This document shows positions 1-64,000 of a DNA stretch of 64,000 bases, piece after piece (positions within the stretch are counted from its first letter, which is position 1; every line of letters starts with the position of its first letter). The translations under genes were made by a program, and so were the position numbers. Under the pieces are notes generated by a model, which was given only the letters and a program-made list of their open reading frames with translations, did not search any database and was not told the origin of the DNA. The DNA comes from Limnohabitans sp. 2KL-27 (GTDB lineage Bacteria; Pseudomonadota; Gammaproteobacteria; Burkholderiales; Burkholderiaceae_C): positions 1,240,853-1,304,852 of the forward strand of contig NZ_CXOP01000002.1 of assembly GCF_001269345.1 (NCBI RefSeq). Direction: 5' to 3'.

Positions 1-322
1 GCAGCTGTTCCAGCTGTGGGGCCAGTTGGCTGTAAGCCGCGCGGATGTCGGTCCAATCGCCATGCTTGCTCAGGCCTTCAACCCTCACCACCCACTCCAC
101 CAGGCTGTCCACGCAAAACACGGGGGTAAAGCCTTTGAGCTGGTGCAACAGGCGGTTGAAGCCGTGCATATCGTCTTTGTCCAGCATGGCCTGGATTTTG
201 GGCAGGTCCTCGCCCAAGGTCTGGTGCAAGGTGTTCAAAAGCGACAAAACCCCATGGGCATCGCCAATGAACTCCATGGCCCGTTCGACAGACAAATAAA
301 CAGGGGCAGCAGCTTGGCTCAT
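1..322 (-). CDS. Hpt-domain phosphotransfer protein, C-terminus cut by window edge
   Basis: The visible protein begins MSQAAAPVYL and continues through the left edge. Around residue 60 it carries HQLKG, the signature of a histidine phosphotransfer (Hpt) domain; the His would accept phosphate from a response-regulator or hybrid-kinase receiver. The helical, Leu-rich context before and after (LLNTLHQTLG, MHGFNRLLHQ) fits the four-helix Hpt fold. The protein may be a stand-alone Hpt or the start of a larger protein; the edge hides this. The ATG at 322 was chosen because the conserved helix follows directly and no longer upstream extension looks better. Family assignment rests on the HxxKG motif and helix pattern only. 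Confidence 0.6.
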   Translation of the reverse strand, partial: MSQAAAPVYLSVERAMEFIGDAHGVLSLLNTLHQTLGEDLPKIQAMLDKDDMHGFNRLLHQLKGFTPVFCVDSLVEWVVRVEGLSKHGDWTDIRAAYSQLAPQLEQL

Positions 323-371
323 ACAGACGAAAATGTATCCATTGTGGTTACAAATTGTAATGGCCCACGCA

Positions 372-1250
372 TCAATTGATCAAACCGGCCAAGCCTGCTT
401 CCGGCTCAAAGCGTTTGTTTTTGAACATCAGGCGGGTGGGGCCGGGAAAGGCCGATTGTTGTACCGAGTGCCGGGGGTCCCCGGGGTAGCAAATGGTGCG
501 GATGCCGTCTTGTTCAAAAGGTTCGGGCTCGACCACGGGCGGCTGGCGGCTTTGGGCTTCGGCCAGCGCACTGTGGGTGTCCGGATGCCGGGACAACTGC
601 ACCAGACCCATGATTTGCGGCGGAGCCAGCTCGATCTGTCGGTCCCAATATTGGATCAATGCATCGCGTGGCTTGATCCACAGGGTTTCGGTGGTTTCGT
701 GGTTGTCGTGTTCGGCGGTTTGGCCTTCGGGCACCCGGGCCATGAAAAATCGGGTGTCAAAGCGTTTGTGGGTCACCGAGGCCTGCCGGGGCGTGATCCA
801 GCGGGTCCAGGGCACCAGCGCATCGGTGCACAGGCGCAGCGACAGGCTCTGAAACGCTTGCGACCACGTTTGACCATGGGCCAAAGCGCTTTGCAGCGCC
901 TGCAGATCGGGCGTGTCCGAGTCGGTTTGGCCCAGCAAGATGCGGCATTCTTCAAACGCCTCTCGAATGGCCGCCACAAACAGGCCTGCGGCACGCACTG
1001 TGCTCAGCTCGGGCTCGGCCAGCCGCTGGTGCAAGGTGGCCGCATCCTGACTGAGTTTGGCCAGCAAAGCAGGGCTTTGATCGGCCAAGTCCAGTTTGCC
1101 CCCCGGGAACACATGGGCGCCGCCCAGCACGTTGGAGGCCTGATGCCGCTTGAGAAGCAGCACCTGCAGACCGTGTGCACTGTCGCGCAGCAAAACCACC
1201 GAAGCGGAGTCCAGCGGCGGGGTGGTGATGATGTCGTGGTTCAGTTCCAT
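372..1250 (-). CDS. Nudix-family hydrolase
   Basis: A 292-residue protein. It opens with a beta-strand core (SASVVLLRDSAHGLQVLLLKR) followed by GGAHVFPGGKLD and, after a long insert of about 50 residues, REAFEECRILLG. The latter is the REXXEE part of a Nudix box, which binds the metal used to cleave nucleoside diphosphate-X substrates. Such an insert inside the Nudix box is typical of the longer NUDT19/coenzyme-A-diphosphatase-like proteins of proteobacteria, so a CoA- or acyl-CoA-type substrate is possible but not shown. It stands alone, between the Hpt gene and a divergent SDR gene. The ATG at 1250 leads directly into the Nudix core. Confidence 0.8.
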   Translation of the reverse strand: MELNHDIITTPPLDSASVVLLRDSAHGLQVLLLKRHQASNVLGGAHVFPGGKLDLADQSPALLAKLSQDAATLHQRLAEPELSTVRAAGLFVAAIREAFEECRILLGQTDSDTPDLQALQSALAHGQTWSQAFQSLSLRLCTDALVPWTRWITPRQASVTHKRFDTRFFMARVPEGQTAEHDNHETTETLWIKPRDALIQYWDRQIELAPPQIMGLVQLSRHPDTHSALAEAQSRQPPVVEPEPFEQDGIRTICYPGDPRHSVQQSAFPGPTRLMFKNKRFEPEAGLAGLIN

Positions 1251-1391
1251 GGGCGAGGTGTCAATCGTGCAACACAGCCTCGAGGCTGCTTGTTTTAAAG
1301 TCGGTCAAAGTTTTTACAGAGCGGCCAGATTATCAGATGGTGCCGTCATCCCCTGTCACCCACTCAATCCCATTCAATCAAGGAAGAACTC

Positions 1392-2303
1392 ATGAGCATC
1401 GATTTCAAAGGCCGCGTGGCCATCGTCACGGGCGCAGGTGGCGGTTTGGGCAAGCAACACGCGTTGGCGCTGGCCGCTCGGGGGGCCAAAGTGCTGGTCA
1501 ATGACCTGGGCGGTGATGTGCACGGTGTGGGCGGCTCGGTGTCGGCTGCGCAGGCCGTGGTCGATGAAATCCGCGCCGCCGGTGGCCAAGCCATGGCCAA
1601 CGGCGCATCGGTCACGGACTTCGAGTCCGTCAAAGCCATGGTCCAGCAGGCGGTGGACGCGTGGGGCCGTGTGGACATTCTGGTGAACAACGCGGGCATC
1701 CTGCGCGACAAGAGTTTTGCCAAGATGGAACTGGCCGATTTCAAGCTGGTGATGGACGTGCACGTCATGGGCGCGGTGCATTGCACCAAGGCCGTGTGGC
1801 CTCTCATGCAGGCCCAAAACTACGGACGCATCATCATGACCACCTCATCCAGCGGTCTTTATGGCAACTTCGGACAAGCCAATTACGGCGCGGCCAAGAT
1901 GGCGCTGGCGGGCTTGATGCAAACCCTGTCGATCGAGGGCGAGAAAAACCACATCCGCGTGAACTGCTTGGCCCCCACGGCGGCCACCCGCATGACCGAA
2001 GGCCTGATGCCTGAGGCGGTGCTGCAAGCCCTGGACCCCAGCGCCGTGGTGCCCGCCATGCTGGTCATGGCCAGCGAGGGGGCCCCCAACCGCACCATCA
2101 TTTGTGCAGGTGCGGGCAGTTTTGAGGTGTCTCACATCACCCTGACCCAGGGCGTGCATCTGGGCACTGGCCCGGACACCGCCGAGCGTTTGGCTGCAGC
2201 CATGGCACAAATCGCCGACCGCCAGGGCGAGACAGTGCCGCGCTCAGGCTCAGAACAGGGGGCTTTGGAAGTGGGCAAGGCGATGAAGGCGCATGGCGCT
2301 TGA
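1392..2303 (+). CDS. SDR-family dehydrogenase, MFE-2 (3-hydroxyacyl-CoA dehydrogenase) type
   Basis: A 303-residue short-chain dehydrogenase. The N-terminal Rossmann motif TGAGGGLG (about residues 14-21), NDLGGDVHG after the second strand, NNAGILRD, and the catalytic pair in YGAAK (about 162-166) are visible. The NDLGG stretch followed by a long cofactor loop is typical of the dehydrogenase part of peroxisomal multifunctional enzyme type 2 and its bacterial homologues, which oxidise 3-hydroxyacyl-CoA with NAD. The C-terminal 60 residues extend past the usual 250-residue SDR. The gene is transcribed away from the Nudix gene. A fatty-acyl or steroid-like CoA substrate is inference from the subfamily look. 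Confidence 0.8.
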   Translation: MSIDFKGRVAIVTGAGGGLGKQHALALAARGAKVLVNDLGGDVHGVGGSVSAAQAVVDEIRAAGGQAMANGASVTDFESVKAMVQQAVDAWGRVDILVNNAGILRDKSFAKMELADFKLVMDVHVMGAVHCTKAVWPLMQAQNYGRIIMTTSSSGLYGNFGQANYGAAKMALAGLMQTLSIEGEKNHIRVNCLAPTAATRMTEGLMPEAVLQALDPSAVVPAMLVMASEGAPNRTIICAGAGSFEVSHITLTQGVHLGTGPDTAERLAAAMAQIADRQGETVPRSGSEQGALEVGKAMKAHGA

Positions 2304-2473
2304 GGCGGTCTTCGGGCCCAGATTTTTGTGGGCAAAAAGACCAAGAATCGCCAGGGCTGGTGGCCGCATTCAATGCCTGCCAGATCGGTGAATACCCTCT
2401 TCATGGATGCCATTTGAAGTGTTCCAATGCCTATTTTGTTTTTTTATTGACATGAATTGAGGAGTCCGAACCT

Positions 2474-3454
2474 ATGACCACCCGTCGCCAATGGATGCAA
2501 GGCGCTGCCGCCAGTATGTTGGGCCTGACCCATCTGCCCAACTTTGCGCAAACCCGCCTGGAAAATCTGCGCATCATTGTGGGTTTCCCTCCCGGTGGTA
2601 CGACCGATGCATTTGCCCGCCGAATTGCCGAGAAGATGCGTGGCACCTACGCCAACAACGTCATCGTGGACAACAAACCCGGCGCCGGTGGACAGATCGG
2701 TGTCACCACCCTCAAGTCTGCGGCGGCCGATGGTGCCCACATCCTGTACTCGCCAGCCTCGATGCTGACGATTTACCCACACTCCTACACCCGCTTGAGT
2801 TATGCGCAATCGGATGTGACCCCCATCGGCATTGGACATTCCACAGACCACGCTTTCGTGGTGGGTCCAGCGGTTCCCGAGTCGGTCAAGAACATCAAGG
2901 ACTTTGTCGAGTGGGCCAAGGCCAACCCAGGCAAAGCCAGCATCGGCAACCCCGCAGCGGGCTCCATGCCCCATTTGCTGGCCGGTCGCTTGGCCATGTT
3001 GGGCGGTTTCCAAATCACCAACGTCCCCTTCGCGGGCTCTGGCCCCGCGATTCCACAAGTCATGGGCGGGCAACTCGCGGGCATGTCCTCGCCCCTGGGC
3101 GATTGGGTACAACACCAAAAGGGCGGCAAGATCCGGATTCTGGCCACCTCGGGCCCCGATCGGGCCGTGTTCACCCCCGATGTGCCCACTTACCGCGAGC
3201 AAGGCTTTGGCGAATTGTTGGTGCGTGAATGGTTTGGTTTCTTCGCTCCCGCAGGCGTGAGCGAGGCGGTCAAGCAGAACCTGAATGCGGCGCTGCGCCA
3301 GGCCATGAACCAGCAAGACATCCGAGACTTTGTGAACCCGTTGGCCGCCAACCTCGAGGCCAGCAACACGGCTGAACACACGCGCCGTCTTGCCGAAGAC
3401 TCCGACATGGCGCGGCGTTTGGTCACAGCACTGGGCTTCAAGGCCGATTCTTGA
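2474..3454 (+). CDS. Bug-family tripartite tricarboxylate transporter receptor (orphan)
   Basis: A 326-residue periplasmic solute receptor of the Bug/TctC family. The mature part begins near LRIIVGFPPGGTTDAFAR, the family hallmark (IVGFPPGG then D and R), and shows KPGAGGQIG and the usual two-lobe layout. The N-terminus TTRRQWMQG followed by a hydrophobic stretch looks like a twin-arginine (Tat) signal rather than a plain Sec signal. No TctA/TctB membrane genes are nearby, as is common for the many orphan Bug receptors of Burkholderiales. The ligand, presumably a carboxylate, cannot be read from sequence. A GAGG-like ribosome site lies just before the ATG. Confidence 0.88.
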   Translation: MTTRRQWMQGAAASMLGLTHLPNFAQTRLENLRIIVGFPPGGTTDAFARRIAEKMRGTYANNVIVDNKPGAGGQIGVTTLKSAAADGAHILYSPASMLTIYPHSYTRLSYAQSDVTPIGIGHSTDHAFVVGPAVPESVKNIKDFVEWAKANPGKASIGNPAAGSMPHLLAGRLAMLGGFQITNVPFAGSGPAIPQVMGGQLAGMSSPLGDWVQHQKGGKIRILATSGPDRAVFTPDVPTYREQGFGELLVREWFGFFAPAGVSEAVKQNLNAALRQAMNQQDIRDFVNPLAANLEASNTAEHTRRLAEDSDMARRLVTALGFKADS

Positions 3455-3640
3455 TGACACGCTGGGCATAGGCACTGCGCAGCTCGGTGCTGCGCTTGCG
3501 ATTGGCCTCGCGCCAGTCGCGCCTTGGGGCCATCTGCAGCATCTTGCAGATGCGCTCGATCCGCCAGGTGTCACGGTACAGTTCTGCGAAGCGGTTCAAG
3601 GCTTCAACCGACTGTCCTGCATTGCTGGGGCATGCCACAC
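3438..3640 (-). pseudogene. Remnant of IS3-family transposase (OrfB N-terminal part)
   Basis: On the minus strand a 66-codon frame reads RIERICKMLQMAP and then RSAYAQR. This resembles the start of IS3-family OrfB transposases (pattern GVEPICRVLQIAPSTYY, then RxAxAQRD). The catalytic DDE domain, the partner OrfA and terminal repeats are absent, and the frame slightly overlaps the end of the Bug receptor gene. It is best read as a decayed insertion-sequence scrap. Confidence is moderate because only about 40 residues carry the similarity. Confidence 0.4.
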
Positions 3641-3745
3641 GCTGGCCAGCTTGAGGGTTTCATCGACTGTGCGCATAGCCTTGAAAGGGTGAAACTTCCT
3701 CCACGCCAGGGGGCGTTCATTTGCTTAAATGAAGGTGCATCAAAA

Positions 3746-4552
3746 ATGAAAATCAGCCATCTCATCGCGGCGTCGTTCTTGTTTTGTCATTCGTCCATGC
3801 ATGCGCAAGATTTGACTTATCAACAACTGATCACGCGAGATGGCGTCAAGCAAGGCTTTGCTTTTCAACAAGCCGCAGACCCTGTCGCATCTGCCGTTCT
3901 TTTTCAGGGAGGTGATGGCCGAATTGGGGCTTTTGGATCGGAACGTAAGGGGTGGGTGAGGAACGATGCGGCCTTCCTTTCCGGGGGGGCAGGCCGTTTC
4001 GCAGACACTGGGATTTCCGCTGCAGCTTTCGATACACCCAGTGATCGGAGAAATCTGAACAGTGGCTTCCGTTCAACGGCTGAGCATGCCCAAGATGCCG
4101 CGGCGGTGATGGATTTTTTGAGAAAAAAGGCACCCGGAAAGCCCGTTTGTCTCATTGGAACCAGTAACGGTTCACTTTCAGCAACATCTGCCGCTGCTTT
4201 GATCAATGACCAAGGTCCCGACTGTATCGTTCTGACGTCATCGGTAACGGTCAAGCCCAAGTCCGCCGTGGTCGCAAGATTCGCCCATGTTTTCACGGAT
4301 GCGGATCTGTCGAAAATCAAGGTGCCTGTCCTCATCGTTCATCACAAAAACGATTTGTGCGAACACACGCCATATGCCCCCATGCTGGCGCATACGAAGT
4401 CATTTCCCAACTCGCCCAAAGTGGACCTCATCACCATTGAAGGCGGCCAAGACCATTCAGACAACTGTAACCGTGGTCATCATCAATTTTGGGGTATTGA
4501 GCGAGAGGTCACAGTACAAATTGCGGATTGGATCAAGTCCTTGGGCAAGTGA
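3746..4552 (+). CDS. Secreted alpha/beta-hydrolase-fold protein
   Basis: Starting at the ATG at 3746 the product has 268 residues and a Sec signal peptide (MKISHLIAASFLFCHSSMHA, cleavage after MHA). GTSNGS (near residue 137) fits the GxSxG nucleophile elbow, HHKNDLC could supply the acidic residue and GQDHSDNCNRGHH the catalytic His, so an alpha/beta hydrolase acting in the periplasm is likely. Two Cys pairs could form disulfides. The open frame extends upstream to 3524, but only the 3746 start gives a signal peptide. The substrate is unknown. It has no operon partner; the gene looks less GC-rich than the flanking metabolic genes. Confidence 0.6.
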   Translation: MKISHLIAASFLFCHSSMHAQDLTYQQLITRDGVKQGFAFQQAADPVASAVLFQGGDGRIGAFGSERKGWVRNDAAFLSGGAGRFADTGISAAAFDTPSDRRNLNSGFRSTAEHAQDAAAVMDFLRKKAPGKPVCLIGTSNGSLSATSAAALINDQGPDCIVLTSSVTVKPKSAVVARFAHVFTDADLSKIKVPVLIVHHKNDLCEHTPYAPMLAHTKSFPNSPKVDLITIEGGQDHSDNCNRGHHQFWGIEREVTVQIADWIKSLGK

Positions 4553-4738
4553 GGCTGTGCTGCATCAAGCCGCCTGCTGGTGGCGTCAGCATTCCCGTTT
4601 CCATCCGTTCAATCGGATCGATGGGCAGCGTGGGATAGATCGCCCGGGATACACCACCTTGTGTTTTACGCCGAAGAATCTATTGACTTGGCGGTCCTGA
4701 GGCCCTAGTGTGATGTTTTGACACTTTTGCCAATTTGT

Positions 4739-5293
4739 ATGGATATAAAACAAGCCAGCATCCAGGACACCCCCCCGCCATTGAGGCGTACAGACAAAGC
4801 GTTTATTTTTTTCTTGATTTGCATAACCTGCTTGGTGGCGCTTATGGGCTACACGACCTACCAAAGGGGAAGGATTGAGGAAGCGTCCAAGCGAAATGGC
4901 GAAGCTTGGCTCAAATGGCTCAGTGAATCCGCCAAGAACCGGCTCGAACCTGGGTTCCTGCCGGCCACTTGTGCCGCGCAGTCGCCACCTGCCAAGCAAA
5001 ATTGGGCAGATTGTTTCGAAAGTCTTGCCACCCCCGAAGGCCCGTTGGGCAAGCTGATCAATCCATTTTCGGGCGGCCGTTTGCAGCGCGTTGTGCAATG
5101 CGATCCGCAAGACAGGACATTGGCTGGCTCACTGGTGTTTGAAAAATACACGCCCACCCCACCTGACTCGGCGGTCCCAACCTTGTTGTCCGCTTTGGCT
5201 GACAGCGACAACATCGGCGAAAAGATTCAAATCCGACTGTCTGTTTGCGCGAAGAGTACCCATGTGATTCGCATTGGTGAGTTGGAATTTTGA
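4739..5293 (+). CDS. Small single-span membrane protein, unknown function
   Basis: A 184-residue protein not recognised by family. One hydrophobic helix (AFIFFLICITCLVALMGY, about residues 21-38) follows a short charged N-terminus, and the rest is predicted to be outside the membrane, with three or four Cys (TCAAQ, ADCFES, VVQCD, LSVCA) that could form disulfides. Its stop codon lies next to or overlaps the beginning of the potassium-channel gene, so the two are probably co-transcribed and may act together. An in-frame TTG at 4718 is an alternative start. The partnership with the channel is inference from spacing alone. Confidence 0.55.
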   Translation: MDIKQASIQDTPPPLRRTDKAFIFFLICITCLVALMGYTTYQRGRIEEASKRNGEAWLKWLSESAKNRLEPGFLPATCAAQSPPAKQNWADCFESLATPEGPLGKLINPFSGGRLQRVVQCDPQDRTLAGSLVFEKYTPTPPDSAVPTLLSALADSDNIGEKIQIRLSVCAKSTHVIRIGELEF

Positions 5294-5304
5294 AAGCACT
5301 GTGT

Positions 5305-6933
5305 ATGGAAATCAAAGAGCCGAGCACCACCAAAACGCCCATGACAACAAGTTCCATTCCAAGTGATTTGCCTTTGCGCAGGTGGTTGTATCTGTGGCTG
5401 TTGTCTCCGAATCAAAAGGGCAATTACCACAAGGTAATTGACCATTGGATCAGCGTCTTGATCGTGGTTAACTTGATTGCATTGGTGGCCGAACACATTC
5501 CGGCCATCCACACACAGTTCAGCACATGGTTTCATGCCTTTGATGTTTTCTCGGTGGGCATCTTCACCATCGAATACCTGATGCGCCTTTACTTGGCGCC
5601 TGAAGATGAGGAGTTCAAAGCTGCGCACCGGCCCAGAGTGCGCTATGCACTCAGCCCGTTTGCGTTGATTGACCTGATCGCCGTGCTGCCGTTTTATTTA
5701 CAGGCCTTTATTCCGCTGGATCTGCGCGCCCTCAGGCTGCTTCGGCTGCTGCGAATCCTCAAGCTGTTCAGGGTTCTGGTGCCCGCATTTCATGAGTTTA
5801 AGAAAGCCAATCAGGGCCGGACCTTCCGACAAAAAGTGAACGCCCTGGTGTTCCCCAGTTCTTTTGGCGGTGAACTCCATCATATTTTTGACAATTTCAT
5901 TGTTTTTTGGGTGGTCGTTTCCGTCATCGCTGTGATTTTTGAATCGGTACACAGCATCCAGTACCTGCTGAATCTGGAGTTCATCATTCTGGATGCCATC
6001 GCAGTCGGCATCTTCACATTGGAATATTGCTTGCGTCTCTACAGCTGCGTTGAAAATCCCGGCATGCAACATGCGCTGGGCGGCCGTATCAAGCAAGCCA
6101 AATCCACCAGTTCCATCATCGACTTCCTGGCCATCTTGCCGTTCTTTTTGGAATTTTTCCTGCACCATTTGCTGGACCTGAGGTTCTTGCGGGTTTTCCG
6201 TTTGCTGCGTTTGCTCAAGCTCACCCGTTACACCGGTGCGACCACCACCCTCACCCGCGTGATCTCCCGTGAATGGCCGGTGCTCGCCGCGTCAGCATTC
6301 ATCATGCTGCTGCTGGTGATCATGACCGCCAGCCTGGGTTATTTGTTCGAACACGATGCCCAACCCGATAAGTTCGAAAACATTCCCCAATCGATTTATT
6401 GGGCAGTGATCACACTCGCCTCTGTCGGGTACGGTGATATTTCGCCCGTCACACCCATGGGCCGCTTGATGACCATCATCCTGGCCTTGCTCGGTATTGG
6501 CATCTTTGCCATTCCAGCGGCCTTGCTGTCATCGGCCTTTACCGACCAACTCCGGATCGAACGTGAGACGCTGAAAAATGAGCTCTATGAAATGCTTTCA
6601 GACGGAATATTGGACGAAGGCGAGACAGAGAAAATCATGACCGAGGCCAAGCGCTTGCACTTGAGCGAAGAAGAGGTGAACCGCTTGATCGTGAAAGCCC
6701 GACGAGAAAGGGAGCTGAAGGAAGATGTCTCTGTATTGCCTTTACACAAGATAGCGGCCACCTCCGAACACGCCATTGAGCATTTCAAAATGCTGATTTC
6801 CCAGATCAGGCAGCTTGGCGTCATGACCGATGCTGTCAGGTTTGAATCCGTGGCACAACAAAAGAAACGGCTGACGCCAGATGAATTGGCGTTGTGGCGA
6901 CAGATCCAAGGGGATGAAGCCATCAAGCCTTGA
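5305..6933 (+). CDS. Potassium channel with two tandem voltage-sensor domains and a single pore
   Basis: A 542-residue membrane protein. Residues about 47-160 form a full voltage-sensor domain (S1-S4) whose S4 has Arg/Lys at every third position (R141, R144, R147, R150, K153, R156). After a linker of about 40 residues a second S1-S4 follows (about 198-310), with S4 charges at R293, R296, R299, R302, K305 and R308. Then come S5, a pore helix with the selectivity filter TLASVGYGD (370-378) and S6. The cytosolic tail has a short-helix (SHOCT-like) segment LSDGILDEGE and a charged coil. Ordinary bacterial Kv channels have one sensor per pore. The reading frame could also start at the TTG at 5290, overlapping the previous stop. 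Confidence 0.85.
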   Translation: MEIKEPSTTKTPMTTSSIPSDLPLRRWLYLWLLSPNQKGNYHKVIDHWISVLIVVNLIALVAEHIPAIHTQFSTWFHAFDVFSVGIFTIEYLMRLYLAPEDEEFKAAHRPRVRYALSPFALIDLIAVLPFYLQAFIPLDLRALRLLRLLRILKLFRVLVPAFHEFKKANQGRTFRQKVNALVFPSSFGGELHHIFDNFIVFWVVVSVIAVIFESVHSIQYLLNLEFIILDAIAVGIFTLEYCLRLYSCVENPGMQHALGGRIKQAKSTSSIIDFLAILPFFLEFFLHHLLDLRFLRVFRLLRLLKLTRYTGATTTLTRVISREWPVLAASAFIMLLLVIMTASLGYLFEHDAQPDKFENIPQSIYWAVITLASVGYGDISPVTPMGRLMTIILALLGIGIFAIPAALLSSAFTDQLRIERETLKNELYEMLSDGILDEGETEKIMTEAKRLHLSEEEVNRLIVKARRERELKEDVSVLPLHKIAATSEHAIEHFKMLISQIRQLGVMTDAVRFESVAQQKKRLTPDELALWRQIQGDEAIKP

Positions 6934-7004
6934 GGGTGTTAGGCAAGAAAGCTGCTTGAGTCCCGGAAGACCATGAGGCACAGCGCCTCCAGCGGTCGGG
7001 ACTG

Positions 7005-7070
7005 TCAGCCTTGCTGCCATGCGATCTCATCTTGCAAGTCGCGCCGACATCCAATTTCTGTAAATTTGGC
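7005..7070 (-). pseudogene. C-terminal scrap of the Trp-rich small gene
   Basis: The minus strand just before the NADH dehydrogenase gene reads CRRDLQDEIAWQQG followed by a stop. It aligns with the C-terminus of the intact Trp-rich protein encoded at 9568-9789 (TWRDLQDDSIWRQGWV). Only about 20 codons are similar and no start is present. It is interpreted as a decayed extra copy. Confidence 0.4.
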
Positions 7071-7193
7071 GTTTGGATTGCCAATAACTCCAAATTCATT
7101 CAGACTCTTCCACCTAGGGTTTTCATAGGAAGCGGCGTTCCACGTCGCTTGATTTCTCGGGCCGAACTGGCCGACCTGATCGCGAGCATTTGA

Positions 7194-8519
7194 ATGAGCA
7201 AACAACACAAAATTGTCATCGTGGGTGGTGGCGCTGGCGGTCTGGAACTTGCGACCCGATTGGGTCATGGCTATGGCCGACGAAAGCGCGCGCTCATCAC
7301 GCTGGTCGACAAAAACCGCACCCATATCTGGAAACCCAAGTTGCATGAGATCGCTTCGGGCAGCATGGATCTGGGTGACCACGAAGTGGATTACATGGCT
7401 CAGGCCCATTGGAACCACTTCACCTTTCGAATTGGTGAGCTCAAGGGACTTGACCGCTCCAACAAAACCATAGAGCTCGCGCCCTATGTGGATGAGCAGG
7501 GCCGAGATGTGACGCCCACCCAACACATCCACTACGACACGCTCGTGATTTGCATTGGCAGTTTGAGCAATGACTTCGGCACCCAGGGCGTCAAAGAGCA
7601 CGCGTTGAAGCTGGAAACGCAGCATGACGCCAAGTCGTTTCATTCCAGGATGGTCAATGCCTGTATCCGCGCGCACAACCAGGCCGGGGTCATCCACAAA
7701 CGCCAATTGCATGTGGCCATCATCGGCGCGGGCGCAACGGGCGTGGAGTTGGCTGCGGAGTTGCATCGCACCACGCGCGAAGTGGTGGCTTTTGGCCTGG
7801 ACCGCATTGATGTGGACAAAGACATCAAAGTCAGCTTGATTGAGGCCGCAGACCGTATTTTGCCGGCCTTGGTACCACGATTGTCGCAAGCCACCGAACA
7901 ACTTCTCTCTCGCCTGGGCGTTCAGGTGCTCACCAGCTCCAAAGTGATGGAGGTCATGCCCACGGGCATTCGCTTGGCCGATGGCCGCGAGATCGAGTCC
8001 GAACTGGTGGTGTGGGCTGCAGGCGTGAAAGCACCTGATTTTTTGAAAGACTTTGGCGGGCTGGAAACCAACCGGATCAACCAGCTGGTGGTCCATGACA
8101 CGCTTCAAACCACGCGCGACCCTGATATTTTTGCTCTGGGTGATTGTGCAGCTTGCCCCTGCTCGGATGCCGATGGCGGCCGGGCTGGCATTGTGCCGCC
8201 GCGTGCACAAGCAGCGCATCAGCAGGCCACCCATATGTGGCAGCAAATTCAACGCCGCCTGGCCAACCAGCCCCTCAAGCCTTACCGCTACAGAGACTTT
8301 GGCTCATTGGTGTCGCTGGGCAAGTTCAGCACGGTGGGCAACATGATGGGCGGCTTGATCGGCAAGAGTCTGATGATCGAGGGCTATTTTGCCAAGCTCA
8401 TGTACCTGTCGTTGTACAAACTGCATGAGCTTGCCATTCACGGCATCCTCAAAACCACGCTCTATACCCTTTCGCGCATGATCACCAAACAAACCAATCC
8501 CACGGTGAAGTTGCATTGA
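7194..8519 (+). CDS. Type II NADH dehydrogenase (NAD(P)/FAD-dependent oxidoreductase)
   Basis: A 441-residue flavoprotein. The FAD-binding GGGAGGLELATRLG (residues 11-24) is at the N-terminus. The NADH-binding GAGATGVELAAEL lies mid-protein (about 179-191), and the second FAD motif, FALGDCA, is near residue 318. This order and length match Ndh-type single-subunit NADH:quinone oxidoreductases, which feed electrons to quinone without pumping protons. The C-terminal amphipathic stretch (MYLSLYKLHELAIHGILKT) suits peripheral membrane attachment. The gene stands alone. Confidence 0.88.
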   Translation: MSKQHKIVIVGGGAGGLELATRLGHGYGRRKRALITLVDKNRTHIWKPKLHEIASGSMDLGDHEVDYMAQAHWNHFTFRIGELKGLDRSNKTIELAPYVDEQGRDVTPTQHIHYDTLVICIGSLSNDFGTQGVKEHALKLETQHDAKSFHSRMVNACIRAHNQAGVIHKRQLHVAIIGAGATGVELAAELHRTTREVVAFGLDRIDVDKDIKVSLIEAADRILPALVPRLSQATEQLLSRLGVQVLTSSKVMEVMPTGIRLADGREIESELVVWAAGVKAPDFLKDFGGLETNRINQLVVHDTLQTTRDPDIFALGDCAACPCSDADGGRAGIVPPRAQAAHQQATHMWQQIQRRLANQPLKPYRYRDFGSLVSLGKFSTVGNMMGGLIGKSLMIEGYFAKLMYLSLYKLHELAIHGILKTTLYTLSRMITKQTNPTVKLH

Positions 8520-8631
8520 GTTTCACCTCTTGCACCCACCCCATTCACCGCCATCGCATGCGCACACAGGTTGGATGCCAAGCGTTGCTGACGTGAAAAC
8601 GACACGGTTACTGCTGTCGGTTGAGGGGCCG

Positions 8632-8853
8632 TCAAACCCAACCCTGCCGCCACACGCTGTCGTCTTGCAGTTCACGCCAAGTGATCACCTTGGTGGCTTT
8701 TGAAAAGACCGCCTCGATTTCCACCAACTCAATCGGATCGGTGGGTTGTTCTGGCTGGATCACCCGGCTGACCAAAAAGTGTTTTTGCTTGTCCACGGGC
8801 TTGACCGCAGTCCACTTGGTCAGCAGCAGTTTTTTGGGTTTCAGCGGGTTCCT
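8632..8853 (-). pseudogene. Second full-length copy of the Trp-rich small gene with a lost start codon
   Basis: This copy has exactly the same 222-nt length as the intact gene at 9568-9789 and encodes a product differing at only about seven of 73 positions, with no internal stop. The first codon is AGG instead of ATG, and an in-frame TGA lies two codons farther upstream, so no normal start exists. A CTG four codons in (8844) is the only near-cognate option. It is probably a recent duplicate inactivated at its start codon, although translation from CTG cannot be excluded. Confidence 0.6.
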
Positions 8854-9128
8854 GGTTTTTCAACCTTATGTTTTAGAACTCCATTTTTCTCGTCATCTCA
8901 TGCCTGGGTAAACACTAATAAGAAAATGTGCTGAGCCCAATTTAATTTTCAACTTGTCAGCGTCAAATTTGAAACTGCACTTTGCGGTGAAGTGCGTTTC
9001 ATTTACACAAGGAGTTGAAAGTGTCTCAAATCATTTCGCAAGCCGTTTTCAAACCCAACCCTAGCTCCAAACGCTGAAATACTGCACGGCCTTGGGCAAG
9101 ATGGATCCCCATGTCGAATTGATCAAGG
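8854..9128. other. Intergenic stretch with a hairpin and a third gene-copy scrap
   Basis: No clear gene is seen. Near 8968-8995 there is an inverted repeat (GCACTT-N7-AAGTGC, with flanking AAAC/GTTT). A 14-base block, TCAAACCCAACCCT (9049-9062), is identical to the 3' ends of both Trp-rich gene copies, and ACTGCACGGCCTTGG nearby is a weaker match, so this may be a further decayed copy. A tiny frame at 9021-9077 is listed separately. Confidence 0.35.
9021..9077 (+). CDS. Possible 18-residue peptide with a good ribosome site
   Basis: A GTG-started frame encoding MSQIISQAVFKPNPSSKR is preceded by AAGGAG with a 6-7 base spacer. Apart from that ribosome site nothing supports it, and its 3' half lies in a sequence block shared with the Trp-rich gene copies. 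It could be a leader peptide or chance. Confidence 0.15.
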   Translation: MSQIISQAVFKPNPSSKR

Positions 9129-9518
9129 CTAGATGCATGTCCCGTTGGCACGTAATTGCTTCGTTCGGTCTAAAAGATTTAAAGCGGTTTTATACGACTT
9201 GATTTTTGCGTTGGCTAAAAATGGATTTCTCAAACCAGCTTGGTCAATTCGGGCTACAACCCTCAATGCTTGCTCGGCAACCAGTTTGCCATTGGCACAG
9301 ATGGCTTTTTTGTTTTGCTCAGTCACTGGGCTAAGACATGGTTTGAGATAAATATCCAACTTGTTGTCTAGGTTCAATAGTTCAGTGTTTTGACTGATAT
9401 GGTAGACAGGAATTGCTTGCAATGAGTCCGGCAATTGAGAGCAATTTTCGGTGGCCAAGGCAGGAAGGGTGATCGCCATGCCGGCTGCGAGTACAAGCAT
9501 TGCGGCATTAATTTTCAT
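9129..9518 (-). CDS. Secreted small protein, unknown function
   Basis: A 129-residue protein with a clear Sec signal peptide (MKINAAMLVLAAGMAITLPALA, then TENCS). The mature part of about 107 residues contains four Cys (NCSQL, KPCLS, AICAN, GTCI), which could make two disulfides, and is otherwise helical and Leu/Lys-rich. The family is not recognised. It is flanked on both sides by copies of the Trp-rich gene, and its base composition is more AT-rich than its neighbours', so it may have arrived with that rearranged patch. A periplasmic location follows from the signal peptide. Confidence 0.6.
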   Translation of the reverse strand: MKINAAMLVLAAGMAITLPALATENCSQLPDSLQAIPVYHISQNTELLNLDNKLDIYLKPCLSPVTEQNKKAICANGKLVAEQALRVVARIDQAGLRNPFLANAKIKSYKTALNLLDRTKQLRANGTCI

Positions 9519-9567
9519 ATTTTGAACTCCAGTTTGTTATGCATGCTGATTTTGGCACGCATTGCTA

Positions 9568-9789
9568 TCAAACCCAACCCTGCCGCCATATGCTGTCGTC
9601 CTGCAGATCGCGCCAGGTAATTACCTGCACAGCCTTGGAAAACACCGCTTCGATCTCCACCTGTTCAATCGGGTCGGTGGGCTGTTCTGGCTGGATCACC
9701 CGGCTGACCAAAAAGTGTTTTTGCTTGTCCACAGGTTTGACCGCCGTCCACTTGGTCAGCAGCAATTTTTTGGGGTTCAAGGGGTTCAT
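9568..9789 (-). CDS. Trp-rich conserved small protein (TIGR02450-like)
   Basis: A 73-residue protein beginning NPLNPKKLLLTKWTAVKP, with KHFLVSRV in the middle and ending TWRDLQDDSIWRQGWV. This pattern (SPKKLLxSKWTAV, then KHF, then WRxLxDxxxWxxGW) matches the Trp-rich conserved hypothetical family described as TIGR02450. The family's function is unknown. It is intact here, ends just upstream of decayed relatives, and starts 12 bases after the stop of the lytic transglycosylase gene, with which it may be co-transcribed. At least one near-identical copy and two scraps lie within 2.6 kb. Confidence 0.75.
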   Translation of the reverse strand: MNPLNPKKLLLTKWTAVKPVDKQKHFLVSRVIQPEQPTDPIEQVEIEAVFSKAVQVITWRDLQDDSIWRQGWV

Positions 9790-9801
9790 GGGTGATGGCC
9801 C

Positions 9802-10998
9802 TTAAGGCTTGTTTTGCATTTCCCGCGTCACCGCATCGGCCAGCTCGATCACCGCCATGGCGTAGTAGCTGCTCCAGTTGTATCGGGTGATGGCGTAGAA
9901 ATTTTCGGTGCCAGCCACATAGCTCGGGGCGTTGGGGCCGTTGCGCAGCTCGATCAGGGCCAGTGGTCCGGGGTGCGAAAGTGCCGCGCCTTCAAGTGCG
10001 GCACCTTTACCCACAAAGCTCGCCGCGCTGAAGGTGGGCAAGATGTCGGGGGCCATCAGGGTGTCCATATCGGTCTGGCCCGGTGTCAAGGTGACGGGGT
10101 AATGTGTGGGCATGCCGGGGCGCCACTGAAAGGCCTTGAAGTAATTGGCCACCGAGCCGATCGCGTCTGCCGCGCTGCCAAACAGGTCGATGCGGCCATC
10201 GCCATCAAAATCGACCGCCAATCTGGCCCAACTCGATGGCATGAATTGCGGCAGGCCCATGGCGCCTGCATAACTGCCCCGTATGGCCAGAGGGTCCGCG
10301 CCGCTGCGCGAGGTCAGCAGCAAAAACTGCTCGAACTCGGTCCGAAAAAAGACTTGGCGCTCTGCCGCTCTGGGGTGGGCTTTGGGGAAATGAAAGGCCA
10401 GCGTCCCCAGTGCGTCCACCACGCGGAAGTTGCCGGTGTTTTGGCCGTAGAGGGTCTCCACGCCGATGATGCCGACGATGATGGCGGCGGGCACGCCATA
10501 GTCACGCTCGGCCCGTTCCAGCGTGGCTTGGTGTTGACGCCAGAACCGCTGTCCGGCCTGAATGCGCACGGGTTCGATGAATCGGGCTCGGTAAGCGCCC
10601 CAGTCTTTGGCCGCTGGGCTGGCGGGTGGCAGCACCAGTTTTTCCACCAATGGCAGGCGCCGGACTTGGGCCAGGGTTTTGTCAAGCCATACCGGGTCGA
10701 GTTGCAGCCGCGTGGCCGCCTCCTGTGCCCAGAGTGTCAGCTCGGGGTTTTGATTCAGGGGGCTGCCCGAAGCCGCTGCAGCTTTGGGTGCACGCTGGTG
10801 TCGAGCGGACGCTGCTTTGTTTTTCTTTTTGTGTTTTTGGGCTTTGTGCTGGGCGTGCTGATCAGCAGGGGCCTTGGCCCCCTGCGCTTGGGCTGAGCCA
10901 TGCCAGGCCATTGACAGCATGAGCCAAATCAGACCAGTCAAAACCGCCTGAAAGCGATGCTGCGGATGCGTGTACGAGGGGAGTGGGTGATCAATCAT
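9802..10998 (-). CDS. Lytic murein transglycosylase, MltB type
   Basis: A 398-residue protein with an N-terminal hydrophobic signal (LIWLMLSMAWHGSAQAQ, cleavage near residue 39) and a Lys/Ala-rich low-complexity linker (about 45-75). The SLT_2 domain follows. The catalytic Glu is E181 in GIIGVETLYGQNTG, and the family signatures SYAGAMGLPQFMPSSW and DFDGDGRIDL are present. Such enzymes cleave peptidoglycan glycan strands to 1,6-anhydromuropeptides in the periplasm. The linker before the domain is unusually basic. It probably heads a short transcript with the Trp-rich gene downstream. Confidence 0.9.
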   Translation of the reverse strand: MIDHPLPSYTHPQHRFQAVLTGLIWLMLSMAWHGSAQAQGAKAPADQHAQHKAQKHKKKNKAASARHQRAPKAAAASGSPLNQNPELTLWAQEAATRLQLDPVWLDKTLAQVRRLPLVEKLVLPPASPAAKDWGAYRARFIEPVRIQAGQRFWRQHQATLERAERDYGVPAAIIVGIIGVETLYGQNTGNFRVVDALGTLAFHFPKAHPRAAERQVFFRTEFEQFLLLTSRSGADPLAIRGSYAGAMGLPQFMPSSWARLAVDFDGDGRIDLFGSAADAIGSVANYFKAFQWRPGMPTHYPVTLTPGQTDMDTLMAPDILPTFSAASFVGKGAALEGAALSHPGPLALIELRNGPNAPSYVAGTENFYAITRYNWSSYYAMAVIELADAVTREMQNKP

Positions 10999-11139
10999 GC
11001 TGCGCCCAGTTTAATGGAGCCATCGCTGCCGATCCGATGAGGCGTCGGTTTGGCGTGATAAGCTGAATCACACAGATTTGCAGGCATCAATCAACCCAAC
11101 AGCACCCCACAGTTGCTGGTATGTAGGAAGACAAGGCGT

Positions 11140-12093
11140 ATGGGCGCGACAGGTTATTTCACACATCCCACCTGCTGGAAACACGAAATGGGCGCGGGGC
11201 ACCCCGAGTGCCCGGAGCGGCTCGGGGCGATTGAAGACCGGTTGCTGATCAGTGGGGTCGATATGGCTTTGCAGCGCAGGCAGTCAACGCCTGCGTCCTT
11301 GTCTGACATCGAGCTGGCCCATGGGCGCATGCATGTGGCGGCTTTGCGTGGCCTGGGTGACGCTTTGCGTGAGGACATGGCCGCGGGTGGCCCGACCCAC
11401 ACCTCACTGGACCCTGACACCATGATCAATGCCCACACTTGGGATGCGGCATTGCTGTCGGCAGGTGCGGCCATCGACGCCACCGATGCGGTGCTGGCGG
11501 GCGAGCTGGAAAATGCCTTTTGTGCCGTGCGGCCCCCCGGTCATCACGCTTGCCGCGACAAGGCGATGGGCTTTTGTTTTTTCAACAACGTGGCCATTGC
11601 TGCCAAGTACGCGCTGGAGCGCCATGGTCTCAAAAGGGTGGCCATCGTGGACTTCGACGTCCATCACGGCAATGGCACCGAGGACATCGTGGCGGGTGAC
11701 GAGCGCATCTTGATGGTGAGCTTTTTCCAGCACCCTTTTTACCCGGAAGGCGGCTCCACTTCCCATGCGGCCAACCTGGTCAACTTGCCGGTGCCGGCCT
11801 ATACCAAAGGCATGGACATCCGGGAGTTGGTGGACATGATGTGGCTGCCGCGACTGGAAGCACACAAGCCCGAGCTGATTTTCATCAGTGCAGGTTTTGA
11901 CGCCCACCGCGAAGATGACATGGGTCAGATGGGCCTGGTGGAGCAGGACTACGCTTGGATGACTCAGCGCATCAAAGAGGTGGCTTGGCGCCATGCCCAA
12001 GGCCGCATCGTCAGCTGTCTGGAGGGGGGCTACAACTTGAGTGCGCTGGGGCGCAGTGTGGAAGCGCATTTGCGCGTGCTGGCCGACGTGTGA
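11140..12093 (+). CDS. Histone deacetylase-family metal-dependent amidohydrolase
   Basis: A 317-residue protein of the HDAC/acetylpolyamine amidohydrolase superfamily. The His pair in RPPGHHA (H135-H136), DFDVHHGNGT (zinc ligands D173 and H175), the Asp in SAGFDAHRED and the Tyr in LEGGYN near the C-terminus complete the active site. Bacterial members remove acetyl groups from small acetylated amines or proteins; the substrate here is not evident. The ATG at 11140 follows AAGGCG; a TTG start at 11113 would add nine non-conserved residues. The next gene, an enoyl-CoA hydratase, follows 37 bases later on the same strand. Confidence 0.88.
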   Translation: MGATGYFTHPTCWKHEMGAGHPECPERLGAIEDRLLISGVDMALQRRQSTPASLSDIELAHGRMHVAALRGLGDALREDMAAGGPTHTSLDPDTMINAHTWDAALLSAGAAIDATDAVLAGELENAFCAVRPPGHHACRDKAMGFCFFNNVAIAAKYALERHGLKRVAIVDFDVHHGNGTEDIVAGDERILMVSFFQHPFYPEGGSTSHAANLVNLPVPAYTKGMDIRELVDMMWLPRLEAHKPELIFISAGFDAHREDDMGQMGLVEQDYAWMTQRIKEVAWRHAQGRIVSCLEGGYNLSALGRSVEAHLRVLADV

Positions 12094-12130
12094 AAACAGC
12101 TGGGGGTGAGGGTTTGGCACAATCGAAGCC

Positions 12131-12931
12131 ATGACCGATTCCAACACCCCCGATACCCCCGATTTGCTGCTGCATGAGCGCGATGCGCGTGGTGTGCACC
12201 GCCTGACGCTGAACAGCCCCGCCAGCTTCAATGCCTTGAGCGAGGCGATGTTGACCGCGCTTCAGCAAGCGCTCAATGCCGTGGCGCAAGACGAGCAAGC
12301 CCGTGTGGTGGTGCTGGGCGCGGCGGGCAAGGCCTTTTGCGCCGGCCACAACCTCAAGGAAATGCGCGCCCAGCCGGAGCTGGCTTATTACCAGCAACTG
12401 TTTGCACAGTGCAGCCGCATGATGCTGACGATACAAAAGCTGCCAGTGCCTGTGATCGCCCGCGTGCAAGGCCTGGCGACGGCAGCGGGTTGCCAGCTGG
12501 TGGCGCAGTGTGACCTGGCCGTGGCCATAGACAGTGCCACTTTCGGGGTGAATGGCATCGATGTGGGCTTGTTTTGCGCCACGCCCAGTGTTCCGCTGGT
12601 GCGCAACATGCACGCCAAGCAGGCCATGGAGATGCTGTTGACGGGCGGGTTTATTTCGGCCGCAGAGGCCCAAAGCCGAGGGCTGGTGAACCGTGTGTGT
12701 GCGGCCGCCGAGTTGGACGCACAGGCCGATGCATTGGTGAACGCCATCTTGGCCAAGCCGCGTGAGGCCGTGCGGGTGGGCAAGGCCTTGTTTTACCAAC
12801 AACGCGAGATGGGCATCGAGTCCGCTTACCAACTGGCCGGGCAGACCATGGCTTGCAACATGGTTCATGAGGTGGCGCAAGAGGGTGTGCAGGCTTTCAT
12901 TGAGAAAAGGGCACCCTCATGGCGGGCATGA
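12131..12931 (+). CDS. Enoyl-CoA hydratase/isomerase family protein
   Basis: A 266-residue crotonase-fold protein. The first oxyanion-hole motif is FCAGHNLKEM, the second QGLATAAGCQLVAQCDLA, and the acyl-CoA pocket segment is FGVNGIDVGLFCATPSV. In this subgroup (human ECHDC3-like) the catalytic Glu of classical hydratases is not conserved at both positions, so activity as a hydratase is uncertain. It may act as an isomerase or hydrolase on acyl-CoA. Its stop lies inside the start of the following mscS-type gene (13-base overlap), which suggests translational coupling of two functionally unrelated genes. Confidence 0.85.
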   Translation: MTDSNTPDTPDLLLHERDARGVHRLTLNSPASFNALSEAMLTALQQALNAVAQDEQARVVVLGAAGKAFCAGHNLKEMRAQPELAYYQQLFAQCSRMMLTIQKLPVPVIARVQGLATAAGCQLVAQCDLAVAIDSATFGVNGIDVGLFCATPSVPLVRNMHAKQAMEMLLTGGFISAAEAQSRGLVNRVCAAAELDAQADALVNAILAKPREAVRVGKALFYQQREMGIESAYQLAGQTMACNMVHEVAQEGVQAFIEKRAPSWRA

Positions 12932-14211
12932 GCCACATGGCAGTGATCGATCCGATGGGCTTGTTGCTGGCTTTGGCGCGCCCCGAGTCTTTGATGGCCT
13001 TGGGTGCCTTTGCCGCTTGTTTGGTGTTGGCCTGGCTGATGACCTGGGGCGTTCGCCGCGTGTTTCATGGTCAAGACATGGCCATTTTGCTGGGTCGAAA
13101 ACTGGTCGATGGGGTGCTGTTTCCGGTTTTGCTTTTGGGGCTGACTTTTGTGGCCCGCACCTTGCTGACCCAGGAGCAGCCCGTTCCATTGTTTGCTGTG
13201 TTGCTGCCGGTGTGCATTTCGTTGGCGGTGATCCGCTTGGGCGTGAAAGTGCTGCAGGTGGCGTTTTCCCATGCGCCCTTTGTGCGGGTGCTCGAGCGCA
13301 CGATTTCTTGGCTGGCCTGGGGTGCGGTGGTGCTGTGGGTCACGGGCATTTTGCCCTTGGTGCTCAATGAGCTGGACCAGATCAACTGGAAAATCGGTGG
13401 CAGCGTGCTGTCGGTGCGCACCCTGATCGAGGGAGCGCTCACGGCCGGGGCTGTGCTGATTGTGGCGCTGTGGGTGTCAGCGGCCATCGAGGCACGTTTG
13501 CTCAAATCGGCCACGGGTGGCGACTTGTCGCTGCGCAAGGTCATCAGCAACACGGTGCGGGCCTTGCTCATGTTTGTGGGCTTGCTGCTGGCGCTGTCTT
13601 CGGTGGGCATTGACCTGACGGCCTTGTCGGTGCTGGGTGGCGCGGTGGGCGTTGGCATTGGTTTTGGCTTGCAAAAGCTGGCCTCCAACTATGTCAGCGG
13701 CTTTGTGATCCTGGCCGAGCGCAGCATGCGCATCGGGGACATGGTGCTGGTGGATGGTTTTGAAGGCCGGATCGTCGACATCAAGGCGCGGTACACCGTG
13801 ATCCGGGCCTTGAATGGCCGCGAATCCATCGTACCCAACGAGTTTTTGATCATCAACCGGGTGGAAAACTTCACCCTGATGGACCCCAAGCTGTCCCAGA
13901 CCACCCTTGTTTCGGTGGCTTATGACAGCGATGTCGACTTGGTGCGGCGGCTCTTGATTGAAGCCTGCGAGAGCCAAGAGCGGGTGCTCAAAGACCCCGC
14001 CCCCAATGCCTTTTTGAGCCAATTTGGCGCTGACGGCCTAGAGTTCACCGTGAGTTACTGGATCGGTGACCCGGAAAACGGACAGCTGGCCTTGCGCTCG
14101 ACCATCAACATGCTGATTTTGGCCGCCCTGCGCGAGCACAAGATCGAGATCCCGTACCCGCAGCGGGTCATGCACATGGTCAGTCCATCATCGATGGCAG
14201 CCACAGACTGA
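12919..14211 (+). CDS. MscS-family mechanosensitive channel
   Basis: A 430-residue membrane protein. Several N-terminal helices lead to the pore helix (LGGAVGVGIGFGLQKLASNYVSGFVIL), then the beta domain with RIGDMVLVDGFEGRIVDIKARYT and the conserved IVPNEFLI. This order is that of small-conductance mechanosensitive channels, which release solutes on hypo-osmotic shock. At least five membrane spans precede the pore helix, more than in E. coli MscS. Its start overlaps the end of the enoyl-CoA hydratase gene, and its 3' end overlaps the end of the convergent TRAP permease gene by 32 bases. Confidence 0.88.
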   Translation: MAGMSHMAVIDPMGLLLALARPESLMALGAFAACLVLAWLMTWGVRRVFHGQDMAILLGRKLVDGVLFPVLLLGLTFVARTLLTQEQPVPLFAVLLPVCISLAVIRLGVKVLQVAFSHAPFVRVLERTISWLAWGAVVLWVTGILPLVLNELDQINWKIGGSVLSVRTLIEGALTAGAVLIVALWVSAAIEARLLKSATGGDLSLRKVISNTVRALLMFVGLLLALSSVGIDLTALSVLGGAVGVGIGFGLQKLASNYVSGFVILAERSMRIGDMVLVDGFEGRIVDIKARYTVIRALNGRESIVPNEFLIINRVENFTLMDPKLSQTTLVSVAYDSDVDLVRRLLIEACESQERVLKDPAPNAFLSQFGADGLEFTVSYWIGDPENGQLALRSTINMLILAALREHKIEIPYPQRVMHMVSPSSMAATD

Positions 14212-15472
14212 TGGCCGGAAAGGCCAGCAATATGCCCAGGGTGATGACCAGCACCAGCACCATGGGCCAGACGCCTCGGAAGATCGTGCCCAGACCCACA
14301 TGGGGCAGCAAGGTGTTGAGCACAAACAGGTTCATGCCCACGGGTGGCGAGATCAGGCCGATCTGAATCACCATCACGATCAGCACGCCAAACCAGACGG
14401 GGTCAAAACCCAGTTGCACCACGATGGGAAAGAACAGTGGGATGGTCAGCAAGACCATGGTGAGTTCTTCCATCACAGTGCCCAGCAGCACATAAATGAG
14501 CATCATGGCGGCCACGATCATGATCGGTGACAGGCCGAGCCCCGTGATCCAGTCCTTCAGTTCAAACGGCAAACTGGTGTAGTTGACAAAATTGGCAAAA
14601 ATCGTGGCGGCGATCAGCAAGGTGAACAGCATGGCCGTGGTGCGGGCCGACTCCACCAGTACCTGAGCCAGAACTTTCCAGGTCAATGCTTTGCGCGCCA
14701 AGGCAAAGAGAAATGCGCCCGTGGCCCCCATGCCCGCGCCTTCGGTGGCGGTGAAAAATCCACCATAGATACCGCCCAGCACCAGCACGACCAAGAGCAG
14801 CACGCCCCAGATGCCGCGCACGGCTTTGAGCCGCTCGTGCCAACTGAATTTTTCGCCCGCGGGCGCATGTTCCGGATCGTGCCAGGTCATCAGCACCACC
14901 GCCAGCATCATCAGGCAGGCGGTCAATATCCCGGGCAGCACACCGGCCGCAAACAGTTTGCCGATGTGCGTTTCCGTGATGATGCCGTAAATGACGAGGA
15001 TGGTAGAGGGCGGGATCATGATGCCCAAGGTGCCGCCTGCGGCGATCACACCCGTAGACATGGCATCGCTGTAACCCAGTTTTTGCATCGAAGGGTATGC
15101 CACTTTGCTCATGGTGGCGGCAGTGGCAATCGATGAGCCACAAATCGCCCCAAAACCCGCGCATGCAGCAATGGTGGCATGCGCCAGCCCACCTTTGCGG
15201 TGACCGATGAAGGTGTAGGCAGCGTGGAACAATTCATGCGCCAGACCCGCCCGGGCCACAAAATTGCCCATCAAGATGAACAGGGGAATCACCGACAAGG
15301 TGTAGGCAAAGCCCGTCTCATGAACGACCTGAGCCGTACTGGCCATGGCGGGCAGCCAGCCGCGTGTCAGGCCAATGCCCACGATGCCGACCAGGCCCAT
15401 GGAAAAAGCCAAGGGCATGCGCAAAAGGGCCATCACAAAGATGGCCAAAAATCCCAACAAGGCTTCGGTCAC
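14180..15472 (-). CDS. TRAP transporter large membrane subunit (DctM family)
   Basis: A 430-residue permease with about 12 hydrophobic spans. AGFGAICGSSIATAATMS and MIPPSTILVIYGIITETHIGKLFAAG are characteristic of DctM, the sodium-coupled translocating subunit. The GTG at 15472 overlaps the stop of the small-subunit gene as GTGA, the usual coupling of dctQ and dctM; the frame is open further upstream, but that part is antisense-like. The substrate is set by the receptor encoded just upstream and is not evident. The 3' end runs 32 bases into the convergent mscS gene. Confidence 0.9.
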   Translation of the reverse strand: MTEALLGFLAIFVMALLRMPLAFSMGLVGIVGIGLTRGWLPAMASTAQVVHETGFAYTLSVIPLFILMGNFVARAGLAHELFHAAYTFIGHRKGGLAHATIAACAGFGAICGSSIATAATMSKVAYPSMQKLGYSDAMSTGVIAAGGTLGIMIPPSTILVIYGIITETHIGKLFAAGVLPGILTACLMMLAVVLMTWHDPEHAPAGEKFSWHERLKAVRGIWGVLLLVVLVLGGIYGGFFTATEGAGMGATGAFLFALARKALTWKVLAQVLVESARTTAMLFTLLIAATIFANFVNYTSLPFELKDWITGLGLSPIMIVAAMMLIYVLLGTVMEELTMVLLTIPLFFPIVVQLGFDPVWFGVLIVMVIQIGLISPPVGMNLFVLNTLLPHVGLGTIFRGVWPMVLVLVITLGILLAFPAISLWLPSMMD

Positions 15473-15963
15473 AGCGTGCCTCCTTCGGACGCGGTTTCGT
15501 CGCCGGACCAGAATGCTTTGACCAGATGCACCAAGGCCGTCAGGCCGCACAGCACCCCCATGCCTTGGATGAAGGGCGCTTTGGTGATCTTCAGTTGGGC
15601 GGTGGTTTCGCCAGTGACCGCGAATTCGCCCCCTGTTTGCCACATCAAATACGCCAGTCCGAAAAGCAAAGCGGCGCAAGCCAGGTGAACCAGACCTTGT
15701 TGAATTTTTCTGATCCAGTGCGGAAGCACCGCGTCCAGCGAGTCAAAGACCACATGCTCGCCTTTGAGGGACACCAAGGGCAGGGCCCCAAAAATGACCA
15801 CCACCATCAGCAGCTCGGTCAACTCCAAAGAACCGGTGATGGAGTGCGAGAGCATTTTGCGCCCCGAGACATCCAGAAAAGTCAGCACCATGATGGCGAA
15901 CAAGGCCAGGCCTGACAGCGTTCCGCAGAAGAGTTCGAGAATTTTTTTCAACTTGTCACCCAT
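15469..15963 (-). CDS. TRAP transporter small membrane subunit (DctQ family)
   Basis: A 164-residue protein with four hydrophobic helices. It shows the DctQ pattern FLDVSGRKMLSHSITGSLELTELLMV in the first half and VHLVKAFW at the end. It partners the large subunit downstream (start and stop overlap). The chosen ATG at 15963 sits directly after a run of seven T on the transcribed strand that belongs to a terminator-like hairpin between this gene and the receptor gene. Translation initiation and attenuation may therefore be linked. Confidence 0.88.
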   Translation of the reverse strand: MGDKLKKILELFCGTLSGLALFAIMVLTFLDVSGRKMLSHSITGSLELTELLMVVVIFGALPLVSLKGEHVVFDSLDAVLPHWIRKIQQGLVHLACAALLFGLAYLMWQTGGEFAVTGETTAQLKITKAPFIQGMGVLCGLTALVHLVKAFWSGDETASEGGTL

Positions 15964-15996
15964 AAAAAAACGGTATTTGCTGTTGGGCAAATACCG
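15964..15996 (-). terminator. Attenuator-like terminator between TRAP receptor and membrane subunits
   Basis: In transcript sense a perfect 10-bp stem, CGGTATTTGC with GCAAATACCG and a 6-base loop, is followed at once by TTTTTTT and then the ATG of the dctQ-type gene. It has the form of an intrinsic terminator placed inside an operon. It would let the receptor be made in excess over the permease. Confidence 0.75.
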
Positions 15997-16041
15997 CTGG
16001 TTCTCTCCACGCCCCAGGTGGTTCACCCGAGGCGTGTCAGA

Positions 16042-17064
16042 TCACTTTTGCTTTTGCAGCTTGGCAATTTCAGCACGGAATTCTGACAAAGCACCCGAGG
16101 GGTCTTTCAGACCTTTGGCTTTCGCCGCTTGGGCCCAGTCCCGCTCCAGTTTGTTGACGCGAACGGTGACGCCGCTGACGAAGCTGTTGTCGGCCTTGAT
16201 CACTTTCACGCCATTTTTTTGCATGTTGGTCAAAGCCTGATCGTCGACGCGGTCCCAGGCTTTGCCAAAGCGTCGTGCAACGGCTTCGCCAGACAATTCG
16301 TCCACCACCTTTTTGTCGTCGGCCGAGAGGCTGTTGTACTTGGCCGGGTTCATCATGAAGACGAAGCTGGTGTTGTAGAGGCCGCCCGGAAACTGGGTGG
16401 CGTGCTTGATGATCTTGTCGATCTTGAAGGAGTCTGTGGACTCGGCCGGGAACAAGGTGCCGTCCATCACGCCGCTGGACAACAGTTCAAAAGATTCAGG
16501 GGCGGGTTTGAGGGTGACGTTCATGTCCAGTGTTTTGGAGATCTCGTTGACCATGCCGCCGCCCACTCGGAACTTCAAACCTGAAAGGTCTTCCACACGG
16601 GTGATGGGTTTTTTGGTGTTGAACACGATGCCTGGGCCGTGGGTGAAGAAACCCAGGACCTTGACACCTTGGTGTTCGGCCGTGAATTCGGGGTATTTGC
16701 TGGCAATGCGGTGGAACGCCACGGACAGGGGTTCAGCACGGTCGCCCAAAAATGGGAACTCGGCCATTTGGGACAACACAAAACGTCCGGGTGTATAGCC
16801 GTGAACCGTGAAGGACACATCGACCAGACCGTTTCTGACCGCGTCAAAAGTGCCCGGTGCAGGGGTGACAGCGCGGGGCAAGATGTTGCAGCGCACGCGG
16901 TTGGATGTTTTGGCCGCCAGGTCGTCGCACCATTCTTTTTGCGACATCGACAAGCCGTGTGTGGGTGGAACCCAGCTGGAGACCGTCAAGACGGTTTGTG
17001 CTTGAGCCAAGCCGCTGAAGCTGGTCAAGGCTGCAGCCGCCAAGGAAATCAAAGTTTTTTTCAT
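16042..17064 (-). CDS. TRAP transporter substrate-binding protein (DctP family)
   Basis: A 340-residue periplasmic receptor with a Sec signal (MKKTLISLAAAALTSFSGLAQA). Conserved TRAP receptor segments are present: SWVPPTHGLS, GLKFRVGGGMVNEISKTL (containing the Arg that pairs with the substrate carboxylate) and the late LDMNVTLKPAPESFELL. It delivers an organic anion to the membrane subunits encoded downstream. The opening TVLTVSSWVPPTH resembles receptors for aromatic or short keto acids, but the ligand is not known. The upstream region contains a small palindrome (ACCGA-TTGG-TCGGT, 17150-17163). Confidence 0.9.
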   Translation of the reverse strand: MKKTLISLAAAALTSFSGLAQAQTVLTVSSWVPPTHGLSMSQKEWCDDLAAKTSNRVRCNILPRAVTPAPGTFDAVRNGLVDVSFTVHGYTPGRFVLSQMAEFPFLGDRAEPLSVAFHRIASKYPEFTAEHQGVKVLGFFTHGPGIVFNTKKPITRVEDLSGLKFRVGGGMVNEISKTLDMNVTLKPAPESFELLSSGVMDGTLFPAESTDSFKIDKIIKHATQFPGGLYNTSFVFMMNPAKYNSLSADDKKVVDELSGEAVARRFGKAWDRVDDQALTNMQKNGVKVIKADNSFVSGVTVRVNKLERDWAQAAKAKGLKDPSGALSEFRAEIAKLQKQK

Positions 17065-17359
17065 CCAATTGCCCCATTGATTTGGTTACAAAACATAATC
17101 GTAATATTGAACGATCTTCAAGAAAATCAATGTTAACCCTGATTGGCCTACCGATTGGTCGGTGAATTCCCGGGGGTAGGATAGGCAGGTGTTCCATATG
17201 GTTTTCAAAAAACCGGTCTAAAATTCGAACGATCGTGCTTTTTTCTACAGTGTGAGGCGCCTGTTTGGCGGTTTTGATGCACAATTGACGTTTACGTAAC
17301 GTCAACGACATCATGGCGTTTCAAGGTGCTTGGGTTTAGATATCAATGGAGAAGCTTTC
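17065..17359. promoter_or_regulatory. Divergent promoter region between TRAP and etf operons, with a 21-bp palindrome
   Basis: No gene is seen. At 17285-17305 lies TTGACGTT-N5-AACGTCAA, an ACGT-centred palindrome. It resembles sites described for MerR-family LiuR regulators of branched-chain amino acid and fatty acid catabolism, which would suit etfBA. ACCGA-TTGG-TCGGT (17150-17163) looks like a TetR-type half-site pair, and GAACGATC occurs twice (near 17109 and 17228). The regulators themselves are not in the window. Confidence 0.45.
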
Positions 17360-18115
17360 ATGAAAATTCTCGTTCCCGTCAAGCGGGTGGTGGACTACAA
17401 CGTCAAGGTCCGTGTGAAGTCCGATGGTTCGGGCGTGGACATTGCCAACGTCAAGATGAGCATGAACCCCTTTGACGAAATTGCCGTCGAAGAAGCGGTT
17501 CGCTTGAAAGAAAAAGGTTTCGCCACCGAAGTCATCGCCGTCTCTTGCGGTGTGGCCCAGTGCCAGGAAACCTTGCGCACCGCCATGGCCATCGGTGCCG
17601 ACCGCGGCATTTTGGTCGAAACCCCCGCCGACTTGGACCTGCAGCCTTTGGCTGTGGCCAAGCTGCTCAAGGCTTTGGTGGACAAAGAACAACCCGGTCT
17701 GATCATCTTGGGCAAGCAAGCCATTGACGACGACTGCAACCAGACGGGTCAGATGCTGGCTGCTTTGGCCGATCTGCCCCAAGCCACCTTCGCCTCCAAG
17801 GTCGAGATCGTGGACGGCAAAGCCCATGTCACCCGCGAGATCGATGGCGGCTTGGAAGTGTTGAGCATCAGCCTGCCTGCGGTGGTGACCACCGACCTGC
17901 GCCTGAACGAGCCGCGCTACGTGACGCTGCCCAACATCATGAAGGCCAAGAAAAAGCAGCTCGACACCTTCAAGCCCGAAGACCTGGGTGTCGATGTGGC
18001 CCCCCGCATCAAGACCCTGAAAGTGGCCGAGCCCGCCAAGCGCAGTGCAGGCATCAAGGTGCCCGATGTGGCCACCTTGGTTGATAAATTGAAAAACGTT
18101 GCAAAGGTAATCTGA
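17360..18115 (+). CDS. etfB: Electron transfer flavoprotein beta subunit
   Basis: A 251-residue protein starting [17 protein letters not shown], the near-invariant opening of EtfB, followed by [16 protein letters not shown] and [18 protein letters not shown], the AMP-binding region. With EtfA it carries electrons from acyl-CoA and other flavoprotein dehydrogenases to ETF:quinone oxidoreductase. The ATG at 17360 follows GGAGAAGC. Two bases separate its stop from the etfA start, so the two are made together, and an acyl-CoA dehydrogenase gene follows etfA. Confidence 0.97.
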
Positions 18116-18117
18116 CC

Positions 18118-19050
18118 ATGACCGCACTCGTTATTGCCGAACACGACAACGCCTCCATCAAGGGCGCCACCTTGAACACCGTCACGGCCGCTGCCGCGTG
18201 CGGTGGTGATGTGCATGTGCTGGTCGCGGGCCACAACGCCGCTGCCGCTGCGCAAGCCGCCTCCACAATTGCCGGTGTGACCAAAGTGATCCACGCCGAC
18301 AGCGACGCGCTGGCGCATGGCTTGGCCGAAAACGTCGCAGCACAAGTGCTCGCCATTGCGGCCCATTACAGCCACATCTTGTTCCCCGCCACTGCGGCGG
18401 GCAAAAACGTGGCCCCCCGTGTGGCCGCCAAACTGGATGTGGGTCAAATCAGCGATGTGACGCAGGTCATCTCGGCCGACACCTTCGAGCGCCCCATCTA
18501 CGCGGGCAACGCCATGGCCACTGTGCAAAGCCTGGATGCCACCAAAGTGATCACCGTGCGCACCACCGGCTTTGACGCCGCCGCTGCCATAGGCGGCAGC
18601 GCAGCGGTGGAAAGTGCCACAGCGCAAGCGGACAGCGGCAAGAGCAGCTTCAAGGGCAGCGAAATCGCCAAGAACGACCGTCCTGAGCTGACCGCCGCCA
18701 AGATCATCGTCTCCGGTGGCCGCGCTTTGGGCAGCTCGGAGAAGTTCAACGAAGTGATGACGCCCTTGGCCGACAAGTTGGGTGCTGCGATTGGTGCGAG
18801 CCGCGCAGCGGTCGATGCCGGATACGCCGCCAACGACCTGCAAGTAGGCCAGACCGGCAAGATCGTCGCGCCTCAGTTGTATGTCGCCTGCGGCATCTCG
18901 GGTGCAATCCAGCACTTGGCGGGCATGAAGGATTCCAAGGTGATCGTGGCGATCAACAAGGACCCCGAAGCCCCGATCTTCAGCGTGGCGGACTTTGGTC
19001 TCGAAGCCGATTTGTTTGCCGCCGTGCCTGAATTGACCAACGCACTGTGA
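18118..19050 (+). CDS. etfA: Electron transfer flavoprotein alpha subunit
   Basis: A 310-residue protein. The N-terminal domain ([19 protein letters not shown]) is followed by the FAD-binding C-terminal domain with SGGRALGS, the conserved [39 protein letters not shown] and [10 protein letters not shown]. These match EtfA of proteobacteria. It binds FAD and docks dehydrogenases together with EtfB, encoded immediately upstream. A terminator-like hairpin follows the stop, so the acyl-CoA dehydrogenase gene after it may be read partly by readthrough. Confidence 0.97.
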
Positions 19051-19064
19051 TGATTTGAAGACTG

Positions 19065-19095
19065 CAAAAAAGGCCTCCGTGAGAGGTCTTTTTTG
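19065..19095 (+). terminator. Intrinsic terminator after etfA
   Basis: The sequence AAAAAAGGCCTC-CGTG-AGAGGTCTTTTTT forms a hairpin with an A-run on one side and a T-run on the other. It lies between etfA and the acyl-CoA dehydrogenase gene and could work as a terminator or as an attenuator for the downstream gene. Confidence 0.7.
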
Positions 19096-19125
19096 TACCC
19101 GACCCCCGACCGACAGGAGACATTC

Positions 19126-20916
19126 ATGAGCTACATCGCCCCCCTCAAGGACATGCTTTTCAACATCGAGCACCTGGCTTGCATCGACCAGATCGCGCAG
19201 ATTCCCGGTTTTGAAGACGCCGGACTGGAAACTGCTCAGGCGGTGCTCGAGGAGTGCGCCAAGCTCAACCAGGATGTGATCTCGCCCCTGAACTGGGAAG
19301 GCGACAAAAACCCGTCCTTTCACAACGGCAGCGGCGTGACCACCACGCCCGGCTTCAAAGAGGCTTATCAGCAGTACGCCGAAGGCGGCTGGCAAGGCCT
19401 GCAGCACCCCGCTGACTTTGGCGGTCAAGGCCTGCCCAAAACCATTGGCGCAGCTTGCGGCGAAATGCTCAACTCGGCCAACATGGCCTTTGCGTTGTGC
19501 CCCTTGCTCACCGATGGCGCGATTGAAGCTTTGCTGACCGCAGGTTCGGACGAGCTCAAAGCCACCTATTTGGAAAAGTTGATTTCCGGCCAATGGACCG
19601 GCACCATGAACCTGACCGAGCCCCAAGCTGGATCAGACTTGGCCGCCGTGCGCACCCGCGCCGAGCCCCAGCCGGATGGCACTTACAAAATCTTTGGCAC
19701 CAAGATCTACATCACCTACGGTGAGCACGACATGGCCGAGAACATCGTGCACCTGGTGTTGGCACGTGTGGTGGGCGCACCCGAAGGCGTCAAGGGCATC
19801 AGTTTGTTTGTGGTGCCCAAGTTTCTTGTCAAGGCCGATGGCGCCTTGGGCGATCGCAACGACGTGCATTGCGTGAGCATCGAACACAAGATGGGCATCA
19901 AGGCCAGTCCCACCGCGGTCTTGCAGTTCGGTGACAACGGCGGCGGCGTGGGTTATCTGGTCGGACAAGAAAACCGTGGCCTCGAATACATGTTCATCAT
20001 GATGAACGCCGCCCGCTATGCCGTGGGCGTTCAGGGCATCGCGATTGCCGAGCGCTCTTACCAGCGTGCTGTGCAATACGCCCGTGACCGCGTGCAAAGC
20101 CGTCCGGTCGATGGCAGCTTGCCCGCTGCAGGTCCCATCATCCACCACCCCGATGTGCGCCGCATGCTGATGACCATGCGCGCCTACACCGAAGGCTGCC
20201 GCGCCATGGCTGCTACAGCCGCTGCGGCCTACGATGCCTCGCACCACCATCCCGATGCCGAGGTGCGCAAGCAAAATGCCGCTTTCTACGAATTCATGGT
20301 GCCGCTGGTCAAGGGCTACAGCACCGAGATGAGCCTGGAAGTCACCAGCTTGGGCGTGCAAGTGCACGGGGGCATGGGCTTCATCGAGGAAACGGGTGCG
20401 GCGCAGTACTACCGCGACGCCAAAATTTTGACGATTTACGAAGGCACCACCGCCATCCAGGCCAACGACTTAGTAGGCCGCAAAACTGCCCGCGACGGCG
20501 GCCAAACCGCCAAAGCCTTGGCCGCGCAAGTGGCACAGACTGAAAGCGAACTGGCAGAATCCGGCAACACCGACGCGCAGGCCGTGGCCAAGCGGCTCAA
20601 AGCCGCTCGCGAAGCTTTTGTGGACGTGGTCGAGTTTGTGGCAGGCAACACCAAGGCCCATCCCAACGATGTGTTTGCTGGCAGCGTGCCCTACCTCATG
20701 CTGGCGGGTAACTTGATGGCGGGCTGGCAAATGGGCCGCGCCTTGCTGGTGGCCCTGACACCGCAGGCGCAAGCCCAAGACGCGGCCTTCATGGCCGCCA
20801 AGGTCACGACCGCGCGGTTTTACGCCGACCACATCCTGTCCAAGGCCCCCGGCATCCGCGATAGCATCGTGGAAGGCGCAGGCAGCGTGACTGCGATGGC
20901 ACTCGACGCGTTCTGA
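19126..20916 (+). CDS. Acyl-CoA dehydrogenase, long (about 600-residue) type
   Basis: A 596-residue FAD enzyme of the subgroup with a C-terminal extra domain. The N-terminal segment ([16 protein letters not shown]) is typical of this subgroup. [21 protein letters not shown] binds [16 protein letters not shown] follows, and the catalytic Glu lies in [20 protein letters not shown]. It oxidises acyl-CoA to 2-enoyl-CoA and passes electrons to the ETF encoded just upstream, an arrangement common in Burkholderiales. The ATG at 19126 has an AGGAGA site upstream. Chain-length preference cannot be read. Confidence 0.92.
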
Positions 20917-20949
20917 AATTGATACCCACAATCATTTTGAGGAGACAAC

Positions 20950-21903
20950 ATGTCTAAATTGCCCCCCGTTCTGGCGAACCTGCCCTTTCCAGCGATTGCC
21001 TCACCCCTGTTCATCATCAGCAACCCCAAGTTGGTGATTGAGCAGTGCAAGGCTGGCATCGTCGGCTCCATGCCCGCCTTGAACGCCCGCCCTGCAGAGC
21101 AACTCGAAGAGTGGTTGATTGAAATCACCGAAACCCTGGCCGCCTACAACAAGGCCCATCCGGACAAACCGGCCGCGCCGTTTGCCATCAACCAGATCGT
21201 GCACAAGAGCAACGACCGTCTGGAGCACGACATGGCCATGTGCGTGAAATACAAGGTGCCGATCATCATCACTTCGCTGGGTGCACGCGAAGAGATCAAC
21301 GCCGCCGCGCACAGCTATGGTGGCGTGGTGCTGCACGACATCATCAACAGCAAGCATGCGCACAAGGCGATTGAAAAAGGTGCAGATGGCCTGATCGCCG
21401 TGGCCGCGGGAGCCGGGGGCCACGCCGGTGTCAAAAGCCCATTTGCCTTGATCCAGGAAATTCGCCAGTGGTTCGATGGTCCGGTGGCCTTGTCGGGCTC
21501 GATCGCCACGGGTGATGCGATTTTGGCGGCCCAAGCCATGGGCGCGGACTTCGCCTACATTGGCTCGGCTTTCATCGCCACGCACGAAGCACGTGCGGCC
21601 CAAGAGTACAAGCAAGCCATCGTGGACAGCAACTCCGACGACATCGTCTTGAGCAATTTGTTCACGGGTGTGCATGGCAACTACCTGGCCCCGTCCATCC
21701 GCGCGGCGGGACTGGACCCCGAGAACCTGCCCGAGTCCGATCCCAGCAAGATGAACTTTGGTGGGGATGCCAAAAAAGCTTGGAAAGACATCTGGGGCTG
21801 CGGCCAAGGCATTGGCGTGATCCAGTCCGTGCAAAGCACGGCCGATCTGGTGGCCCAGTTCAAAGCCCAGTACCAAGCGGCGCGCACCCGCCTGGCCCTC
21901 TGA
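20950..21903 (+). CDS. Nitronate monooxygenase-like flavin oxidoreductase
   Basis: A 317-residue TIM-barrel flavoprotein of the 2-nitropropane dioxygenase family. PFPAIASPLFIISNPKLV at the N-terminus, GAGGHAGVKSPFALIQEI (with the family His region) and ALSGSIATGDAILAAQAMGADFAYIGSAF (phosphate-binding) are visible. Characterised relatives oxidise alkyl nitronates, and others act as NADH:quinone or enoyl reductases. Proximity to etfBA and acyl-CoA dehydrogenase suggests a role in acyl metabolism, but that is inference. A GAGGAGA ribosome site precedes the ATG. Confidence 0.88.
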   Translation: MSKLPPVLANLPFPAIASPLFIISNPKLVIEQCKAGIVGSMPALNARPAEQLEEWLIEITETLAAYNKAHPDKPAAPFAINQIVHKSNDRLEHDMAMCVKYKVPIIITSLGAREEINAAAHSYGGVVLHDIINSKHAHKAIEKGADGLIAVAAGAGGHAGVKSPFALIQEIRQWFDGPVALSGSIATGDAILAAQAMGADFAYIGSAFIATHEARAAQEYKQAIVDSNSDDIVLSNLFTGVHGNYLAPSIRAAGLDPENLPESDPSKMNFGGDAKKAWKDIWGCGQGIGVIQSVQSTADLVAQFKAQYQAARTRLAL

Positions 21904-21924
21904 TGGCACCTGGCTGAGACGCCC

Positions 21925-23088
21925 TTGTCCACCACCGCACAGCGCCCTTCGGGGCGTTCTTTTTTGATCGATGCGATCAAGGCCGCAGGGTGTTTGTTGA
22001 TCGTGTTGCACCACATGGCCTTTTATGGACCCATGTCGGACGTGGTGGCCGCTGCTTGGCCTGCTGTCGTGGGTTGGCTGTACGACCATGGCCGATTGGC
22101 GGTGCAGTTTTTCTTGGTGTGTGCAGGATTTCTCACGGCAGACAGTTTGGCGCGTTATGAGTCTTTGGCGCTGTCCGAGGCCCTGAGGCTGGCTTGGCAG
22201 CGTTATTTGCGTCTGGCCATTCCTTTGCTGGCCGCACTCAGTTTCACCGTGTTGGTCAGTGAGTGGCTGCGGCCCGGCTTTGAGCATGCCAGCCTCTCTG
22301 CCCCTCCCGATTGGGGTCAGGCTTTGGCGCACATCGTGCTGCTGCAGCACGTGTTGGACTTGGAGGCCTTGTCGGCAGGCATTTGGTATGTCGCCATTGA
22401 CTTGCAGTTGTATGTGATGGCCTTGCTCAGCCTGACGGTGGTGAAAGTCTTTGGCCATGCAAAGTCGCGCCATGCGGCACAAGCTTGGCGTTGGGGCATG
22501 TGGTTGGGCTTGACCAGTGCATCCTTGTGGTGGTGGAACTTGCGCCCCGATTTGGACGACCATGGGGTGTATTTTTTTGGCGCTTATGGCCTCGGATTGC
22601 TGGCTTGGGAAGCCCGGCGGCGCGAAAGCCTGGCCTACAGCCCGAGCCAGCGGTGGCGTGTGTGGGCGTTGCTGCTGGTGTTGGGCGGGGTGGCCTGGTG
22701 GCTGGAGCCACGCTGGCGCATGGCGGTGGCTTGTGCCATCTCGGGCTTGCTGATCGCTGTGCCCGCCCGCTGGTTCAAGGGTGAGGCCGTGCGTTTCCCA
22801 TGGGCGCGGCAAATGGTGGCGTGGTTGTCCAAGGTGTCTTACTCGGTGTTTCTCATCCATTTTGGCGTGAGCCTGGCCGTGAATGCAGGGGTCACCGCGC
22901 TGTGGCCCGAGCGCTTGTGGGCCAACGCGCTGGGCATGTTGGGCGCCTTGCTGCTGTCCCTGCTTTTTGGGGCGCTGCTGTATCGGCTGGTGGAGCGCCA
23001 CGCACCGTCTTTTTGGCGGTGGTGGCTTTGGGTCGGGGTTTTCAAGGCCAGTGTGGCGCTGGCCCTCTTCATCAACCCGGTCGCCTGA
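21925..23088 (+). CDS. Acyltransferase 3 family integral membrane protein
   Basis: A 387-residue membrane protein with about ten hydrophobic helices. The first span has FLIDAIKAAGCLLIVLHHMAF, whose His is the family catalytic residue, and RLAVQFFLVCAGFLTA follows, the usual second conserved block of acyltransferase-3 (OafA/NodX) proteins. These transfer acetyl or other acyl groups to sugars of surface polymers or to small molecules. No ATG gives the full first helix, so the TTG at 21925 is taken as start. It ends 17 bases before the convergent cphA stop. The substrate is unknown. Confidence 0.75.
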   Translation: MSTTAQRPSGRSFLIDAIKAAGCLLIVLHHMAFYGPMSDVVAAAWPAVVGWLYDHGRLAVQFFLVCAGFLTADSLARYESLALSEALRLAWQRYLRLAIPLLAALSFTVLVSEWLRPGFEHASLSAPPDWGQALAHIVLLQHVLDLEALSAGIWYVAIDLQLYVMALLSLTVVKVFGHAKSRHAAQAWRWGMWLGLTSASLWWWNLRPDLDDHGVYFFGAYGLGLLAWEARRRESLAYSPSQRWRVWALLLVLGGVAWWLEPRWRMAVACAISGLLIAVPARWFKGEAVRFPWARQMVAWLSKVSYSVFLIHFGVSLAVNAGVTALWPERLWANALGMLGALLLSLLFGALLYRLVERHAPSFWRWWLWVGVFKASVALALFINPVA

Positions 23089-23105
23089 TGATGGCGAACT
23101 TCACA

Positions 23106-25679
23106 TCAAGCCTTTGAAGCTTTGACTTTCTCGGTGATGTAGGCCAAGGCCTCTTCGACCTGGTCGATCAGGATCAGGCACAAATCGCCGGGTGACAGGC
23201 GCGCGAGGGCTGTGTCGATGGCGTTGAACTCGCCCTGGATGTCCTGGACGTGCAGGGTGCGCGCAGCGCCTTGCAGGCCTTCGCGCAGCAGGGCAATCAC
23301 TTCGCCGTCTTCCCGGCCACGCTGGCAGGCGTCCTGGTAGAGCAAAACTTCATCAAAGGCCTGGCCCAGAATTTTGGTCTGGTCGCGGATGTCCTGATCG
23401 CGCCGGTCACCGGCACCACTGATGACCACCATGCGTTTTTGGGCAGGCATGTTGTCCACGGCTTGCACCAGAGCCTGGATGGCATCCGGGTTGTGGCCGT
23501 AATCGGCAATCAGGGTGGCGCCACGGTAATCAAACACATTGAAGCGGCCGGGCACGCCCTGGATGTCGCTGATGAAGGTGGCCACGCCCTGGGCGATGGC
23601 GTCCCATGGCACGCCAACAGCCCAGGCCGCGCCGATGGAGGCCATGACGTTTTCGGTCTGAAAGCCGATTTGGCCTTGACGGGTGATGGGCACTTGGGAC
23701 AGCGGAATGCGGAACACCTGCTTGCCTTTTTGGGCCACGATGTGGCCGTCTTCGGTGAACACCACACGTTTGCCTTGGGCGCGGTGAGTGGCCAGCACGG
23801 GCTGGTTGCCATCGAGTGCGAAAAAGGTCACATCGCCTGGGCAATGGGGTGCCATGAAGGCCACAGCCGGATCTGCGGCATTGAGCACGGCCATGCCGTT
23901 TTGTGCCACGTTGAGCACGATCACCCGTTTGAGGACCGACAGGTCTTCCAGCGTCGTGATGTAGTTCAGGCCAAGGTGGTCGCCACCGCCCAGATTGGTC
24001 ACGATGGCCACATTGCAACGGTCAAAAGCCAGGCCTTCGCGCAGCAGACCGCCACGGGCGGTTTCGAACACGGCGGCATCCACATCGGGGTGCATCAGCA
24101 CATTGCGGGCGCTGCGTGGGCCGCTGCAGTCGCCCGAGTCGGTCTGGCGTCCATTGACGTAAACACCATCGGTGTTGGTCATGCCCACCCGCAGACCCTG
24201 TGCCTTGAGCAAATGTGCCGTCAGGCGAACGGTGGTGGTTTTGCCATTGGTGCCCGTGACGGCAATGACCGGAATGCGTCCGGTAGCGCCGTTGGGGAAC
24301 ATCTGGTCGATCACGGCATTGCCCACGTCACGGCCTTTGCCGTAGGACGGGCTGATGTGCATGCGCAAACCCGGGGCGGCGTTGACTTCCACGATGCCGC
24401 CGTTTTGCTCTTCCAGGGGACGCAGCACGGATTCACAGACCACGTCCACACCGCAAATATCGAGGCCCACCATCTGGGCTGCTTCCACGACCCGGGAGGC
24501 CACTTCGGGGTGCACGTCGTCGGTCACATCCGTGGCACTGCCGCCAGTGGACAGGTTGGCGTTGTTGCGCAAAATCACGCGGCGGCCTTTTTCGGGCACC
24601 GATTCGGGCTCCAGATCTTGGGCATGCAAACGACCGATGGCGATGTCGTCAAACCGGATTTTGGTCAAAGAGGTGGCGTGACCCGTACCACGGCGCGGAT
24701 CGGCATTCACCAGGTCCACCAGTTGGCGCACCGTGTGTTTGCCGTCACCGACCACCAAAGGCGGCTCGCGGCGTGCCGCAGCGATGAGCTTGTTGCCCAC
24801 GACCAGCAAACGGTAATCGCTGCCCGGTAAAAACTTCTCGACCATGACCGTGCCATAACGCTCGGCCGTGACATAAGCGTTGTCGAAAGCCGTGCGCTCG
24901 GTGATGTTGACCGTGACGCCTTTGCCCTGGTTGCCGTCTTGGGGTTTGACCACCACCGGCAAACCGATTTCCAGTGCGATGGCCCAGGCTTCGTCGGGGG
25001 ACTCCGCAGGGCGACCCAAGGGGACGGGGACACCTGCTGCGTGCAGCAGTTTTTTGGTCAGATCTTTGTCTTGGGCAATCGATTCGGCGATCGCACTGGT
25101 GGAGTCGATCTCTGCTGCCTGGATGCGTCGCTGCTGCGAGCCCCAGCCAAACTGCACCAAACTGCCATCGGTCAGGCGTCGATATGGAATTCCGCGAGCC
25201 ACCGCCGCGTCCACGATCGCGCCTGTGGAGGGCCCCAAGCGAACGTCTTCGTCCAGTTCGTGCAGCTGAGCCAGCGCGTTTTCAAGGTCAAAACCGTGCG
25301 AAGCCATGGCTGCATTGCACAGCTGCTCTGCCAGCTCAAGCGCCAGGCGCCCCACCGACTCTTCAGAGTACTGCACCACGACTTGGTAGACGCCCGCTTC
25401 TTCGGTGGCTGTGGTGCGGCTGAAGGTCACAGGGCAGCCGGCGTGGGCTTGCAAGGCCAGCGTGACTTTTTCGAGTGCATGCGCCATGGAGGGGGCTTGG
25501 CCCGGGCGGGTGCCTTCGATGGGGCCGACTTCGGGAAAGATACGGCGCAGGCGCTGTTCGATGGGGTGATTGGCCGCCAGGCTGCGTTCAGCCTCGGGGC
25601 AGGTCACGATGGCTTCCATGGCCGTGTGACGGCTCCACAAATTGGGGCCGCGCAGTGCGCGAATTCTTGACACTTCCAT
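23106..25679 (-). CDS. cphA: Cyanophycin synthetase
   Basis: An 857-residue enzyme that makes the nitrogen-storage polymer multi-L-arginyl-poly-L-aspartate. The N-terminal domain (VSRIRALRGPNLWSRHTAMEAIV) is followed by an ATP-grasp domain (about 200-460, with VVVKPQDGNQGKGVTV and EVNAAPGLRMH) that adds Asp. A Mur-ligase-like domain adds Arg, with an intact P-loop TGTNGKTTT (475-483). The chosen ATG at 25679 gives the standard family N-terminus. It lies 47 bases downstream of a shorter paralogue on the same strand; the pair occurs in many betaproteobacteria (cphA and cphA'). No cyanophycinase is in the window. Confidence 0.95.
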   Translation of the reverse strand: MEVSRIRALRGPNLWSRHTAMEAIVTCPEAERSLAANHPIEQRLRRIFPEVGPIEGTRPGQAPSMAHALEKVTLALQAHAGCPVTFSRTTATEEAGVYQVVVQYSEESVGRLALELAEQLCNAAMASHGFDLENALAQLHELDEDVRLGPSTGAIVDAAVARGIPYRRLTDGSLVQFGWGSQQRRIQAAEIDSTSAIAESIAQDKDLTKKLLHAAGVPVPLGRPAESPDEAWAIALEIGLPVVVKPQDGNQGKGVTVNITERTAFDNAYVTAERYGTVMVEKFLPGSDYRLLVVGNKLIAAARREPPLVVGDGKHTVRQLVDLVNADPRRGTGHATSLTKIRFDDIAIGRLHAQDLEPESVPEKGRRVILRNNANLSTGGSATDVTDDVHPEVASRVVEAAQMVGLDICGVDVVCESVLRPLEEQNGGIVEVNAAPGLRMHISPSYGKGRDVGNAVIDQMFPNGATGRIPVIAVTGTNGKTTTVRLTAHLLKAQGLRVGMTNTDGVYVNGRQTDSGDCSGPRSARNVLMHPDVDAAVFETARGGLLREGLAFDRCNVAIVTNLGGGDHLGLNYITTLEDLSVLKRVIVLNVAQNGMAVLNAADPAVAFMAPHCPGDVTFFALDGNQPVLATHRAQGKRVVFTEDGHIVAQKGKQVFRIPLSQVPITRQGQIGFQTENVMASIGAAWAVGVPWDAIAQGVATFISDIQGVPGRFNVFDYRGATLIADYGHNPDAIQALVQAVDNMPAQKRMVVISGAGDRRDQDIRDQTKILGQAFDEVLLYQDACQRGREDGEVIALLREGLQGAARTLHVQDIQGEFNAIDTALARLSPGDLCLILIDQVEEALAYITEKVKASKA

Positions 25680-25726
25680 GAACCAGGATTCCTGTGATGC
25701 GGTAAGGCCGAAGGGCTCGTCGGGTG

Positions 25727-27901
25727 TTAGTGGGAGGTCTGCTGACCAAAGCTTTTGACGCCAGCACGGATCAGATCCGTGCTGATGTCCAGAGCCCAGG
25801 CGACGCTGGCGGCGATCAGCATATCGGTGGTGCTCAGTTTGCCGTCTTGCAGAAGATGCGCCACGGCGGGGCGTTTGGCAGACAGCACGAACGACTCGCG
25901 CTGACCTTCGCACAGGACCAGTTGCCCGTCCCGCCAGAATGCCACGCGTCCGCCTTCGGCCCGGTGCAAGGCCAGTGTCGGGTTGTTTTCGTCGTCGGCA
26001 TAAAAGATCACGCTGCCGTCACAGTAACTGGCGAGCTGGGCGACTTGCGCATCGCCCGCATTGAGGACGGCAGTGCCATGGGGCAGCACCACATCGATTT
26101 GTGTGCGCAAGTAAGTCGGCATTTTTTCGTCGCCACCCGGGTACAGATCATCCAGACCTTGCGCCTTGGGCATGCTTGTCACCACGCCGACCTGGCAACG
26201 GTCATAAGGCAAGCCTTCGGCCAGCAGGTGGCGGACATCGCTCTCAAACACGGCCGATTGGACCGAGCGGTTGATCAAAAGACGTTGGGCGTTGTCCCAA
26301 TCCATGCCGCCTTGGCTTTGCAGCTGGCGCTGGTTCATGAACAGGCCATCTGCACAGGCCAGGCCGGTGTAAAGACCTTTGAGGTGCAGCAGCCAAGCCA
26401 CCAATTTGGCCGGGCGCGTGGTGTCGCCGTCGCCCATCAGGCCCACCACCGGTATGCGGCCAGTGTCTGCGGACTTGAACAAATGGTTGGCAATCGCTTG
26501 GCCTACGGGTCGGGGTTGTCCTAGGGCAGGCTTGAGGTGCATCAGCAAACCGGGGCCGGCATTGACTTCGACAACGGCGCCCCCTTGAGCAGCCAAGGGC
26601 TGGGAGATGTTTTGAGCCACCAGATCGACGCCGGCGATGTCCAGGCCTACCACCCGTGCGGCCAAGACCGCTTGCGCAGCCACTTCGGGGTGGACTTCAT
26701 CGGTCACGTCGAGTGCCATATTGCCCGTGCGCATGATCAACACGGCGCGGCCTTTTTCAGGCACGCTGTCGGCCGTCAGGCCCTGGCGTTTGAGTTCCAG
26801 CACCGAGGTGGTGTGCTCATCGAGCCGAATGGTGTCGAGCGGAAAGTCTTCTTCTTCGCCACGTCGGGGGTCGGAGTTGATCTGCAACTCGATCAGCTCG
26901 GCCACGGTGTGCACGCCATCGCCCACCACACTGGCGGTTTCGCCTTTGTTGGCGGCGGCCACTTGGTCGCCGACCACCAGCAGGCGGTGTTCTTCACCAC
27001 GGATGAAACTTTCAACAATGACTTCGCTGCCCTCTGCCAAGGCGATGGCGTAAGCGGCTTCGATGTCTTCCTGTTTGGACAGTTCCAGAGAAACGCCGCG
27101 TGCATGGTTGCCGTCGGTGGGCTTAACGCACACGGGCAGGCCAATGTCTTGTGCGGCCGCCCAGGCGGCAGCGGGGCTGTCCACGATTTGACCGGATGGC
27201 ACAGGCACGCCACACATGCTGAGCAGTTGCTTGGTCAGGTCCTTGTCCTTGGAGATGCCTTCAGCAATGGCGCTGGTGCGGTCGGTTTCGGCGGTCCAGA
27301 TCCGGCGCTGCTGTGCGCCGTGGCCCAGTTGCACCAGGTTGCCGTCGTTCAAGCGGATGGCGGGAATGCCCCTTTCCCCTGCGGCGTCCACGATGCTGGC
27401 CGTGCTGGGGCCGATGCACAGGCTGTCGACCATCTGCTTGAGGCGGTTGATTTCGGCTGGCACGTCGAAGGGGCGGTCTTCAATGGCGGCCAAAATCAGG
27501 TCGCGGGCGGATTCGAGTGCGCTGCGGCTGACGGCGTCATGGCGAGTGCGGATGACCACTTTGTAGACACCCCGAGGACCGGCTTCGCGGGCTTTGCCAA
27601 AGCCGGTTTGCATGCCGGCCTGGGTTTGCAGTTCCAGTGCCACGTGTTCGAGCACGTGACCGGCCCAGGTGCCTTGCGCCAGCCGTTGTAAAAAGCCGCC
27701 ACGTTCACCCACGCTGCAGCGGTGCTCGATGAGACCCGGCAACCAGGCGGTCAATCGTTCGTTGAAGCCTGGCAAGGTGTTGGAGGGTGCGTCTTCCAGG
27801 TCGCCGATGTCGATCAGCGCCTCCATGACAGGACGGTAGGTCCAGATGTTGGGCCCGCGCAAATGCGTCATGCGCAGAAATTGGATGTTTTTGGCGTTCA
27901 T
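25727..27901 (-). CDS. Cyanophycin synthetase paralogue with a degenerate Mur-ligase nucleotide site (CphA' type)
   Basis: A 724-residue homologue of the downstream CphA. The N-terminal domain (FLRMTHLRGPNIWTYRPVMEAL) and the ATP-grasp domain (VCVKPTDGNHARGVSLEL; VVEVNAGPGLLMH) are intact. At the start of the Mur-ligase-like domain, where CphA has TGTNGKTTT, this protein has MGDGDTTRPAK (489-499), so the P-loop Lys is displaced, and the C-terminus is about 130 residues shorter. It may therefore catalyse only one of the two ligation types or accept pre-formed dipeptide, as described for truncated cyanobacterial CphA2; that is inference. It is first in the two-gene operon and divergent from the ABC exporter. 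Confidence 0.88.
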   Translation of the reverse strand: MNAKNIQFLRMTHLRGPNIWTYRPVMEALIDIGDLEDAPSNTLPGFNERLTAWLPGLIEHRCSVGERGGFLQRLAQGTWAGHVLEHVALELQTQAGMQTGFGKAREAGPRGVYKVVIRTRHDAVSRSALESARDLILAAIEDRPFDVPAEINRLKQMVDSLCIGPSTASIVDAAGERGIPAIRLNDGNLVQLGHGAQQRRIWTAETDRTSAIAEGISKDKDLTKQLLSMCGVPVPSGQIVDSPAAAWAAAQDIGLPVCVKPTDGNHARGVSLELSKQEDIEAAYAIALAEGSEVIVESFIRGEEHRLLVVGDQVAAANKGETASVVGDGVHTVAELIELQINSDPRRGEEEDFPLDTIRLDEHTTSVLELKRQGLTADSVPEKGRAVLIMRTGNMALDVTDEVHPEVAAQAVLAARVVGLDIAGVDLVAQNISQPLAAQGGAVVEVNAGPGLLMHLKPALGQPRPVGQAIANHLFKSADTGRIPVVGLMGDGDTTRPAKLVAWLLHLKGLYTGLACADGLFMNQRQLQSQGGMDWDNAQRLLINRSVQSAVFESDVRHLLAEGLPYDRCQVGVVTSMPKAQGLDDLYPGGDEKMPTYLRTQIDVVLPHGTAVLNAGDAQVAQLASYCDGSVIFYADDENNPTLALHRAEGGRVAFWRDGQLVLCEGQRESFVLSAKRPAVAHLLQDGKLSTTDMLIAASVAWALDISTDLIRAGVKSFGQQTSH

Positions 27902-28070
27902 GCGTGAAGAGGGCGGCTATACAATGACCGGCCCATCATGGCGCTGGTGGATTGCTCTGAATTTTTGGAAATACATGGGCAGTTCGGTTGCCGTCGTGGG
28001 TGACATCCATGGTTGTTTTTTGTCTCGTCGGCCGCCTGGGCCGTTCGAGTCGCTTCCGGTTCATCCTTCA
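27902..28070. promoter_or_regulatory. Divergent promoter region of the cyanophycin locus
   Basis: This 169-base gap separates the minus-strand cphA' from the plus-strand ABC exporter. It must hold both promoters. A TATAC/GTATAG element near 27918-27924 could be a -10 box for the cphA' side, but no clear operator was found. Confidence 0.35.
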
Positions 28071-30377
28071 ATGACATCAACTTCTTCTTTGGCCACTGCA
28101 TCCCGACAGGTTCTGCCTGACGCTTGGCAGGTTGAAGTCCATTCTTGTTTGCAACCTGATGAAAACGCAACAGCCTGGCTGGAGGTTGACCTTGACAGCA
28201 GCTTGCGATTTGCCAAAAGTGCCATCATTTTGACCGATCGGCGGGTCTTATCCCGGGCCGTTGGCGAAAAAAACTGGTCCAGCTGGACTTTGCAGTCGGG
28301 TTTGGCGCTGAAACTCACAGACCATGCGGGTGTGGGTTGCCTGACCCTGAGCAGTGTTGCAGGCCAGTTGGCGGTGTGGCGCTTCACCTTGGGCTTGCAG
28401 GCTGCTGTGGCCCGCTGGGTCGCACAGTTCGAAAGCCAATTGTCCCAATGGGGCAGCGCTGAACAGGGTCGCCCTTTGCAAAGTGTGCTGTCGGGTTCGG
28501 TCTGCCCGGTCTGTCAGACGGTCATGAGCGAAGAGGACGAAGACTGCCCCAGCTGCGGCCGTGAGGATCTGGCCCCGCCGTCGACCTGGACGCTGTTCAA
28601 GCTGTGGCGTTTTGCCCGCCCCTACCAGCGCTCGCTTTTGGCAGGATTTTTACTCACCTTGGCCGCCACCGCCGCCACCTTGGTGCCACCTTACCTGACC
28701 ATGCCTTTGATGGATGACATCCTCATCCCTTACCAAAATGGCCAGGCCATCGATCCTGGCCTGGTAGCGCTATATTTGCTGGGTTTGCTCGGTTCGGCGC
28801 TGTTGGCCTGGGGCCTGGGATGGGCCAAGACCTACATCCTGGCCTTGGTGTCCGAGCGCATCGGCTCCGATTTGCGCACCACCACCTATGAGCATTTGCT
28901 CAAGCTCTCGCTGGAGTATTTTGGTGGGCGCCGCACGGGCGATTTGATCGCCCGCATCGGCAGCGAGACCGACCGCATCAACGTCTTTTTGTCACTGCAC
29001 CTGCTGGACTTTGCCACCGACGTGCTGATGATTTTGATGACGGCTGTCATCTTGTTTTACATCAACCCCACCTTGGCGCTGGTGACCTTGTTGCCGCTGC
29101 CCTTCATTGGCTGGTTGATCCATGTGGTGCGTGAAAGACTCCGCACCGGTTTTGAAAAGATCGACCGCGTTTGGGCCGAGGTGACCAATGTGCTGACCGA
29201 CACCATTCCCGGCATCCGGGTGGTGAAAGCCTTTGCGCAGGAAGACCGCGAAGCCCAGCGTTTCAAGGACGCCAACGCGCACAACCTGCAGGTCAACGAC
29301 CGGCTCAACCGCGTCTGGTCACTGTTCTCGCCCACTGTGACGCTGATGACCGAAATCGGCTTGCTGGTGGTCTGGGGTTTTGGCATTTGGCTGGTGTCGG
29401 ACGACCAGATCACGGTCGGTGTGTTGACCGCATTTTTGGCCTACATCGGACGCTTTTACAGTCGACTGGATGCCATGAGCCGGATCGTCTCGAACACCCA
29501 AAAAGCAGCAGCGGGGGCCAAGCGGATTTTTGACATCCTGGACCATGTCTCCAGCGTGCCCGAGCCAGTGCACCCTGTGGCTTTGCCGCCCCAAGTGCAA
29601 GGCCACATCACGGTGCGTGATGCGGGCTTTCGCTATGGCAACCGCGCGGTGATTCGCCAACTCAACCTCGATATCCAACCCGGCCAGATGATCGGTCTGG
29701 TCGGCCACAGCGGCTCAGGCAAGAGCACGCTGGTCAACCTGATTTGCCGCTTTTATGACCTGAGCGATGGCGTCATCGAGCTCGATGGCACTGACATCCG
29801 CCAGCTCAAGGTGGCCGACTACCGCCGCCAGATTGGTCTGGTGCTGCAAGAGCCGTTTTTGTTCTTCGGCACCATCGCCGACAACATTGCCTACGGCAAG
29901 CCCGAAGCCACCCGTGAAGAGATCGTGGCTGCCGCCCGTGCGGCCCACGCGCACGAGTTCATTTTGCGCATGCCCCAGGGCTACGACTCGCTGGTGGGCG
30001 AGCGCGGGCAAGGCTTGTCGGGGGGCGAGCGCCAGCGCATTTCGATCGCCCGTGCCTTGCTCATCAATCCGCGCATTCTGATCCTGGACGAAGCCACCTC
30101 GGCGGTGGACACCGAGACCGAAAAAGAGATTCAAAAAGCGCTGGACAACCTGGTGCGTGGCCGCACCACCATCGCCATCGCGCACCGCCTTTCCACTCTG
30201 CGCAAAGCCGACCGTCTGGTGGTCATGGACAAAGGGGTGGTGGTCGAAGAGGGCACACACGACGTGCTCATTGAGGCCCAAGGCGCTTATTGGCGCTTGT
30301 ACGAAGCGCAGCAGCGCCAGGCCAAGGCCGAGGCGGTCTTGGGTGGCAGCGACGACGACAAGAAGGTGAGCGCATGA
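28071..30377 (+). CDS. ABC exporter with N-terminal PH-like and zinc-ribbon domains, cyanophycin-associated
   Basis: A 768-residue half-size exporter. Residues 1-130 look like a small beta-rich (PH-like) domain (SAIILTDRRVLSR). A zinc ribbon C145-P-V-C148 ... C159-P-S-C162 follows, then six membrane spans (about 185-480) and an ATPase with Walker A GHSGSGKST (about 543-551) and signature LSGGERQRIS (about 648). This layout matches the protein that public annotation calls cyanophycin metabolism-associated ABC transporter. What it moves is unknown. The ATG at 28071 was preferred; the frame is open further upstream. Its stop overlaps the DUF1854 gene start (ATGA). Confidence 0.85.
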   Translation: MTSTSSLATASRQVLPDAWQVEVHSCLQPDENATAWLEVDLDSSLRFAKSAIILTDRRVLSRAVGEKNWSSWTLQSGLALKLTDHAGVGCLTLSSVAGQLAVWRFTLGLQAAVARWVAQFESQLSQWGSAEQGRPLQSVLSGSVCPVCQTVMSEEDEDCPSCGREDLAPPSTWTLFKLWRFARPYQRSLLAGFLLTLAATAATLVPPYLTMPLMDDILIPYQNGQAIDPGLVALYLLGLLGSALLAWGLGWAKTYILALVSERIGSDLRTTTYEHLLKLSLEYFGGRRTGDLIARIGSETDRINVFLSLHLLDFATDVLMILMTAVILFYINPTLALVTLLPLPFIGWLIHVVRERLRTGFEKIDRVWAEVTNVLTDTIPGIRVVKAFAQEDREAQRFKDANAHNLQVNDRLNRVWSLFSPTVTLMTEIGLLVVWGFGIWLVSDDQITVGVLTAFLAYIGRFYSRLDAMSRIVSNTQKAAAGAKRIFDILDHVSSVPEPVHPVALPPQVQGHITVRDAGFRYGNRAVIRQLNLDIQPGQMIGLVGHSGSGKSTLVNLICRFYDLSDGVIELDGTDIRQLKVADYRRQIGLVLQEPFLFFGTIADNIAYGKPEATREEIVAAARAAHAHEFILRMPQGYDSLVGERGQGLSGGERQRISIARALLINPRILILDEATSAVDTETEKEIQKALDNLVRGRTTIAIAHRLSTLRKADRLVVMDKGVVVEEGTHDVLIEAQGAYWRLYEAQQRQAKAEAVLGGSDDDKKVSA

Positions 30378-30838
30378 AGCCCTTTGATTTGCAACGCGAC
30401 GCCTTTGGACGCTGGGTGCTGCACATGCCCGATGGCACACGCCATGCCCCTGTGACGGCCTTGCGGGCCTACCCGGTGTCTGCACCGGACGATGGGGTGG
30501 CGCTGATGGATGCCGAGGGACATGAAATTTTATGGATCGATGCCCTGAGCCAGCTGCCGCCAGACCTGCGCTCCCAGGTCATTCAGGCCCTGAACGAGCG
30601 GGAGTTTTTGCCCGAAATTCTTCAGCTGACCGATGTCAGCAGTTTTGCCACGCCCAGCACCTGGTCGGTGCTCACCGACCGGGGCAGCACGCAGTTCTTG
30701 CTCAAGGGGGAGGAAGACATCCGGCGTTTGACGGGCACGGTGCTGCTGATCAACGATGCCAATGGGGTGCAGTTCATGATCCGCGACCTGGCCGCGATGG
30801 ACAAGCACTCTCGCAAATTGCTGGACCGTTTTCTATGA
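30374..30838 (+). CDS. DUF1854 protein, cyanophycin-associated
   Basis: A 154-residue soluble protein. The second half shows the DUF1854 pattern: PEILQLTDVSSFATPSTWSV, TDRGSTQFLLKGEEDIRRL, LLINDANGVQFMIRDL and a closing LLDRFL. Its ATG overlaps the stop of the ABC exporter gene, so the two are translationally coupled and probably form one complex. Families of this pair recur next to cphA genes in betaproteobacteria, but no molecular function is established. It ends six bases before the convergent metallo-hydrolase gene. Confidence 0.85.
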   Translation: MKPFDLQRDAFGRWVLHMPDGTRHAPVTALRAYPVSAPDDGVALMDAEGHEILWIDALSQLPPDLRSQVIQALNEREFLPEILQLTDVSSFATPSTWSVLTDRGSTQFLLKGEEDIRRLTGTVLLINDANGVQFMIRDLAAMDKHSRKLLDRFL

Positions 30839-30844
30839 GCCGCC

Positions 30845-32209
30845 TCAAAGTGGCCAGACCGAGCCCTGCTCGGGCACAAGCGCTCGCCATTTGATCTCGT
30901 GCTCGATGCGCTGGCGCAGCATGTCCGACGCCTCGCGCTCGCCGTGCACCACATACACCTGTGCGGGTGCGCTGGGCATTTTGTGCAGCCAACTCAGCAG
31001 TTGGTTGGCGTCGGCATGGGCCGAAGCCGATTCGATTTGCGCCACCTCGGCGCGCACCGCCACATCCTGAGCGTGAATGCGGATGGTGCTGCGGCCACTG
31101 GCCAGCGCTGCACCCCGTGTGCCTGGGGCTTGGTAACCGGTCAGGATGATCATGTTGCGGTGGTCTCCCGCGTATTGCGCCAGGTGTTGCAAGACGCGTC
31201 CGCCGGTGGCCATGCCGCTGGCGGCCAAAATCACCATCGGACCATGTCGCCGCACCAATGATTTGGACTGCTCGGGTGTCTCCAGCATGGTGGCCACATG
31301 GTCCATTTTGTGCACTTCCTGCACGTTCAGGCGGTGTTCCCCGGGGTGTCGCTCAAACAAAGCGGTGGTGTGGATGGCCATCGGGCTGTCCAAAAAAATC
31401 GGCAAACCTTTGGGTATTTCGCCCGCGGCCTTGAGCTGCGCGATGGTGTGGAGCACGGCCTGTGCCCGCCCCACGGCAAAGACCGGCACCACGGCCACAC
31501 CGCCGCGAGCGGCCAGTTTTTTCAGCAGCGGTCCCAGCTCCTCGAACAGCTTTTCCTTGGGGTGCTGGCGGTCACCATAGGTCGACTCGATCAGCACCGT
31601 ATCGGCCTGTGGCGGGGGCTCGGGCGGGTTCATCAACGGGTCGTCAGGTCGGCCCAAATCGCCAGAAAACAGAATGCGCCGACCGCCCACATCCAGCAGC
31701 AAACTGGCCGCGCCCAGGATGTGCCCAGCGGGCTGAAAGCGGGCCTTCCAGCCGCGAATTGGCTCGAACCATTGGCCTTGATGCTCCGCGTGCAATTGCT
31801 TGAGGCAATGGATGGCCTCTTGCTTGGTGTACAGCGGCAGAGCCGGAGCATGCTTGGAAAAACCGTGTCGGTTGGCAAAAAACGCGTCTTCCTCCTGGAT
31901 GTGCCCGCTGTCGGGCAGCAAGATGCTGGCCAGATCGCAAGTGGCCGAGGTGGCATGCACCTGGCCCCGAAAACCGTTTTTCACCAGCAAGGGCAAATAC
32001 CCGCTGTGGTCCAGGTGTGCATGCGTCAGCACCACCGCATCGATGTTCGCCGGGTTGGCGGGCAAAGGACTCCAGTTGCGCAGGCGCAGTTGTTTGTAGC
32101 CCTGAAACAGCCCGCAATCGACCAGCAGCCGCTTTTGGTTGTGCTCGATCAGGTACTTGGAGCCGGTGACGGTGTCGGCCCCGCCGAGGAAAGTGATGGT
32201 GGCGCTCAT
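30845..32209 (-). CDS. MBL-fold beta-CASP hydrolase (RNA-processing exonuclease-like)
   Basis: A 454-residue metallo-beta-lactamase-fold protein. ITFLGGADTVTGSKYLI, DCGLFQG and the zinc motif THAHLDHSG (62-70) form the catalytic core. The beta-CASP region and the C-terminal HAHADANQLLSWL complete the RNA-metabolising MBL (CPSF73-like) layout. Such proteins cut RNA endo- or exonucleolytically; the bacterial role of this subgroup is poorly known. Transcribed toward the DUF1854 gene, it probably has its own promoter downstream of the large inverted repeat that follows dnaJ. Confidence 0.88.
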   Translation of the reverse strand: MSATITFLGGADTVTGSKYLIEHNQKRLLVDCGLFQGYKQLRLRNWSPLPANPANIDAVVLTHAHLDHSGYLPLLVKNGFRGQVHATSATCDLASILLPDSGHIQEEDAFFANRHGFSKHAPALPLYTKQEAIHCLKQLHAEHQGQWFEPIRGWKARFQPAGHILGAASLLLDVGGRRILFSGDLGRPDDPLMNPPEPPPQADTVLIESTYGDRQHPKEKLFEELGPLLKKLAARGGVAVVPVFAVGRAQAVLHTIAQLKAAGEIPKGLPIFLDSPMAIHTTALFERHPGEHRLNVQEVHKMDHVATMLETPEQSKSLVRRHGPMVILAASGMATGGRVLQHLAQYAGDHRNMIILTGYQAPGTRGAALASGRSTIRIHAQDVAVRAEVAQIESASAHADANQLLSWLHKMPSAPAQVYVVHGEREASDMLRQRIEHEIKWRALVPEQGSVWPL

Positions 32210-32269
32210 TCGATGAATGCTGCGCCGGAAACTAAGACGACAGATTGATCAGGGTCAAACACCCACCAA

Positions 32270-32346
32270 AGTGCGAGAGGGGCTGCGGCGGGTGACGATT
32301 TTTTGCGTACCCGCCATGAGGAACCCGCCGCAGCCCCTCTCGCACT
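32270..32346. repeat. 23-bp perfect inverted repeat with 31-base loop, 3' of dnaJ
   Basis: The arms 32270-32292 and 32324-32346 are exact complements over 23 bases (left arm begins AGTGCGAGAGG and ends GCGGCGGG). The loop holds TTTTTT and a 7-base segment ACCCGCC that can pair instead with GGCGGGT of the left arm. It lies between the dnaJ stop and the metallo-hydrolase start. It could act as a very stable transcript end, but on the minus strand no U-run follows the stem. Confidence 0.85.
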
Positions 32347-32367
32347 GCCCAGCGAGCCCGTTCAGAT

Positions 32368-33510
32368 TCAAGCTCCGAAGAAACCTTTGAGCTTGTCGGT
32401 CCAGGTTTCTCCACTGGGCTGGTGTTTGCCACCGCCCTTGGACAGAGACTCCTCAAACTCCTTGAGCAGTTTCTTTTGGTGCTCGGTCAGCTTGACCGGC
32501 GTTTCCACGGTGATGTGGCAATACAGATCGCCCGGGTAGCTGCCGCGCACGCCCTTGATGCCCTTGCCGCGCAGGCGGAACTGCTTGCCGGTTTGGGTGC
32601 CCTCAGGAATGTCGATGGCCGCTTTACCTCCCAAAGTGGGCACTTCGATCTCTCCGCCCAAGGCCGCTTTGGAAAAGCTGATGGGTACGGCGCAGTGCAG
32701 GTCATCGCCATCGCGTTCAAAAATCGAGTGCTTCTTCAGGCGAATTTCGATGAACAGATCGCCCGGTGGTCCGCCGTTGGTGCCCGGCTCACCGTTGCCT
32801 GCACTGCGAATGCGCATGCCATCGTCGATACCGGCAGGGATTTTGACTTCCAGCGTCTTTTGCTTTTTGAGCTTGCCTTGCCCTTGGCAGGTGCCGCAAG
32901 GCTCGGGGATGATCTTGCCCGTGCCACGGCAGGTGGGGCAGGTTTGTTGGACACTGAAAAAGCCCTGGCGCATCTGCACTTGGCCTTGGCCGTGGCAAGT
33001 GCCACAAGCCTTGACGCTGGTCCCAGGTTTGGCCCCCGAGCCGCTGCAGGTGTCGCAGGCGTCCCAGCTGGGGATGCGCAGTTGCGAGTCCTTGCCGTTG
33101 GCCGCTTCTTCGAGCGTGATTTCCATCGCATAACTCAGGTCTGCGCCCCGGAAAACCTGGCGTCCACCGCCGCGTCCGCCCCGGCCCTGGCCCCCAAAAA
33201 TGTCGCCGAAGATGTCGCCAAAAGCGTCTCCAAAACCGCCAAAGCCCTCGGCTCCACCGCGCATATTGGGGTCGACCCCGGCGTGGCCGTGCTGGTCATA
33301 AGCCGCTCGTTTTTGCGCGTCCGACAGCATTTCGTAGGCTTCTTTGACCTCTTTGAATTTGCCTTCGGCTTCTTTGGCCTTGGCGTCTTCTCCCTGGTTG
33401 CGGTCAGGGTGGTACTTCATCGCCAATTTGCGATAAGCCTTTTTGATGTCATCGTCCGAGGCGTTTTTGGCAACGCCCAGCACTTCGTAAAAATCTCGTT
33501 TTGTCGCCAT
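32368..33510 (-). CDS. dnaJ: Chaperone DnaJ
   Basis: A 380-residue type I Hsp40. It has the J-domain with HPD ([10 protein letters not shown]), a Gly/Phe-rich segment ([23 protein letters not shown]), four CxxCxGxG zinc motifs ([32 protein letters not shown]) and the C-terminal substrate-binding domains. It stimulates the DnaK ATPase and delivers unfolded proteins. It is third in the grpE-dnaK-dnaJ order on the minus strand. The ATG at 33510 gives the canonical start ([12 protein letters not shown]). A nested hairpin lies between it and dnaK. Confidence 0.98.
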
Positions 33511-33538
33511 GGGGCAAATCCAACCGTTAGAACAAGAA

Positions 33539-33581
33539 CGCCGCGAAGGCGATTCAGTCACCTGAATCAGCTTGCGCGGCG
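33539..33581 (-). other. Nested intercistronic hairpin between dnaK and dnaJ
   Basis: The outer arms CGCCGCG and CGCGGCG enclose an inner perfect arm pair, GATTCAG-TCAC-CTGAATC. A further small stem, CTGCGG/CCGCAG, lies just beyond (33585-33601). There is no U-run, so the structure more likely affects mRNA processing or dnaJ translation than full termination. Confidence 0.6.
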
Positions 33582-33612
33582 GGACTGCGGCCAGGCCGCA
33601 GAGGGTGGGGTG

Positions 33613-35538
33613 TTAGCCCTTTTTGACTTCCTTGACTTCAGCGTCCACCACATTGTCGTCTTGCGGCTTGGCCTCTGCGCCGGCAGCCGCTGCACCCGCA
33701 GCGGCTTGCTGGGCTTGCATGTCGGCATAGACCTTTTCGCCCAGCTTCTGGCTGGCGTTCATCAGGGCTTCGGTTTTGGCTTCGATGGCGTCTTTGTCTT
33801 CGCCCTTGAGCACCTCTTCCAGGGCCTTGGTGGCCGCCTCGATGGCTTCTTTTTCTGAAGCTTCGATCTTGTCGCCGTGCTCGGTCAGGCTCTTTTTCAC
33901 GCTGTGCACAGCGGCTTCGCCGGCGTTGCGAGCTTGCACGAGTTCGATCTTTTTCTTGTCTTCCACCGCGTTCAGCTCGGCATCTTTCACCATTTGCTGG
34001 ATCTCGGCTTCGGACAGACCGGAGTTGGCCTTGATGGTGATTTTGTTTTCCTTGCCGGTGCCTTTGTCCTTGGCGCCCACGTGCAAGATGCCGTTGGCGT
34101 CGATATCAAAAGACACTTCGATCTGGGGCGTGCCGCGTGCGGCAGGTGGGATGCCTTCGAGGTTGAATTCGCCCAGCGCCTTGTTGCCGCTGGCGATTTC
34201 GCGCTCGCCCTGGAACACCTTGATCGTCACGGCCGGCTGGTTGTCTTCGGCGGTCGAGAAAGTTTGTGCAAACTTGGTCGGGATCGTGGTGTTCTTGGTG
34301 ATCATCTTGGTCATCACGCCGCCCATGGTCTCAATGCCCAGGGACAGAGGCGTCACGTCGAGCAGCAGCACGTCGGTGCGGTCGCCCGACAAGACCTGGC
34401 CTTGAATCGCAGCGCCCACAGCCACGGCTTCGTCAGGGTTCACGTCTTTGCGGGGCTCTTTGCCGAAGAACTCCTTGACCTTTTCCTGCACCTTGGGCAT
34501 GCGGGACATGCCGCCGACCAAGATGATGTCGTCGATCTCACCCACCGACACGCCTGCGTCCTTGATGGCCATGCGGCAAGGGGCGATGGTGCGCTCGATC
34601 AGCTCTTCCACCAGTTGCTCCAGCTTGGCGCGGGTGAGCTTGATGTTCAGGTGCTTGGGGCCGGTGGCATCGGCCGTGATGTAGGGCAGGTTGACGTCGG
34701 TAGCGGCCGAGCTGGACAGCTCGATCTTGGCTTTTTCGGCGGCTTCTTTCAGGCGCTGCAGGGCCAACACGTCTTTGGCCAGATCGACGCCGGATTCTTT
34801 CTTGAACTCGGTGATGATGTGGTCGATGATGCGTTGGTCAAAGTCTTCGCCGCCCAGGAAGGTGTCGCCGTTGGTGGACAGCACTTCGAACTGCTTTTCA
34901 CCGTCGACGTCGGCGATTTCGATGATGGACACGTCAAAAGTGCCGCCACCCAAGTCGTACACCGCGATCTTGCGGTCGCCTTTTTCTTGTTTGTCCAGGC
35001 CAAAGGCCAGGGCGGCTGCGGTGGGTTCGTTGATGATGCGCTTGACGTCCAGGCCAGCGATGCGGCCCGCGTCCTTGGTGGCTTGGCGTTGCGCATCGTT
35101 GAAGTAAGCAGGCACCGTGATCACGGCTTCGGTCACTTCTTCGCCGAGGTAGTCTTCGGCGGTTTTCTTCATCTTGCGCAGGATTTCGGCGCTGATCTGG
35201 GGCGGCGCCAATTTGTTGCCGCGCACTTCCACCCAGGCGTCGCCGTTGTCGGCTTTGGCGATGGTGTAAGGCATCAGGTCGATGTCTTTTTGGACTTCTT
35301 TTTCGGCGAACTTGCGGCCGATCAGGCGCTTGACCGCGTACAGGGTGTTCTTGGGGTTGGTGACCGCTTGGCGCTTGGCCGACGCACCGACCAAGATCTC
35401 GCCGTCTTCTTGGTAGGCAATGATGGACGGGGTGGTGCGAGCGCCTTCGGCGTTCTCGATCACTTTGGTCGTGTTGCCTTCCATGATGGCCACGCACGAA
35501 TTGGTGGTGCCCAGGTCAATACCGATGATTCTTCCCAT
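33613..35538 (-). CDS. dnaK: Chaperone DnaK (Hsp70)
   Basis: A 641-residue Hsp70. The ATPase domain opens with [16 protein letters not shown], includes [11 protein letters not shown] and [13 protein letters not shown], and ends near the linker [15 protein letters not shown]. The substrate-binding domain and helical lid follow, ending in an Ala/Gly-rich tail and [13 protein letters not shown]. It works with DnaJ and GrpE, encoded in the same cluster. The ATG at 35538 is the family start. A sigma-32-type promoter lies directly upstream, in addition to the one ahead of grpE. Confidence 0.98.
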
Positions 35539-35578
35539 TTTGATGCTCCGAAATTGGTAAAAAGTGCAGATGGTTTGC

Positions 35579-35606
35579 AAGTGGGGCGGGGGATATGCTT
35601 TTCAAG
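35579..35606 (-). promoter_or_regulatory. Heat-shock (sigma-32 type) promoter of dnaK
   Basis: In transcript sense CTTGAAA, a 13-base spacer and CCCCACTT. This is close to the sigma-32 consensus CTTGAAA-N11-15-CCCCATNT and lies about 40 bases before the dnaK start. Confidence 0.75.
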
Positions 35607-35633
35607 TCCCCACACGCCACAAAAGGTTTTGGC

Positions 35634-36188
35634 TTATTTGGGCGCGGTGACCGTGACCAAAGCTGGGCGCAACACCCGGTCGGCGATTTGGTAGCCCTTT
35701 TGCAGCACCATGACCACGGTGTTGGGCTCCTGGTCGGCTGGGACCACGCTGATGGCTTGGTGGTGGTGCGGATCGAACTTGGTGCCGGCTGGGGGGGCGA
35801 TTTCGGCCACTTTGTTGCGCTCCAAGGCGCTTTTGAGCTGACGCAGGGTGGCCTCGGAGCCTTCGCGGATCTGCTCAATCGTCACGTTGGGGATGGCCAG
35901 TCCGGCCTCCAGGCTGTCGAGCACCGGCAGCAGGCTGTCGGCAAAACCCTCCACCGCAAATTTACGGGCCTTGGCGATTTCGTCATCGGCGCGGCGGCGG
36001 GCATTTTGCACATCGGCTTGGGCACGCAGGTACTGGTCGGCCAGGTCGGCGTTTTGCGCCTTCAGGTTGGCCAACTCGGCCTGGGCATCGGCCAGAGGGT
36101 CGGTCGCGGTCATGGCGGCAGCGGCAGCGGCAGCCAATGCTTCGTCACTCTGGGGCTTGGGGTCTTGGTTGGGTGTGGCTTCTGACAT
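35634..36188 (-). CDS. grpE: Nucleotide exchange factor GrpE
   Basis: A 184-residue GrpE. The N-terminus is Pro/Gln/Ala-rich and disordered, followed by a long coiled coil ([29 protein letters not shown]). The C-terminal beta domain contains KYAVEG-like [22 protein letters not shown] and closes with [20 protein letters not shown], the GrpE signature. It releases ADP from DnaK. It is first in the grpE-dnaK-dnaJ series and has its own sigma-32-type promoter. The ATG at 36188 matches the usual start. Confidence 0.97.
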
Positions 36189-36221
36189 GAACAATGTCCG
36201 CAAAAAAATGAATACCCCATT

Positions 36222-36250
36222 TAAATAGGGGCGTTGTTTCAGGCTTCAAG
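36222..36250 (-). promoter_or_regulatory. Heat-shock (sigma-32 type) promoter of grpE
   Basis: In transcript sense CTTGAAG, a 12-base spacer and CCCCTATTTA, which fits the sigma-32 pattern. The -10 element is part of a CCCC-N9-GGGG palindrome (CCCCTATTTAAATGGGG). Confidence 0.65.
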
Positions 36251-36285
36251 GGGGCTTTGCGGGTCTCCAGTTCCGCAGGGGGCAC

Positions 36286-36308
36286 GAAAAACCCGCCCAA
36301 AGGCGGGT
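36286..36308 (-). terminator. Intrinsic terminator after the FKBP isomerase gene
   Basis: In transcript sense ACCCGCC-TTTG-GGCGGGT followed by TTTT. A second weaker stem (AACCCG/CGGGTT, 36318-36337) comes just before it. It separates the isomerase gene from the grpE promoter. Confidence 0.7.
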
Positions 36309-36362
36309 CGGTCGGTAAACCCGCCGAAAGTCGGGTTGTGCCGCGGTCGCGGCGGCTTGGGC

Positions 36363-36713
36363 TCAATCGAGCGCCAGCAGTTCCACGTCGAACTTCAAGG
36401 TGGCGTTGGGCGGGATCACGCCGCCAGCGCCACGGGCACCGTAGCCCAGCTCGGCTGGGATGATCAGGGTGCGTTGACCGCCCACCTTCATGCCGGCCAC
36501 GCCCTCATCCCAGCCCTTGATGACCATGCCTGCGCCCAGACCGAACACAAAAGGGTCGCGGCGATCGCGGCTTGAATCGAACTTGGCGCCTTGCTGGCCG
36601 TCCTTGAAGAGCCAGCCGGTGTAGTGCACGGTGACGTCTTGACCTGCTGTGGCGACTTCGCCTTCGCCGACAACGGTGTCTTCGTATTGCAGGCCGGAGG
36701 GGGTGGTGTTCAT
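36363..36713 (-). CDS. FKBP-type peptidyl-prolyl cis-trans isomerase
   Basis: A 116-residue single-domain FKBP without signal peptide, so cytosolic. Typical blocks are VTVHYTGWLFKDGQQGAKFDSS, PFVFGLGAGMVIKGWDEGVAGMKVGG, RTLIIPAELGYGARGAGGVIPPNATLKFDVELL. It speeds prolyl isomerisation during folding. It lies upstream of grpE on the same strand but ends in its own terminator, so it is probably not part of the heat-shock transcript. Confidence 0.96.
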   Translation of the reverse strand: MNTTPSGLQYEDTVVGEGEVATAGQDVTVHYTGWLFKDGQQGAKFDSSRDRRDPFVFGLGAGMVIKGWDEGVAGMKVGGQRTLIIPAELGYGARGAGGVIPPNATLKFDVELLALD

Positions 36714-36800
36714 GGGGAGATTCCTGTCAGAAATGACCCGGTGCCTCTGGCGGGCTGCCGGGATGTGGAAAACCCAAAATTATGCCAGCCCCGCCAATCT

Positions 36801-37973
36801 TCAGCTCGCCCGATGGCGTTGGGCCAGATCGCGCATCAGCGCGCCCACGCCATAGGTCCAGGCTGGTGCCTGGTCCGAGGTGGTGACCCGGTTGACCAAG
36901 GTGCCCAGTTGCGGGGTGGAAATGCTGACCACGTCGCCCACCACATGGGTGAAGCCCTGGCCGGGGCCGTGGCGGTCCTGCGTGGGCGCAAACATGGTGC
37001 CCAAAAACAGCATCATGCCGTCCGGGTACTGGTGGTATTTGCCCATGGCCTGACCCGCCAGGTCCAGCGGGTCACGGCTGATTTGGCTCAAGGCGCTGCT
37101 GCCTTGCATCACAAAACCTTCGGTACCTTGTACTTTCAGGCTCAGCTCACATTGACGCACATCGTCGATGCCGAAGTGCTCGTCAAACAGGCGAATGAAG
37201 GGGCCGATGGCACAACTGGCATTGTTGTCCTTGGCTTTGCCCAGCAGCAGGGCGCTGCGCCCTTCGAAGTCGCGCAGGTTCACATCGTTGCCCAAGGTGG
37301 CCCCCACCACCTCGCCGCGCGAGTTGGCGGCCAACACGATTTCGGGTTCGGGGTTGTTCCACTGGCTGCCCGGATGGATGCCCACTTGTGCGCCAGGACC
37401 CACGGCGCTCATGGCTTGTGCCTTGGTGAAAATTTCAGCGTCCGGCCCGATGCCCACTTCCAGGTATTGCGACCACATGCCCTGGTCCAGCAGCACTTGC
37501 TTGAGCTGGGCCGACTCGGGGGAGCCGGGCACCACGCTGCGCAGGTTGTCGCCGATGACCGCCACCACCGCCTGGCGAACAGCTTCGGCGCGGCTGGCAT
37601 CGCCACGCGCCTGTTCTTCGATCACGCGCTCGAGCATGCTGGCCACAAAAGTCACGCCTGCGGCCTTGATGGCTTGCAGGTCGCAGGGTGCCAAAAACCA
37701 GGGTTTGGCCGGGTCACGCGCCGCTTCGTCGCTGTTGGCCAGCACGGCGGCCGTGCTGCCTAGGGGGCTGGCCTGACCGGTGCTGATGCTTTGCCTGACC
37801 CGGTCTGCCACCTGGTCTAGTTCAAGCAATTCGCTGCAGGTGAGGGCCAGGCTGGACAAGTCCAGCACCTTGTCTGGCGTGACCGCGACCAAAACCGGTC
37901 CCGTGTTCGGCTGCCAGATGCGACCGATCAAGAGGGCGTTGTCACAAAGAAGGGGCAGTGCAGAGGTGTTCAT
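36801..37973 (-). CDS. Fumarylacetoacetate hydrolase family protein
   Basis: A 390-residue protein of the FAH superfamily. The metal-binding acidic residues are in NNPEPEIVLAANSRG and GNDVNLRDFEGRSALLLGKAKD, with GPFIR and VSISTPQLGTLVNRV later. The length and the long N-terminal part distinguish it from 2-keto-4-pentenoate hydratase-type members. Homologues of this length in betaproteobacteria are annotated only as FAH family, and some act on acidic sugar derivatives. The ATG at 37973 was preferred over a TTG at 37988. It stands alone; substrate unknown. Confidence 0.8.
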   Translation of the reverse strand: MNTSALPLLCDNALLIGRIWQPNTGPVLVAVTPDKVLDLSSLALTCSELLELDQVADRVRQSISTGQASPLGSTAAVLANSDEAARDPAKPWFLAPCDLQAIKAAGVTFVASMLERVIEEQARGDASRAEAVRQAVVAVIGDNLRSVVPGSPESAQLKQVLLDQGMWSQYLEVGIGPDAEIFTKAQAMSAVGPGAQVGIHPGSQWNNPEPEIVLAANSRGEVVGATLGNDVNLRDFEGRSALLLGKAKDNNASCAIGPFIRLFDEHFGIDDVRQCELSLKVQGTEGFVMQGSSALSQISRDPLDLAGQAMGKYHQYPDGMMLFLGTMFAPTQDRHGPGQGFTHVVGDVVSISTPQLGTLVNRVTTSDQAPAWTYGVGALMRDLAQRHRAS

Positions 37974-38139
37974 GTTTGAAGTGTCCAAATCAATGCTTTT
38001 TATCTTGCCAGAAGTTCAGGCGGGGCGGCTGTCGCGAACAGGCCTGCCGATTTCCTGGGTGGGGGCGAGCCATGGTTGAGCAACTTGTGCGTTGGCGCAC
38101 GTTCATCGGCGTCGATGGACCTTAAAGTGGTCTGTTTCG

Positions 38140-38808
38140 ATGAAAAGGATCTTCCAGATGAACACCATGAGTGCACTCCAATCCGCGGGCACCTTGACCT
38201 GTGCCTTGGCCATCTTTCTCACCGGATGTGCAACGTCGACCCCTGAACAAAGGGGGGCAGGCACAGGTGCTGTGATCGGTGCTGTGGCTGGCCAAATTTT
38301 GGGCCGGGACACCAAGTCCACCGCCATTGGGGCGGGCTTGGGTGCTTTGGGCGGCTATGTCTGGTCCAAAAGCATGGAGGACAAGAAGCGCGCCATGGAG
38401 CAAGCCACCGCCGGAACCGGCACGGTGGTGACCCAGACCGCAGACAACCAGCTCAAGCTCAGCATTCCCAGCGACATCTCGTTTGATTCAGGCCGCTCCG
38501 ACATTCGGGCCAATTTGCGCCCCATCCTGGACCAGTTTGCACAAGGCTTGAGCCAACAGGCCAGCATGGAGGTGCGGATCGTGGGGCATACCGACAGCAT
38601 GGGCAGCGATGCCGTCAACAACCCTTTGTCGGTGAACCGGGCCCAAAGTGCCCGCGATTATCTGGTGTCACGCGGAGTGAACAGCAGCCGAATCAGCATC
38701 GATGGTCGCGGTTCTCGAGAGCCGATCGCTGACAACAGCACCGAAGCGGGTCGCGCCCGCAACAGGCGCATTGACATTTTCCTGGCCGAGCGAGCCACAG
38801 CACGTTGA
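38140..38808 (+). CDS. OmpA-family outer-membrane lipoprotein with glycine zipper
   Basis: A 222-residue lipoprotein. The signal ends in the lipobox LTGC. Next is a glycine-zipper segment (GAVIGAVAGQILG ... GAGLGALGGY, about 45-85) that may insert in or associate with the membrane. The C-terminal OmpA domain has the peptidoglycan-binding pattern VGHTDSMG, NPLSVNRAQSARDYL and RARNRRIDI. It probably anchors the outer membrane to the cell wall. The start at 38140 supplies the basic residues needed by a signal peptide; a start at 38158 has a better-placed AAGGA site but lacks them. Confidence 0.85.
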   Translation: MKRIFQMNTMSALQSAGTLTCALAIFLTGCATSTPEQRGAGTGAVIGAVAGQILGRDTKSTAIGAGLGALGGYVWSKSMEDKKRAMEQATAGTGTVVTQTADNQLKLSIPSDISFDSGRSDIRANLRPILDQFAQGLSQQASMEVRIVGHTDSMGSDAVNNPLSVNRAQSARDYLVSRGVNSSRISIDGRGSREPIADNSTEAGRARNRRIDIFLAERATAR

Positions 38809-38918
38809 GATGGGTTGTGTGGGGCTGATGCCCAGGACAGAGCTCACCGCCGAAGGGATTTTTCTCACAAGCGACTGGTTCGGGTGGCCATCTTCGCCCA
38901 GCGACTTGGGCATTGACC

Positions 38919-39500
38919 TCAGAGGTAGATTTTTTGCAGCAATGCCAGCAGCGTTTGGCGCTGCGCCGGTGTGAGCTTGGCTGTTTTTTCAATTTCGAGC
39001 TCTGTGGCGGTTTGCTCGGCTTGCACCATCAAGGCCTGCCCTTTGTCGCTGGCGTGCAGTCCCACGGCGCGACCGTCATGGGGGTGGGGTTTGCGCTCGA
39101 TCAGGCCGCGTGACTCCAGCGACTGGATCAAACCCACCAGATTGGGGGGCAAGAGGTTGAGCGTGGCGCACAGCTGTCGCGAGGTCACGCCCGGGTTGTG
39201 GCAGATGGTGGACATGACCGAAAAATCCACCGGCTTCAAGCCGTAAGGGGCCAGGCGCTCCAAAAACAGCTCGATGATGCTCAACGCGGCTCGGCGCGCG
39301 TTGTAGCCCATCAGGGTTTGCAAGTAAGCCGTGTCCACCGTGTCCACCGCGTGCGCGAAGGACTGGGCGGGCGACACACGCGCCCGTCGCGCCTTGGCAG
39401 GCAGGGGCTGACTTGCTGCGCCGGGCAGGGATGAGCCCGGCTCGGTGGTCTCTGGCCTTTGGCCTTTGAGCGGTGCTTTGTGGGAAGGGTTGCGGGGCAT
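38919..39500 (-). CDS. MarR-family transcriptional regulator, last gene of the hydroxycinnamate operon
   Basis: A 193-residue protein. After a basic, disordered N-terminus of about 55 residues comes a MarR winged-helix domain: LKPVDFSVMSTICHNPGVTSRQLCATLNLLPPNLVGLIQSLESRGLIERKPHPHDGRAVGLHASDKG contains the recognition helix and the DGRAVGL wing. It is transcribed with, and ends, the operon for feruloyl-CoA breakdown. It is therefore a good candidate for the CoA-thioester-responsive repressor of that operon (role known for FerC/FerR-type MarR proteins); this is inference. The long N-terminal tail is unusual. Confidence 0.85.
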   Translation of the reverse strand: MPRNPSHKAPLKGQRPETTEPGSSLPGAASQPLPAKARRARVSPAQSFAHAVDTVDTAYLQTLMGYNARRAALSIIELFLERLAPYGLKPVDFSVMSTICHNPGVTSRQLCATLNLLPPNLVGLIQSLESRGLIERKPHPHDGRAVGLHASDKGQALMVQAEQTATELEIEKTAKLTPAQRQTLLALLQKIYL

Positions 39501-39538
39501 GGCGGCGCGAAAAAGAAGGCGCGGTTGAACAGGCCGGA

Positions 39539-41254
39539 TTATGCCGCCACGCACTGCTGCACGATGATGAAGCTGCGCATCTGGAACTCGGGCAGCACCC
39601 AATTGCGCAGGGCTTGGGCGGGTGATCTCCAGCGTGTCTCTGCGTTGGGGGTGGTCTCGTCCAGGCCAGCCTCGATGCGCAGCCAGGCCCAATCCATCAG
39701 CACCAGCGCCACGGCGCGCAAATAGTCGTCGGCCACGCGGTAAGCGAGCGCCGCGTCTTTGGGCGCAGCCTGCACGATTTGCTGGGTGATGGCGCGCAGG
39801 GTCTGGATGCGGGCCTGCGCAGGCGTGCTGGCTTTGGCCGTCTTGGGCAAGTCCGCTGCGATGGCATCGAGCAGGGCGTTCATGCCCGCGCCGCCATCGG
39901 CCAGCACCTTGCGCACCAACAGGTCAATGGCCTGGATTTCGTTGGTGCCCTCGTAGATCATGGCCACGCGGGCATCGCGCACGATTTGCTCGATGCCCCA
40001 TTCGCGCACATAGCCGTGTCCGCCAAACACCTGCAGGCAGTCGCTGCCGCCGTGGAAGGCCTGGTGTGTGAACACCGATTTCATGACCGGGGTGACCAAT
40101 GCGCACCAACGTTGGGCAGCGGCTTGGGTCTCGGCGTCGGGACTGTGTTTGATCAGGTCGAGTTCCAGCGCGGTGCGGTAGGCCAAAACGCGACCGGCAT
40201 CGACCCAGGCACGCTGTGTGTCGAGGATGCGGCGCATCGCGGGGTGTTCGGCAATCAGGTCGGCTTCAGCAGCACTTCTGCCTTTCCCTGGCGCACGCAT
40301 CTGGCGGCGTTCCTGTGCGTAGGCGTCGGCCTTTTGCCAGGCCGCGTCGAGCAGGCCAATGCCTTGCAAGGCCACGTGCAGGCGGGCGGCGTTCATCATT
40401 ACGAACATCGCGTTCAGGCCTTTGCCGGGCTCGCCCACTATTGAAGAGACCGCTTCGTCAAAGCGCATGACGCAGGTGGGGCTGCCATGCAGGCCCATTT
40501 TTTCTTCGATGCGGTCGCAATGCACCCGACTGCGCGAGCCATCGGGATAGAACTTGGGCACCAAAAAGAGCGACAGGCCTTTGGGGCCAGGGGGGGCATC
40601 GGGCAGGCGCGCCAGCACCAGGTGCACGATGTTGTCGGTGAGGTCGTGCTCGCCGCCCGAGATGAAAATCTTGGTGCCGCTGACCTCATATTGACCATCG
40701 GGCAATGGCACAGCTTTGGTCCGTGCCAGGCCCAGATCCGAGCCGGCATGCGGCTCGGTCAGGCACATGGTGGCCAGCCATTCTCCAGTCGCCACCTTCT
40801 CTAAATAGCGTGCTTTGAGTTCTTCACTGGCGTGGTGTTTGATGCACTCGTAAGCGCCGTGCAGCAGGCCGGGCGCCATGGTCCAGCCATGGTTGGCGCC
40901 CGAGAGCATTTCGTAGAGCATGGCTTCAAGCACAGTCGGCAGGCCTTGGCCACCGTCTTCGGTGCTGGCCGCCAACGCGGGCCATCCCGCTTGCCAGAAG
41001 GCTTGGTAGGCGTCTTTGAAGCCCGGCGGCATGGTGACCGCGCCGGCTTGCCATTGCGCGCCGATTTCGTCGCCATCGCGGTTGAGCGGGGCCACAACCT
41101 CCCCCACGAACTTGCCTGCTTCATCGAGCACTTGCTGCATGAGTTGCGGGTCCACCTCTGCAAATGCGGGCAGGGCTTGCAGCTGGGCTGGCGCGTTCAA
41201 CACGCGGGACATAACGAACTGCATGTCGTCGGTGCGGGGTTGGTAGGCGTTCAT
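39539..41254 (-). CDS. Acyl-CoA dehydrogenase in the hydroxycinnamate operon
   Basis: A 571-residue FAD enzyme of the long acyl-CoA dehydrogenase subgroup. The FAD-binding block is MCLTEPHAGSDLGLARTKA, GTKIFISGGEHDL follows, and the catalytic Glu is in VAMIYEGTNEIQAIDLLVRKVLADGG. In this operon it may oxidise dihydroferuloyl- or phenylpropanoyl-CoA to the cinnamoyl-CoA taken by the crotonase, which would let saturated side-chain acids enter; this is inference from neighbours. It passes electrons to ETF (etfBA at 17-19 kb). The ATG at 41254 yields the usual N-terminus. Confidence 0.9.
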   Translation of the reverse strand: MNAYQPRTDDMQFVMSRVLNAPAQLQALPAFAEVDPQLMQQVLDEAGKFVGEVVAPLNRDGDEIGAQWQAGAVTMPPGFKDAYQAFWQAGWPALAASTEDGGQGLPTVLEAMLYEMLSGANHGWTMAPGLLHGAYECIKHHASEELKARYLEKVATGEWLATMCLTEPHAGSDLGLARTKAVPLPDGQYEVSGTKIFISGGEHDLTDNIVHLVLARLPDAPPGPKGLSLFLVPKFYPDGSRSRVHCDRIEEKMGLHGSPTCVMRFDEAVSSIVGEPGKGLNAMFVMMNAARLHVALQGIGLLDAAWQKADAYAQERRQMRAPGKGRSAAEADLIAEHPAMRRILDTQRAWVDAGRVLAYRTALELDLIKHSPDAETQAAAQRWCALVTPVMKSVFTHQAFHGGSDCLQVFGGHGYVREWGIEQIVRDARVAMIYEGTNEIQAIDLLVRKVLADGGAGMNALLDAIAADLPKTAKASTPAQARIQTLRAITQQIVQAAPKDAALAYRVADDYLRAVALVLMDWAWLRIEAGLDETTPNAETRWRSPAQALRNWVLPEFQMRSFIIVQQCVAA

Positions 41255-41295
41255 GGTCGATTTCAAAAACAAAGATTCAGGGTCAAGGGGCCGGT

Positions 41296-43020
41296 TTATT
41301 GGCAGGTGAAACTGTCGGCATTTTCCAGTGAACCATGGCCCTTGTATTTGGCGACTGTGGGGTAGGCACACAGAGGGCGAGTGCGTTGTGCGCTCCAGTT
41401 TGCGGGCAACTCGGCGTTCACACCTCCGGCATTACCGGCTCCACGCACTTGCGCGGTGATGCGGTCAGGGGCAATGCCTTGCTCCACCCAAGCCACCAAA
41501 GGCGTGAGGACGTCAAACTGGTCTGTCGCTGGGCCTGCGCTGCAATGGTTCATTCCGGGAATGGGGAAGTGGCGCACAAAATTGGCGCTGTTGGGCACTT
41601 CTTTCGCCACACGATCCACCCAAGCACGGGTGTCGGTTTCTGAAAAAACCGGGTCACTGACACCGTGGTAAAGCAAGACCTTGGCGCCTCGTTGTTGAAC
41701 CTGTTTCATATTGGTGGGTTTTGCGTGATGCAAGGGTGTGATGGTTTCATCTGCGCTTTCACTGAACCCAGGCGGTTTGGCAAAAATACCGGCATACAAG
41801 TTGTCGTAGTCCGAATCAAAAGCCTTGACGTCACGTTTGGGGCTGGTGAACACATGGCTCAAGGCGCCTGGGTCCAGGGCTTGCGAAAACACAAATTTCC
41901 AAGTGGCCCAGTTGGCGCCAGACACCCCCGGGTCGTATGGAAATGGGCTGTACAAAGGAGCGCCAGTCGTGGTTTGACCCCCTTTGAAGACTTGGGCGAT
42001 GACATTTTTTTGCATCACACTCAAGCATTTGCCGTCACGCCCTGCGGTGCAATTGGGGATGTCCTTTTGCACGTCAAACGCTTTTTGGCAAGCCGACACA
42101 TCTTGAACAATACCGTCGCTTGCGCCATCGATGGCATCGCATTTGGCCAAAACTGCACGGGCCAAGACCTGTCGGTCTTCGGCGTTGAAGCCAACGCCGA
42201 TGTCAGGGAATTTCAAATTGGGATTAAAGGGGTGGTTCACCGTGGGGCCCGCGGGTGCCAAGCTGTTCCACAAGGAAGAGCCCCATAGTTGGGCCAAAGC
42301 GGCATTGGGCAAACGGTAGCCGGGTGCACCGGCCAAGTAGCCGTCAAACTGCTGTGCATAGCGCGAAGCGGCCACCAAAGTGTGCCGGCCGCCGTTGGAG
42401 CAACCCGCGATGTAGGAGCGGTCCGGCAATTTGCCATACGCCGTTTTGATCAGTTCCTTGGCCATGGGCGTGAGTTTGCCCACGGCGGTGTACCCATAGT
42501 CTTGTCGTGCCTGGGGCTCAGAGCCAAAGTAAGGGTTTTGTCTGGGGTTGTGTCCTGCGTCTGAGCTGATCACGGCGAAACCTTGCGCGAGTGCGCCCGT
42601 CAAAGGTCCGCCACCCAAGGCTCCCAGCGCGGGCTGAACGATGCCATCCAAGCCGCCGTTGGCTTGGTAGAAAAAGCGGCCGTTCCATTCTTTGGGCAGG
42701 CGCATTTCAAAACCAATCGCATAAGGCTGCCCATCGGCACCTTGACGCTCCTGCATCTTGCCCTTGATCAAACAGTGGCTGCCTGTTTGGTAAGCCGTGA
42801 CAGCAGTGGGTTGTGGGCCGGTACGCACCACCCCAGCCTGAACCAACTCGGTCGACTCAATGCGTGTCGCTGCATATTTGAACTGGTCACGCAGTTCATC
42901 GCATTGCAACAAAGAACCGCTTCGTGCGGGTGCCAAACTGGCGGGTGCTTGGGTCGTCAAACCGTCGGCGCAGCCTGTCAGCCACAATAAACTTCCCAAA
43001 GCTATGAGTCGGATCGCCAT
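41296..43020 (-). CDS. Tannase/feruloyl esterase family lipoprotein
   Basis: A 574-residue secreted esterase. The signal (MAIRLIALGSLLWLTGCADG) ends in a lipobox, so the enzyme is probably anchored in the outer membrane. The nucleophile motif is GCSNGGRH (CSxGG), the acid is in YHGVSDPVFS, and the His is in MNHCSAG. The CS...HC pair is the disulfide that links the triad in the tannase/feruloyl-esterase fold. It would release ferulate and related acids from plant esters, feeding the CoA pathway encoded by the rest of the operon. The ATG at 43020 gives the signal peptide. Confidence 0.9.
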   Translation of the reverse strand: MAIRLIALGSLLWLTGCADGLTTQAPASLAPARSGSLLQCDELRDQFKYAATRIESTELVQAGVVRTGPQPTAVTAYQTGSHCLIKGKMQERQGADGQPYAIGFEMRLPKEWNGRFFYQANGGLDGIVQPALGALGGGPLTGALAQGFAVISSDAGHNPRQNPYFGSEPQARQDYGYTAVGKLTPMAKELIKTAYGKLPDRSYIAGCSNGGRHTLVAASRYAQQFDGYLAGAPGYRLPNAALAQLWGSSLWNSLAPAGPTVNHPFNPNLKFPDIGVGFNAEDRQVLARAVLAKCDAIDGASDGIVQDVSACQKAFDVQKDIPNCTAGRDGKCLSVMQKNVIAQVFKGGQTTTGAPLYSPFPYDPGVSGANWATWKFVFSQALDPGALSHVFTSPKRDVKAFDSDYDNLYAGIFAKPPGFSESADETITPLHHAKPTNMKQVQQRGAKVLLYHGVSDPVFSETDTRAWVDRVAKEVPNSANFVRHFPIPGMNHCSAGPATDQFDVLTPLVAWVEQGIAPDRITAQVRGAGNAGGVNAELPANWSAQRTRPLCAYPTVAKYKGHGSLENADSFTCQ

Positions 43021-43137
43021 GTCAGCCCCTCTAATTTGGTGAATGACAGTGCGTCGTGGTTGCACTGTCTGAAGAATCGAAAATCACAAGGCCAGTTTGG
43101 ACCTCTGGCAGTCAGTGTTGGATGTCACAGAGAACAA

Positions 43138-43179
43138 CTCGATGGCCATGGTGTCGCTTGTAGCGCATGGGCCATCGAG
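43138..43179 (-). other. Strong hairpin between the Bug receptor and esterase genes
   Basis: Arms CTCGATGGCC and GGCCATCGAG plus ATG/CAT inside, loop about 15 bases with an inner CGCT/AGCG stem. There is no T-run. It may protect the upstream receptor message or lower expression of the esterase. Confidence 0.5.
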
Positions 43180-43205
43180 GTGCTTCTGCAGGGTTGGCTG
43201 TGAGT

Positions 43206-44207
43206 TCAGGAATCCACGCTGAAACCGATGCGCTTGATCAGCGGGCCCCAACGCTCGAGTTCCACTTGCGAGCTCTTGAGCTGGTCTGCTGTGGAGCCGC
43301 CGAATGGAATCAGGCCGACAACGGTCAAAGCGTCTTGCACGCCTTTGTCTTTCAAAGCCGCATTGATGGCGGTATTGGCCGCCTGGATCACGTTGGCAGG
43401 GGTCTTGGCGGGGGCGTAAAAGCCGAACCATTCTTCCACGGTCAATTCTGGGAAGCCTTGCTCGGCAAAGGTGGCCACGTCAGGCACAAACGGCGAGCGG
43501 GTTTTGCCCGAGGTGGCCAAGATGCGCATCTTGCCCGCCTTGTGGTTGGCGATGAAGTCGCCATGCGGTGTGAACATGCAAGCGATCTGGCCACCGACCA
43601 CGTCGGTCACGCCGGGCACCGAACCACGGTAAGGCACGTGCTTGAACTCGAAGTTCTGGTTCAGGCCCAACAGCGCACCGATGAAGTGCGGCGTGGAGCC
43701 CGCTGCGGGTGAGCCGTAGCTGGCTTGCGCGGGGTTGGCTTTGGCCCAGGCGATGAAGTCTTTCACGTTCTTGACGCTGGCAGGCACCAAGGGGCCCACC
43801 GCAAAGCCGTGGTGAATCATGGACGCTGTGCCCACGGGCGTGAAGTCCTCAAATGGCTTGTATTGCAGGTTCTTGAAGATGTGGGGGTAAAGCGAAATCG
43901 CCGAGAACGGTGTCATGGCCAAGACCGAGCCGTCGGCCGGAGCGCTTTTGAGCAGGTTCAAGGCAATCTGACCGCCAGCGCCTGGGCGGCTGTCGATGAT
44001 GCCGGCGTTTTTGCTGTAAGGCGTGCCGCCAAATTTTTCGGCCACACGGCGGGCGCAGATGTCGCCCGAGCTGCCGGGTGGGAAGCCGTAAAGCACTTTG
44101 ACCTGCTCAATCGGCAAACCGCTTTGTGCCCAGGCTTGCTGGAAAACGGTGCTGCCCAAAATGGCTGCACCGATGGTGGATTGAACGAATTCACGACGGT
44201 TGGTCAT
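43206..44207 (-). CDS. Bug-family receptor in the hydroxycinnamate operon
   Basis: A 333-residue periplasmic receptor of the Bug/TctC family. The N-terminus MTNRREFVQS plus a hydrophobic core looks Tat-like and ends near QAWAQ. KVLYGFPPGSSGDICARRVAE and DSRPGAGGQIALNLL are family blocks. Its place between esterase and thioesterase genes suggests a hydroxycinnamate or related aromatic acid as ligand. No tctAB membrane genes are present here, so it would need to use a carrier encoded elsewhere. A GGAGA site lies before the ATG. Confidence 0.88.
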   Translation of the reverse strand: MTNRREFVQSTIGAAILGSTVFQQAWAQSGLPIEQVKVLYGFPPGSSGDICARRVAEKFGGTPYSKNAGIIDSRPGAGGQIALNLLKSAPADGSVLAMTPFSAISLYPHIFKNLQYKPFEDFTPVGTASMIHHGFAVGPLVPASVKNVKDFIAWAKANPAQASYGSPAAGSTPHFIGALLGLNQNFEFKHVPYRGSVPGVTDVVGGQIACMFTPHGDFIANHKAGKMRILATSGKTRSPFVPDVATFAEQGFPELTVEEWFGFYAPAKTPANVIQAANTAINAALKDKGVQDALTVVGLIPFGGSTADQLKSSQVELERWGPLIKRIGFSVDS

Positions 44208-44240
44208 GCTTGTCTCCTCTAGGGGGTGGTTAAAAAACGG

Positions 44241-44660
44241 TTAGCTGCACAAGGCCTTGATGTCTTCGGGCACCGGGATCGCTTTGATGCGGTCCGGGTC
44301 ATCGGGGTGCTTGATGCAAAAAGCACGCACTTCGGTGCCTTCGCACAGCACGGTGTCGCCCCGCATGACCACATGTTTGTGCACAATGACTTTTTCACGC
44401 CACTCTTGCACACTGGTGTGCACCTGAATGGTTTCGCCGTAGGTGGCTGGACGGATGAACTTGGTGTTGATTTCCAACAGCGGGGTGCCGATGATGCCGC
44501 GCGTCTTGACCAGCTCGCGCCAGGGCGGGACGCCGCACTTCACAAAAAAATTCAAGGACGAAGCGTCCATCCATTTGGAGAAGTTGGGGAAAAAGACGAT
44601 GCCTGCGGGGTCGCAGTCACCGAACATCACTTGCACTTCGTAAACAACGGTTTTGCTCAT
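44241..44660 (-). CDS. Hotdog-fold acyl-CoA thioesterase (4HBT type)
   Basis: A 139-residue hotdog protein. VMFGDCDPAGIVFFPNFSKWMD has the catalytic Asp region of 4-hydroxybenzoyl-CoA thioesterase and YbgC-type enzymes. In this operon it probably hydrolyses the aromatic acyl-CoA left after thiolysis (for example vanilloyl-CoA or 4-hydroxybenzoyl-CoA) to the free acid. It starts nine bases after the SDR gene ends and is followed closely by the receptor gene, so all three are co-transcribed. Confidence 0.88.
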   Translation of the reverse strand: MSKTVVYEVQVMFGDCDPAGIVFFPNFSKWMDASSLNFFVKCGVPPWRELVKTRGIIGTPLLEINTKFIRPATYGETIQVHTSVQEWREKVIVHKHVVMRGDTVLCEGTEVRAFCIKHPDDPDRIKAIPVPEDIKALCS

Positions 44661-44669
44661 GTTCGGCTT

Positions 44670-45434
44670 TCAGCGCGGCGCCATGCGCAAGGCACCGTCC
44701 AAACGGATGACTTCGCCGTTCAGGTGGTCGTTGCTCACGATGTGGCAGGCCAGCTCGGCAAATTCGCTGGGTTTGCCCAAACGCGCGGGGAAGGGGATGC
44801 TGGCCGCCAGCGATTGCTGCACAGGCTCAGGCAGTCCCTTGAGCAAGGGGGTCGCGAAAAGGCCAGGGGCGATGGTGCACACGCGGATGCCGTGTTGTGC
44901 CAAGTCGCGCGCCATGGGCAGTGTCATGCCCGCCACCCCGGCTTTGGAGGCGCTGTAGGCCTGTTGACCGACTTGGCCGTCAAACGCCGCCACAGAAGCG
45001 GTGAAGACCATCACGCCGCGGGCGTTGTCCTCCATGGGATCGAGCTTGGCGCAGGCGGCTGCGAACAGACGGGCCGCGTTGTAGGTGCCGATCAGGTTGA
45101 CGTTGATCACCTTGGCAAAGTCTTCCAGCGGCGCGGCATTGCCGTCCTTGCCGACCACGCGTTTGGCTGTGCCGATGCCGGCAATTTGCATCAGGATGCG
45201 GGCGGGGCCATGGGCGGCGGCAGCGGTTTCGATGGCTTGGGCCATGCTGTCCGGGTCCGACACGTTGCAGTGCACTGCAACGCCGCCAATCTCTTTGGCC
45301 ACGCGCTCCGCGTTCTCCAGATTGAGGTCGAGCACCGCAACCTTGGCGCCCAGGCGGGCGAGTTCACGGGCGGTGGCTTCGCCCAATCCAGAGCCACCAC
45401 CGGTGACCAGAGCTGCTTGTCCTTGGATGTTCAT
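44670..45434 (-). CDS. SDR-family 3-hydroxyacyl-CoA dehydrogenase (HSD10 type)
   Basis: A 254-residue NAD enzyme. TGGGSGLGEATAREL (cofactor loop), DLNLENAERV, the catalytic YSASKAGV and IAPGLFATPLLKGLPE closely resemble type II 3-hydroxyacyl-CoA dehydrogenases. In the operon it would oxidise the 3-hydroxy-3-arylpropanoyl-CoA made by the crotonase to the 3-keto form, the substrate of the thiolase encoded next to it. This is the step that marks the beta-oxidative rather than the retro-aldol route. Confidence 0.88.
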   Translation of the reverse strand: MNIQGQAALVTGGGSGLGEATARELARLGAKVAVLDLNLENAERVAKEIGGVAVHCNVSDPDSMAQAIETAAAAHGPARILMQIAGIGTAKRVVGKDGNAAPLEDFAKVINVNLIGTYNAARLFAAACAKLDPMEDNARGVMVFTASVAAFDGQVGQQAYSASKAGVAGMTLPMARDLAQHGIRVCTIAPGLFATPLLKGLPEPVQQSLAASIPFPARLGKPSEFAELACHIVSNDHLNGEVIRLDGALRMAPR

Positions 45435-45524
45435 GTCGAGACCTTTCAGTTGTGGCGCGGACCGTCAGGTCCGTTGCTGGGGGAGATGGGGTCAGGGCTT
45501 GAGCCACTGACCCCACCGTTCAAT

Positions 45525-46775
45525 TCATTGACCTTCGGGGTTTTCGATCAACAGCGCAATGCCCTGACCGCCCCCCACGCAGGCGCTGGAGATGCCGTAG
45601 CGCAAGCCACTGCGTTTCAATTCGCGGACCAGCGTGATCGTCAGGCGAACGCCGGTGGCTGCCAGCGGGTGGCCCAAAGCGATGGCGCCGCCATTGACGT
45701 TGAGTTTGGCCAGATCCAGCCCGAGTTCGCGGCCCACGGCCAGGGTTTGTGCGCCTTGGGCCTCGTTGATCTCGAAACGGCCAATTTGGTCGAGCGTCAG
45801 GCCGGTGCGTTCCAGCAGCAATCGAATCGCCGGGGCCGGTCCGATGCCCATGATTTCGGGGGGCACGCCCACAGCCGCTGCAGCCACCACGCGGGCCAGA
45901 GGCTTTTTGCCCTGCGCTTTGGCATAAGCCCCTGACGTCACCACGCAAGCGGCCGCGGCATCGACCAGGGCCGAGCTGTTGCCACCGGTTTGCACACCGC
46001 CTTCGTACACGGGCCGGAGTTTGCCCAGAACTTCTGCGGGTGAGATGCGGGGGTGTGTGTCGGTGGCCACTTCGGTGACCTTGCCCTGCAGCTTGATGCC
46101 ACGGGGTTTGTAGCCTTCGAGCTCGAATGTCTCCGTGACCACGGGCACGATCTCGCCCGCGTGGAAGCCCGCTTCTTGCGCGGCCACGGCCTTGGCAAAC
46201 GAGTCTGAGGCGAACTGGTCCACCTCTTCACGGGTGATGTTGTATTTTTTGGCCAGGTTCTCGGCGGTTTGGATCATGTTGATGCCAGCGGCTGGGTCTT
46301 TCAGCGCTTCCCACATGTAATCCTTGAAGCCCACAGGCGCGCCCAGCTTGAAACCGGTGCGGTGGTCAAAGGCGGCGATCGGGTTGCGCGTCATGCTTTC
46401 AGTTCCCACCACCAGCGCAGCCTCACACACGCCCGCTTCGATCTGCTCACCGGCCTGGCGAAACAGCTCAAAACCGGTGCCGCAAATGCGCTGGGCCATG
46501 ATGGCGGGCACTTCTTGCGGCACACCGGCATACAAGCCGATGTGGCGGGGCAGGAAGAATTGGTCAAAGTCGCCAGGGGCCATGTTGCCGGTGATGACCG
46601 AGCCGATCGCGGTGGGGGCGATGCCCGCGCGCTTCAAAGCCTCGCGGGCGGCCTTGATGCCCAAGTCTGTGGGCGAGATGTGGCCCAGTGCGCCACAGTA
46701 GTCGACCATGGGCGTGCGCACGCCTTCGTGCATCCAGACATCGGCAAATGCGTTGAAAAATCCTGGGGAGGCCAT
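45525..46775 (-). CDS. Thiolase (acetyl-CoA acyltransferase family)
   Basis: A 416-residue thiolase. The nucleophile C98 lies in MAQRICGTGFELF, the His in GGAIALGHPLAATGVR, and the second Cys in SSACVGGGQGIA. The usual NEAFAAQ block reads NEAQGAQ here, a variation close to the active site that may adapt it to an aromatic 3-ketoacyl-CoA. In this operon it would release acetyl-CoA and an aromatic acyl-CoA. Upstream is feruloyl-CoA synthase, downstream the SDR dehydrogenase, both on the same strand. Confidence 0.9.
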   Translation of the reverse strand: MASPGFFNAFADVWMHEGVRTPMVDYCGALGHISPTDLGIKAAREALKRAGIAPTAIGSVITGNMAPGDFDQFFLPRHIGLYAGVPQEVPAIMAQRICGTGFELFRQAGEQIEAGVCEAALVVGTESMTRNPIAAFDHRTGFKLGAPVGFKDYMWEALKDPAAGINMIQTAENLAKKYNITREEVDQFASDSFAKAVAAQEAGFHAGEIVPVVTETFELEGYKPRGIKLQGKVTEVATDTHPRISPAEVLGKLRPVYEGGVQTGGNSSALVDAAAACVVTSGAYAKAQGKKPLARVVAAAAVGVPPEIMGIGPAPAIRLLLERTGLTLDQIGRFEINEAQGAQTLAVGRELGLDLAKLNVNGGAIALGHPLAATGVRLTITLVRELKRSGLRYGISSACVGGGQGIALLIENPEGQ

Positions 46776-46855
46776 GTTCTTGTCTCGGTCGGTCGGACAT
46801 CCATGTCCGAGGTCGTTGAAGGGGTTGGTCGATGCGTGCGCTCAGGCCGTCGGTT

Positions 46856-48709
46856 TCAGGCTTGGGGTTTCACGATGAAGTGGAGCGTGTCGTCATGCAG
46901 GGCCGCCACCGTGTCGGCACGGTGGGTGAGCACCGAGCGTTGGTTGATCGAGCCTTTGTCGGTGATTTCGCCCTTGTCGATGGTGGGCGGCTCGCTTAGC
47001 AAGCACAGCCGGGCGATGCGGTTGGCGCTGCCGGTGCTGGTTTTGGCCAATTCGTTCACGATGTCTTGGAATTTGGCCAGCACGGGGGCACAAGCGAGCA
47101 CCTCGGACAGGGGGGCGTCCGCAGGCATACCGCTCAAAGCCCTCACCGCGGGTGTCGGAAAGATCATCGCGCCGACTTCTTTCAGGTTGATGCCGGTCAG
47201 CACAGCATCTTGGATGTAGGGTGCGCCTGCGGCAATGATCTTGCCCCGCAACGGGCCCACGCTGACAAAGGTGCCGGTGGCCAGCTTGAAGTCTTCGGCA
47301 ATGCGGCCGTCAAATTTCAGGCCCAGGTGCACATTGGTCTCGTCGATCCACTTGACCGCATCGCCTGTTTTGAAAAAGCCTTCTTCATCAAACGCGCCCG
47401 CGGTTTCTTCGGCGTTGCGCCAGTAGCCGGGGGTGATGTTGGGGCCGCGGTAGCGCACCTCGGTTTTGCCTTGCATGTCCACCAGCTTGAGCTCCAGACC
47501 GGGCGTGGGCACGCCCAAATCGCCGGCCTGCACAAAGGGGTTGGTCACGAAAATGCCGAACGGACCCGACTCGGTCATGCCCAAGCCCGTGCCCATGACA
47601 ATGCGTTCGCCCACCTCTCGCTCTTGCGATTCGTACAGGCTGTCCCAGATCGGTTGGGCCAAAGCGGCACCGGCATAGAAGAACATCTGGACACGCGACA
47701 GCAAGGTTTTGCGCAATTGGTCGTCGGCCTTCATCGCGTGGGCGATCGCTTCAAAGCCGGTGGGCACGTTGAAGTACACCGTGGGCGCGATTTCGCGCAG
47801 GTTGCGCAGGGTTTCGTGCATCAGCGCCGGTGTGGGCTTACCGTCGTCGATGTACAGGGTGCCGCCGTGGAACACGGTCATGCCAAAGTTGTGGTTGCCG
47901 CCAAAGGTGTGGTTCCAAGGCAACCAATCGACCAGCACCAATTCTTGCTCGGCCAACACGGGCATGGACTGGGCCATTTGCTGCTGGTTGGCGCACCACA
48001 GGCGGTTGGTGTTGATGACGGCTTTGGGCAGCTTGGTGGAGCCGCTGGTGAACAAAAACTTGGCGATGGTGTCGGGGCCGGTGGCGGCCATGGCAGCGTC
48101 CACGGCCGGTGTGGCGGCGGTGGCGCACAGGCTGTCAAAAGCCGTGACCGTGCGGCCGGGCACTTCGCCCTCGACCATCACCACTTCCATGTCAGGGCCC
48201 ACGGTGGCGGCAATGGCTTTGGCATAGCGAGCGTCTGAGGCGAACACCAGGCCGGGGGTGACGGTGCTGAGCACATGCTTGAGCTTGTCGTAGTCCACGC
48301 TGACCAGCGAATAGGGGGGCGAGGTGGGGACAAAGGGCACGCCTGCGACCAGGCAACCCAAGGCCAATAGGGCGTGCTCCAGGCTGTTTTCGCTCAAGAT
48401 GACCACTGGGCGCTCGGCGCTCAAGCCTCTGTGGATCAGGCTTTGGGCAATGCTGCGTGCGGTCGTCCAAGCTTGGTCATAGGTGATGTGCTGCCAGTCG
48501 CCCAATGTGCCATCGGCATTTTTCACGCGGCGTGCCATGAAGGTTTGGCCAGGCTTGACGCGCGCCCAGTGCTGCAGGCGGTCGGTCAGGCGCTCCGGAA
48601 AAGCTTGCAGTTCTTGGTCGGCCTTCAGGTATTGCGTGCCGGACACGCCACTTTCCAGTGTGACGCGGGTCACGCCAAATTTGAGGGGGCGAAATTGAGG
48701 GGCGTTCAT
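46856..48709 (-). CDS. fcs: Feruloyl-CoA synthase
   Basis: A 617-residue acyl-adenylate-forming enzyme. The AMP-binding motif FLFTSGSTKLPKAV (218-231) is present. The N-terminus (FRPLKFGVTRVTLESG) and the block ARVKPGQTFMARRV are those of the proteobacterial feruloyl-CoA synthases of about 620 residues. The enzyme activates ferulate (and usually p-coumarate and caffeate) with ATP and CoA. It lies directly downstream of the crotonase and starts the CoA pathway. The ATG at 48709 was chosen to match the family start. Confidence 0.88.
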   Translation of the reverse strand: MNAPQFRPLKFGVTRVTLESGVSGTQYLKADQELQAFPERLTDRLQHWARVKPGQTFMARRVKNADGTLGDWQHITYDQAWTTARSIAQSLIHRGLSAERPVVILSENSLEHALLALGCLVAGVPFVPTSPPYSLVSVDYDKLKHVLSTVTPGLVFASDARYAKAIAATVGPDMEVVMVEGEVPGRTVTAFDSLCATAATPAVDAAMAATGPDTIAKFLFTSGSTKLPKAVINTNRLWCANQQQMAQSMPVLAEQELVLVDWLPWNHTFGGNHNFGMTVFHGGTLYIDDGKPTPALMHETLRNLREIAPTVYFNVPTGFEAIAHAMKADDQLRKTLLSRVQMFFYAGAALAQPIWDSLYESQEREVGERIVMGTGLGMTESGPFGIFVTNPFVQAGDLGVPTPGLELKLVDMQGKTEVRYRGPNITPGYWRNAEETAGAFDEEGFFKTGDAVKWIDETNVHLGLKFDGRIAEDFKLATGTFVSVGPLRGKIIAAGAPYIQDAVLTGINLKEVGAMIFPTPAVRALSGMPADAPLSEVLACAPVLAKFQDIVNELAKTSTGSANRIARLCLLSEPPTIDKGEITDKGSINQRSVLTHRADTVAALHDDTLHFIVKPQA

Positions 48710-48722
48710 GCGCTTCTCCGAT

Positions 48723-49529
48723 TCAGCTTTTTTGCACCTTAGCCGCTTTGCCTTCGAGGAAGGCGCGCACACGCGCTTTGGCTTCAGGCGCGGACTGCGC
48801 AATGGACGAAATCAGGGCTTCGGTGAAGAAGCCGTGGTCCGCAGGCTGCTCGGCAATGCGGGGCAGGGCGTGCATCAGGGCAAAGTTGGTCAGCGGGGTG
48901 TTGGTGGCGATGCGGGTGGCCAACTCGATGGCTTTGGTCAAGGCGGTGCCGGTGGGCACCAGGTACTGGGCAAAGCCCACGCGTTCCCCGTCTTGGGCGT
49001 TGTAGACACGGCCGGTGAGCATCATGTCGGTCATGCGGGCCGCACCGATCAGTTTGGGCACGCGCACCGAGCCCCCACCCCCCACGAAAATCCCGCGTGT
49101 GCCTTCGGGCAGGGCGTAAAAAGTGCTCTCGTCGGCGACGCGGATGTGGCTGGCGCTGGCCAACTCGAGTCCACCACCGACCACCGCGCCATGAAGCGCC
49201 GTCACCACCGGCACCCGGCCTTGCTCGATGGCATTCAGGGCGACGTGCCAACTGCGCGAGTGGTGGATGCCTTCACCCGCGTCGCGCTCTTTCAGTTCGG
49301 ACAGATCGAGGCCAGCACAGAAATGGTCGCCTTCGCCGTGGATGACGGCGGCGCCGGCTTCGGGGGGGAGGTTCTGAAAGACATCTCGCAGCGCTTCAAT
49401 CAGACCGTCGTTGAGGGCATTGCGTTTGGCCGGACGGCACAAACGCACCACGGCCACAGCGCCTTGCAGGGTCAGAGAAACGCCATTCGCAGCGGCACGG
49501 TCAAGGATGGGGTGGCTTTGCGTGGTCAT
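48723..49529 (-). CDS. Crotonase (enoyl-CoA hydratase family), first gene of the hydroxycinnamate operon
   Basis: A 268-residue crotonase. FCAGLDLSEL and LHGAVVGGGLELASASHIRVA form the oxyanion hole, and a Glu is present in FYALPEGTRGIFVGGGGS. It probably hydrates feruloyl-CoA to the 3-hydroxy thioester. The sequence does not look like the classical hydroxycinnamoyl-CoA hydratase-lyase (Ech/HCHL), and thiolase and dehydrogenase genes follow, so the lyase reaction is less likely. The ATG at 49529 was chosen; the frame runs far upstream, but only as the antisense of the divergent amidohydrolase gene. Confidence 0.85.
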   Translation of the reverse strand: MTTQSHPILDRAAANGVSLTLQGAVAVVRLCRPAKRNALNDGLIEALRDVFQNLPPEAGAAVIHGEGDHFCAGLDLSELKERDAGEGIHHSRSWHVALNAIEQGRVPVVTALHGAVVGGGLELASASHIRVADESTFYALPEGTRGIFVGGGGSVRVPKLIGAARMTDMMLTGRVYNAQDGERVGFAQYLVPTGTALTKAIELATRIATNTPLTNFALMHALPRIAEQPADHGFFTEALISSIAQSAPEAKARVRAFLEGKAAKVQKS

Positions 49530-49724
49530 CAGGGGTCTCTCAAATGACTTGACCAAGGGGTCAAGAAGGTTATTATTGATAACGATATTGTGGGCAGGTC
49601 GGTGCACTTTGTTGCTTGGGGGTTTCCCTAGGTTTGAACGGAAATCTTTGTTGACAGCTTGCAACCATCGATCTGAGCCGCCGTCATCGGCTATCGTCCA
49701 CGGGACGCACGGAGACACCGAACC
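49530..49724. promoter_or_regulatory. Divergent promoter with two palindromes, probable MarR operator region
   Basis: Two inverted repeats lie between the divergent crotonase and amidohydrolase genes: CTTGACC-AAGG-GGTCAAG (49548-49565) and the imperfect palindrome TATTGATAACGATA (49574-49587, 10 of 14 positions self-complementary). The second, AT-rich and about 14-20 bases long, is the usual form of a MarR operator. The operon's own MarR protein is the likely binder (inference). Confidence 0.5.
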
Positions 49725-50597
49725 ATGAAACACGAAGACCTGATCGCCATCGACATCCACACCCACGCGGAGGTGAGTTGCTGGAACCCGTTTGACAATT
49801 ACGGCGAGGAATACGACCGCGCTGCGGACAAGTTCTTTGGCAGCAACCGCCGTCCGACCATCGAAGAAACGGTGGCCTATTACCGCGAGCGCAAGATCGG
49901 TTTGGTCATGTTCACCGTGGACAGCGAATCGCAGTTGGGCCGTCGCCGGATCCCCAACGAAGAAATCGCCAAGGCCGCGCGCGACAACAGCGACATGATG
50001 ATCGCCTTTGCCAGCATCGACCCGCACAAAGGCAAGATGGGCGCTCGCGAGGCCGAGCGACTGATCAAGGAAGAGGGCATCAAGGGTTTCAAGTTCCACC
50101 CCACGGTGCAAGGCTTTTTGCCCTATGACCGCATGGCATGGCCGATTTACGAGGTGATCAACCACCACAAACTGCCTGCGATCTTTCACACCGGACACAG
50201 CGGCATCGGCTCTGGCATGCGTTGCGGAGGCGGTCTGCGCTTGCAAAACAGCAATCCCATGCTGCTCGAAGATGTGGCGATCGACTGGCCCGATATCCAG
50301 ATCGTCATGGCGCATCCCAGCTTTCCATGGCAAGACGAGGCGCTCAGCCTGGCCACGCACAAGCCCAATGTGTGGATTGACCTGTCGGGTTGGAGCCCCA
50401 AGTACTTTCCCAAGCAATTGGTGCAGTACGCCAACACCTTGCTCAAAGACCGCGTCTTGTTTGGCAGTGATTACCCACTGATCACGCCCGAACGCTGGAT
50501 GAAAGACTTTGAGGTGGCGGGCTTCAAGCCCGAGGTGATGCCCGGTATCTTGAAGGGCAATGCGGTCCGTTTGTTGGGGCTGGACAAGGCCCTGTGA
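49725..50597 (+). CDS. Amidohydrolase-2 family protein
   Basis: A 290-residue TIM-barrel metal enzyme of the amidohydrolase family that includes ACMS decarboxylase. The metal site is DIHTHAE (H12, H14), with FHPTVQG, IFHTGHSG, MAHPSFPWQDE and FGSDYPL. Members decarboxylate or hydrolyse aromatic-derived acids. It is divergent from the hydroxycinnamate operon and shares its promoter region, so co-regulation and a role in handling a related aromatic acid are plausible. The exact reaction is not known. Confidence 0.85.
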   Translation: MKHEDLIAIDIHTHAEVSCWNPFDNYGEEYDRAADKFFGSNRRPTIEETVAYYRERKIGLVMFTVDSESQLGRRRIPNEEIAKAARDNSDMMIAFASIDPHKGKMGAREAERLIKEEGIKGFKFHPTVQGFLPYDRMAWPIYEVINHHKLPAIFHTGHSGIGSGMRCGGGLRLQNSNPMLLEDVAIDWPDIQIVMAHPSFPWQDEALSLATHKPNVWIDLSGWSPKYFPKQLVQYANTLLKDRVLFGSDYPLITPERWMKDFEVAGFKPEVMPGILKGNAVRLLGLDKAL

Positions 50598-50622
50598 CCC
50601 TTTCAGGGGCGATGGGGCTGCC

Positions 50623-51975
50623 TCAGCGCTGACCCCACGGGGTGACTTTGATGGCCACCGCAGTGACCACGCCATACAGCACCATGGCCACGGCCACCAG
50701 CCCATAAAAATGCTCGGCTGTGCCTTGGTGTTGGGTCAGCCAATAACCGACCCCGGCCACCAAGACCAGGCGCACCGTGCCCGCCAGCACGGGTCCGATG
50801 ACCTGTCCTGCGCCTTGCGAAGCAAAGTACAAGGTCAGGCCCAAACCAAAGAACGGAAAAGCTGGCCCAGCCGTTACCAGGTATTGCCGGGCGAAGCCCA
50901 GCACCGTTTCATCTTGCGTGAACAGCCGTGCCCACAGCTCAGGGGCCAGTGTGACCACGGCCCCGATCAGCGCCAAATTGAAAGCCGACACGCCACCGGC
51001 CACCCAGGCCACGCGCCGTGCTCGATCCACTTGGCCAGCGCCTATGGCCATGCCCACCATCGGCACCGAGGCCACGCCAATGCCAAATGCGATGGGGATG
51101 AGCAAAAACTCCAAGCGCTGACCAATGCCATAGCCGGCCAAGGCTTCGGTGCCCAGCTGAGCCAGCAAACCGGTAAAAATCAGAATCGCCAGCACCGATT
51201 GCACGGGCGACAAGCAAGCCATCGCCCCCACTTTGAGGATGTCGGCAAACACACGGCGCTGCATTTCGAAGGCCTGAAGCTTGAGCGTGAGGCGCCCTTG
51301 ACCCGTGATCAGGTACCAGAGGAAGTAAGCCACGCCGGCGGCCGTGGCGATGATGTGGCCCCAAGCCACCCCCACCATGCCCATGGCGGGCACAGGCCCC
51401 GCGCCCAGACACAGCACACCGGCCAAAATGATTTGCAGGGCCGACGTGACCATCAATGCGATGGAGGGCGTGCGCATGTTGCCCGTGCCGCGCAGCACCG
51501 AGGCCAAGGTGTTGATGAGCCAAACCCAGAGGGCCCCACTGAAGAGGACCAGGGCATAAGCATTCGCTTCCAGCAAAACGGCATCTCGCCCGCCTAAAAG
51601 TTGGTAAAGCCAAGGCCCCCAGATCACAAAGATGGCGCTGTAAATCAGCCCAGAGCCCAGACCAATCAACAAGGCATGCTGCAACAAGGTTTGCGCGCGC
51701 GGCACATCGGCTGCACCCAGTGCCCGGCTGATGGCGGCAGACACCCCTCCACCCATGGCCCCGGCCGACATCATTTGGGTGAGCATGGCAAACGGGAAGA
51801 CCAGCGCCATGGCCGCCAGAGGGGCAGTGCCCAAGCGGCCGACGTAATAAGTTTCGGCAACACCCACCAACACCGTCATGACCATGGCCAACACATTGGG
51901 TGCAGACAAACGCAGCAGGGTGGGCAAGATGGGCGCGGTGAGCAGGCGCTGCAGATCGTTAGAGGCTGGGGTCAT
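50623..51975 (-). CDS. MATE-family efflux transporter
   Basis: A 450-residue membrane protein with 12 predicted spans in two related halves. LLRLSAPNVLAMVMTVLVGVAETYYVGRLGTAPLAAMALVFP at the start is the typical opening of MATE (NorM/DinF) exporters, and the second half repeats it (VGAMACLSPVQSVLAILIFTGLLAQLGTEALAGYG). It uses a sodium or proton gradient to export drugs or metabolites. The ATG at 51975 was chosen. Convergent with the amidohydrolase gene; the next gene upstream is a small conserved protein. Confidence 0.92.
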   Translation of the reverse strand: MTPASNDLQRLLTAPILPTLLRLSAPNVLAMVMTVLVGVAETYYVGRLGTAPLAAMALVFPFAMLTQMMSAGAMGGGVSAAISRALGAADVPRAQTLLQHALLIGLGSGLIYSAIFVIWGPWLYQLLGGRDAVLLEANAYALVLFSGALWVWLINTLASVLRGTGNMRTPSIALMVTSALQIILAGVLCLGAGPVPAMGMVGVAWGHIIATAAGVAYFLWYLITGQGRLTLKLQAFEMQRRVFADILKVGAMACLSPVQSVLAILIFTGLLAQLGTEALAGYGIGQRLEFLLIPIAFGIGVASVPMVGMAIGAGQVDRARRVAWVAGGVSAFNLALIGAVVTLAPELWARLFTQDETVLGFARQYLVTAGPAFPFFGLGLTLYFASQGAGQVIGPVLAGTVRLVLVAGVGYWLTQHQGTAEHFYGLVAVAMVLYGVVTAVAIKVTPWGQR

Positions 51976-52013
51976 GGGCGCATCGTGACTTGGGGCTCGG
52001 GCTTTGTCATGAC

Positions 52014-52355
52014 TTAGGCGACAGACTCTCCGGGCGGTGGTGCTTGCAGCAGCTGGTCCATCGGCCAGTTGAGCAGCTCGGCCAAGCGACACACCACCCA
52101 ACGCGCTTCGACGGGCGAGACCACGGAGGGCTCGGCGAGCAGGCCCAACTCGCACTGCTGCAACGCCAGCTCCTCGGTGATGCCCAAGGTGAACTGCATG
52201 TTGGCTGCCTTGTCGGTCAATAAATTGGCCAAGTCTTCGCACAGCTCGTAGCGCCCGGCCATCTCCCGCAGGCCCAGTGTGGGCTTGACTTTGCCAGGCA
52301 GCAGGTAAAGCGCCATGAACGATGGCGGGATGTGGATTTGGAATTCTTCGGTCAT
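52014..52355 (-). CDS. Conserved hypothetical protein (betaproteobacterial type)
   Basis: A 113-residue soluble protein starting MTEEFQIHIPPSFMALYLLPG. I recall similar small proteins in Burkholderiales, sometimes annotated as ATPase with chaperone activity, but no ATP-binding motif is visible here. It has ARWVVCRLAELLNWP toward the C-terminus. It lies 38 bases upstream of the MATE gene on the same strand and may be co-transcribed with it. Function unknown. Confidence 0.6.
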   Translation of the reverse strand: MTEEFQIHIPPSFMALYLLPGKVKPTLGLREMAGRYELCEDLANLLTDKAANMQFTLGITEELALQQCELGLLAEPSVVSPVEARWVVCRLAELLNWPMDQLLQAPPPGESVA

Positions 52356-52571
52356 GGGGCGCAATGAAATCAGGGGTGAATTAACGCACAGACGCGCCGT
52401 CGGGGACTTTTTTCATCTGCTCATCGCAGGCGGGCGCTCTATTCAGTCGGTTCCAGCGCAGGCATCCCTCTTTTGGGGCTCAGACTTTTTTGACGAACGC
52501 GGTTGTCAGTCGAAATGGGCAGTGTGCATTTGACGTTATGCTTGATGCGACTGTTTTTATCCTTTGTTGAC

Positions 52572-54332
52572 ATGGCCACCACCCCCAAATCGCTCACCGG
52601 TCTCACGCCATTCTTAAAGCCTTACCGCGTGGCCATGGGTTTTGCCGCGGTGTTTTTGCTGCTGGCGGCAGGCACCACGTTGGCTTTTCCTTGGGTCTTG
52701 CGCCAGTTGATTGACCAAGGCCTGGCCAGTGGCGCCACGGCCGATCAGTTGTCGGGCAATTTTTTGCAGCTGTTTGTGGTGGCCGCGGCTTTGGCGGTGT
52801 TCTCTGCAGGGCGTTATTACACCGTGAGTTGGCTGGGTGAGCGCATCACGGGCGACCTGCGCAATGCGGTGTATGGCCATGTGCTGAAACAAAGCCCGGC
52901 TTTTTTTGAGACCACCCAGTCGGGCGAAGTGCTTTCGCGCCTGACCAACGACACCACCCTGGTGCAAACCGTGGTGGGCTCTTCGTTCTCGATGGGCTTG
53001 CGCAACTTGGTCATGGGGGCGGGCGCGCTGATCATGCTGGTGTGGACCAACCCGGTGCTCATGCTGCAGGTCGTGGCCGTGCTGGCTGCGGTGATTTTTC
53101 CAAGCGTCTACCTGGGCCGCCGTGTGCGCCGCCTGTCGCGGGCCAACCAAGACCGTGTGGCCGACTCGAGCGCCATCGCGTCCGAAGTGCTCAACGCCAT
53201 CAGCGTGGTGCAAAGCTATACCGCCGAGGGCCGCGAAACCCGCCGTTTCGTGGAATCAACAGCCCGAGCCTTGGGTACGGCTCTGGGCCGCATCCGCGCC
53301 CGGGCGGTGCTGGTGGGCTTCATCATCATGGCGTCGAGCGCCGTCTTGCTTTGGGGCCTTTACATGGGCACCCTGGCCGTGCGCGCGGGCACCAGCACCG
53401 CAGGCCAGCTGGGCGAGACGGTGTTTTACGTCATCTTGTTGGCCAGTGCTTTTGCAGTGCTGGGCGAGGTGTACGGCGACTTGCTGCGTGCGGCGGGCGC
53501 CACCGAGCGACTGATGGAGTTGCTGCACACCGAGTCGAATCTGAAAATCGCCCCCCAGCCGCAACCAGCGCCCTGGCCGCAAGGCGGCTCGTCCTTGCAG
53601 CTGGAATCGGTTCGATTTCATTACCCCTCGCGCCCCGACACCTGGGCGCTGGACCAGCTGACAGGCCAGATCCACCCCGGACAGACCGTGGCGGTGGTGG
53701 GCCCGAGCGGTGCGGGCAAAACCACTTTGTTTGATTTGCTGATGCGGTTTCACGACCCGCAGTCGGGCCGCATCGTACTCGACGGGGTGCCCATCGACCA
53801 AATGGACCTGCATGCCCTGCGCGAGCGCATGGCCATCGTGCCGCAAGAGCCGGTGATTTTTTCGGGCACCGTGATCGAGAACATCCGCTACGGCCGCCCT
53901 GATGCCAGCCTGGAAGACGTGCACGCCGCGGCCGAAGCCGCTTATGCGCAAGAGTTCATCCGCGAGCTGCCTGAGGGTTTTGACACGTATTTGGGCGACC
54001 GGGGTGTGCGTTTGTCTGGCGGACAGCGCCAGCGCATCGCCATCGCGCGGGCCATTTTGAAGAACCCGCCACTCTTGTTACTCGACGAGGCCACCAGTGC
54101 GCTCGATGCGCAAAGCGAAAAAATGGTGCAAGCCGCGCTGGACAAAGCCATGGTGGGTCGCACCACGCTGGTGATTGCCCACCGACTGGCCACGGTGCAA
54201 CGCGCCGATGTGATCTGGGTGCTCGAGCGCGGTCGCCTGATGGAGCAGGGCACCCACGCCGAACTGCAAGCCAAAGGCGGGCTCTACGCCAGCCTGGCGG
54301 CGCTGCAGTTCAACGCCGACCACAGCGTCTGA
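52572..54332 (+). CDS. MsbA-like ABC exporter (half transporter)
   Basis: A 586-residue half transporter. The six-span domain (about 10-320) with LGERITGDLRNAVYGHVL and GEVLSRLTNDTTLVQ is followed by the ATPase: Walker A VGPSGAGKTTLF, Q-loop QEPVIFSG, signature LSGGQRQRIAIARAIL, Walker B LLLLDEATSALD and H-loop IAHRLATV. It resembles lipid-flippase/multidrug exporters of the MsbA type and would work as a homodimer. The ATG at 52572 lies after a TTGACG...TTTTAT promoter-like pair (52530-52560). Substrate unknown. Confidence 0.9.
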   Translation: MATTPKSLTGLTPFLKPYRVAMGFAAVFLLLAAGTTLAFPWVLRQLIDQGLASGATADQLSGNFLQLFVVAAALAVFSAGRYYTVSWLGERITGDLRNAVYGHVLKQSPAFFETTQSGEVLSRLTNDTTLVQTVVGSSFSMGLRNLVMGAGALIMLVWTNPVLMLQVVAVLAAVIFPSVYLGRRVRRLSRANQDRVADSSAIASEVLNAISVVQSYTAEGRETRRFVESTARALGTALGRIRARAVLVGFIIMASSAVLLWGLYMGTLAVRAGTSTAGQLGETVFYVILLASAFAVLGEVYGDLLRAAGATERLMELLHTESNLKIAPQPQPAPWPQGGSSLQLESVRFHYPSRPDTWALDQLTGQIHPGQTVAVVGPSGAGKTTLFDLLMRFHDPQSGRIVLDGVPIDQMDLHALRERMAIVPQEPVIFSGTVIENIRYGRPDASLEDVHAAAEAAYAQEFIRELPEGFDTYLGDRGVRLSGGQRQRIAIARAILKNPPLLLLDEATSALDAQSEKMVQAALDKAMVGRTTLVIAHRLATVQRADVIWVLERGRLMEQGTHAELQAKGGLYASLAALQFNADHSV

Positions 54333-54348
54333 AGACCGCTGTGCAGTA

Positions 54349-54363
54349 GCCCACCCCGTGGGC
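54349..54363 (+). terminator. Small GC hairpin after the ABC exporter gene
   Basis: GCCCAC-CCC-GTGGGC lies 16 bases after the stop. There is no T-run behind it, so termination is uncertain. Confidence 0.3.
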
Positions 54364-54410
54364 GATGGTTGTGGCATACGCCCCCAAACCATCTGGCAGA
54401 TGCCTGTGGC

Positions 54411-54599
54411 TCACGACCTCTTGTCGGTTTCTTCGCTCGCTGGCTTGGCGGCGGCTTCCTGATCCTGCGCCTCTTGCGCCGCCTTTTCCCGTGCCCGCTG
54501 CTGGCGGGTAAGTTCCTGCGCCTTGCGCACGTCGTGCATTTGCCAAAAGGCAAACACGAAGACCAGGCCAAAAATGCCCAGTTCCAACCAAATTCCCAT
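54411..54599 (-). CDS. Small membrane protein with charged coiled tail
   Basis: A 62-residue protein: one N-terminal helix (GIWLELGIFGLVFVFAFW, residues 2-19) followed by a strongly charged, probably coiled-coil tail rich in Lys, Arg, Glu and Gln. No family is recognised with certainty; small proteins of this shape are common and can be assembly or regulatory factors. It is divergent from crtE, and the PpsR-type sites lie in the shared promoter region, so it may be light- and oxygen-regulated with the photosynthesis genes. The ATG at 54599 is preferred over one ten codons upstream. Confidence 0.55.
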   Translation of the reverse strand: MGIWLELGIFGLVFVFAFWQMHDVRKAQELTRQQRAREKAAQEAQDQEAAAKPASEETDKRS

Positions 54600-54623
54600 G
54601 GCTTGACCTTCCGCGTGTTGATA

Positions 54624-54641
54624 TGTCAATAAAGGTTGACA
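54624..54641 (+). promoter_or_regulatory. PpsR/CrtJ site 1 upstream of crtE
   Basis: TGTCAATAAAGGTTGACA is a perfect TGT-N12-ACA palindrome, the binding pattern of the redox-responsive repressor PpsR/CrtJ. It lies about 75 bases before the crtE start and 25 bases from the divergent small gene. Confidence 0.75.
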
Positions 54642-54675
54642 GTATTGATTATCAGGTTATATTGACACTCATACC

Positions 54676-54693
54676 TGTCAGTTTGTATTGACA
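54676..54693 (+). promoter_or_regulatory. PpsR/CrtJ site 2 upstream of crtE
   Basis: TGTCAGTTTGTATTGACA, again a perfect TGT-N12-ACA match. It follows a TTGACA (54662-54667) at -35 spacing, so it would overlap the crtE -10 region. Confidence 0.75.
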
Positions 54694-54715
54694 GGTCTTC
54701 CCTGCCGGAGGTCCC

Positions 54716-55630
54716 ATGAGTCTGTTGACACGCACCGAAGAAGCTTTGAGCGCCCATTTTGACCAAGCTGCGGGTGTGGGCGCCCCCACCCGGCTGGTGG
54801 CCGCCATGCGGCATGCGGTGTTTTCGGGCGGCGCCCGCATCCGCCCTCAGCTGTGCATGGCGGTGGCCACTGCCTGTGGCGACGATGCGCCGGAGTTGAC
54901 CAATGCCGCCGCCGTGGCACTCGAGTTGATGCATTGCGCCTCTTTGGTGCACGACGACATGCCCGCTTTCGACAACGCCGACACGCGGCGCGGCCGGCCC
55001 ACGGTGCACAAGGCCTTCAGCGAGCCGCTGGCGCTGCTGGCCGGTGACGGCCTGATCGTCATGGCCTACCGCGTCTTGCTGCAAGCGGGCGCGCAGCGTC
55101 CCGAGCGCCTGATTCAGTTGATGGACAACATGACCACGGGCGTGGGCCTGCCCAACGGCATCGTGGCCGGGCAAGCCTGGGAGTGCGAGACCAGTGCGGA
55201 CCTGGGCCAATACCAACGCGCCAAGACCGGGGCTTTGTTCGTTTCGGCCACTTGTGCGGGCGCGCTCAGTTGCGGATACGAACCCGAGCCCTGGGCGCCT
55301 TTGGGGCAATACCTGGGCGAGGCCTACCAAGTGGCTGACGATATCCGTGACGTGATCGCCGACGCCGCCACATTGGGCAAACCTGCAGGTCAAGATGTTT
55401 TGCACGCCCGCCCCAGCTCGGCCCAAGCACTGGGTCTGGACGGGGCCATTGCCCACTTTGACCACCTGATCGAGCAGGCCGCCTCGTCGATCCCCGCCTG
55501 TTCCTGCCGCGATATGTTGCGCCAGCTGGTGCAGCTCGAAGCCGAACGCCTGGTGCCCAAGGCCCTGTGCGAAGGCTATTTCAAGACGCACCCGGCCGTC
55601 GCCCCGGCCCGTATCGGTGCCGCGCATTGA
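54716..55630 (+). CDS. crtE: Geranylgeranyl diphosphate synthase
   Basis: A 304-residue polyprenyl synthetase. The first Asp-rich motif DDMPAFD (D80, D81, D86) is followed by NADTRRGRPTVHK, and the second, DDIRD, by VIAD later (about 208-212). Its position at the head of crtF-bchCXYZ-puf marks it as CrtE, which makes the C20 precursor for carotenoids and for the bacteriochlorophyll tail. A GGAGG site lies before the ATG. Two PpsR-type sites precede it. An FPP synthase reading is excluded mainly by context. Confidence 0.88.
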   Translation: MSLLTRTEEALSAHFDQAAGVGAPTRLVAAMRHAVFSGGARIRPQLCMAVATACGDDAPELTNAAAVALELMHCASLVHDDMPAFDNADTRRGRPTVHKAFSEPLALLAGDGLIVMAYRVLLQAGAQRPERLIQLMDNMTTGVGLPNGIVAGQAWECETSADLGQYQRAKTGALFVSATCAGALSCGYEPEPWAPLGQYLGEAYQVADDIRDVIADAATLGKPAGQDVLHARPSSAQALGLDGAIAHFDHLIEQAASSIPACSCRDMLRQLVQLEAERLVPKALCEGYFKTHPAVAPARIGAAH

Positions 55631-55662
55631 GCGCCCCAGCTGCCCAAAGCGAAGGAAGCCGC

Positions 55663-56874
55663 ATGTCACAACCCCTGGATCTGGCCGCCATGCAGGCCCA
55701 CACCGCCCCCACGTTCAAGGATGCCTGGCAGGCCCGCCTCGAGCGCTGGTACGCGCACCCTGGCTTGTACCGCTGGTCATTGGGTAACCCGCTCACCCGC
55801 TGGCTCACGCGCCGCCGAACCCGACAGTTGTTTGATTTGATGGCCGGTTTCGTGCACAGCCAGGTGCTGCTGGGCTGCGTGCGCCTGGACCTGTTTCGCG
55901 CCTTGCACCAAGCCCCTGCCAGCTTGACCGATCTGGCCCGTCGCACGGGCCTGGCCCCGGCCGTCTTGCAGCGCTTGTTGCTCTCGGCCGTGGCACTGGG
56001 CTTGCTGGAGCACCGCAGCCAGGGCCGTTTTGGCCTGGGGCCTCTGGGCGTGCCTTTGGCCCAGCACGAGGGCATCGCGCAGATGATCGAGCACAACCAC
56101 CTGCTCTACCAGGACATGCAGGACCCGGTGCAGTTCCTGAACAACGCCTGGAGCGGCGGTATGGCCGAGTACTGGCCCTATGCCCACGAAAAACCCGCTG
56201 TGGCCATGCCAGCAGCTGAGGTGGACAAGTTCACCCGCTACTCCCAGCTCATGGCGGCCTCGCAAGGCTTTGTGGTGCAGGAGATTTTGTCGTCCTACTT
56301 TTTTGACGAACACCGCTGCGTGCTCGACGTGGGGGCGGGCAAGGGCCGCTTCGTGAGCGAGCTGGCCGTGCACGCGCCGCACCTGCAGTTCAAGATGTTC
56401 GACTTGCCGCCAGTGCTGGCGCTGGCCCGTGAAAACCTGCAAGCCCAGGGTTTGAGTGAGCGGGTGAGCTTGCACCCCGGCAGCTTTCTCGACGACCCTT
56501 TGCCTGAAGGCGCCGACCTGATCACCTTGGTGCGTGTGGCGCACGACCACCCCGATGCGGTGGTGCGACAGATTTTGCAAAAAGCCCATGCCGCCTTGCC
56601 GGTGGGCGGTGTTTTGCTGTTGGCCGAACCCATGGCCCAACCCGACGAAGAAGCCGGGCAGCCCGAGGCCTCGGCCGATGCCTACTTCCACTTTTACCTG
56701 CTGGCGATGGGGGCAGGTCGTCTGCGCACCCCGCAGGAGCTGCAAACCATGATGCAAGAGGCCGGTTTCACCCATGTCGAGCTGGTGCCCAACGCCATGC
56801 CCATCCATGCGCGCATCCTTGTGGGGCGTAAATCTCAGTGTTTACCCTTGGTTTCGCAAAATAGTGTCAATTAA
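55663..56874 (+). CDS. crtF: Hydroxyneurosporene O-methyltransferase
   Basis: A 403-residue SAM-dependent O-methyltransferase. An N-terminal dimerisation helix region is followed by VLDVGAGKGRFVSELAVHAP (SAM loop) and FDLPPVLALARENL, with VRVAHDHPDAVVRQIL later. Position after crtE in the photosynthesis cluster identifies CrtF, which methylates the 1-hydroxy group of demethylspheroidene-type carotenoids. It starts 33 bases after crtE, with GAAGGAAG before the ATG. Its last codons form part of a PpsR-type site of the bchC promoter. Confidence 0.9.
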   Translation: MSQPLDLAAMQAHTAPTFKDAWQARLERWYAHPGLYRWSLGNPLTRWLTRRRTRQLFDLMAGFVHSQVLLGCVRLDLFRALHQAPASLTDLARRTGLAPAVLQRLLLSAVALGLLEHRSQGRFGLGPLGVPLAQHEGIAQMIEHNHLLYQDMQDPVQFLNNAWSGGMAEYWPYAHEKPAVAMPAAEVDKFTRYSQLMAASQGFVVQEILSSYFFDEHRCVLDVGAGKGRFVSELAVHAPHLQFKMFDLPPVLALARENLQAQGLSERVSLHPGSFLDDPLPEGADLITLVRVAHDHPDAVVRQILQKAHAALPVGGVLLLAEPMAQPDEEAGQPEASADAYFHFYLLAMGAGRLRTPQELQTMMQEAGFTHVELVPNAMPIHARILVGRKSQCLPLVSQNSVN

Positions 56875-56882
56875 CTTTGACA
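56865..56882 (+). promoter_or_regulatory. PpsR/CrtJ site 1 at the bchC promoter
   Basis: TGTCAATTAACTTTGACA, a perfect TGT-N12-ACA palindrome overlapping the 3' end of crtF. Its TTGACA end could serve as the -35 box of the bchC promoter. Confidence 0.8.
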
Positions 56883-56890
56883 TAATTTGA

Positions 56891-56908
56891 TGTAAAGCAA
56901 AAAATACA
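56891..56908 (+). promoter_or_regulatory. PpsR/CrtJ site 2 at the bchC promoter
   Basis: TGTAAAGCAAAAAATACA is a second TGT-N12-ACA match, separated from site 1 by exactly 8 bases and ending 4 bases before the bchC start. The 8-base spacing is that known for cooperative CrtJ binding at bchC in Rhodobacter. Confidence 0.75.
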
Positions 56909-56911
56909 AGC

Positions 56912-57865
56912 ATGAAATCCCAAGCCGTCGTTTTCAACAGCCCCAGGCACCTGTCCTTGCAGGCCTTGGACTTGCCTGAACTGCAAGCCGGTCAGCTGGA
57001 TGTGGCGGTCGAATACAGCGGCATCAGCACCGGCACCGAGCGCATGCTCTGGGACGGCAGCATGCCGCCTTTCCCGGGCATGGGCTACCCGCTGGTGCCT
57101 GGTTATGAGACCGTGGGCCGTGTGGTCCGGGCCGCCTCAGACACCGGCATGCAAGCCGGTCAGCGCGTCTTTGTGCCGGGGGCCAATTGTTTCACCGGCG
57201 TCAAAAGCCTGTTTGGTGGTGCCGCCTCGCGCTTGGTCGTGACCGAGCAAAAAGTCGTGCCCGTGGCCGAACACCTGGGCCCGCAATCGGTGCTGCTGGC
57301 GCTGGCTGCCACGGCCTACCACGCAGTGTCTGGCGGAGGTCAGCAAGACCCGTTTGAAGCGCCGGAACTCATCGTGGGCCATGGTGTCATGGGCCGGCTG
57401 CTGGCCCGCTTGACGGTGGCGGCGGGTTTGCCAGCGCCCACTGTGTGGGAAACCCAGGCCGAGCGCTCTGCCGGGGCCGAGGGTTACACCGTGGTGCAGC
57501 CGCAAGACGACCCGCGCCGCGACTACCGCACCATCTACGACGTGAGCGGTGACGGCAGCCTGCTCAACGGCCTGATTCAGCGCCTGCGCCCCGGTGGCGA
57601 GCTGGTGCTGGCGGGCTTTTACAAACAAGACCTTTCTTTTGCCTATGCCCCGGCCTTCATGCGCGAAGCGCGCATGCGCATCGCCGCCGAGTGGAAGCGC
57701 CCGGACCTGTTGGCCGTCAACGAGCTGGTGCACACCGGCCGCTTGTCGCTCGACGGATTGATCACCCACACCCAGCCATCGACGCAAGCTGGTTCTGCCT
57801 ACGAGACTGCCTTCGGAGATGCGAGCTGTCTCAAGATGATCCTTGATTGGAGTGCCTCAGCATGA
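56912..57865 (+). CDS. bchC: 3-hydroxyethyl bacteriochlorophyllide a dehydrogenase
   Basis: A 317-residue medium-chain dehydrogenase-like protein. The N-terminus KSQAVVFNSPRHLSLQALDL, then EYSGISTGTERMLWDG, GYPLVPGYETVGRV and ELIVGHGVMGRLLARL are BchC signatures. It oxidises the 3-hydroxyethyl group to the 3-acetyl group late in bacteriochlorophyll a synthesis. It starts the bchCXYZ block; its stop overlaps the bchX start (ATGA), and it is followed by the chlorophyllide reductase genes it works with. Confidence 0.95.
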   Translation: MKSQAVVFNSPRHLSLQALDLPELQAGQLDVAVEYSGISTGTERMLWDGSMPPFPGMGYPLVPGYETVGRVVRAASDTGMQAGQRVFVPGANCFTGVKSLFGGAASRLVVTEQKVVPVAEHLGPQSVLLALAATAYHAVSGGGQQDPFEAPELIVGHGVMGRLLARLTVAAGLPAPTVWETQAERSAGAEGYTVVQPQDDPRRDYRTIYDVSGDGSLLNGLIQRLRPGGELVLAGFYKQDLSFAYAPAFMREARMRIAAEWKRPDLLAVNELVHTGRLSLDGLITHTQPSTQAGSAYETAFGDASCLKMILDWSASA

Positions 57866-58866
57866 ATACAGATACCACCACCCAGCCCATCAAATTTGTC
57901 GAAGTGCTTCGCCGCGAAGCCGACGTCGAGCCCGACGCCGTCAGCACCTCCGAGGTGACCAAAGAGACGCAGATCATTGCCATCTACGGCAAAGGCGGCA
58001 TCGGCAAAAGCTTCACGCTGGCCAACCTCTCTTACATGATGGCGCAGCAGGGCAAAAAAGTGCTGCTGATCGGCTGCGACCCCAAGAGCGACACCACCAG
58101 TTTGTTGTTTGGCGGCAAAGCTTGCCCGACCATCATCGAAACGTCATCCCGCCTCAAACTCTCCGGCCAGGCCGTGAGCATCGGCGACGTGTGCTTCAAG
58201 CGCGATGGCGTGTTCGCAATGGAATTGGGTGGCCCCGAAGTCGGTCGCGGCTGCGGCGGACGCGGCATCATCCACGGCTTCGAAACGCTCGAAAAACTCG
58301 GTTTCCATGACTGGGGTTTTGACTACGTGCTGCTCGACTTTTTGGGCGACGTGGTCTGCGGCGGCTTTGGCCTGCCCATTGCCCGCGACATGTGCCAAAA
58401 AGTCATTGTGGTGGCCAGCAACGACTTGCAGTCGCTGTATGTCGCCAACAACGTGTGCTCGGCGGTGGAATATTTCCGCAAGCTCGGCGGCAACGTGGGC
58501 GTGGCCGGCATGGTCATCAACAAAGACGATGGCACCGGCGAAGCCCAGGCCTTTGCCGAACACGCCGGTATCCCGGTGCTGGCCGCGATTCCGGCCAACG
58601 AAGACATCCGCCGCAAGAGCGCCAGCTACGAAATCATTGGCCGGCCTGACGGCGAGTGGGGACCGCTGTTTGCCGAATTGGCCAAAAACGTGGCCGAAGC
58701 CCCGCCCATGCGCCCGAAACCCCAGACCCAGGACCAGTTGCTGGGCCTGTTCAGCGCCGATGTCGTCGGCCGCAATGTGGTGCTCGAGCCCGCCACCGTG
58801 TTCGACATGGTCGGCAAGCACGAAGACATCAAGCCCTCGCTGGAAGTCGTCTACGACGCGGCCTGA
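57862..58866 (+). CDS. bchX: Chlorophyllide a reductase iron protein BchX
   Basis: A 334-residue NifH-like ATPase. The P-loop YGKGGIGKS (residues 42-50) follows a BchX-type N-terminal extension of about 35 residues, and the [4Fe-4S]-ligating Cys lie in RGCGGRGI and DVVCGGFGLP. The BchX dimer transfers electrons to BchYZ to reduce ring B of chlorophyllide a. It is coupled to bchC by an ATGA overlap, and 30 bases later bchY follows. Confidence 0.97.
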   Translation: MNTDTTTQPIKFVEVLRREADVEPDAVSTSEVTKETQIIAIYGKGGIGKSFTLANLSYMMAQQGKKVLLIGCDPKSDTTSLLFGGKACPTIIETSSRLKLSGQAVSIGDVCFKRDGVFAMELGGPEVGRGCGGRGIIHGFETLEKLGFHDWGFDYVLLDFLGDVVCGGFGLPIARDMCQKVIVVASNDLQSLYVANNVCSAVEYFRKLGGNVGVAGMVINKDDGTGEAQAFAEHAGIPVLAAIPANEDIRRKSASYEIIGRPDGEWGPLFAELAKNVAEAPPMRPKPQTQDQLLGLFSADVVGRNVVLEPATVFDMVGKHEDIKPSLEVVYDAA

Positions 58867-58896
58867 ACTGCGCTGACACACCCACAGGACACGGCC

Positions 58897-60450
58897 ATGA
58901 CACGCACCATCCCGATTCACCCCAGCCCACAAGCGCCCAACCCAGCAGGCCTGCAAGGCGACGGCATGGGTTGCCACGCCGGCACCGAAGCCATGGTGGC
59001 TGCCGCCAAAGAGGCGGGCAAGTCCGAGGTGCTCGACCAGTACGCCCGCGATTACCCACGCCAGCCCGATGCCGGTCCACACGACCAGCCACAAAGCATG
59101 TGCCCGGCCTTCGGTTCGCTGCGTGTGGGTTTGCGCATGAAGCGCACCGCCACCATCCTCTCGGGCTCGGCGTGCTGCGTGTACGGACTGACTTTTACAT
59201 CCCACTTTTACGGCGCTCGCCGCAGCGTGGGCTACGTGCCTTTCAACTCCGAGTCGCTGGTCACGGGCAAGCTGTTTGAGGACATCCGCGAGGCGGTGCA
59301 CGCCGAGGCCGACCCGGACAAGGTGGACACCGTCATCATCATCAACCTGTGTGTGCCCACGGCCAGTGGTGTGCCGCTGCAGTTGCTGCCCAAAGAAATC
59401 AACGGGGTGCGCATCATCGGCATCGATGTGCCCGGTTTTGGTGTGCCCACCCATGCCGAGGCCAAAGATGTGCTGGCCGGCGCGATGCTCAAATACGCCC
59501 GCGAAGAAATCATGAGCGGCCCGGTGGCTGCCCCCCGCGCTGGTCGCGGTGACAAGCCCACTGTGGCTCTGTTGGGTGAGATGTTCCCGGCCGACCCGGT
59601 CATCATCGGCCAGATGCTGGCCCCCATGGGCCTGGCCGCTGGCCCTGTGGTGCCCACCCGCGAGTGGCGCGAGCTGTATGCCGCGCTCGATTGTTCGGTG
59701 GCCGCCGCCATCCACCCGTTTTACACCGCCAGCGTGCGCGAATTCAAAGCGGCCGGTCGCCCAGTGGTGGGTTCGGCCCCGGTGGGTCTGGAGGGCACTC
59801 AAGACTGGTTGCAAAACATTGGCCAGTCTGCGGGCATCGCGCAGGCGCAAATCGATCTGGCGCGCAACCAGTCGCTTGCACAAATGCGTGGCCTCCTCAT
59901 GCAAAAGCCAATTTCTGGCCGCATCACCTTGAGCGGCTACGAAGGTTCTGAATTGCTGGTCGGGCGTCTGCTTGTCGAGTGCGGTGCTGATTTGCGTTAT
60001 GTGGGCTCGGCCTGTCCTGCGACCGAGTGGAACGCACACGACATCGAATGGCTCAAAGCCAAAGGGGTGCAGGTGCAAATGCGCGCCTCGCTGGAGCAAG
60101 ACCTCAACGCCATGTACGAATACCGGCCGCAACTGGCCATTGGCACCACCCCGGTGGTGCAAATCGCCAAGCAAAACAGTGTGCCCTCCTTGTATTTCAC
60201 CAACCTGATCTCGGCCCGACCCTTGATGGGTGTGGCCGGTGCCGGTTCGCTGGTGCAGGTGGTGCAAGCGGCCATGGGCAACCAGGCCCGCTTTGACGCC
60301 ATGAAGGATTTCTTTGGCGATGTGGGTGCAGGTCACGCCGCAGGCGTGTGGGAGTCGGTGCCCAAAGACCGACCCGAGTTCAAGGCCGAAACCCGCCGCC
60401 AGATTGAAAAGCTGTTGAAAAAGCGCAAAGCCGAGGAGATGGGTTCATGA
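58897..60450 (+). CDS. bchY: Chlorophyllide a reductase subunit BchY
   Basis: A 517-residue NifD/K-like subunit. [30 protein letters not shown] and [19 protein letters not shown] give the Cys of the catalytic component; [22 protein letters not shown] is a BchY block. With BchZ it forms the heterotetramer that reduces the C7-C8 double bond of chlorophyllide a. Its stop overlaps the bchZ start (ATGA). Confidence 0.97.
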
Positions 60451-61973
60451 ACCAAGTGTCCCCACCCCCCAGCACTGTGGCCAAGCCCAAGTCGCCGCTT
60501 ATCCTGGACCACGACCGCGCAGGCGGTTACTGGGGCGCGGTCTATGTGTTCACCGCCATCAAGGGTTTGCAAGTGGTGATCGACGGCCCGGTGGGCTGCG
60601 AAAACCTGCCTGTGACGTCGGTGCTGCACTACACCGACGCCTTGCCACCCCACGAGTTGCCGATTGTGGTGACGGGCCTGGCCGAAGAGCAGCTGGGCCG
60701 AGAAGGCACGGAAGGCGCGATGAAACGCGCCCACGCCACACTGGACCCCGAACTGCCCGCTGTGGTGGTGACCGGCTCGATCGCCGAGATGATCGGTGGC
60801 GGCGTCACGCCCGAAGGCACCAACATCGCACGTTTTTTGCCACGCACCATCGACGAAGACCAGTGGCAATGCGCCAACCGTGCCATGTACTGGCTGTGGA
60901 GCGAGTACGGTCTGCGCAAAGTGCCCGCACGCAAGCCTTTTGAAGAGCGTCCTGTGGGCGAAAAGCCCCGCGTCAACATCATCGGCCCCTGCTATGGCAC
61001 CTTCAACAGCCCGAGCGACCTGGCCGAAATCCGGCGACTGGTGCAAGGCATCGGCGCAGACGTCAACATGGTCTTCCCTCTGACCAGCCATTTGGCCGAT
61101 GTGTCACGCCTGGTCGAAGCCGATGTGAACATCTGCATGTACCGAGAGTTTGGCCGCATGCTGTGCGAGGCGCTGGAGCGCCCTTATTTGCAAGCGCCGA
61201 TTGGCTTGCACAGCACCACCAACTTCTTGCGCAAATTGGGCGAGTTGCTGCACCTGGACCCTGAGCCCTTCATTGAGCGCGAAAAGCACACCACTTTGAA
61301 ACCGATGTGGGACCTGTGGCGCTCGGTCACGCAAGACTTTTTTGCCACCGCCAGCTTTGCCGTGGTGGCTGGCGAGACCTATTCCCGGGGCCTGAAAAAC
61401 TTCCTTGAAAACGAAATGGGCTTGCCCTGTCGCTTCAGCGTGTCACGCACCGCCGGCAACAAGACCGACAACGCCGCTGTGCGCGAGCTGGTCAAAACGC
61501 AAACGCCATTGATCATGTTCGGCAGCTACAACGAGCGCATGTACCTGAGCGAGATCTCGGGTGGCAGCCCCATGCGTGCGGCCTTCATTCCCGCGTCCTT
61601 CCCCGGTGCCATCATCCGCCGCCACACTGGCACGCCCTTCATGGGCTACAGCGGTGCAAGCTATGTGATCCAAGAGGTGTGCAATGCGCTGTTTGATGCG
61701 CTGTTCCACATCCTGCCCTTGGGTACCGAGATGGACAAAGTCGAAGCCACCCAAGCGCGTGGCGTCGTGGCCCCCAATGCCAGCTGGCAAGACCAGGCTC
61801 AGCAACGCCTGCGCGATGTGGTGCAAAGCCAGCCCGTGCTGGTCCAGATATCCGCTGCCAAGCGCTTGCGCGACCAGGCCGAACAACTCTCGCAGGCCCA
61901 GGGCCACAGCGAGGTGACCGAAGCCCATGTGAACGCGGCCAGCCGCGAACTGGGCCTGGGGGTGGCGGCATGA
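60447..61973 (+). CDS. bchZ: Chlorophyllide a reductase subunit BchZ
   Basis: A 508-residue NifD/K-like subunit. [54 protein letters not shown] is the conserved N-terminal block with the cluster Cys; the C-terminal tail ([26 protein letters not shown]) is the small helical domain of the protochlorophyllide-reductase B-subunit type. It completes the BchXYZ reductase. Its stop overlaps a small frame (61970-62101) that leads into pufB. Confidence 0.97.
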
Positions 61974-62101
61974 GCCACAACCCCAACAACACACCAGCTG
62001 GTGCCGCCGCGTGCGGCACGGCTTATCCGATGTCGTGGCCTTTGGCTGCGGATGCCCATCTGCGCGGGCTGTGCGCAACCCGGGTCGCAAGGCCTCGTTA
62101 A
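61970..62101 (+). CDS. Possible 43-residue leader ORF between bchZ and pufB
   Basis: An ATGA overlap with the bchZ stop opens a frame of 43 codons ending in TAA 12 bases before pufB. The product ([20 protein letters not shown]...) has no membrane helix, so it does not look like PufQ, which sits at this place in Rhodobacter. Two hairpins lie in it: GTGCCGC-CGCGT-GCGGCAC (62001-62019) and TGCGC-N7-GCGCA (about 62060-62076). Translation may instead serve to couple bchZ and puf expression. Confidence 0.3.
62001..62019 (+). other. Hairpin in the puf leader
   Basis: A perfect 7-bp stem GTGCCGC/GCGGCAC with a 5-base loop lies between bchZ and pufB, where the messages of photosynthesis superoperons are often processed. 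Confidence 0.5.
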
Positions 62102-62113
62102 CAGGAGCAAAAC

Positions 62114-62257
62114 ATGTCCACCAAGACATCAATTTCCGGACTCACCGATGAGGAAGCCCAGGAGTTCCACCACTACTGGATGCAGGGCACCGTGGGCTTC
62201 ACAGCAGTTGCTGTGCTGGCACACATCCTGGTCTGGGCGTGGCGTCCCTGGTTCTGA
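62114..62257 (+). CDS. pufB: Light-harvesting 1 beta polypeptide
   Basis: A 47-residue LH1 beta. [17 protein letters not shown] (N-terminal amphipathic part) and [15 protein letters not shown] (membrane helix with the bacteriochlorophyll-binding His and the aromatic RPWF end) are canonical. It forms the LH1 ring around the reaction centre with PufA. An AGGAG site precedes the ATG. It is too short for most gene finders but certain. Confidence 0.96.
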
Positions 62258-62301
62258 TTCAGAGCCTGTTTTTTCAACAATAGATTGACGGAGTCACTGT
62301 C

Positions 62302-62526
62302 ATGTCCAACACAACCCACCTCAACGAGGCCCATTCGCGTGCGGATGAGTCTCCCGCTTACTGGTCCATTTTCCTCATCGGATTCGGATGTCTGTTTGTG
62401 GTCGTCGTACTGGCCAAACTGGTCGGCGTTCACTGGCGGGATCTGCTGCCTGGTGCAGAAGATGCCAAGAGCATGAGTCAGGGTGTGAAAGCTGCTGTGT
62501 ACACCTTCATGTCCCACATCATTTAG
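62302..62526 (+). CDS. Unrecognised single-span membrane protein encoded between pufB and pufA
   Basis: A 74-residue protein: a polar N-terminus (1-20), one hydrophobic helix ([21 protein letters not shown], about 20-40), [10 protein letters not shown] at its end, and an amphipathic C-terminus closing [11 protein letters not shown]. It is neither an LH1 alpha nor beta: it lacks the AxxxH-W pattern of both, and true pufB and pufA flank it. Size and topology recall PufX of Rhodobacter, but no clear similarity can be claimed and PufX lies after pufM. A GGAG site, tight spacing to pufA (10 bases) and a pufB-like codon style indicate that it is expressed. A core-antenna accessory subunit is a reasonable guess. 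Confidence 0.8.
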
Positions 62527-62536
62527 GAGATTCACC

Positions 62537-62746
62537 ATGTGGAGAATTTGGCGACTTTACGACCCTTTGCGTGCCATGGTACTGCAGGGTATTTTCTTGT
62601 TTGGCCTGGCCGCGATGATTCACCTCATCTTGCTCAGCACCAACAAATTCAACTGGCTCGACGGCGCGAAAAAGCCCGTAGCAGCATCGGCGCAAAACTC
62701 GCCGCTGCCGACTGCAGTGGCTTCGCTCCCAGCGCCCAAGTCCTGA
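62537..62746 (+). CDS. pufA: Light-harvesting 1 alpha polypeptide
   Basis: A 69-residue LH1 alpha. [20 protein letters not shown] is the canonical start; the His in [20 protein letters not shown] binds bacteriochlorophyll, and the Trp downstream tunes the absorption. The C-terminal Ala/Pro-rich tail (residues 45-69) is longer than in most alpha polypeptides, as in Rubrivivax. It pairs with PufB in the LH1 ring. An AGGAG site precedes it; the preceding small gene ends 10 bases upstream. Confidence 0.96.
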
Positions 62747-62762
62747 TCCAGGACTTGCCGTC

Positions 62763-62799
62763 CAGGTGCTGTCATTGGACCCGTTCAATGCAGCACCTG
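62763..62799 (+). other. Strong intercistronic hairpin between pufA and pufL
   Basis: A 9-bp stem CAGGTGCTG/CAGCACCTG continues, after one bulged T, into CATTGGA/TTCAATG with a 4-base loop. A structure at exactly this place is known in puf operons to protect the upstream LH1 message, giving antenna excess over reaction centre. Confidence 0.8.
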
Positions 62800-62829
62800 T
62801 TCATCCACTGAAAGCAGGAGGACCCAACC

Positions 62830-63666
62830 ATGGCCATGCTGAATTTTGAGAAAAAGTACCGTGTTCGCGGTGGTACCCTGCTGGGTGGTGATTTGTTCGA
62901 CTTTTGGGTCGGACCGTTTTACGTCGGCTTTTTCGGCGTGACAACCTTGTTCTTTTCGTTCCTGGGTACAGCCCTCATCTTGTGGGGTGCCTCACAAGGG
63001 CCTACCTGGAACATTTGGCAAATCAGCATCGCACCGCCTGATTTGTCGTATGGCTTGCGATTTGCGCCCTTGATGGAGGGTGGTCTGTGGCAGCTCATCA
63101 CGGTGTGTGCCATTGGCGCCTTCGGCTCATGGATGATGCGTGAGGTCGAAATTTGCCGCAAGCTTGGCATGGGCTTTCATGTGCCCGTGGCCTTTGGTGT
63201 GGCCATCTCGGCCTACGTTACTTTGGTGGTCGTGCGTCCGGTGCTCATGGGCGCTTGGGGCCACGGCTTCCCGTATGGCATCTACAGCCACCTGGACTGG
63301 GTGTCCAACGTGGGCTACCAGTACCTGCACTTTCACTACAACCCGGCGCACATGATCGCCGTGAGTTTCTTCTTCGCCAGCGTGTTTGCACTGTCGCTGC
63401 ACGGCGGTCTGGTCCTTTCCTCCACCAATCCACAGCCTGGACAAGTGGTCAAAACGCCAGAGCATGAGGACACCTTTTTCCGCGACTTCATCGGCTATTC
63501 GGTGGGCACATTGGGTATCCACCGAGTCGGCCTGTTCCTGGCATTGGCGGCTGTCTTGTTCAGTGCGCTGTGCATCGTGCTCAGTGGTCCTTTCTGGAGC
63601 CGTGGCTGGCCCGAGTGGTGGAGCTGGTGGCTGAACCTGCCGATCTGGTCTCAGTGGCCTGTGTGA
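62830..63666 (+). CDS. pufL: Photosynthetic reaction centre L subunit
   Basis: A 278-residue five-span protein. [35 protein letters not shown] opens it; GISP-like [46 protein letters not shown] (special-pair and accessory bacteriochlorophyll His region) and the His of the non-haem iron site in [24 protein letters not shown] are present. It binds the special-pair bacteriochlorophylls and quinone with PufM. A GCAGGAGG site precedes the ATG. A 7-bp hairpin separates it from pufM. Confidence 0.97.
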
Positions 63667-63667
63667 G

Positions 63668-63689
63668 TCGGACGAGAAAACCCGTCCGA
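63668..63689 (+). other. Hairpin between pufL and pufM
   Basis: TCGGACG and CGTCCGA, a perfect 7-bp stem with an 8-base loop (AGAAAACC), lies directly after the pufL stop. Confidence 0.6.
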
Positions 63690-63715
63690 ATCTGAAGAAT
63701 ATAGGAGTACCGTAA

Positions 63716-64000
63716 ATGGCCGATTATCAAAACCTGTTCACCACGGTGCAAGCCGTGGGACCAGTCCATCACGGGGTTGAACTGGGTCACGGAAACAGTC
63801 CGCGCACCGGACAACCTTTGATCAATTACTGGATCGGCAAATTGGGCAACGCCCAGCTGGGTCCGATTTACCTGGGGGGCCTGGGTTTGGCCTCACTGGT
63901 GTGTGGCTTGATCGCCTTCACCTTGATCGGCATGAACATGCTGGCCTCGGTCAACTACGACCCGATCCAGTTCGTGCGCCAGCTGTTCTGGCTCTCGCTG
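63716..64000 (+). CDS. pufM: Photosynthetic reaction centre M subunit, cut by right edge
   Basis: The first 95 residues are visible. ADYQNLFTTVQAVGPVHHGVELGHGNSPRTGQP and FWLSL follow the M-subunit N-terminus, with the first membrane span (YLGGLGLASLVCGLIAFTLIGMNML) complete. It pairs with PufL to hold the special pair, pheophytins and quinones. An AGGAG site precedes the ATG. The rest, and any pufC, lies beyond the window. Confidence 0.96.
   Translation, partial: MADYQNLFTTVQAVGPVHHGVELGHGNSPRTGQPLINYWIGKLGNAQLGPIYLGGLGLASLVCGLIAFTLIGMNMLASVNYDPIQFVRQLFWLSL

What the first reader, a model, noticed from the sequence alone, without database searches (positions are those of the whole stretch)
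62302..62526. Extra single-span membrane protein gene inserted between pufB and pufA
puf operons I know place pufB and pufA side by side. Here a 74-codon gene with its own ribosome site separates them. Its product has one helix, a polar N-terminus, [10 protein letters not shown] at the membrane exit and an amphipathic C-terminus ([11 protein letters not shown]). It does not carry the alpha or beta chlorophyll-binding pattern. Size and topology recall PufX, but its place differs and similarity is not established. It could be a new LH1 component that shapes the ring or opens it for quinone.
Basis: partly seen in the sequence, partly recalled or inferred. Interest (0 to 1): 0.78.

Follow-up and report, generated by a model that had tools for sequence, protein, structure and literature searches.

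The report
Pigment-blind antenna protein between pufB and pufA
Most of the phototrophic Burkholderiales sampled carry, between their two core antenna genes, a third small membrane protein that derives from the antenna beta chain, has lost the residue that holds bacteriochlorophyll and keeps a very conserved tail; the gene was noticed decades ago without an explanation that I could find, and it may cap or shape the light-harvesting ring.

Summary
A 74-codon gene (62302-62526) separates pufB and pufA. It is not unique to this genome: in 107 of 107 loci fetched it lies directly before pufA, and pufB lies before it in 106, the last being cut by a contig end. Nor is the ORF new: by position it is 'ORF2' of Rubrivivax gelatinosus (cited to 1994) and 'ORF74' of Roseateles, co-transcribed with pufBA.

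What it is: a diverged LH1 beta chain. Its profile matches solved beta chains at E=4e-16 and, over its full length, tailed PufB of Burkholderiales that lack it. The bacteriochlorophyll-ligand His is kept in 1 of 128 members (here Lys). The C-terminal tail is almost invariant (dN/dS 0.03). Of 46 uncut pufL-bearing Burkholderiales genomes, 38 have short PufB plus X, 5 a tailed PufB without X, 3 short PufB plus a distantly related upstream ORF. I infer duplication of a tailed pufB with division of labour.

Function is inferred: a pigment-blind beta-like LH1 subunit, or an assembly factor, anchored by its tail. No PufX match was found; PufQ similarity is at control level.

New: the assignment and evolutionary model, not the ORF.

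The parts
62302..62526 (+). X (ORF2/ORF74 homologue by position): 74-aa beta-derived single-span protein
62290..62293 (+). ribosome-binding site GGAG of X
   Evidence: sequence
62350..62445 (+). predicted transmembrane helix of X (residues 17-48)
   Evidence: AlphaFold2 model, block pLDDT up to 89, mean 65
62416..62418 (+). Lys39, at the place of the BChl-ligand His of LH1 beta
   Evidence: alignment A2; His in 1 of 128 members
62434..62460 (+). W45-R46 and PGAE (residues 50-53), near-invariant membrane-exit motif
62476..62520 (+). near-invariant C-terminal helix (residues 59-73, holds [12 protein letters not shown])
62525..62529 (+). ribosome-binding site AGGAG of pufA, overlapping the stop codon of X (possible translational coupling)
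   Evidence: sequence; gap of 10 nt from X to pufA in 62 of 105 loci measured
62114..62257 (+). pufB, short LH1 beta (47 aa, no tail)
   Evidence: NF040862 E=8.3e-24
62537..62746 (+). pufA, LH1 alpha (69 aa)
   Evidence: NF040861 E=1.5e-17
62764..62800 (+). strong hairpin after pufA, candidate mRNA-stability element separating B-X-A from L-M-C
   Evidence: fold of 62740-62835, MFE -40.1 kcal/mol for the whole stretch; role inferred
62830..63666 (+). pufL
   Evidence: TIGR01157 E=3e-129
63716..64000 (+). pufM (runs off the window)
   Evidence: whole frame in L210

Best explanation
X arose by tandem duplication of a tailed pufB. One copy (today's pufB) kept both histidines and lost the tail. The other (X) kept the tail and much of the beta framework and lost both histidines. 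X is made from the same high-level pufB-X-pufA message. By homology to beta it inserts N-in/C-out. It packs beside an LH1 alpha helix or the reaction centre in a beta-like way but cannot hold the beta-side BChl in the usual manner, and its invariant tail docks on the periplasmic face of RC-LH1. It would thereby mark, cap or space one or a few special sites of the ring during assembly, and perhaps leave a local gap for quinone. Shown here: the beta ancestry, the lost ligand, the fixed position and the strong constraint on the tail. Shown by others: co-transcription. Inferred: the direction of the duplication, the topology, residence in LH1, docking, and any effect on the ring.
For: Profile A1 (45 members) against all PDB chains hits LH1 beta chains first (8z81_B E=4.4e-16, 9m8m_B 1.2e-12, 7xxf_B 9e-12). 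24 of 45 members hit the NCBIfam pufB model at E up to 1, best 4.9e-10. JGI names 37 of the 120 listed homologues (of 1638) 'light-harvesting complex 1 beta chain' by my count. Profile-profile against 4 tailed PufB of Burkholderiales: probability 99.7, 73 columns, score 127.6 against a best of 22.8 in 100 column-permuted controls; alpha chains give probability 3. X mostly keeps A-4, A/G-1, F-15, F-11, F/L-8, W+6 and R+7 of beta, but position 0 is Q, K, S, T and others, with His in 1 of 128. Of 46 uncut operons, 38 carry short beta plus X, 5 tailed beta without X, 3 short beta plus a related upstream ORF. X is one side of a branch (SH-aLRT 91). dN/dS by region: tail 0.03 (whole pufB 0.035), TM 0.16, N-terminus 0.19. 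Expression: pufB, ORF74 and pufA share the major 1-kb puf transcript in Roseateles (passages and Table 2 of PMC10037100).
Against: I found no proteomic or structural evidence that X is in the core complex. The window's member alone matches beta only weakly (E=0.0013) and has no Pfam or NCBIfam hit. Column-by-column conservation of the TM agrees only weakly with beta (rho 0.36, p 0.10), so 'packs like beta' is soft. Positive charges are more numerous on the C-terminal side (mean 2.8 against 1.4 K/R), which fits N-in/C-out poorly; beta itself is ambiguous (1.0 against 1.4). In Rps. palustris the C-terminal residues of the long beta are removed by cleavage (PMC7806223 passages), so a tail need not survive in the mature ring. 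The tree has few columns and no root, so the order of loss and gain is inferred. X and its tail persist in two genomes without a pufC match (G496, G524), so X does not serve only the cytochrome subunit.
Confidence: 0.5

Rival explanations
1. X is the PufQ-type factor of betaproteobacteria: it controls or delivers tetrapyrrole for photosystem assembly (PufQ binds ferrochelatase and steers flux to BChl) and is not a ring subunit.
For: Same size, one span, variable N-terminus, conserved C-terminus and puf-operon location as PufQ; [quoted passage not shown] Nine alphaproteobacterial-type loci and one Burkholderiales genus (G267, G385, G415) have, at the pufQ place upstream of pufB, a small ORF whose profile is related to X (probability 96, score 47 against at most 18.7 in 100 permuted controls); the seven seeds of that set were picked because they hit the X model, so the likeness is partly selected. 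In the Burkholderiales loci read it was not seen together with X.
Against: X against Rhodobacterales PufQ (21 sequences): probability 20, score 21.6, about the best of 40 permuted controls (21.0); the upstream ORF against PufQ is no better (21.8 against 23.6). PF05398 hits 1 of 28 genomes searched (G901) and none of the four with X among them. X is far closer to beta chains. If the tail is periplasmic, as in beta, it cannot meet cytoplasmic ferrochelatase; the PufQ paper itself predicts a cytoplasmic C-terminus.
Confidence: 0.2
2. X is an LH1 assembly chaperone: a beta mimic that nucleates or escorts alpha chains and leaves the mature complex.
For: Beta-like framework without ligand; the pufA ribosome site overlaps the X stop codon in the window and X lies directly before pufA in 107 of 107 loci, so X is made right before alpha; the tail of the long beta is cleaved in one species.
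Against: Nothing direct for or against. That a tail as constrained as this suits a permanent interface better is my expectation, not a result.
Confidence: 0.2
3. X is an ordinary second LH1 beta chain that binds BChl through another residue such as Gln.
For: Gln at the ligand place in 64 of 128 members; Gln can ligate chlorophyll in some proteins (recalled).
Against: Lys, Ser, Thr, Asn, Leu, Glu, Arg, Gly, Cys, Ala or His stand there in the other 64, Lys in the window; the cytoplasmic-side His-18 is mostly replaced too.
Confidence: 0.07

Closest known systems
ORF2 of Rubrivivax gelatinosus / ORF74 of Roseateles depolymerans
   Same: Same gene by position: loci of R. gelatinosus (two strains) and R. 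benzoatilyticus (L064-L066) carry X between pufB and pufA; ORF74 has the locus tag between those of pufB and pufA. The sequences printed for ORF2 and ORF74 were not compared.
   Different: In the passages I read it has no function and no family. PMC12817894 tested ORF2 only as a source of an alpha chain (pufA2) and rejected that.
LH1 beta polypeptide (PufB; PF00556, NF040862)
   Same: Profile homology, beta framework residues, single span; tailed PufB of some Burkholderiales aligns over the full length.
   Different: Ligand His lost in 127 of 128 members; the window's member has no Pfam or NCBIfam hit at E<=1; separate branch.
single-copy antenna-domain chain 8k5o_4 in the PDB
   Same: Matched by the X profile (E=0.003); 105 aa, one chain in one entry: a possible precedent for a one-copy antenna-like chain in a solved complex.
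   Different: Far weaker match than ordinary betas; its role was not looked up.
PufX
   Same: Small single-span protein of the puf operon without pigment ligand; X could likewise open the ring.
   Different: No PufX among the PDB matches of the profile; pufX follows pufM (PMC9640540 passages), X lies between pufB and pufA.
PufQ
   Same: Size, one span, conserved C-terminus, puf operon.
   Different: Profile similarity at control level; different place in the operon.
protein-W (PufW)
   Same: Replaces LH1 pairs and opens the ring, as X might.
   Different: Three transmembrane helices (PMC7806223 passages).
gamma-like polypeptides of LH1 (Rhodopila)
   Same: Extra small LH1 helices without pigment ligand.
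   Different: They lie between betas in the opposite orientation (PMC9640540 passages); X is beta-derived.

Membership tests
LH1 beta (PufB) | profile homology to LH1 beta chains | tested here: met
   family profile: 8z81_B E=4.4e-16; NF040862 hit by 24 of 45 members at E<=1, not by the window's member
LH1 beta (PufB) | BChl-ligating His at position 0 | tested here: not met
   Lys in the window; His in 1 of 128 members
LH1 beta (PufB) | cytoplasmic-side His at -18 | tested here: not met
   W 19, Y 8, L 7, R 7 and others of 69 X; in the 42 betas compared His 41, Asn 1, which was a selection rule of that script
LH1 beta (PufB) | part of the LH1 ring with BChl bound | not testable with these tools
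   needs cryo-EM or mass spectrometry
PufX | sequence similarity to PufX chains | tested here: not met
   no PufX named among 47 PDB sequences matched at E<=10; presence of PufX chains in the PDB is recalled
PufX | gene directly after pufM | tested here: not met
   X directly before pufA in 107 of 107 loci; in G000 pufM is followed by pufC
PufX | opens the LH1 ring for quinone exchange | not testable with these tools
   no structure
PufQ | match to PF05398 | tested here: not met
   G000, G042, G091 and G114, all with X, have no match; no PufQ among Pfam hits of 45 members
PufQ | profile-profile similarity above control | tested here: inconclusive
   score 21.6, best of 40 permuted controls 21.0
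PufQ | binds ferrochelatase | not testable with these tools
   needs pull-down
protein-W | three transmembrane helices | tested here: not met
   one predicted transmembrane helix
LH1 gamma | N-terminus periplasmic, between betas | not tested
   topology of X not measured; charge pattern ambiguous

The most novel reading that the evidence does not exclude
Phototrophic Burkholderiales solved ring opening in their own way: a beta chain was duplicated and blinded, and this pseudo-beta takes one fixed place in every core complex, held to the reaction centre by its invariant tail, so that the BChl ring is interrupted and quinone can pass. It would be a PufX analogue built from the antenna itself.
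Probability: 0.25. Interest if true: 0.75.

Novelty: new variant of a known kind. Interest (0 to 1): 0.55.

Why it matters
Different purple bacteria open or gate their LH1 rings with unrelated proteins (PMC7806223 passages), and no PDB chain of this family appeared in a profile search. X is present in 38 of 46 uncut phototrophic Burkholderiales genomes sampled, Limnohabitans among them, a major freshwater group (recalled). R. gelatinosus is genetically tractable (recalled), so an old 'ORF of unknown function' becomes a clear test: is there a pigment-blind beta in the ring? It is also a neat case of two functions of one chain (pigment ring, tail) apparently split over two genes.

Tried and rejected
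X as PufQ: looked attractive after upstream ORFs of alphaproteobacteria hit the X model, but true PufQ (21 sequences from loci) is at control level. My iterated upstream-ORF model had drawn in one X (L141); it was removed.

X as an anchor of PufC only: two X-bearing genomes (G496, G524, both 85% complete) have no pufC match.

X as an alpha chain: profile probability 3.

Column-permutation controls: for tailed alphaproteobacterial betas, 2 of 100 permuted alignments gave absurd scores of 132-136 over 29 and 7 columns, above the real 85.5, so I do not lean on that one comparison; among 100 permutations each of the Burkholderiales betas and the upstream ORFs there was no such case.

TM conservation compared with beta: weak, not significant (X members with His at position 0 and betas without it were left out by the script). 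Structure search: not run, because the model is mainly one helix at mean pLDDT 65. Nagashima 1994 is not held. Viral contigs, plasmids, phages and E. coli collections were not searched.

Full report
CHECK. The AGGAG of pufA overlaps its stop codon. The window's own protein has no Pfam or NCBIfam hit at E<=1.

DISTRIBUTION. A scan of genome contigs gave 98 relatives, of which the best 80 loci were kept; 27 of 200 genomes of the family, the window's own included, gave 27 loci more. The 107 loci hold 95 distinct X proteins; some loci are of the same or near-identical species. pufB is directly upstream in 106 (one contig begins about 20 bases before X) and pufA directly downstream in 107; the frame is open in all 107. 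They include named Limnohabitans and Rubrivivax strains. At order level, 48 of 399 genomes match pufL. I classified all 48 from their loci: 38 short pufB plus X, 5 a pufB with a tail of 27-28 residues and no X (G228, G363, G376, G448, G477), 3 short pufB plus a small upstream ORF (G267, G385, G415), 2 cut by a contig end (G344, G493). In one of the 38 (G250) X follows a short pufB but the contig ends there, and pufL lies on another contig. X models also match beta chains, so the '46 of 48' is not a count of X. In a phylum sample 22 of 398 genomes matched the profile. Four of the 22 carry X, all in the window's own family. Sixteen others show PufB chains with the ligand region intact in their loci. 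The two weakest (L173, L174) show no puf genes. X outside Burkholderiales was not seen in this sample.

LITERATURE. The ORF is known. PMC12817894 (passages read) says that the R. gelatinosus puf operon has two ORFs of unknown function, ORF2 upstream of pufA, citing Nagashima 1994 (not held); the authors asked whether ORF2 gave rise to an alpha chain and concluded that it did not. PMC10037100 (passages and Table 2 read) reports that pufA, pufB and ORF74 of Roseateles are co-transcribed as the major 1-kb puf transcript, show the greatest changes under carbon starvation, and fall to 0.71, 1.09 and 2.34% in a sigma-factor mutant. In nine searches of the open library (listings, and passages of eight papers) I saw no function and no beta ancestry assigned to this ORF; most papers of subscription journals are missing from that library.

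WHAT IT IS. A profile of 45 diverse members (A1) against all PDB sequences hits LH1 beta chains first, best E=4.4e-16. The R. gelatinosus member alone hits a beta chain at E=2.8e-10; the window's member alone is weak (0.0013). NCBIfam pufB is hit by 24 of 45 members, Pfam LHC by 5 of 45, both at E<=1. Profile-profile comparison gives probability 99.7 against tailed Burkholderiales betas (4 sequences, 73 columns), 98.9 against tailed alphaproteobacterial-type betas (13), 96.5 against short betas, 96 against the upstream ORFs (14), 20 against PufQ (21) and 3 against alpha. Controls with permuted columns: best of 100 is 22.8 against 127.6 real for the first and 18.7 against 47.0 for the upstream ORFs; two artefacts spoil the second comparison. 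In a 79-row tree X (31 rows) is one side of a branch (SH-aLRT 91), the upstream ORFs another (99), but columns are few and many forks are open. In the alignments X keeps much of the beta framework (A-4, A/G-1, F-15, F-11, W+6, R+7) and loses His0 and His-18. The residue at 0 is Q 64, K 33, S 13, T 8, N 2, L 2, and one each of E, R, G, C, A, H, of 128 distinct C-terminal stretches.

CONSTRAINT. In 36 Limnohabitans-type sequences dN/dS is 0.19 (N-terminus), 0.16 (TM), 0.03 (tail); pufB 0.035 (30 sequences), pufA 0.08 (33). Over 45 diverse members V66, Y67, T68, F69, M70 and S71 are at least 90% conserved, with no preferred face of the predicted helix (3050 of 5000 shuffles as high); the TM does have a conserved face (38 of 5000). 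A helix conserved all round suggests burial in a protein interface (inference).

ORIGIN. Tailed PufB of X-less Burkholderiales ends in sequences such as DGVKAAVNSFMPYVFMA (G228), close to X's [14 protein letters not shown]. X-bearing genomes of the sample have short PufB. Genus g170 holds both arrangements (tailed: G228, G448, G477; X: G273, G315, G354, G533, G558), and the short beta of G354 groups with two tailed betas in the tree (support 82). The simplest history is duplication of a tailed pufB and partition of ligand and tail; fusion, or transfer between lineages, is not excluded.

MECHANISM. See Best explanation. Steps shown: ancestry, lost ligand, position, constraint (here); co-transcription (by others). 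Steps inferred: duplication order, topology, residence in the core, docking, ring effect. The location before a strong hairpin after pufA (62764-62800) would put X in the high-copy part of the message, which argues for more than trace amounts, but copy number is unknown.

RIVALS. PufQ-like control of pigment flow is the most serious: architecture and operon agree, and a mechanism for PufQ is published (PMC5725709 abstract and passages), but sequence similarity to real PufQ is at control level. An assembly chaperone cannot be told from a subunit with sequence alone. PufX membership is excluded by place and by lack of a sequence match; working like PufX is not.

VERDICT. Observation confirmed; interpretation partly supported. 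A known but unexplained ORF gets a family (LH1 beta, pigment-blind) and a testable role.

Noticed in passing
window 62032-62094: Three-hairpin conserved element in the leader between bchZ and pufB: 20 pairs, 9 with changes on both sides, 94.6% of cells paired, 0 of 500 shuffles as high on any measure (12 sequences). No Rfam match reached a gathering score. A covariance model found it at E<0.01 in 38 of 76 puf loci given (the window's own copy L081 and some near-copies of model sequences are among them), all 38 on the pufB strand and 14-36 bases before the pufB start, 95 in one. They include tailed-PufB operons (L144, L153-L155) and L158, from outside the order; one (L166) is a partial match. 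Possibly an undescribed puf leader RNA.
   Followed up: partly
window 62250-62274: Hairpin over the pufB stop codon followed by a T-rich run (GGTTCTGATTCAGAGCCTGTTTTTT): terminator-like, could tune the ratio of pufB to X and pufA.
   Followed up: no
L138 1945-2178, L139 1932-2159 (numbered on the reverse complement), L140 1582-1809; also L157, L158, L160-L162, L164, L166, L167, L169: Small single-span ORF upstream of pufB in genomes outside the order and in one Burkholderiales genus, distantly related to X and beta; 7 of the 12 end in P-F-x-F-M plus one residue. Their genomes have no match to the Pfam PufQ model. Candidate unrecognised PufQ analogue.
   Followed up: partly
L210 5641-6000 and 6055-7452 (G000, outside the window): A second antenna pair (two PF00556 hits over cut-off) and a 465-aa membrane-protein-like frame downstream of pufC, perhaps LH2 genes and pucC; the latter was not searched.
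   Followed up: no
G496, G524 (L149, L156): Burkholderiales puf operons with X but no PF02276 cytochrome-subunit match anywhere in the assembly (both 85% complete).
   Followed up: no
G200, G249, G293, G333, G370: A near full-length PF02276 (pufC-like) match away from the puf operon in all five genomes of genus g142 in the sample.
   Followed up: no
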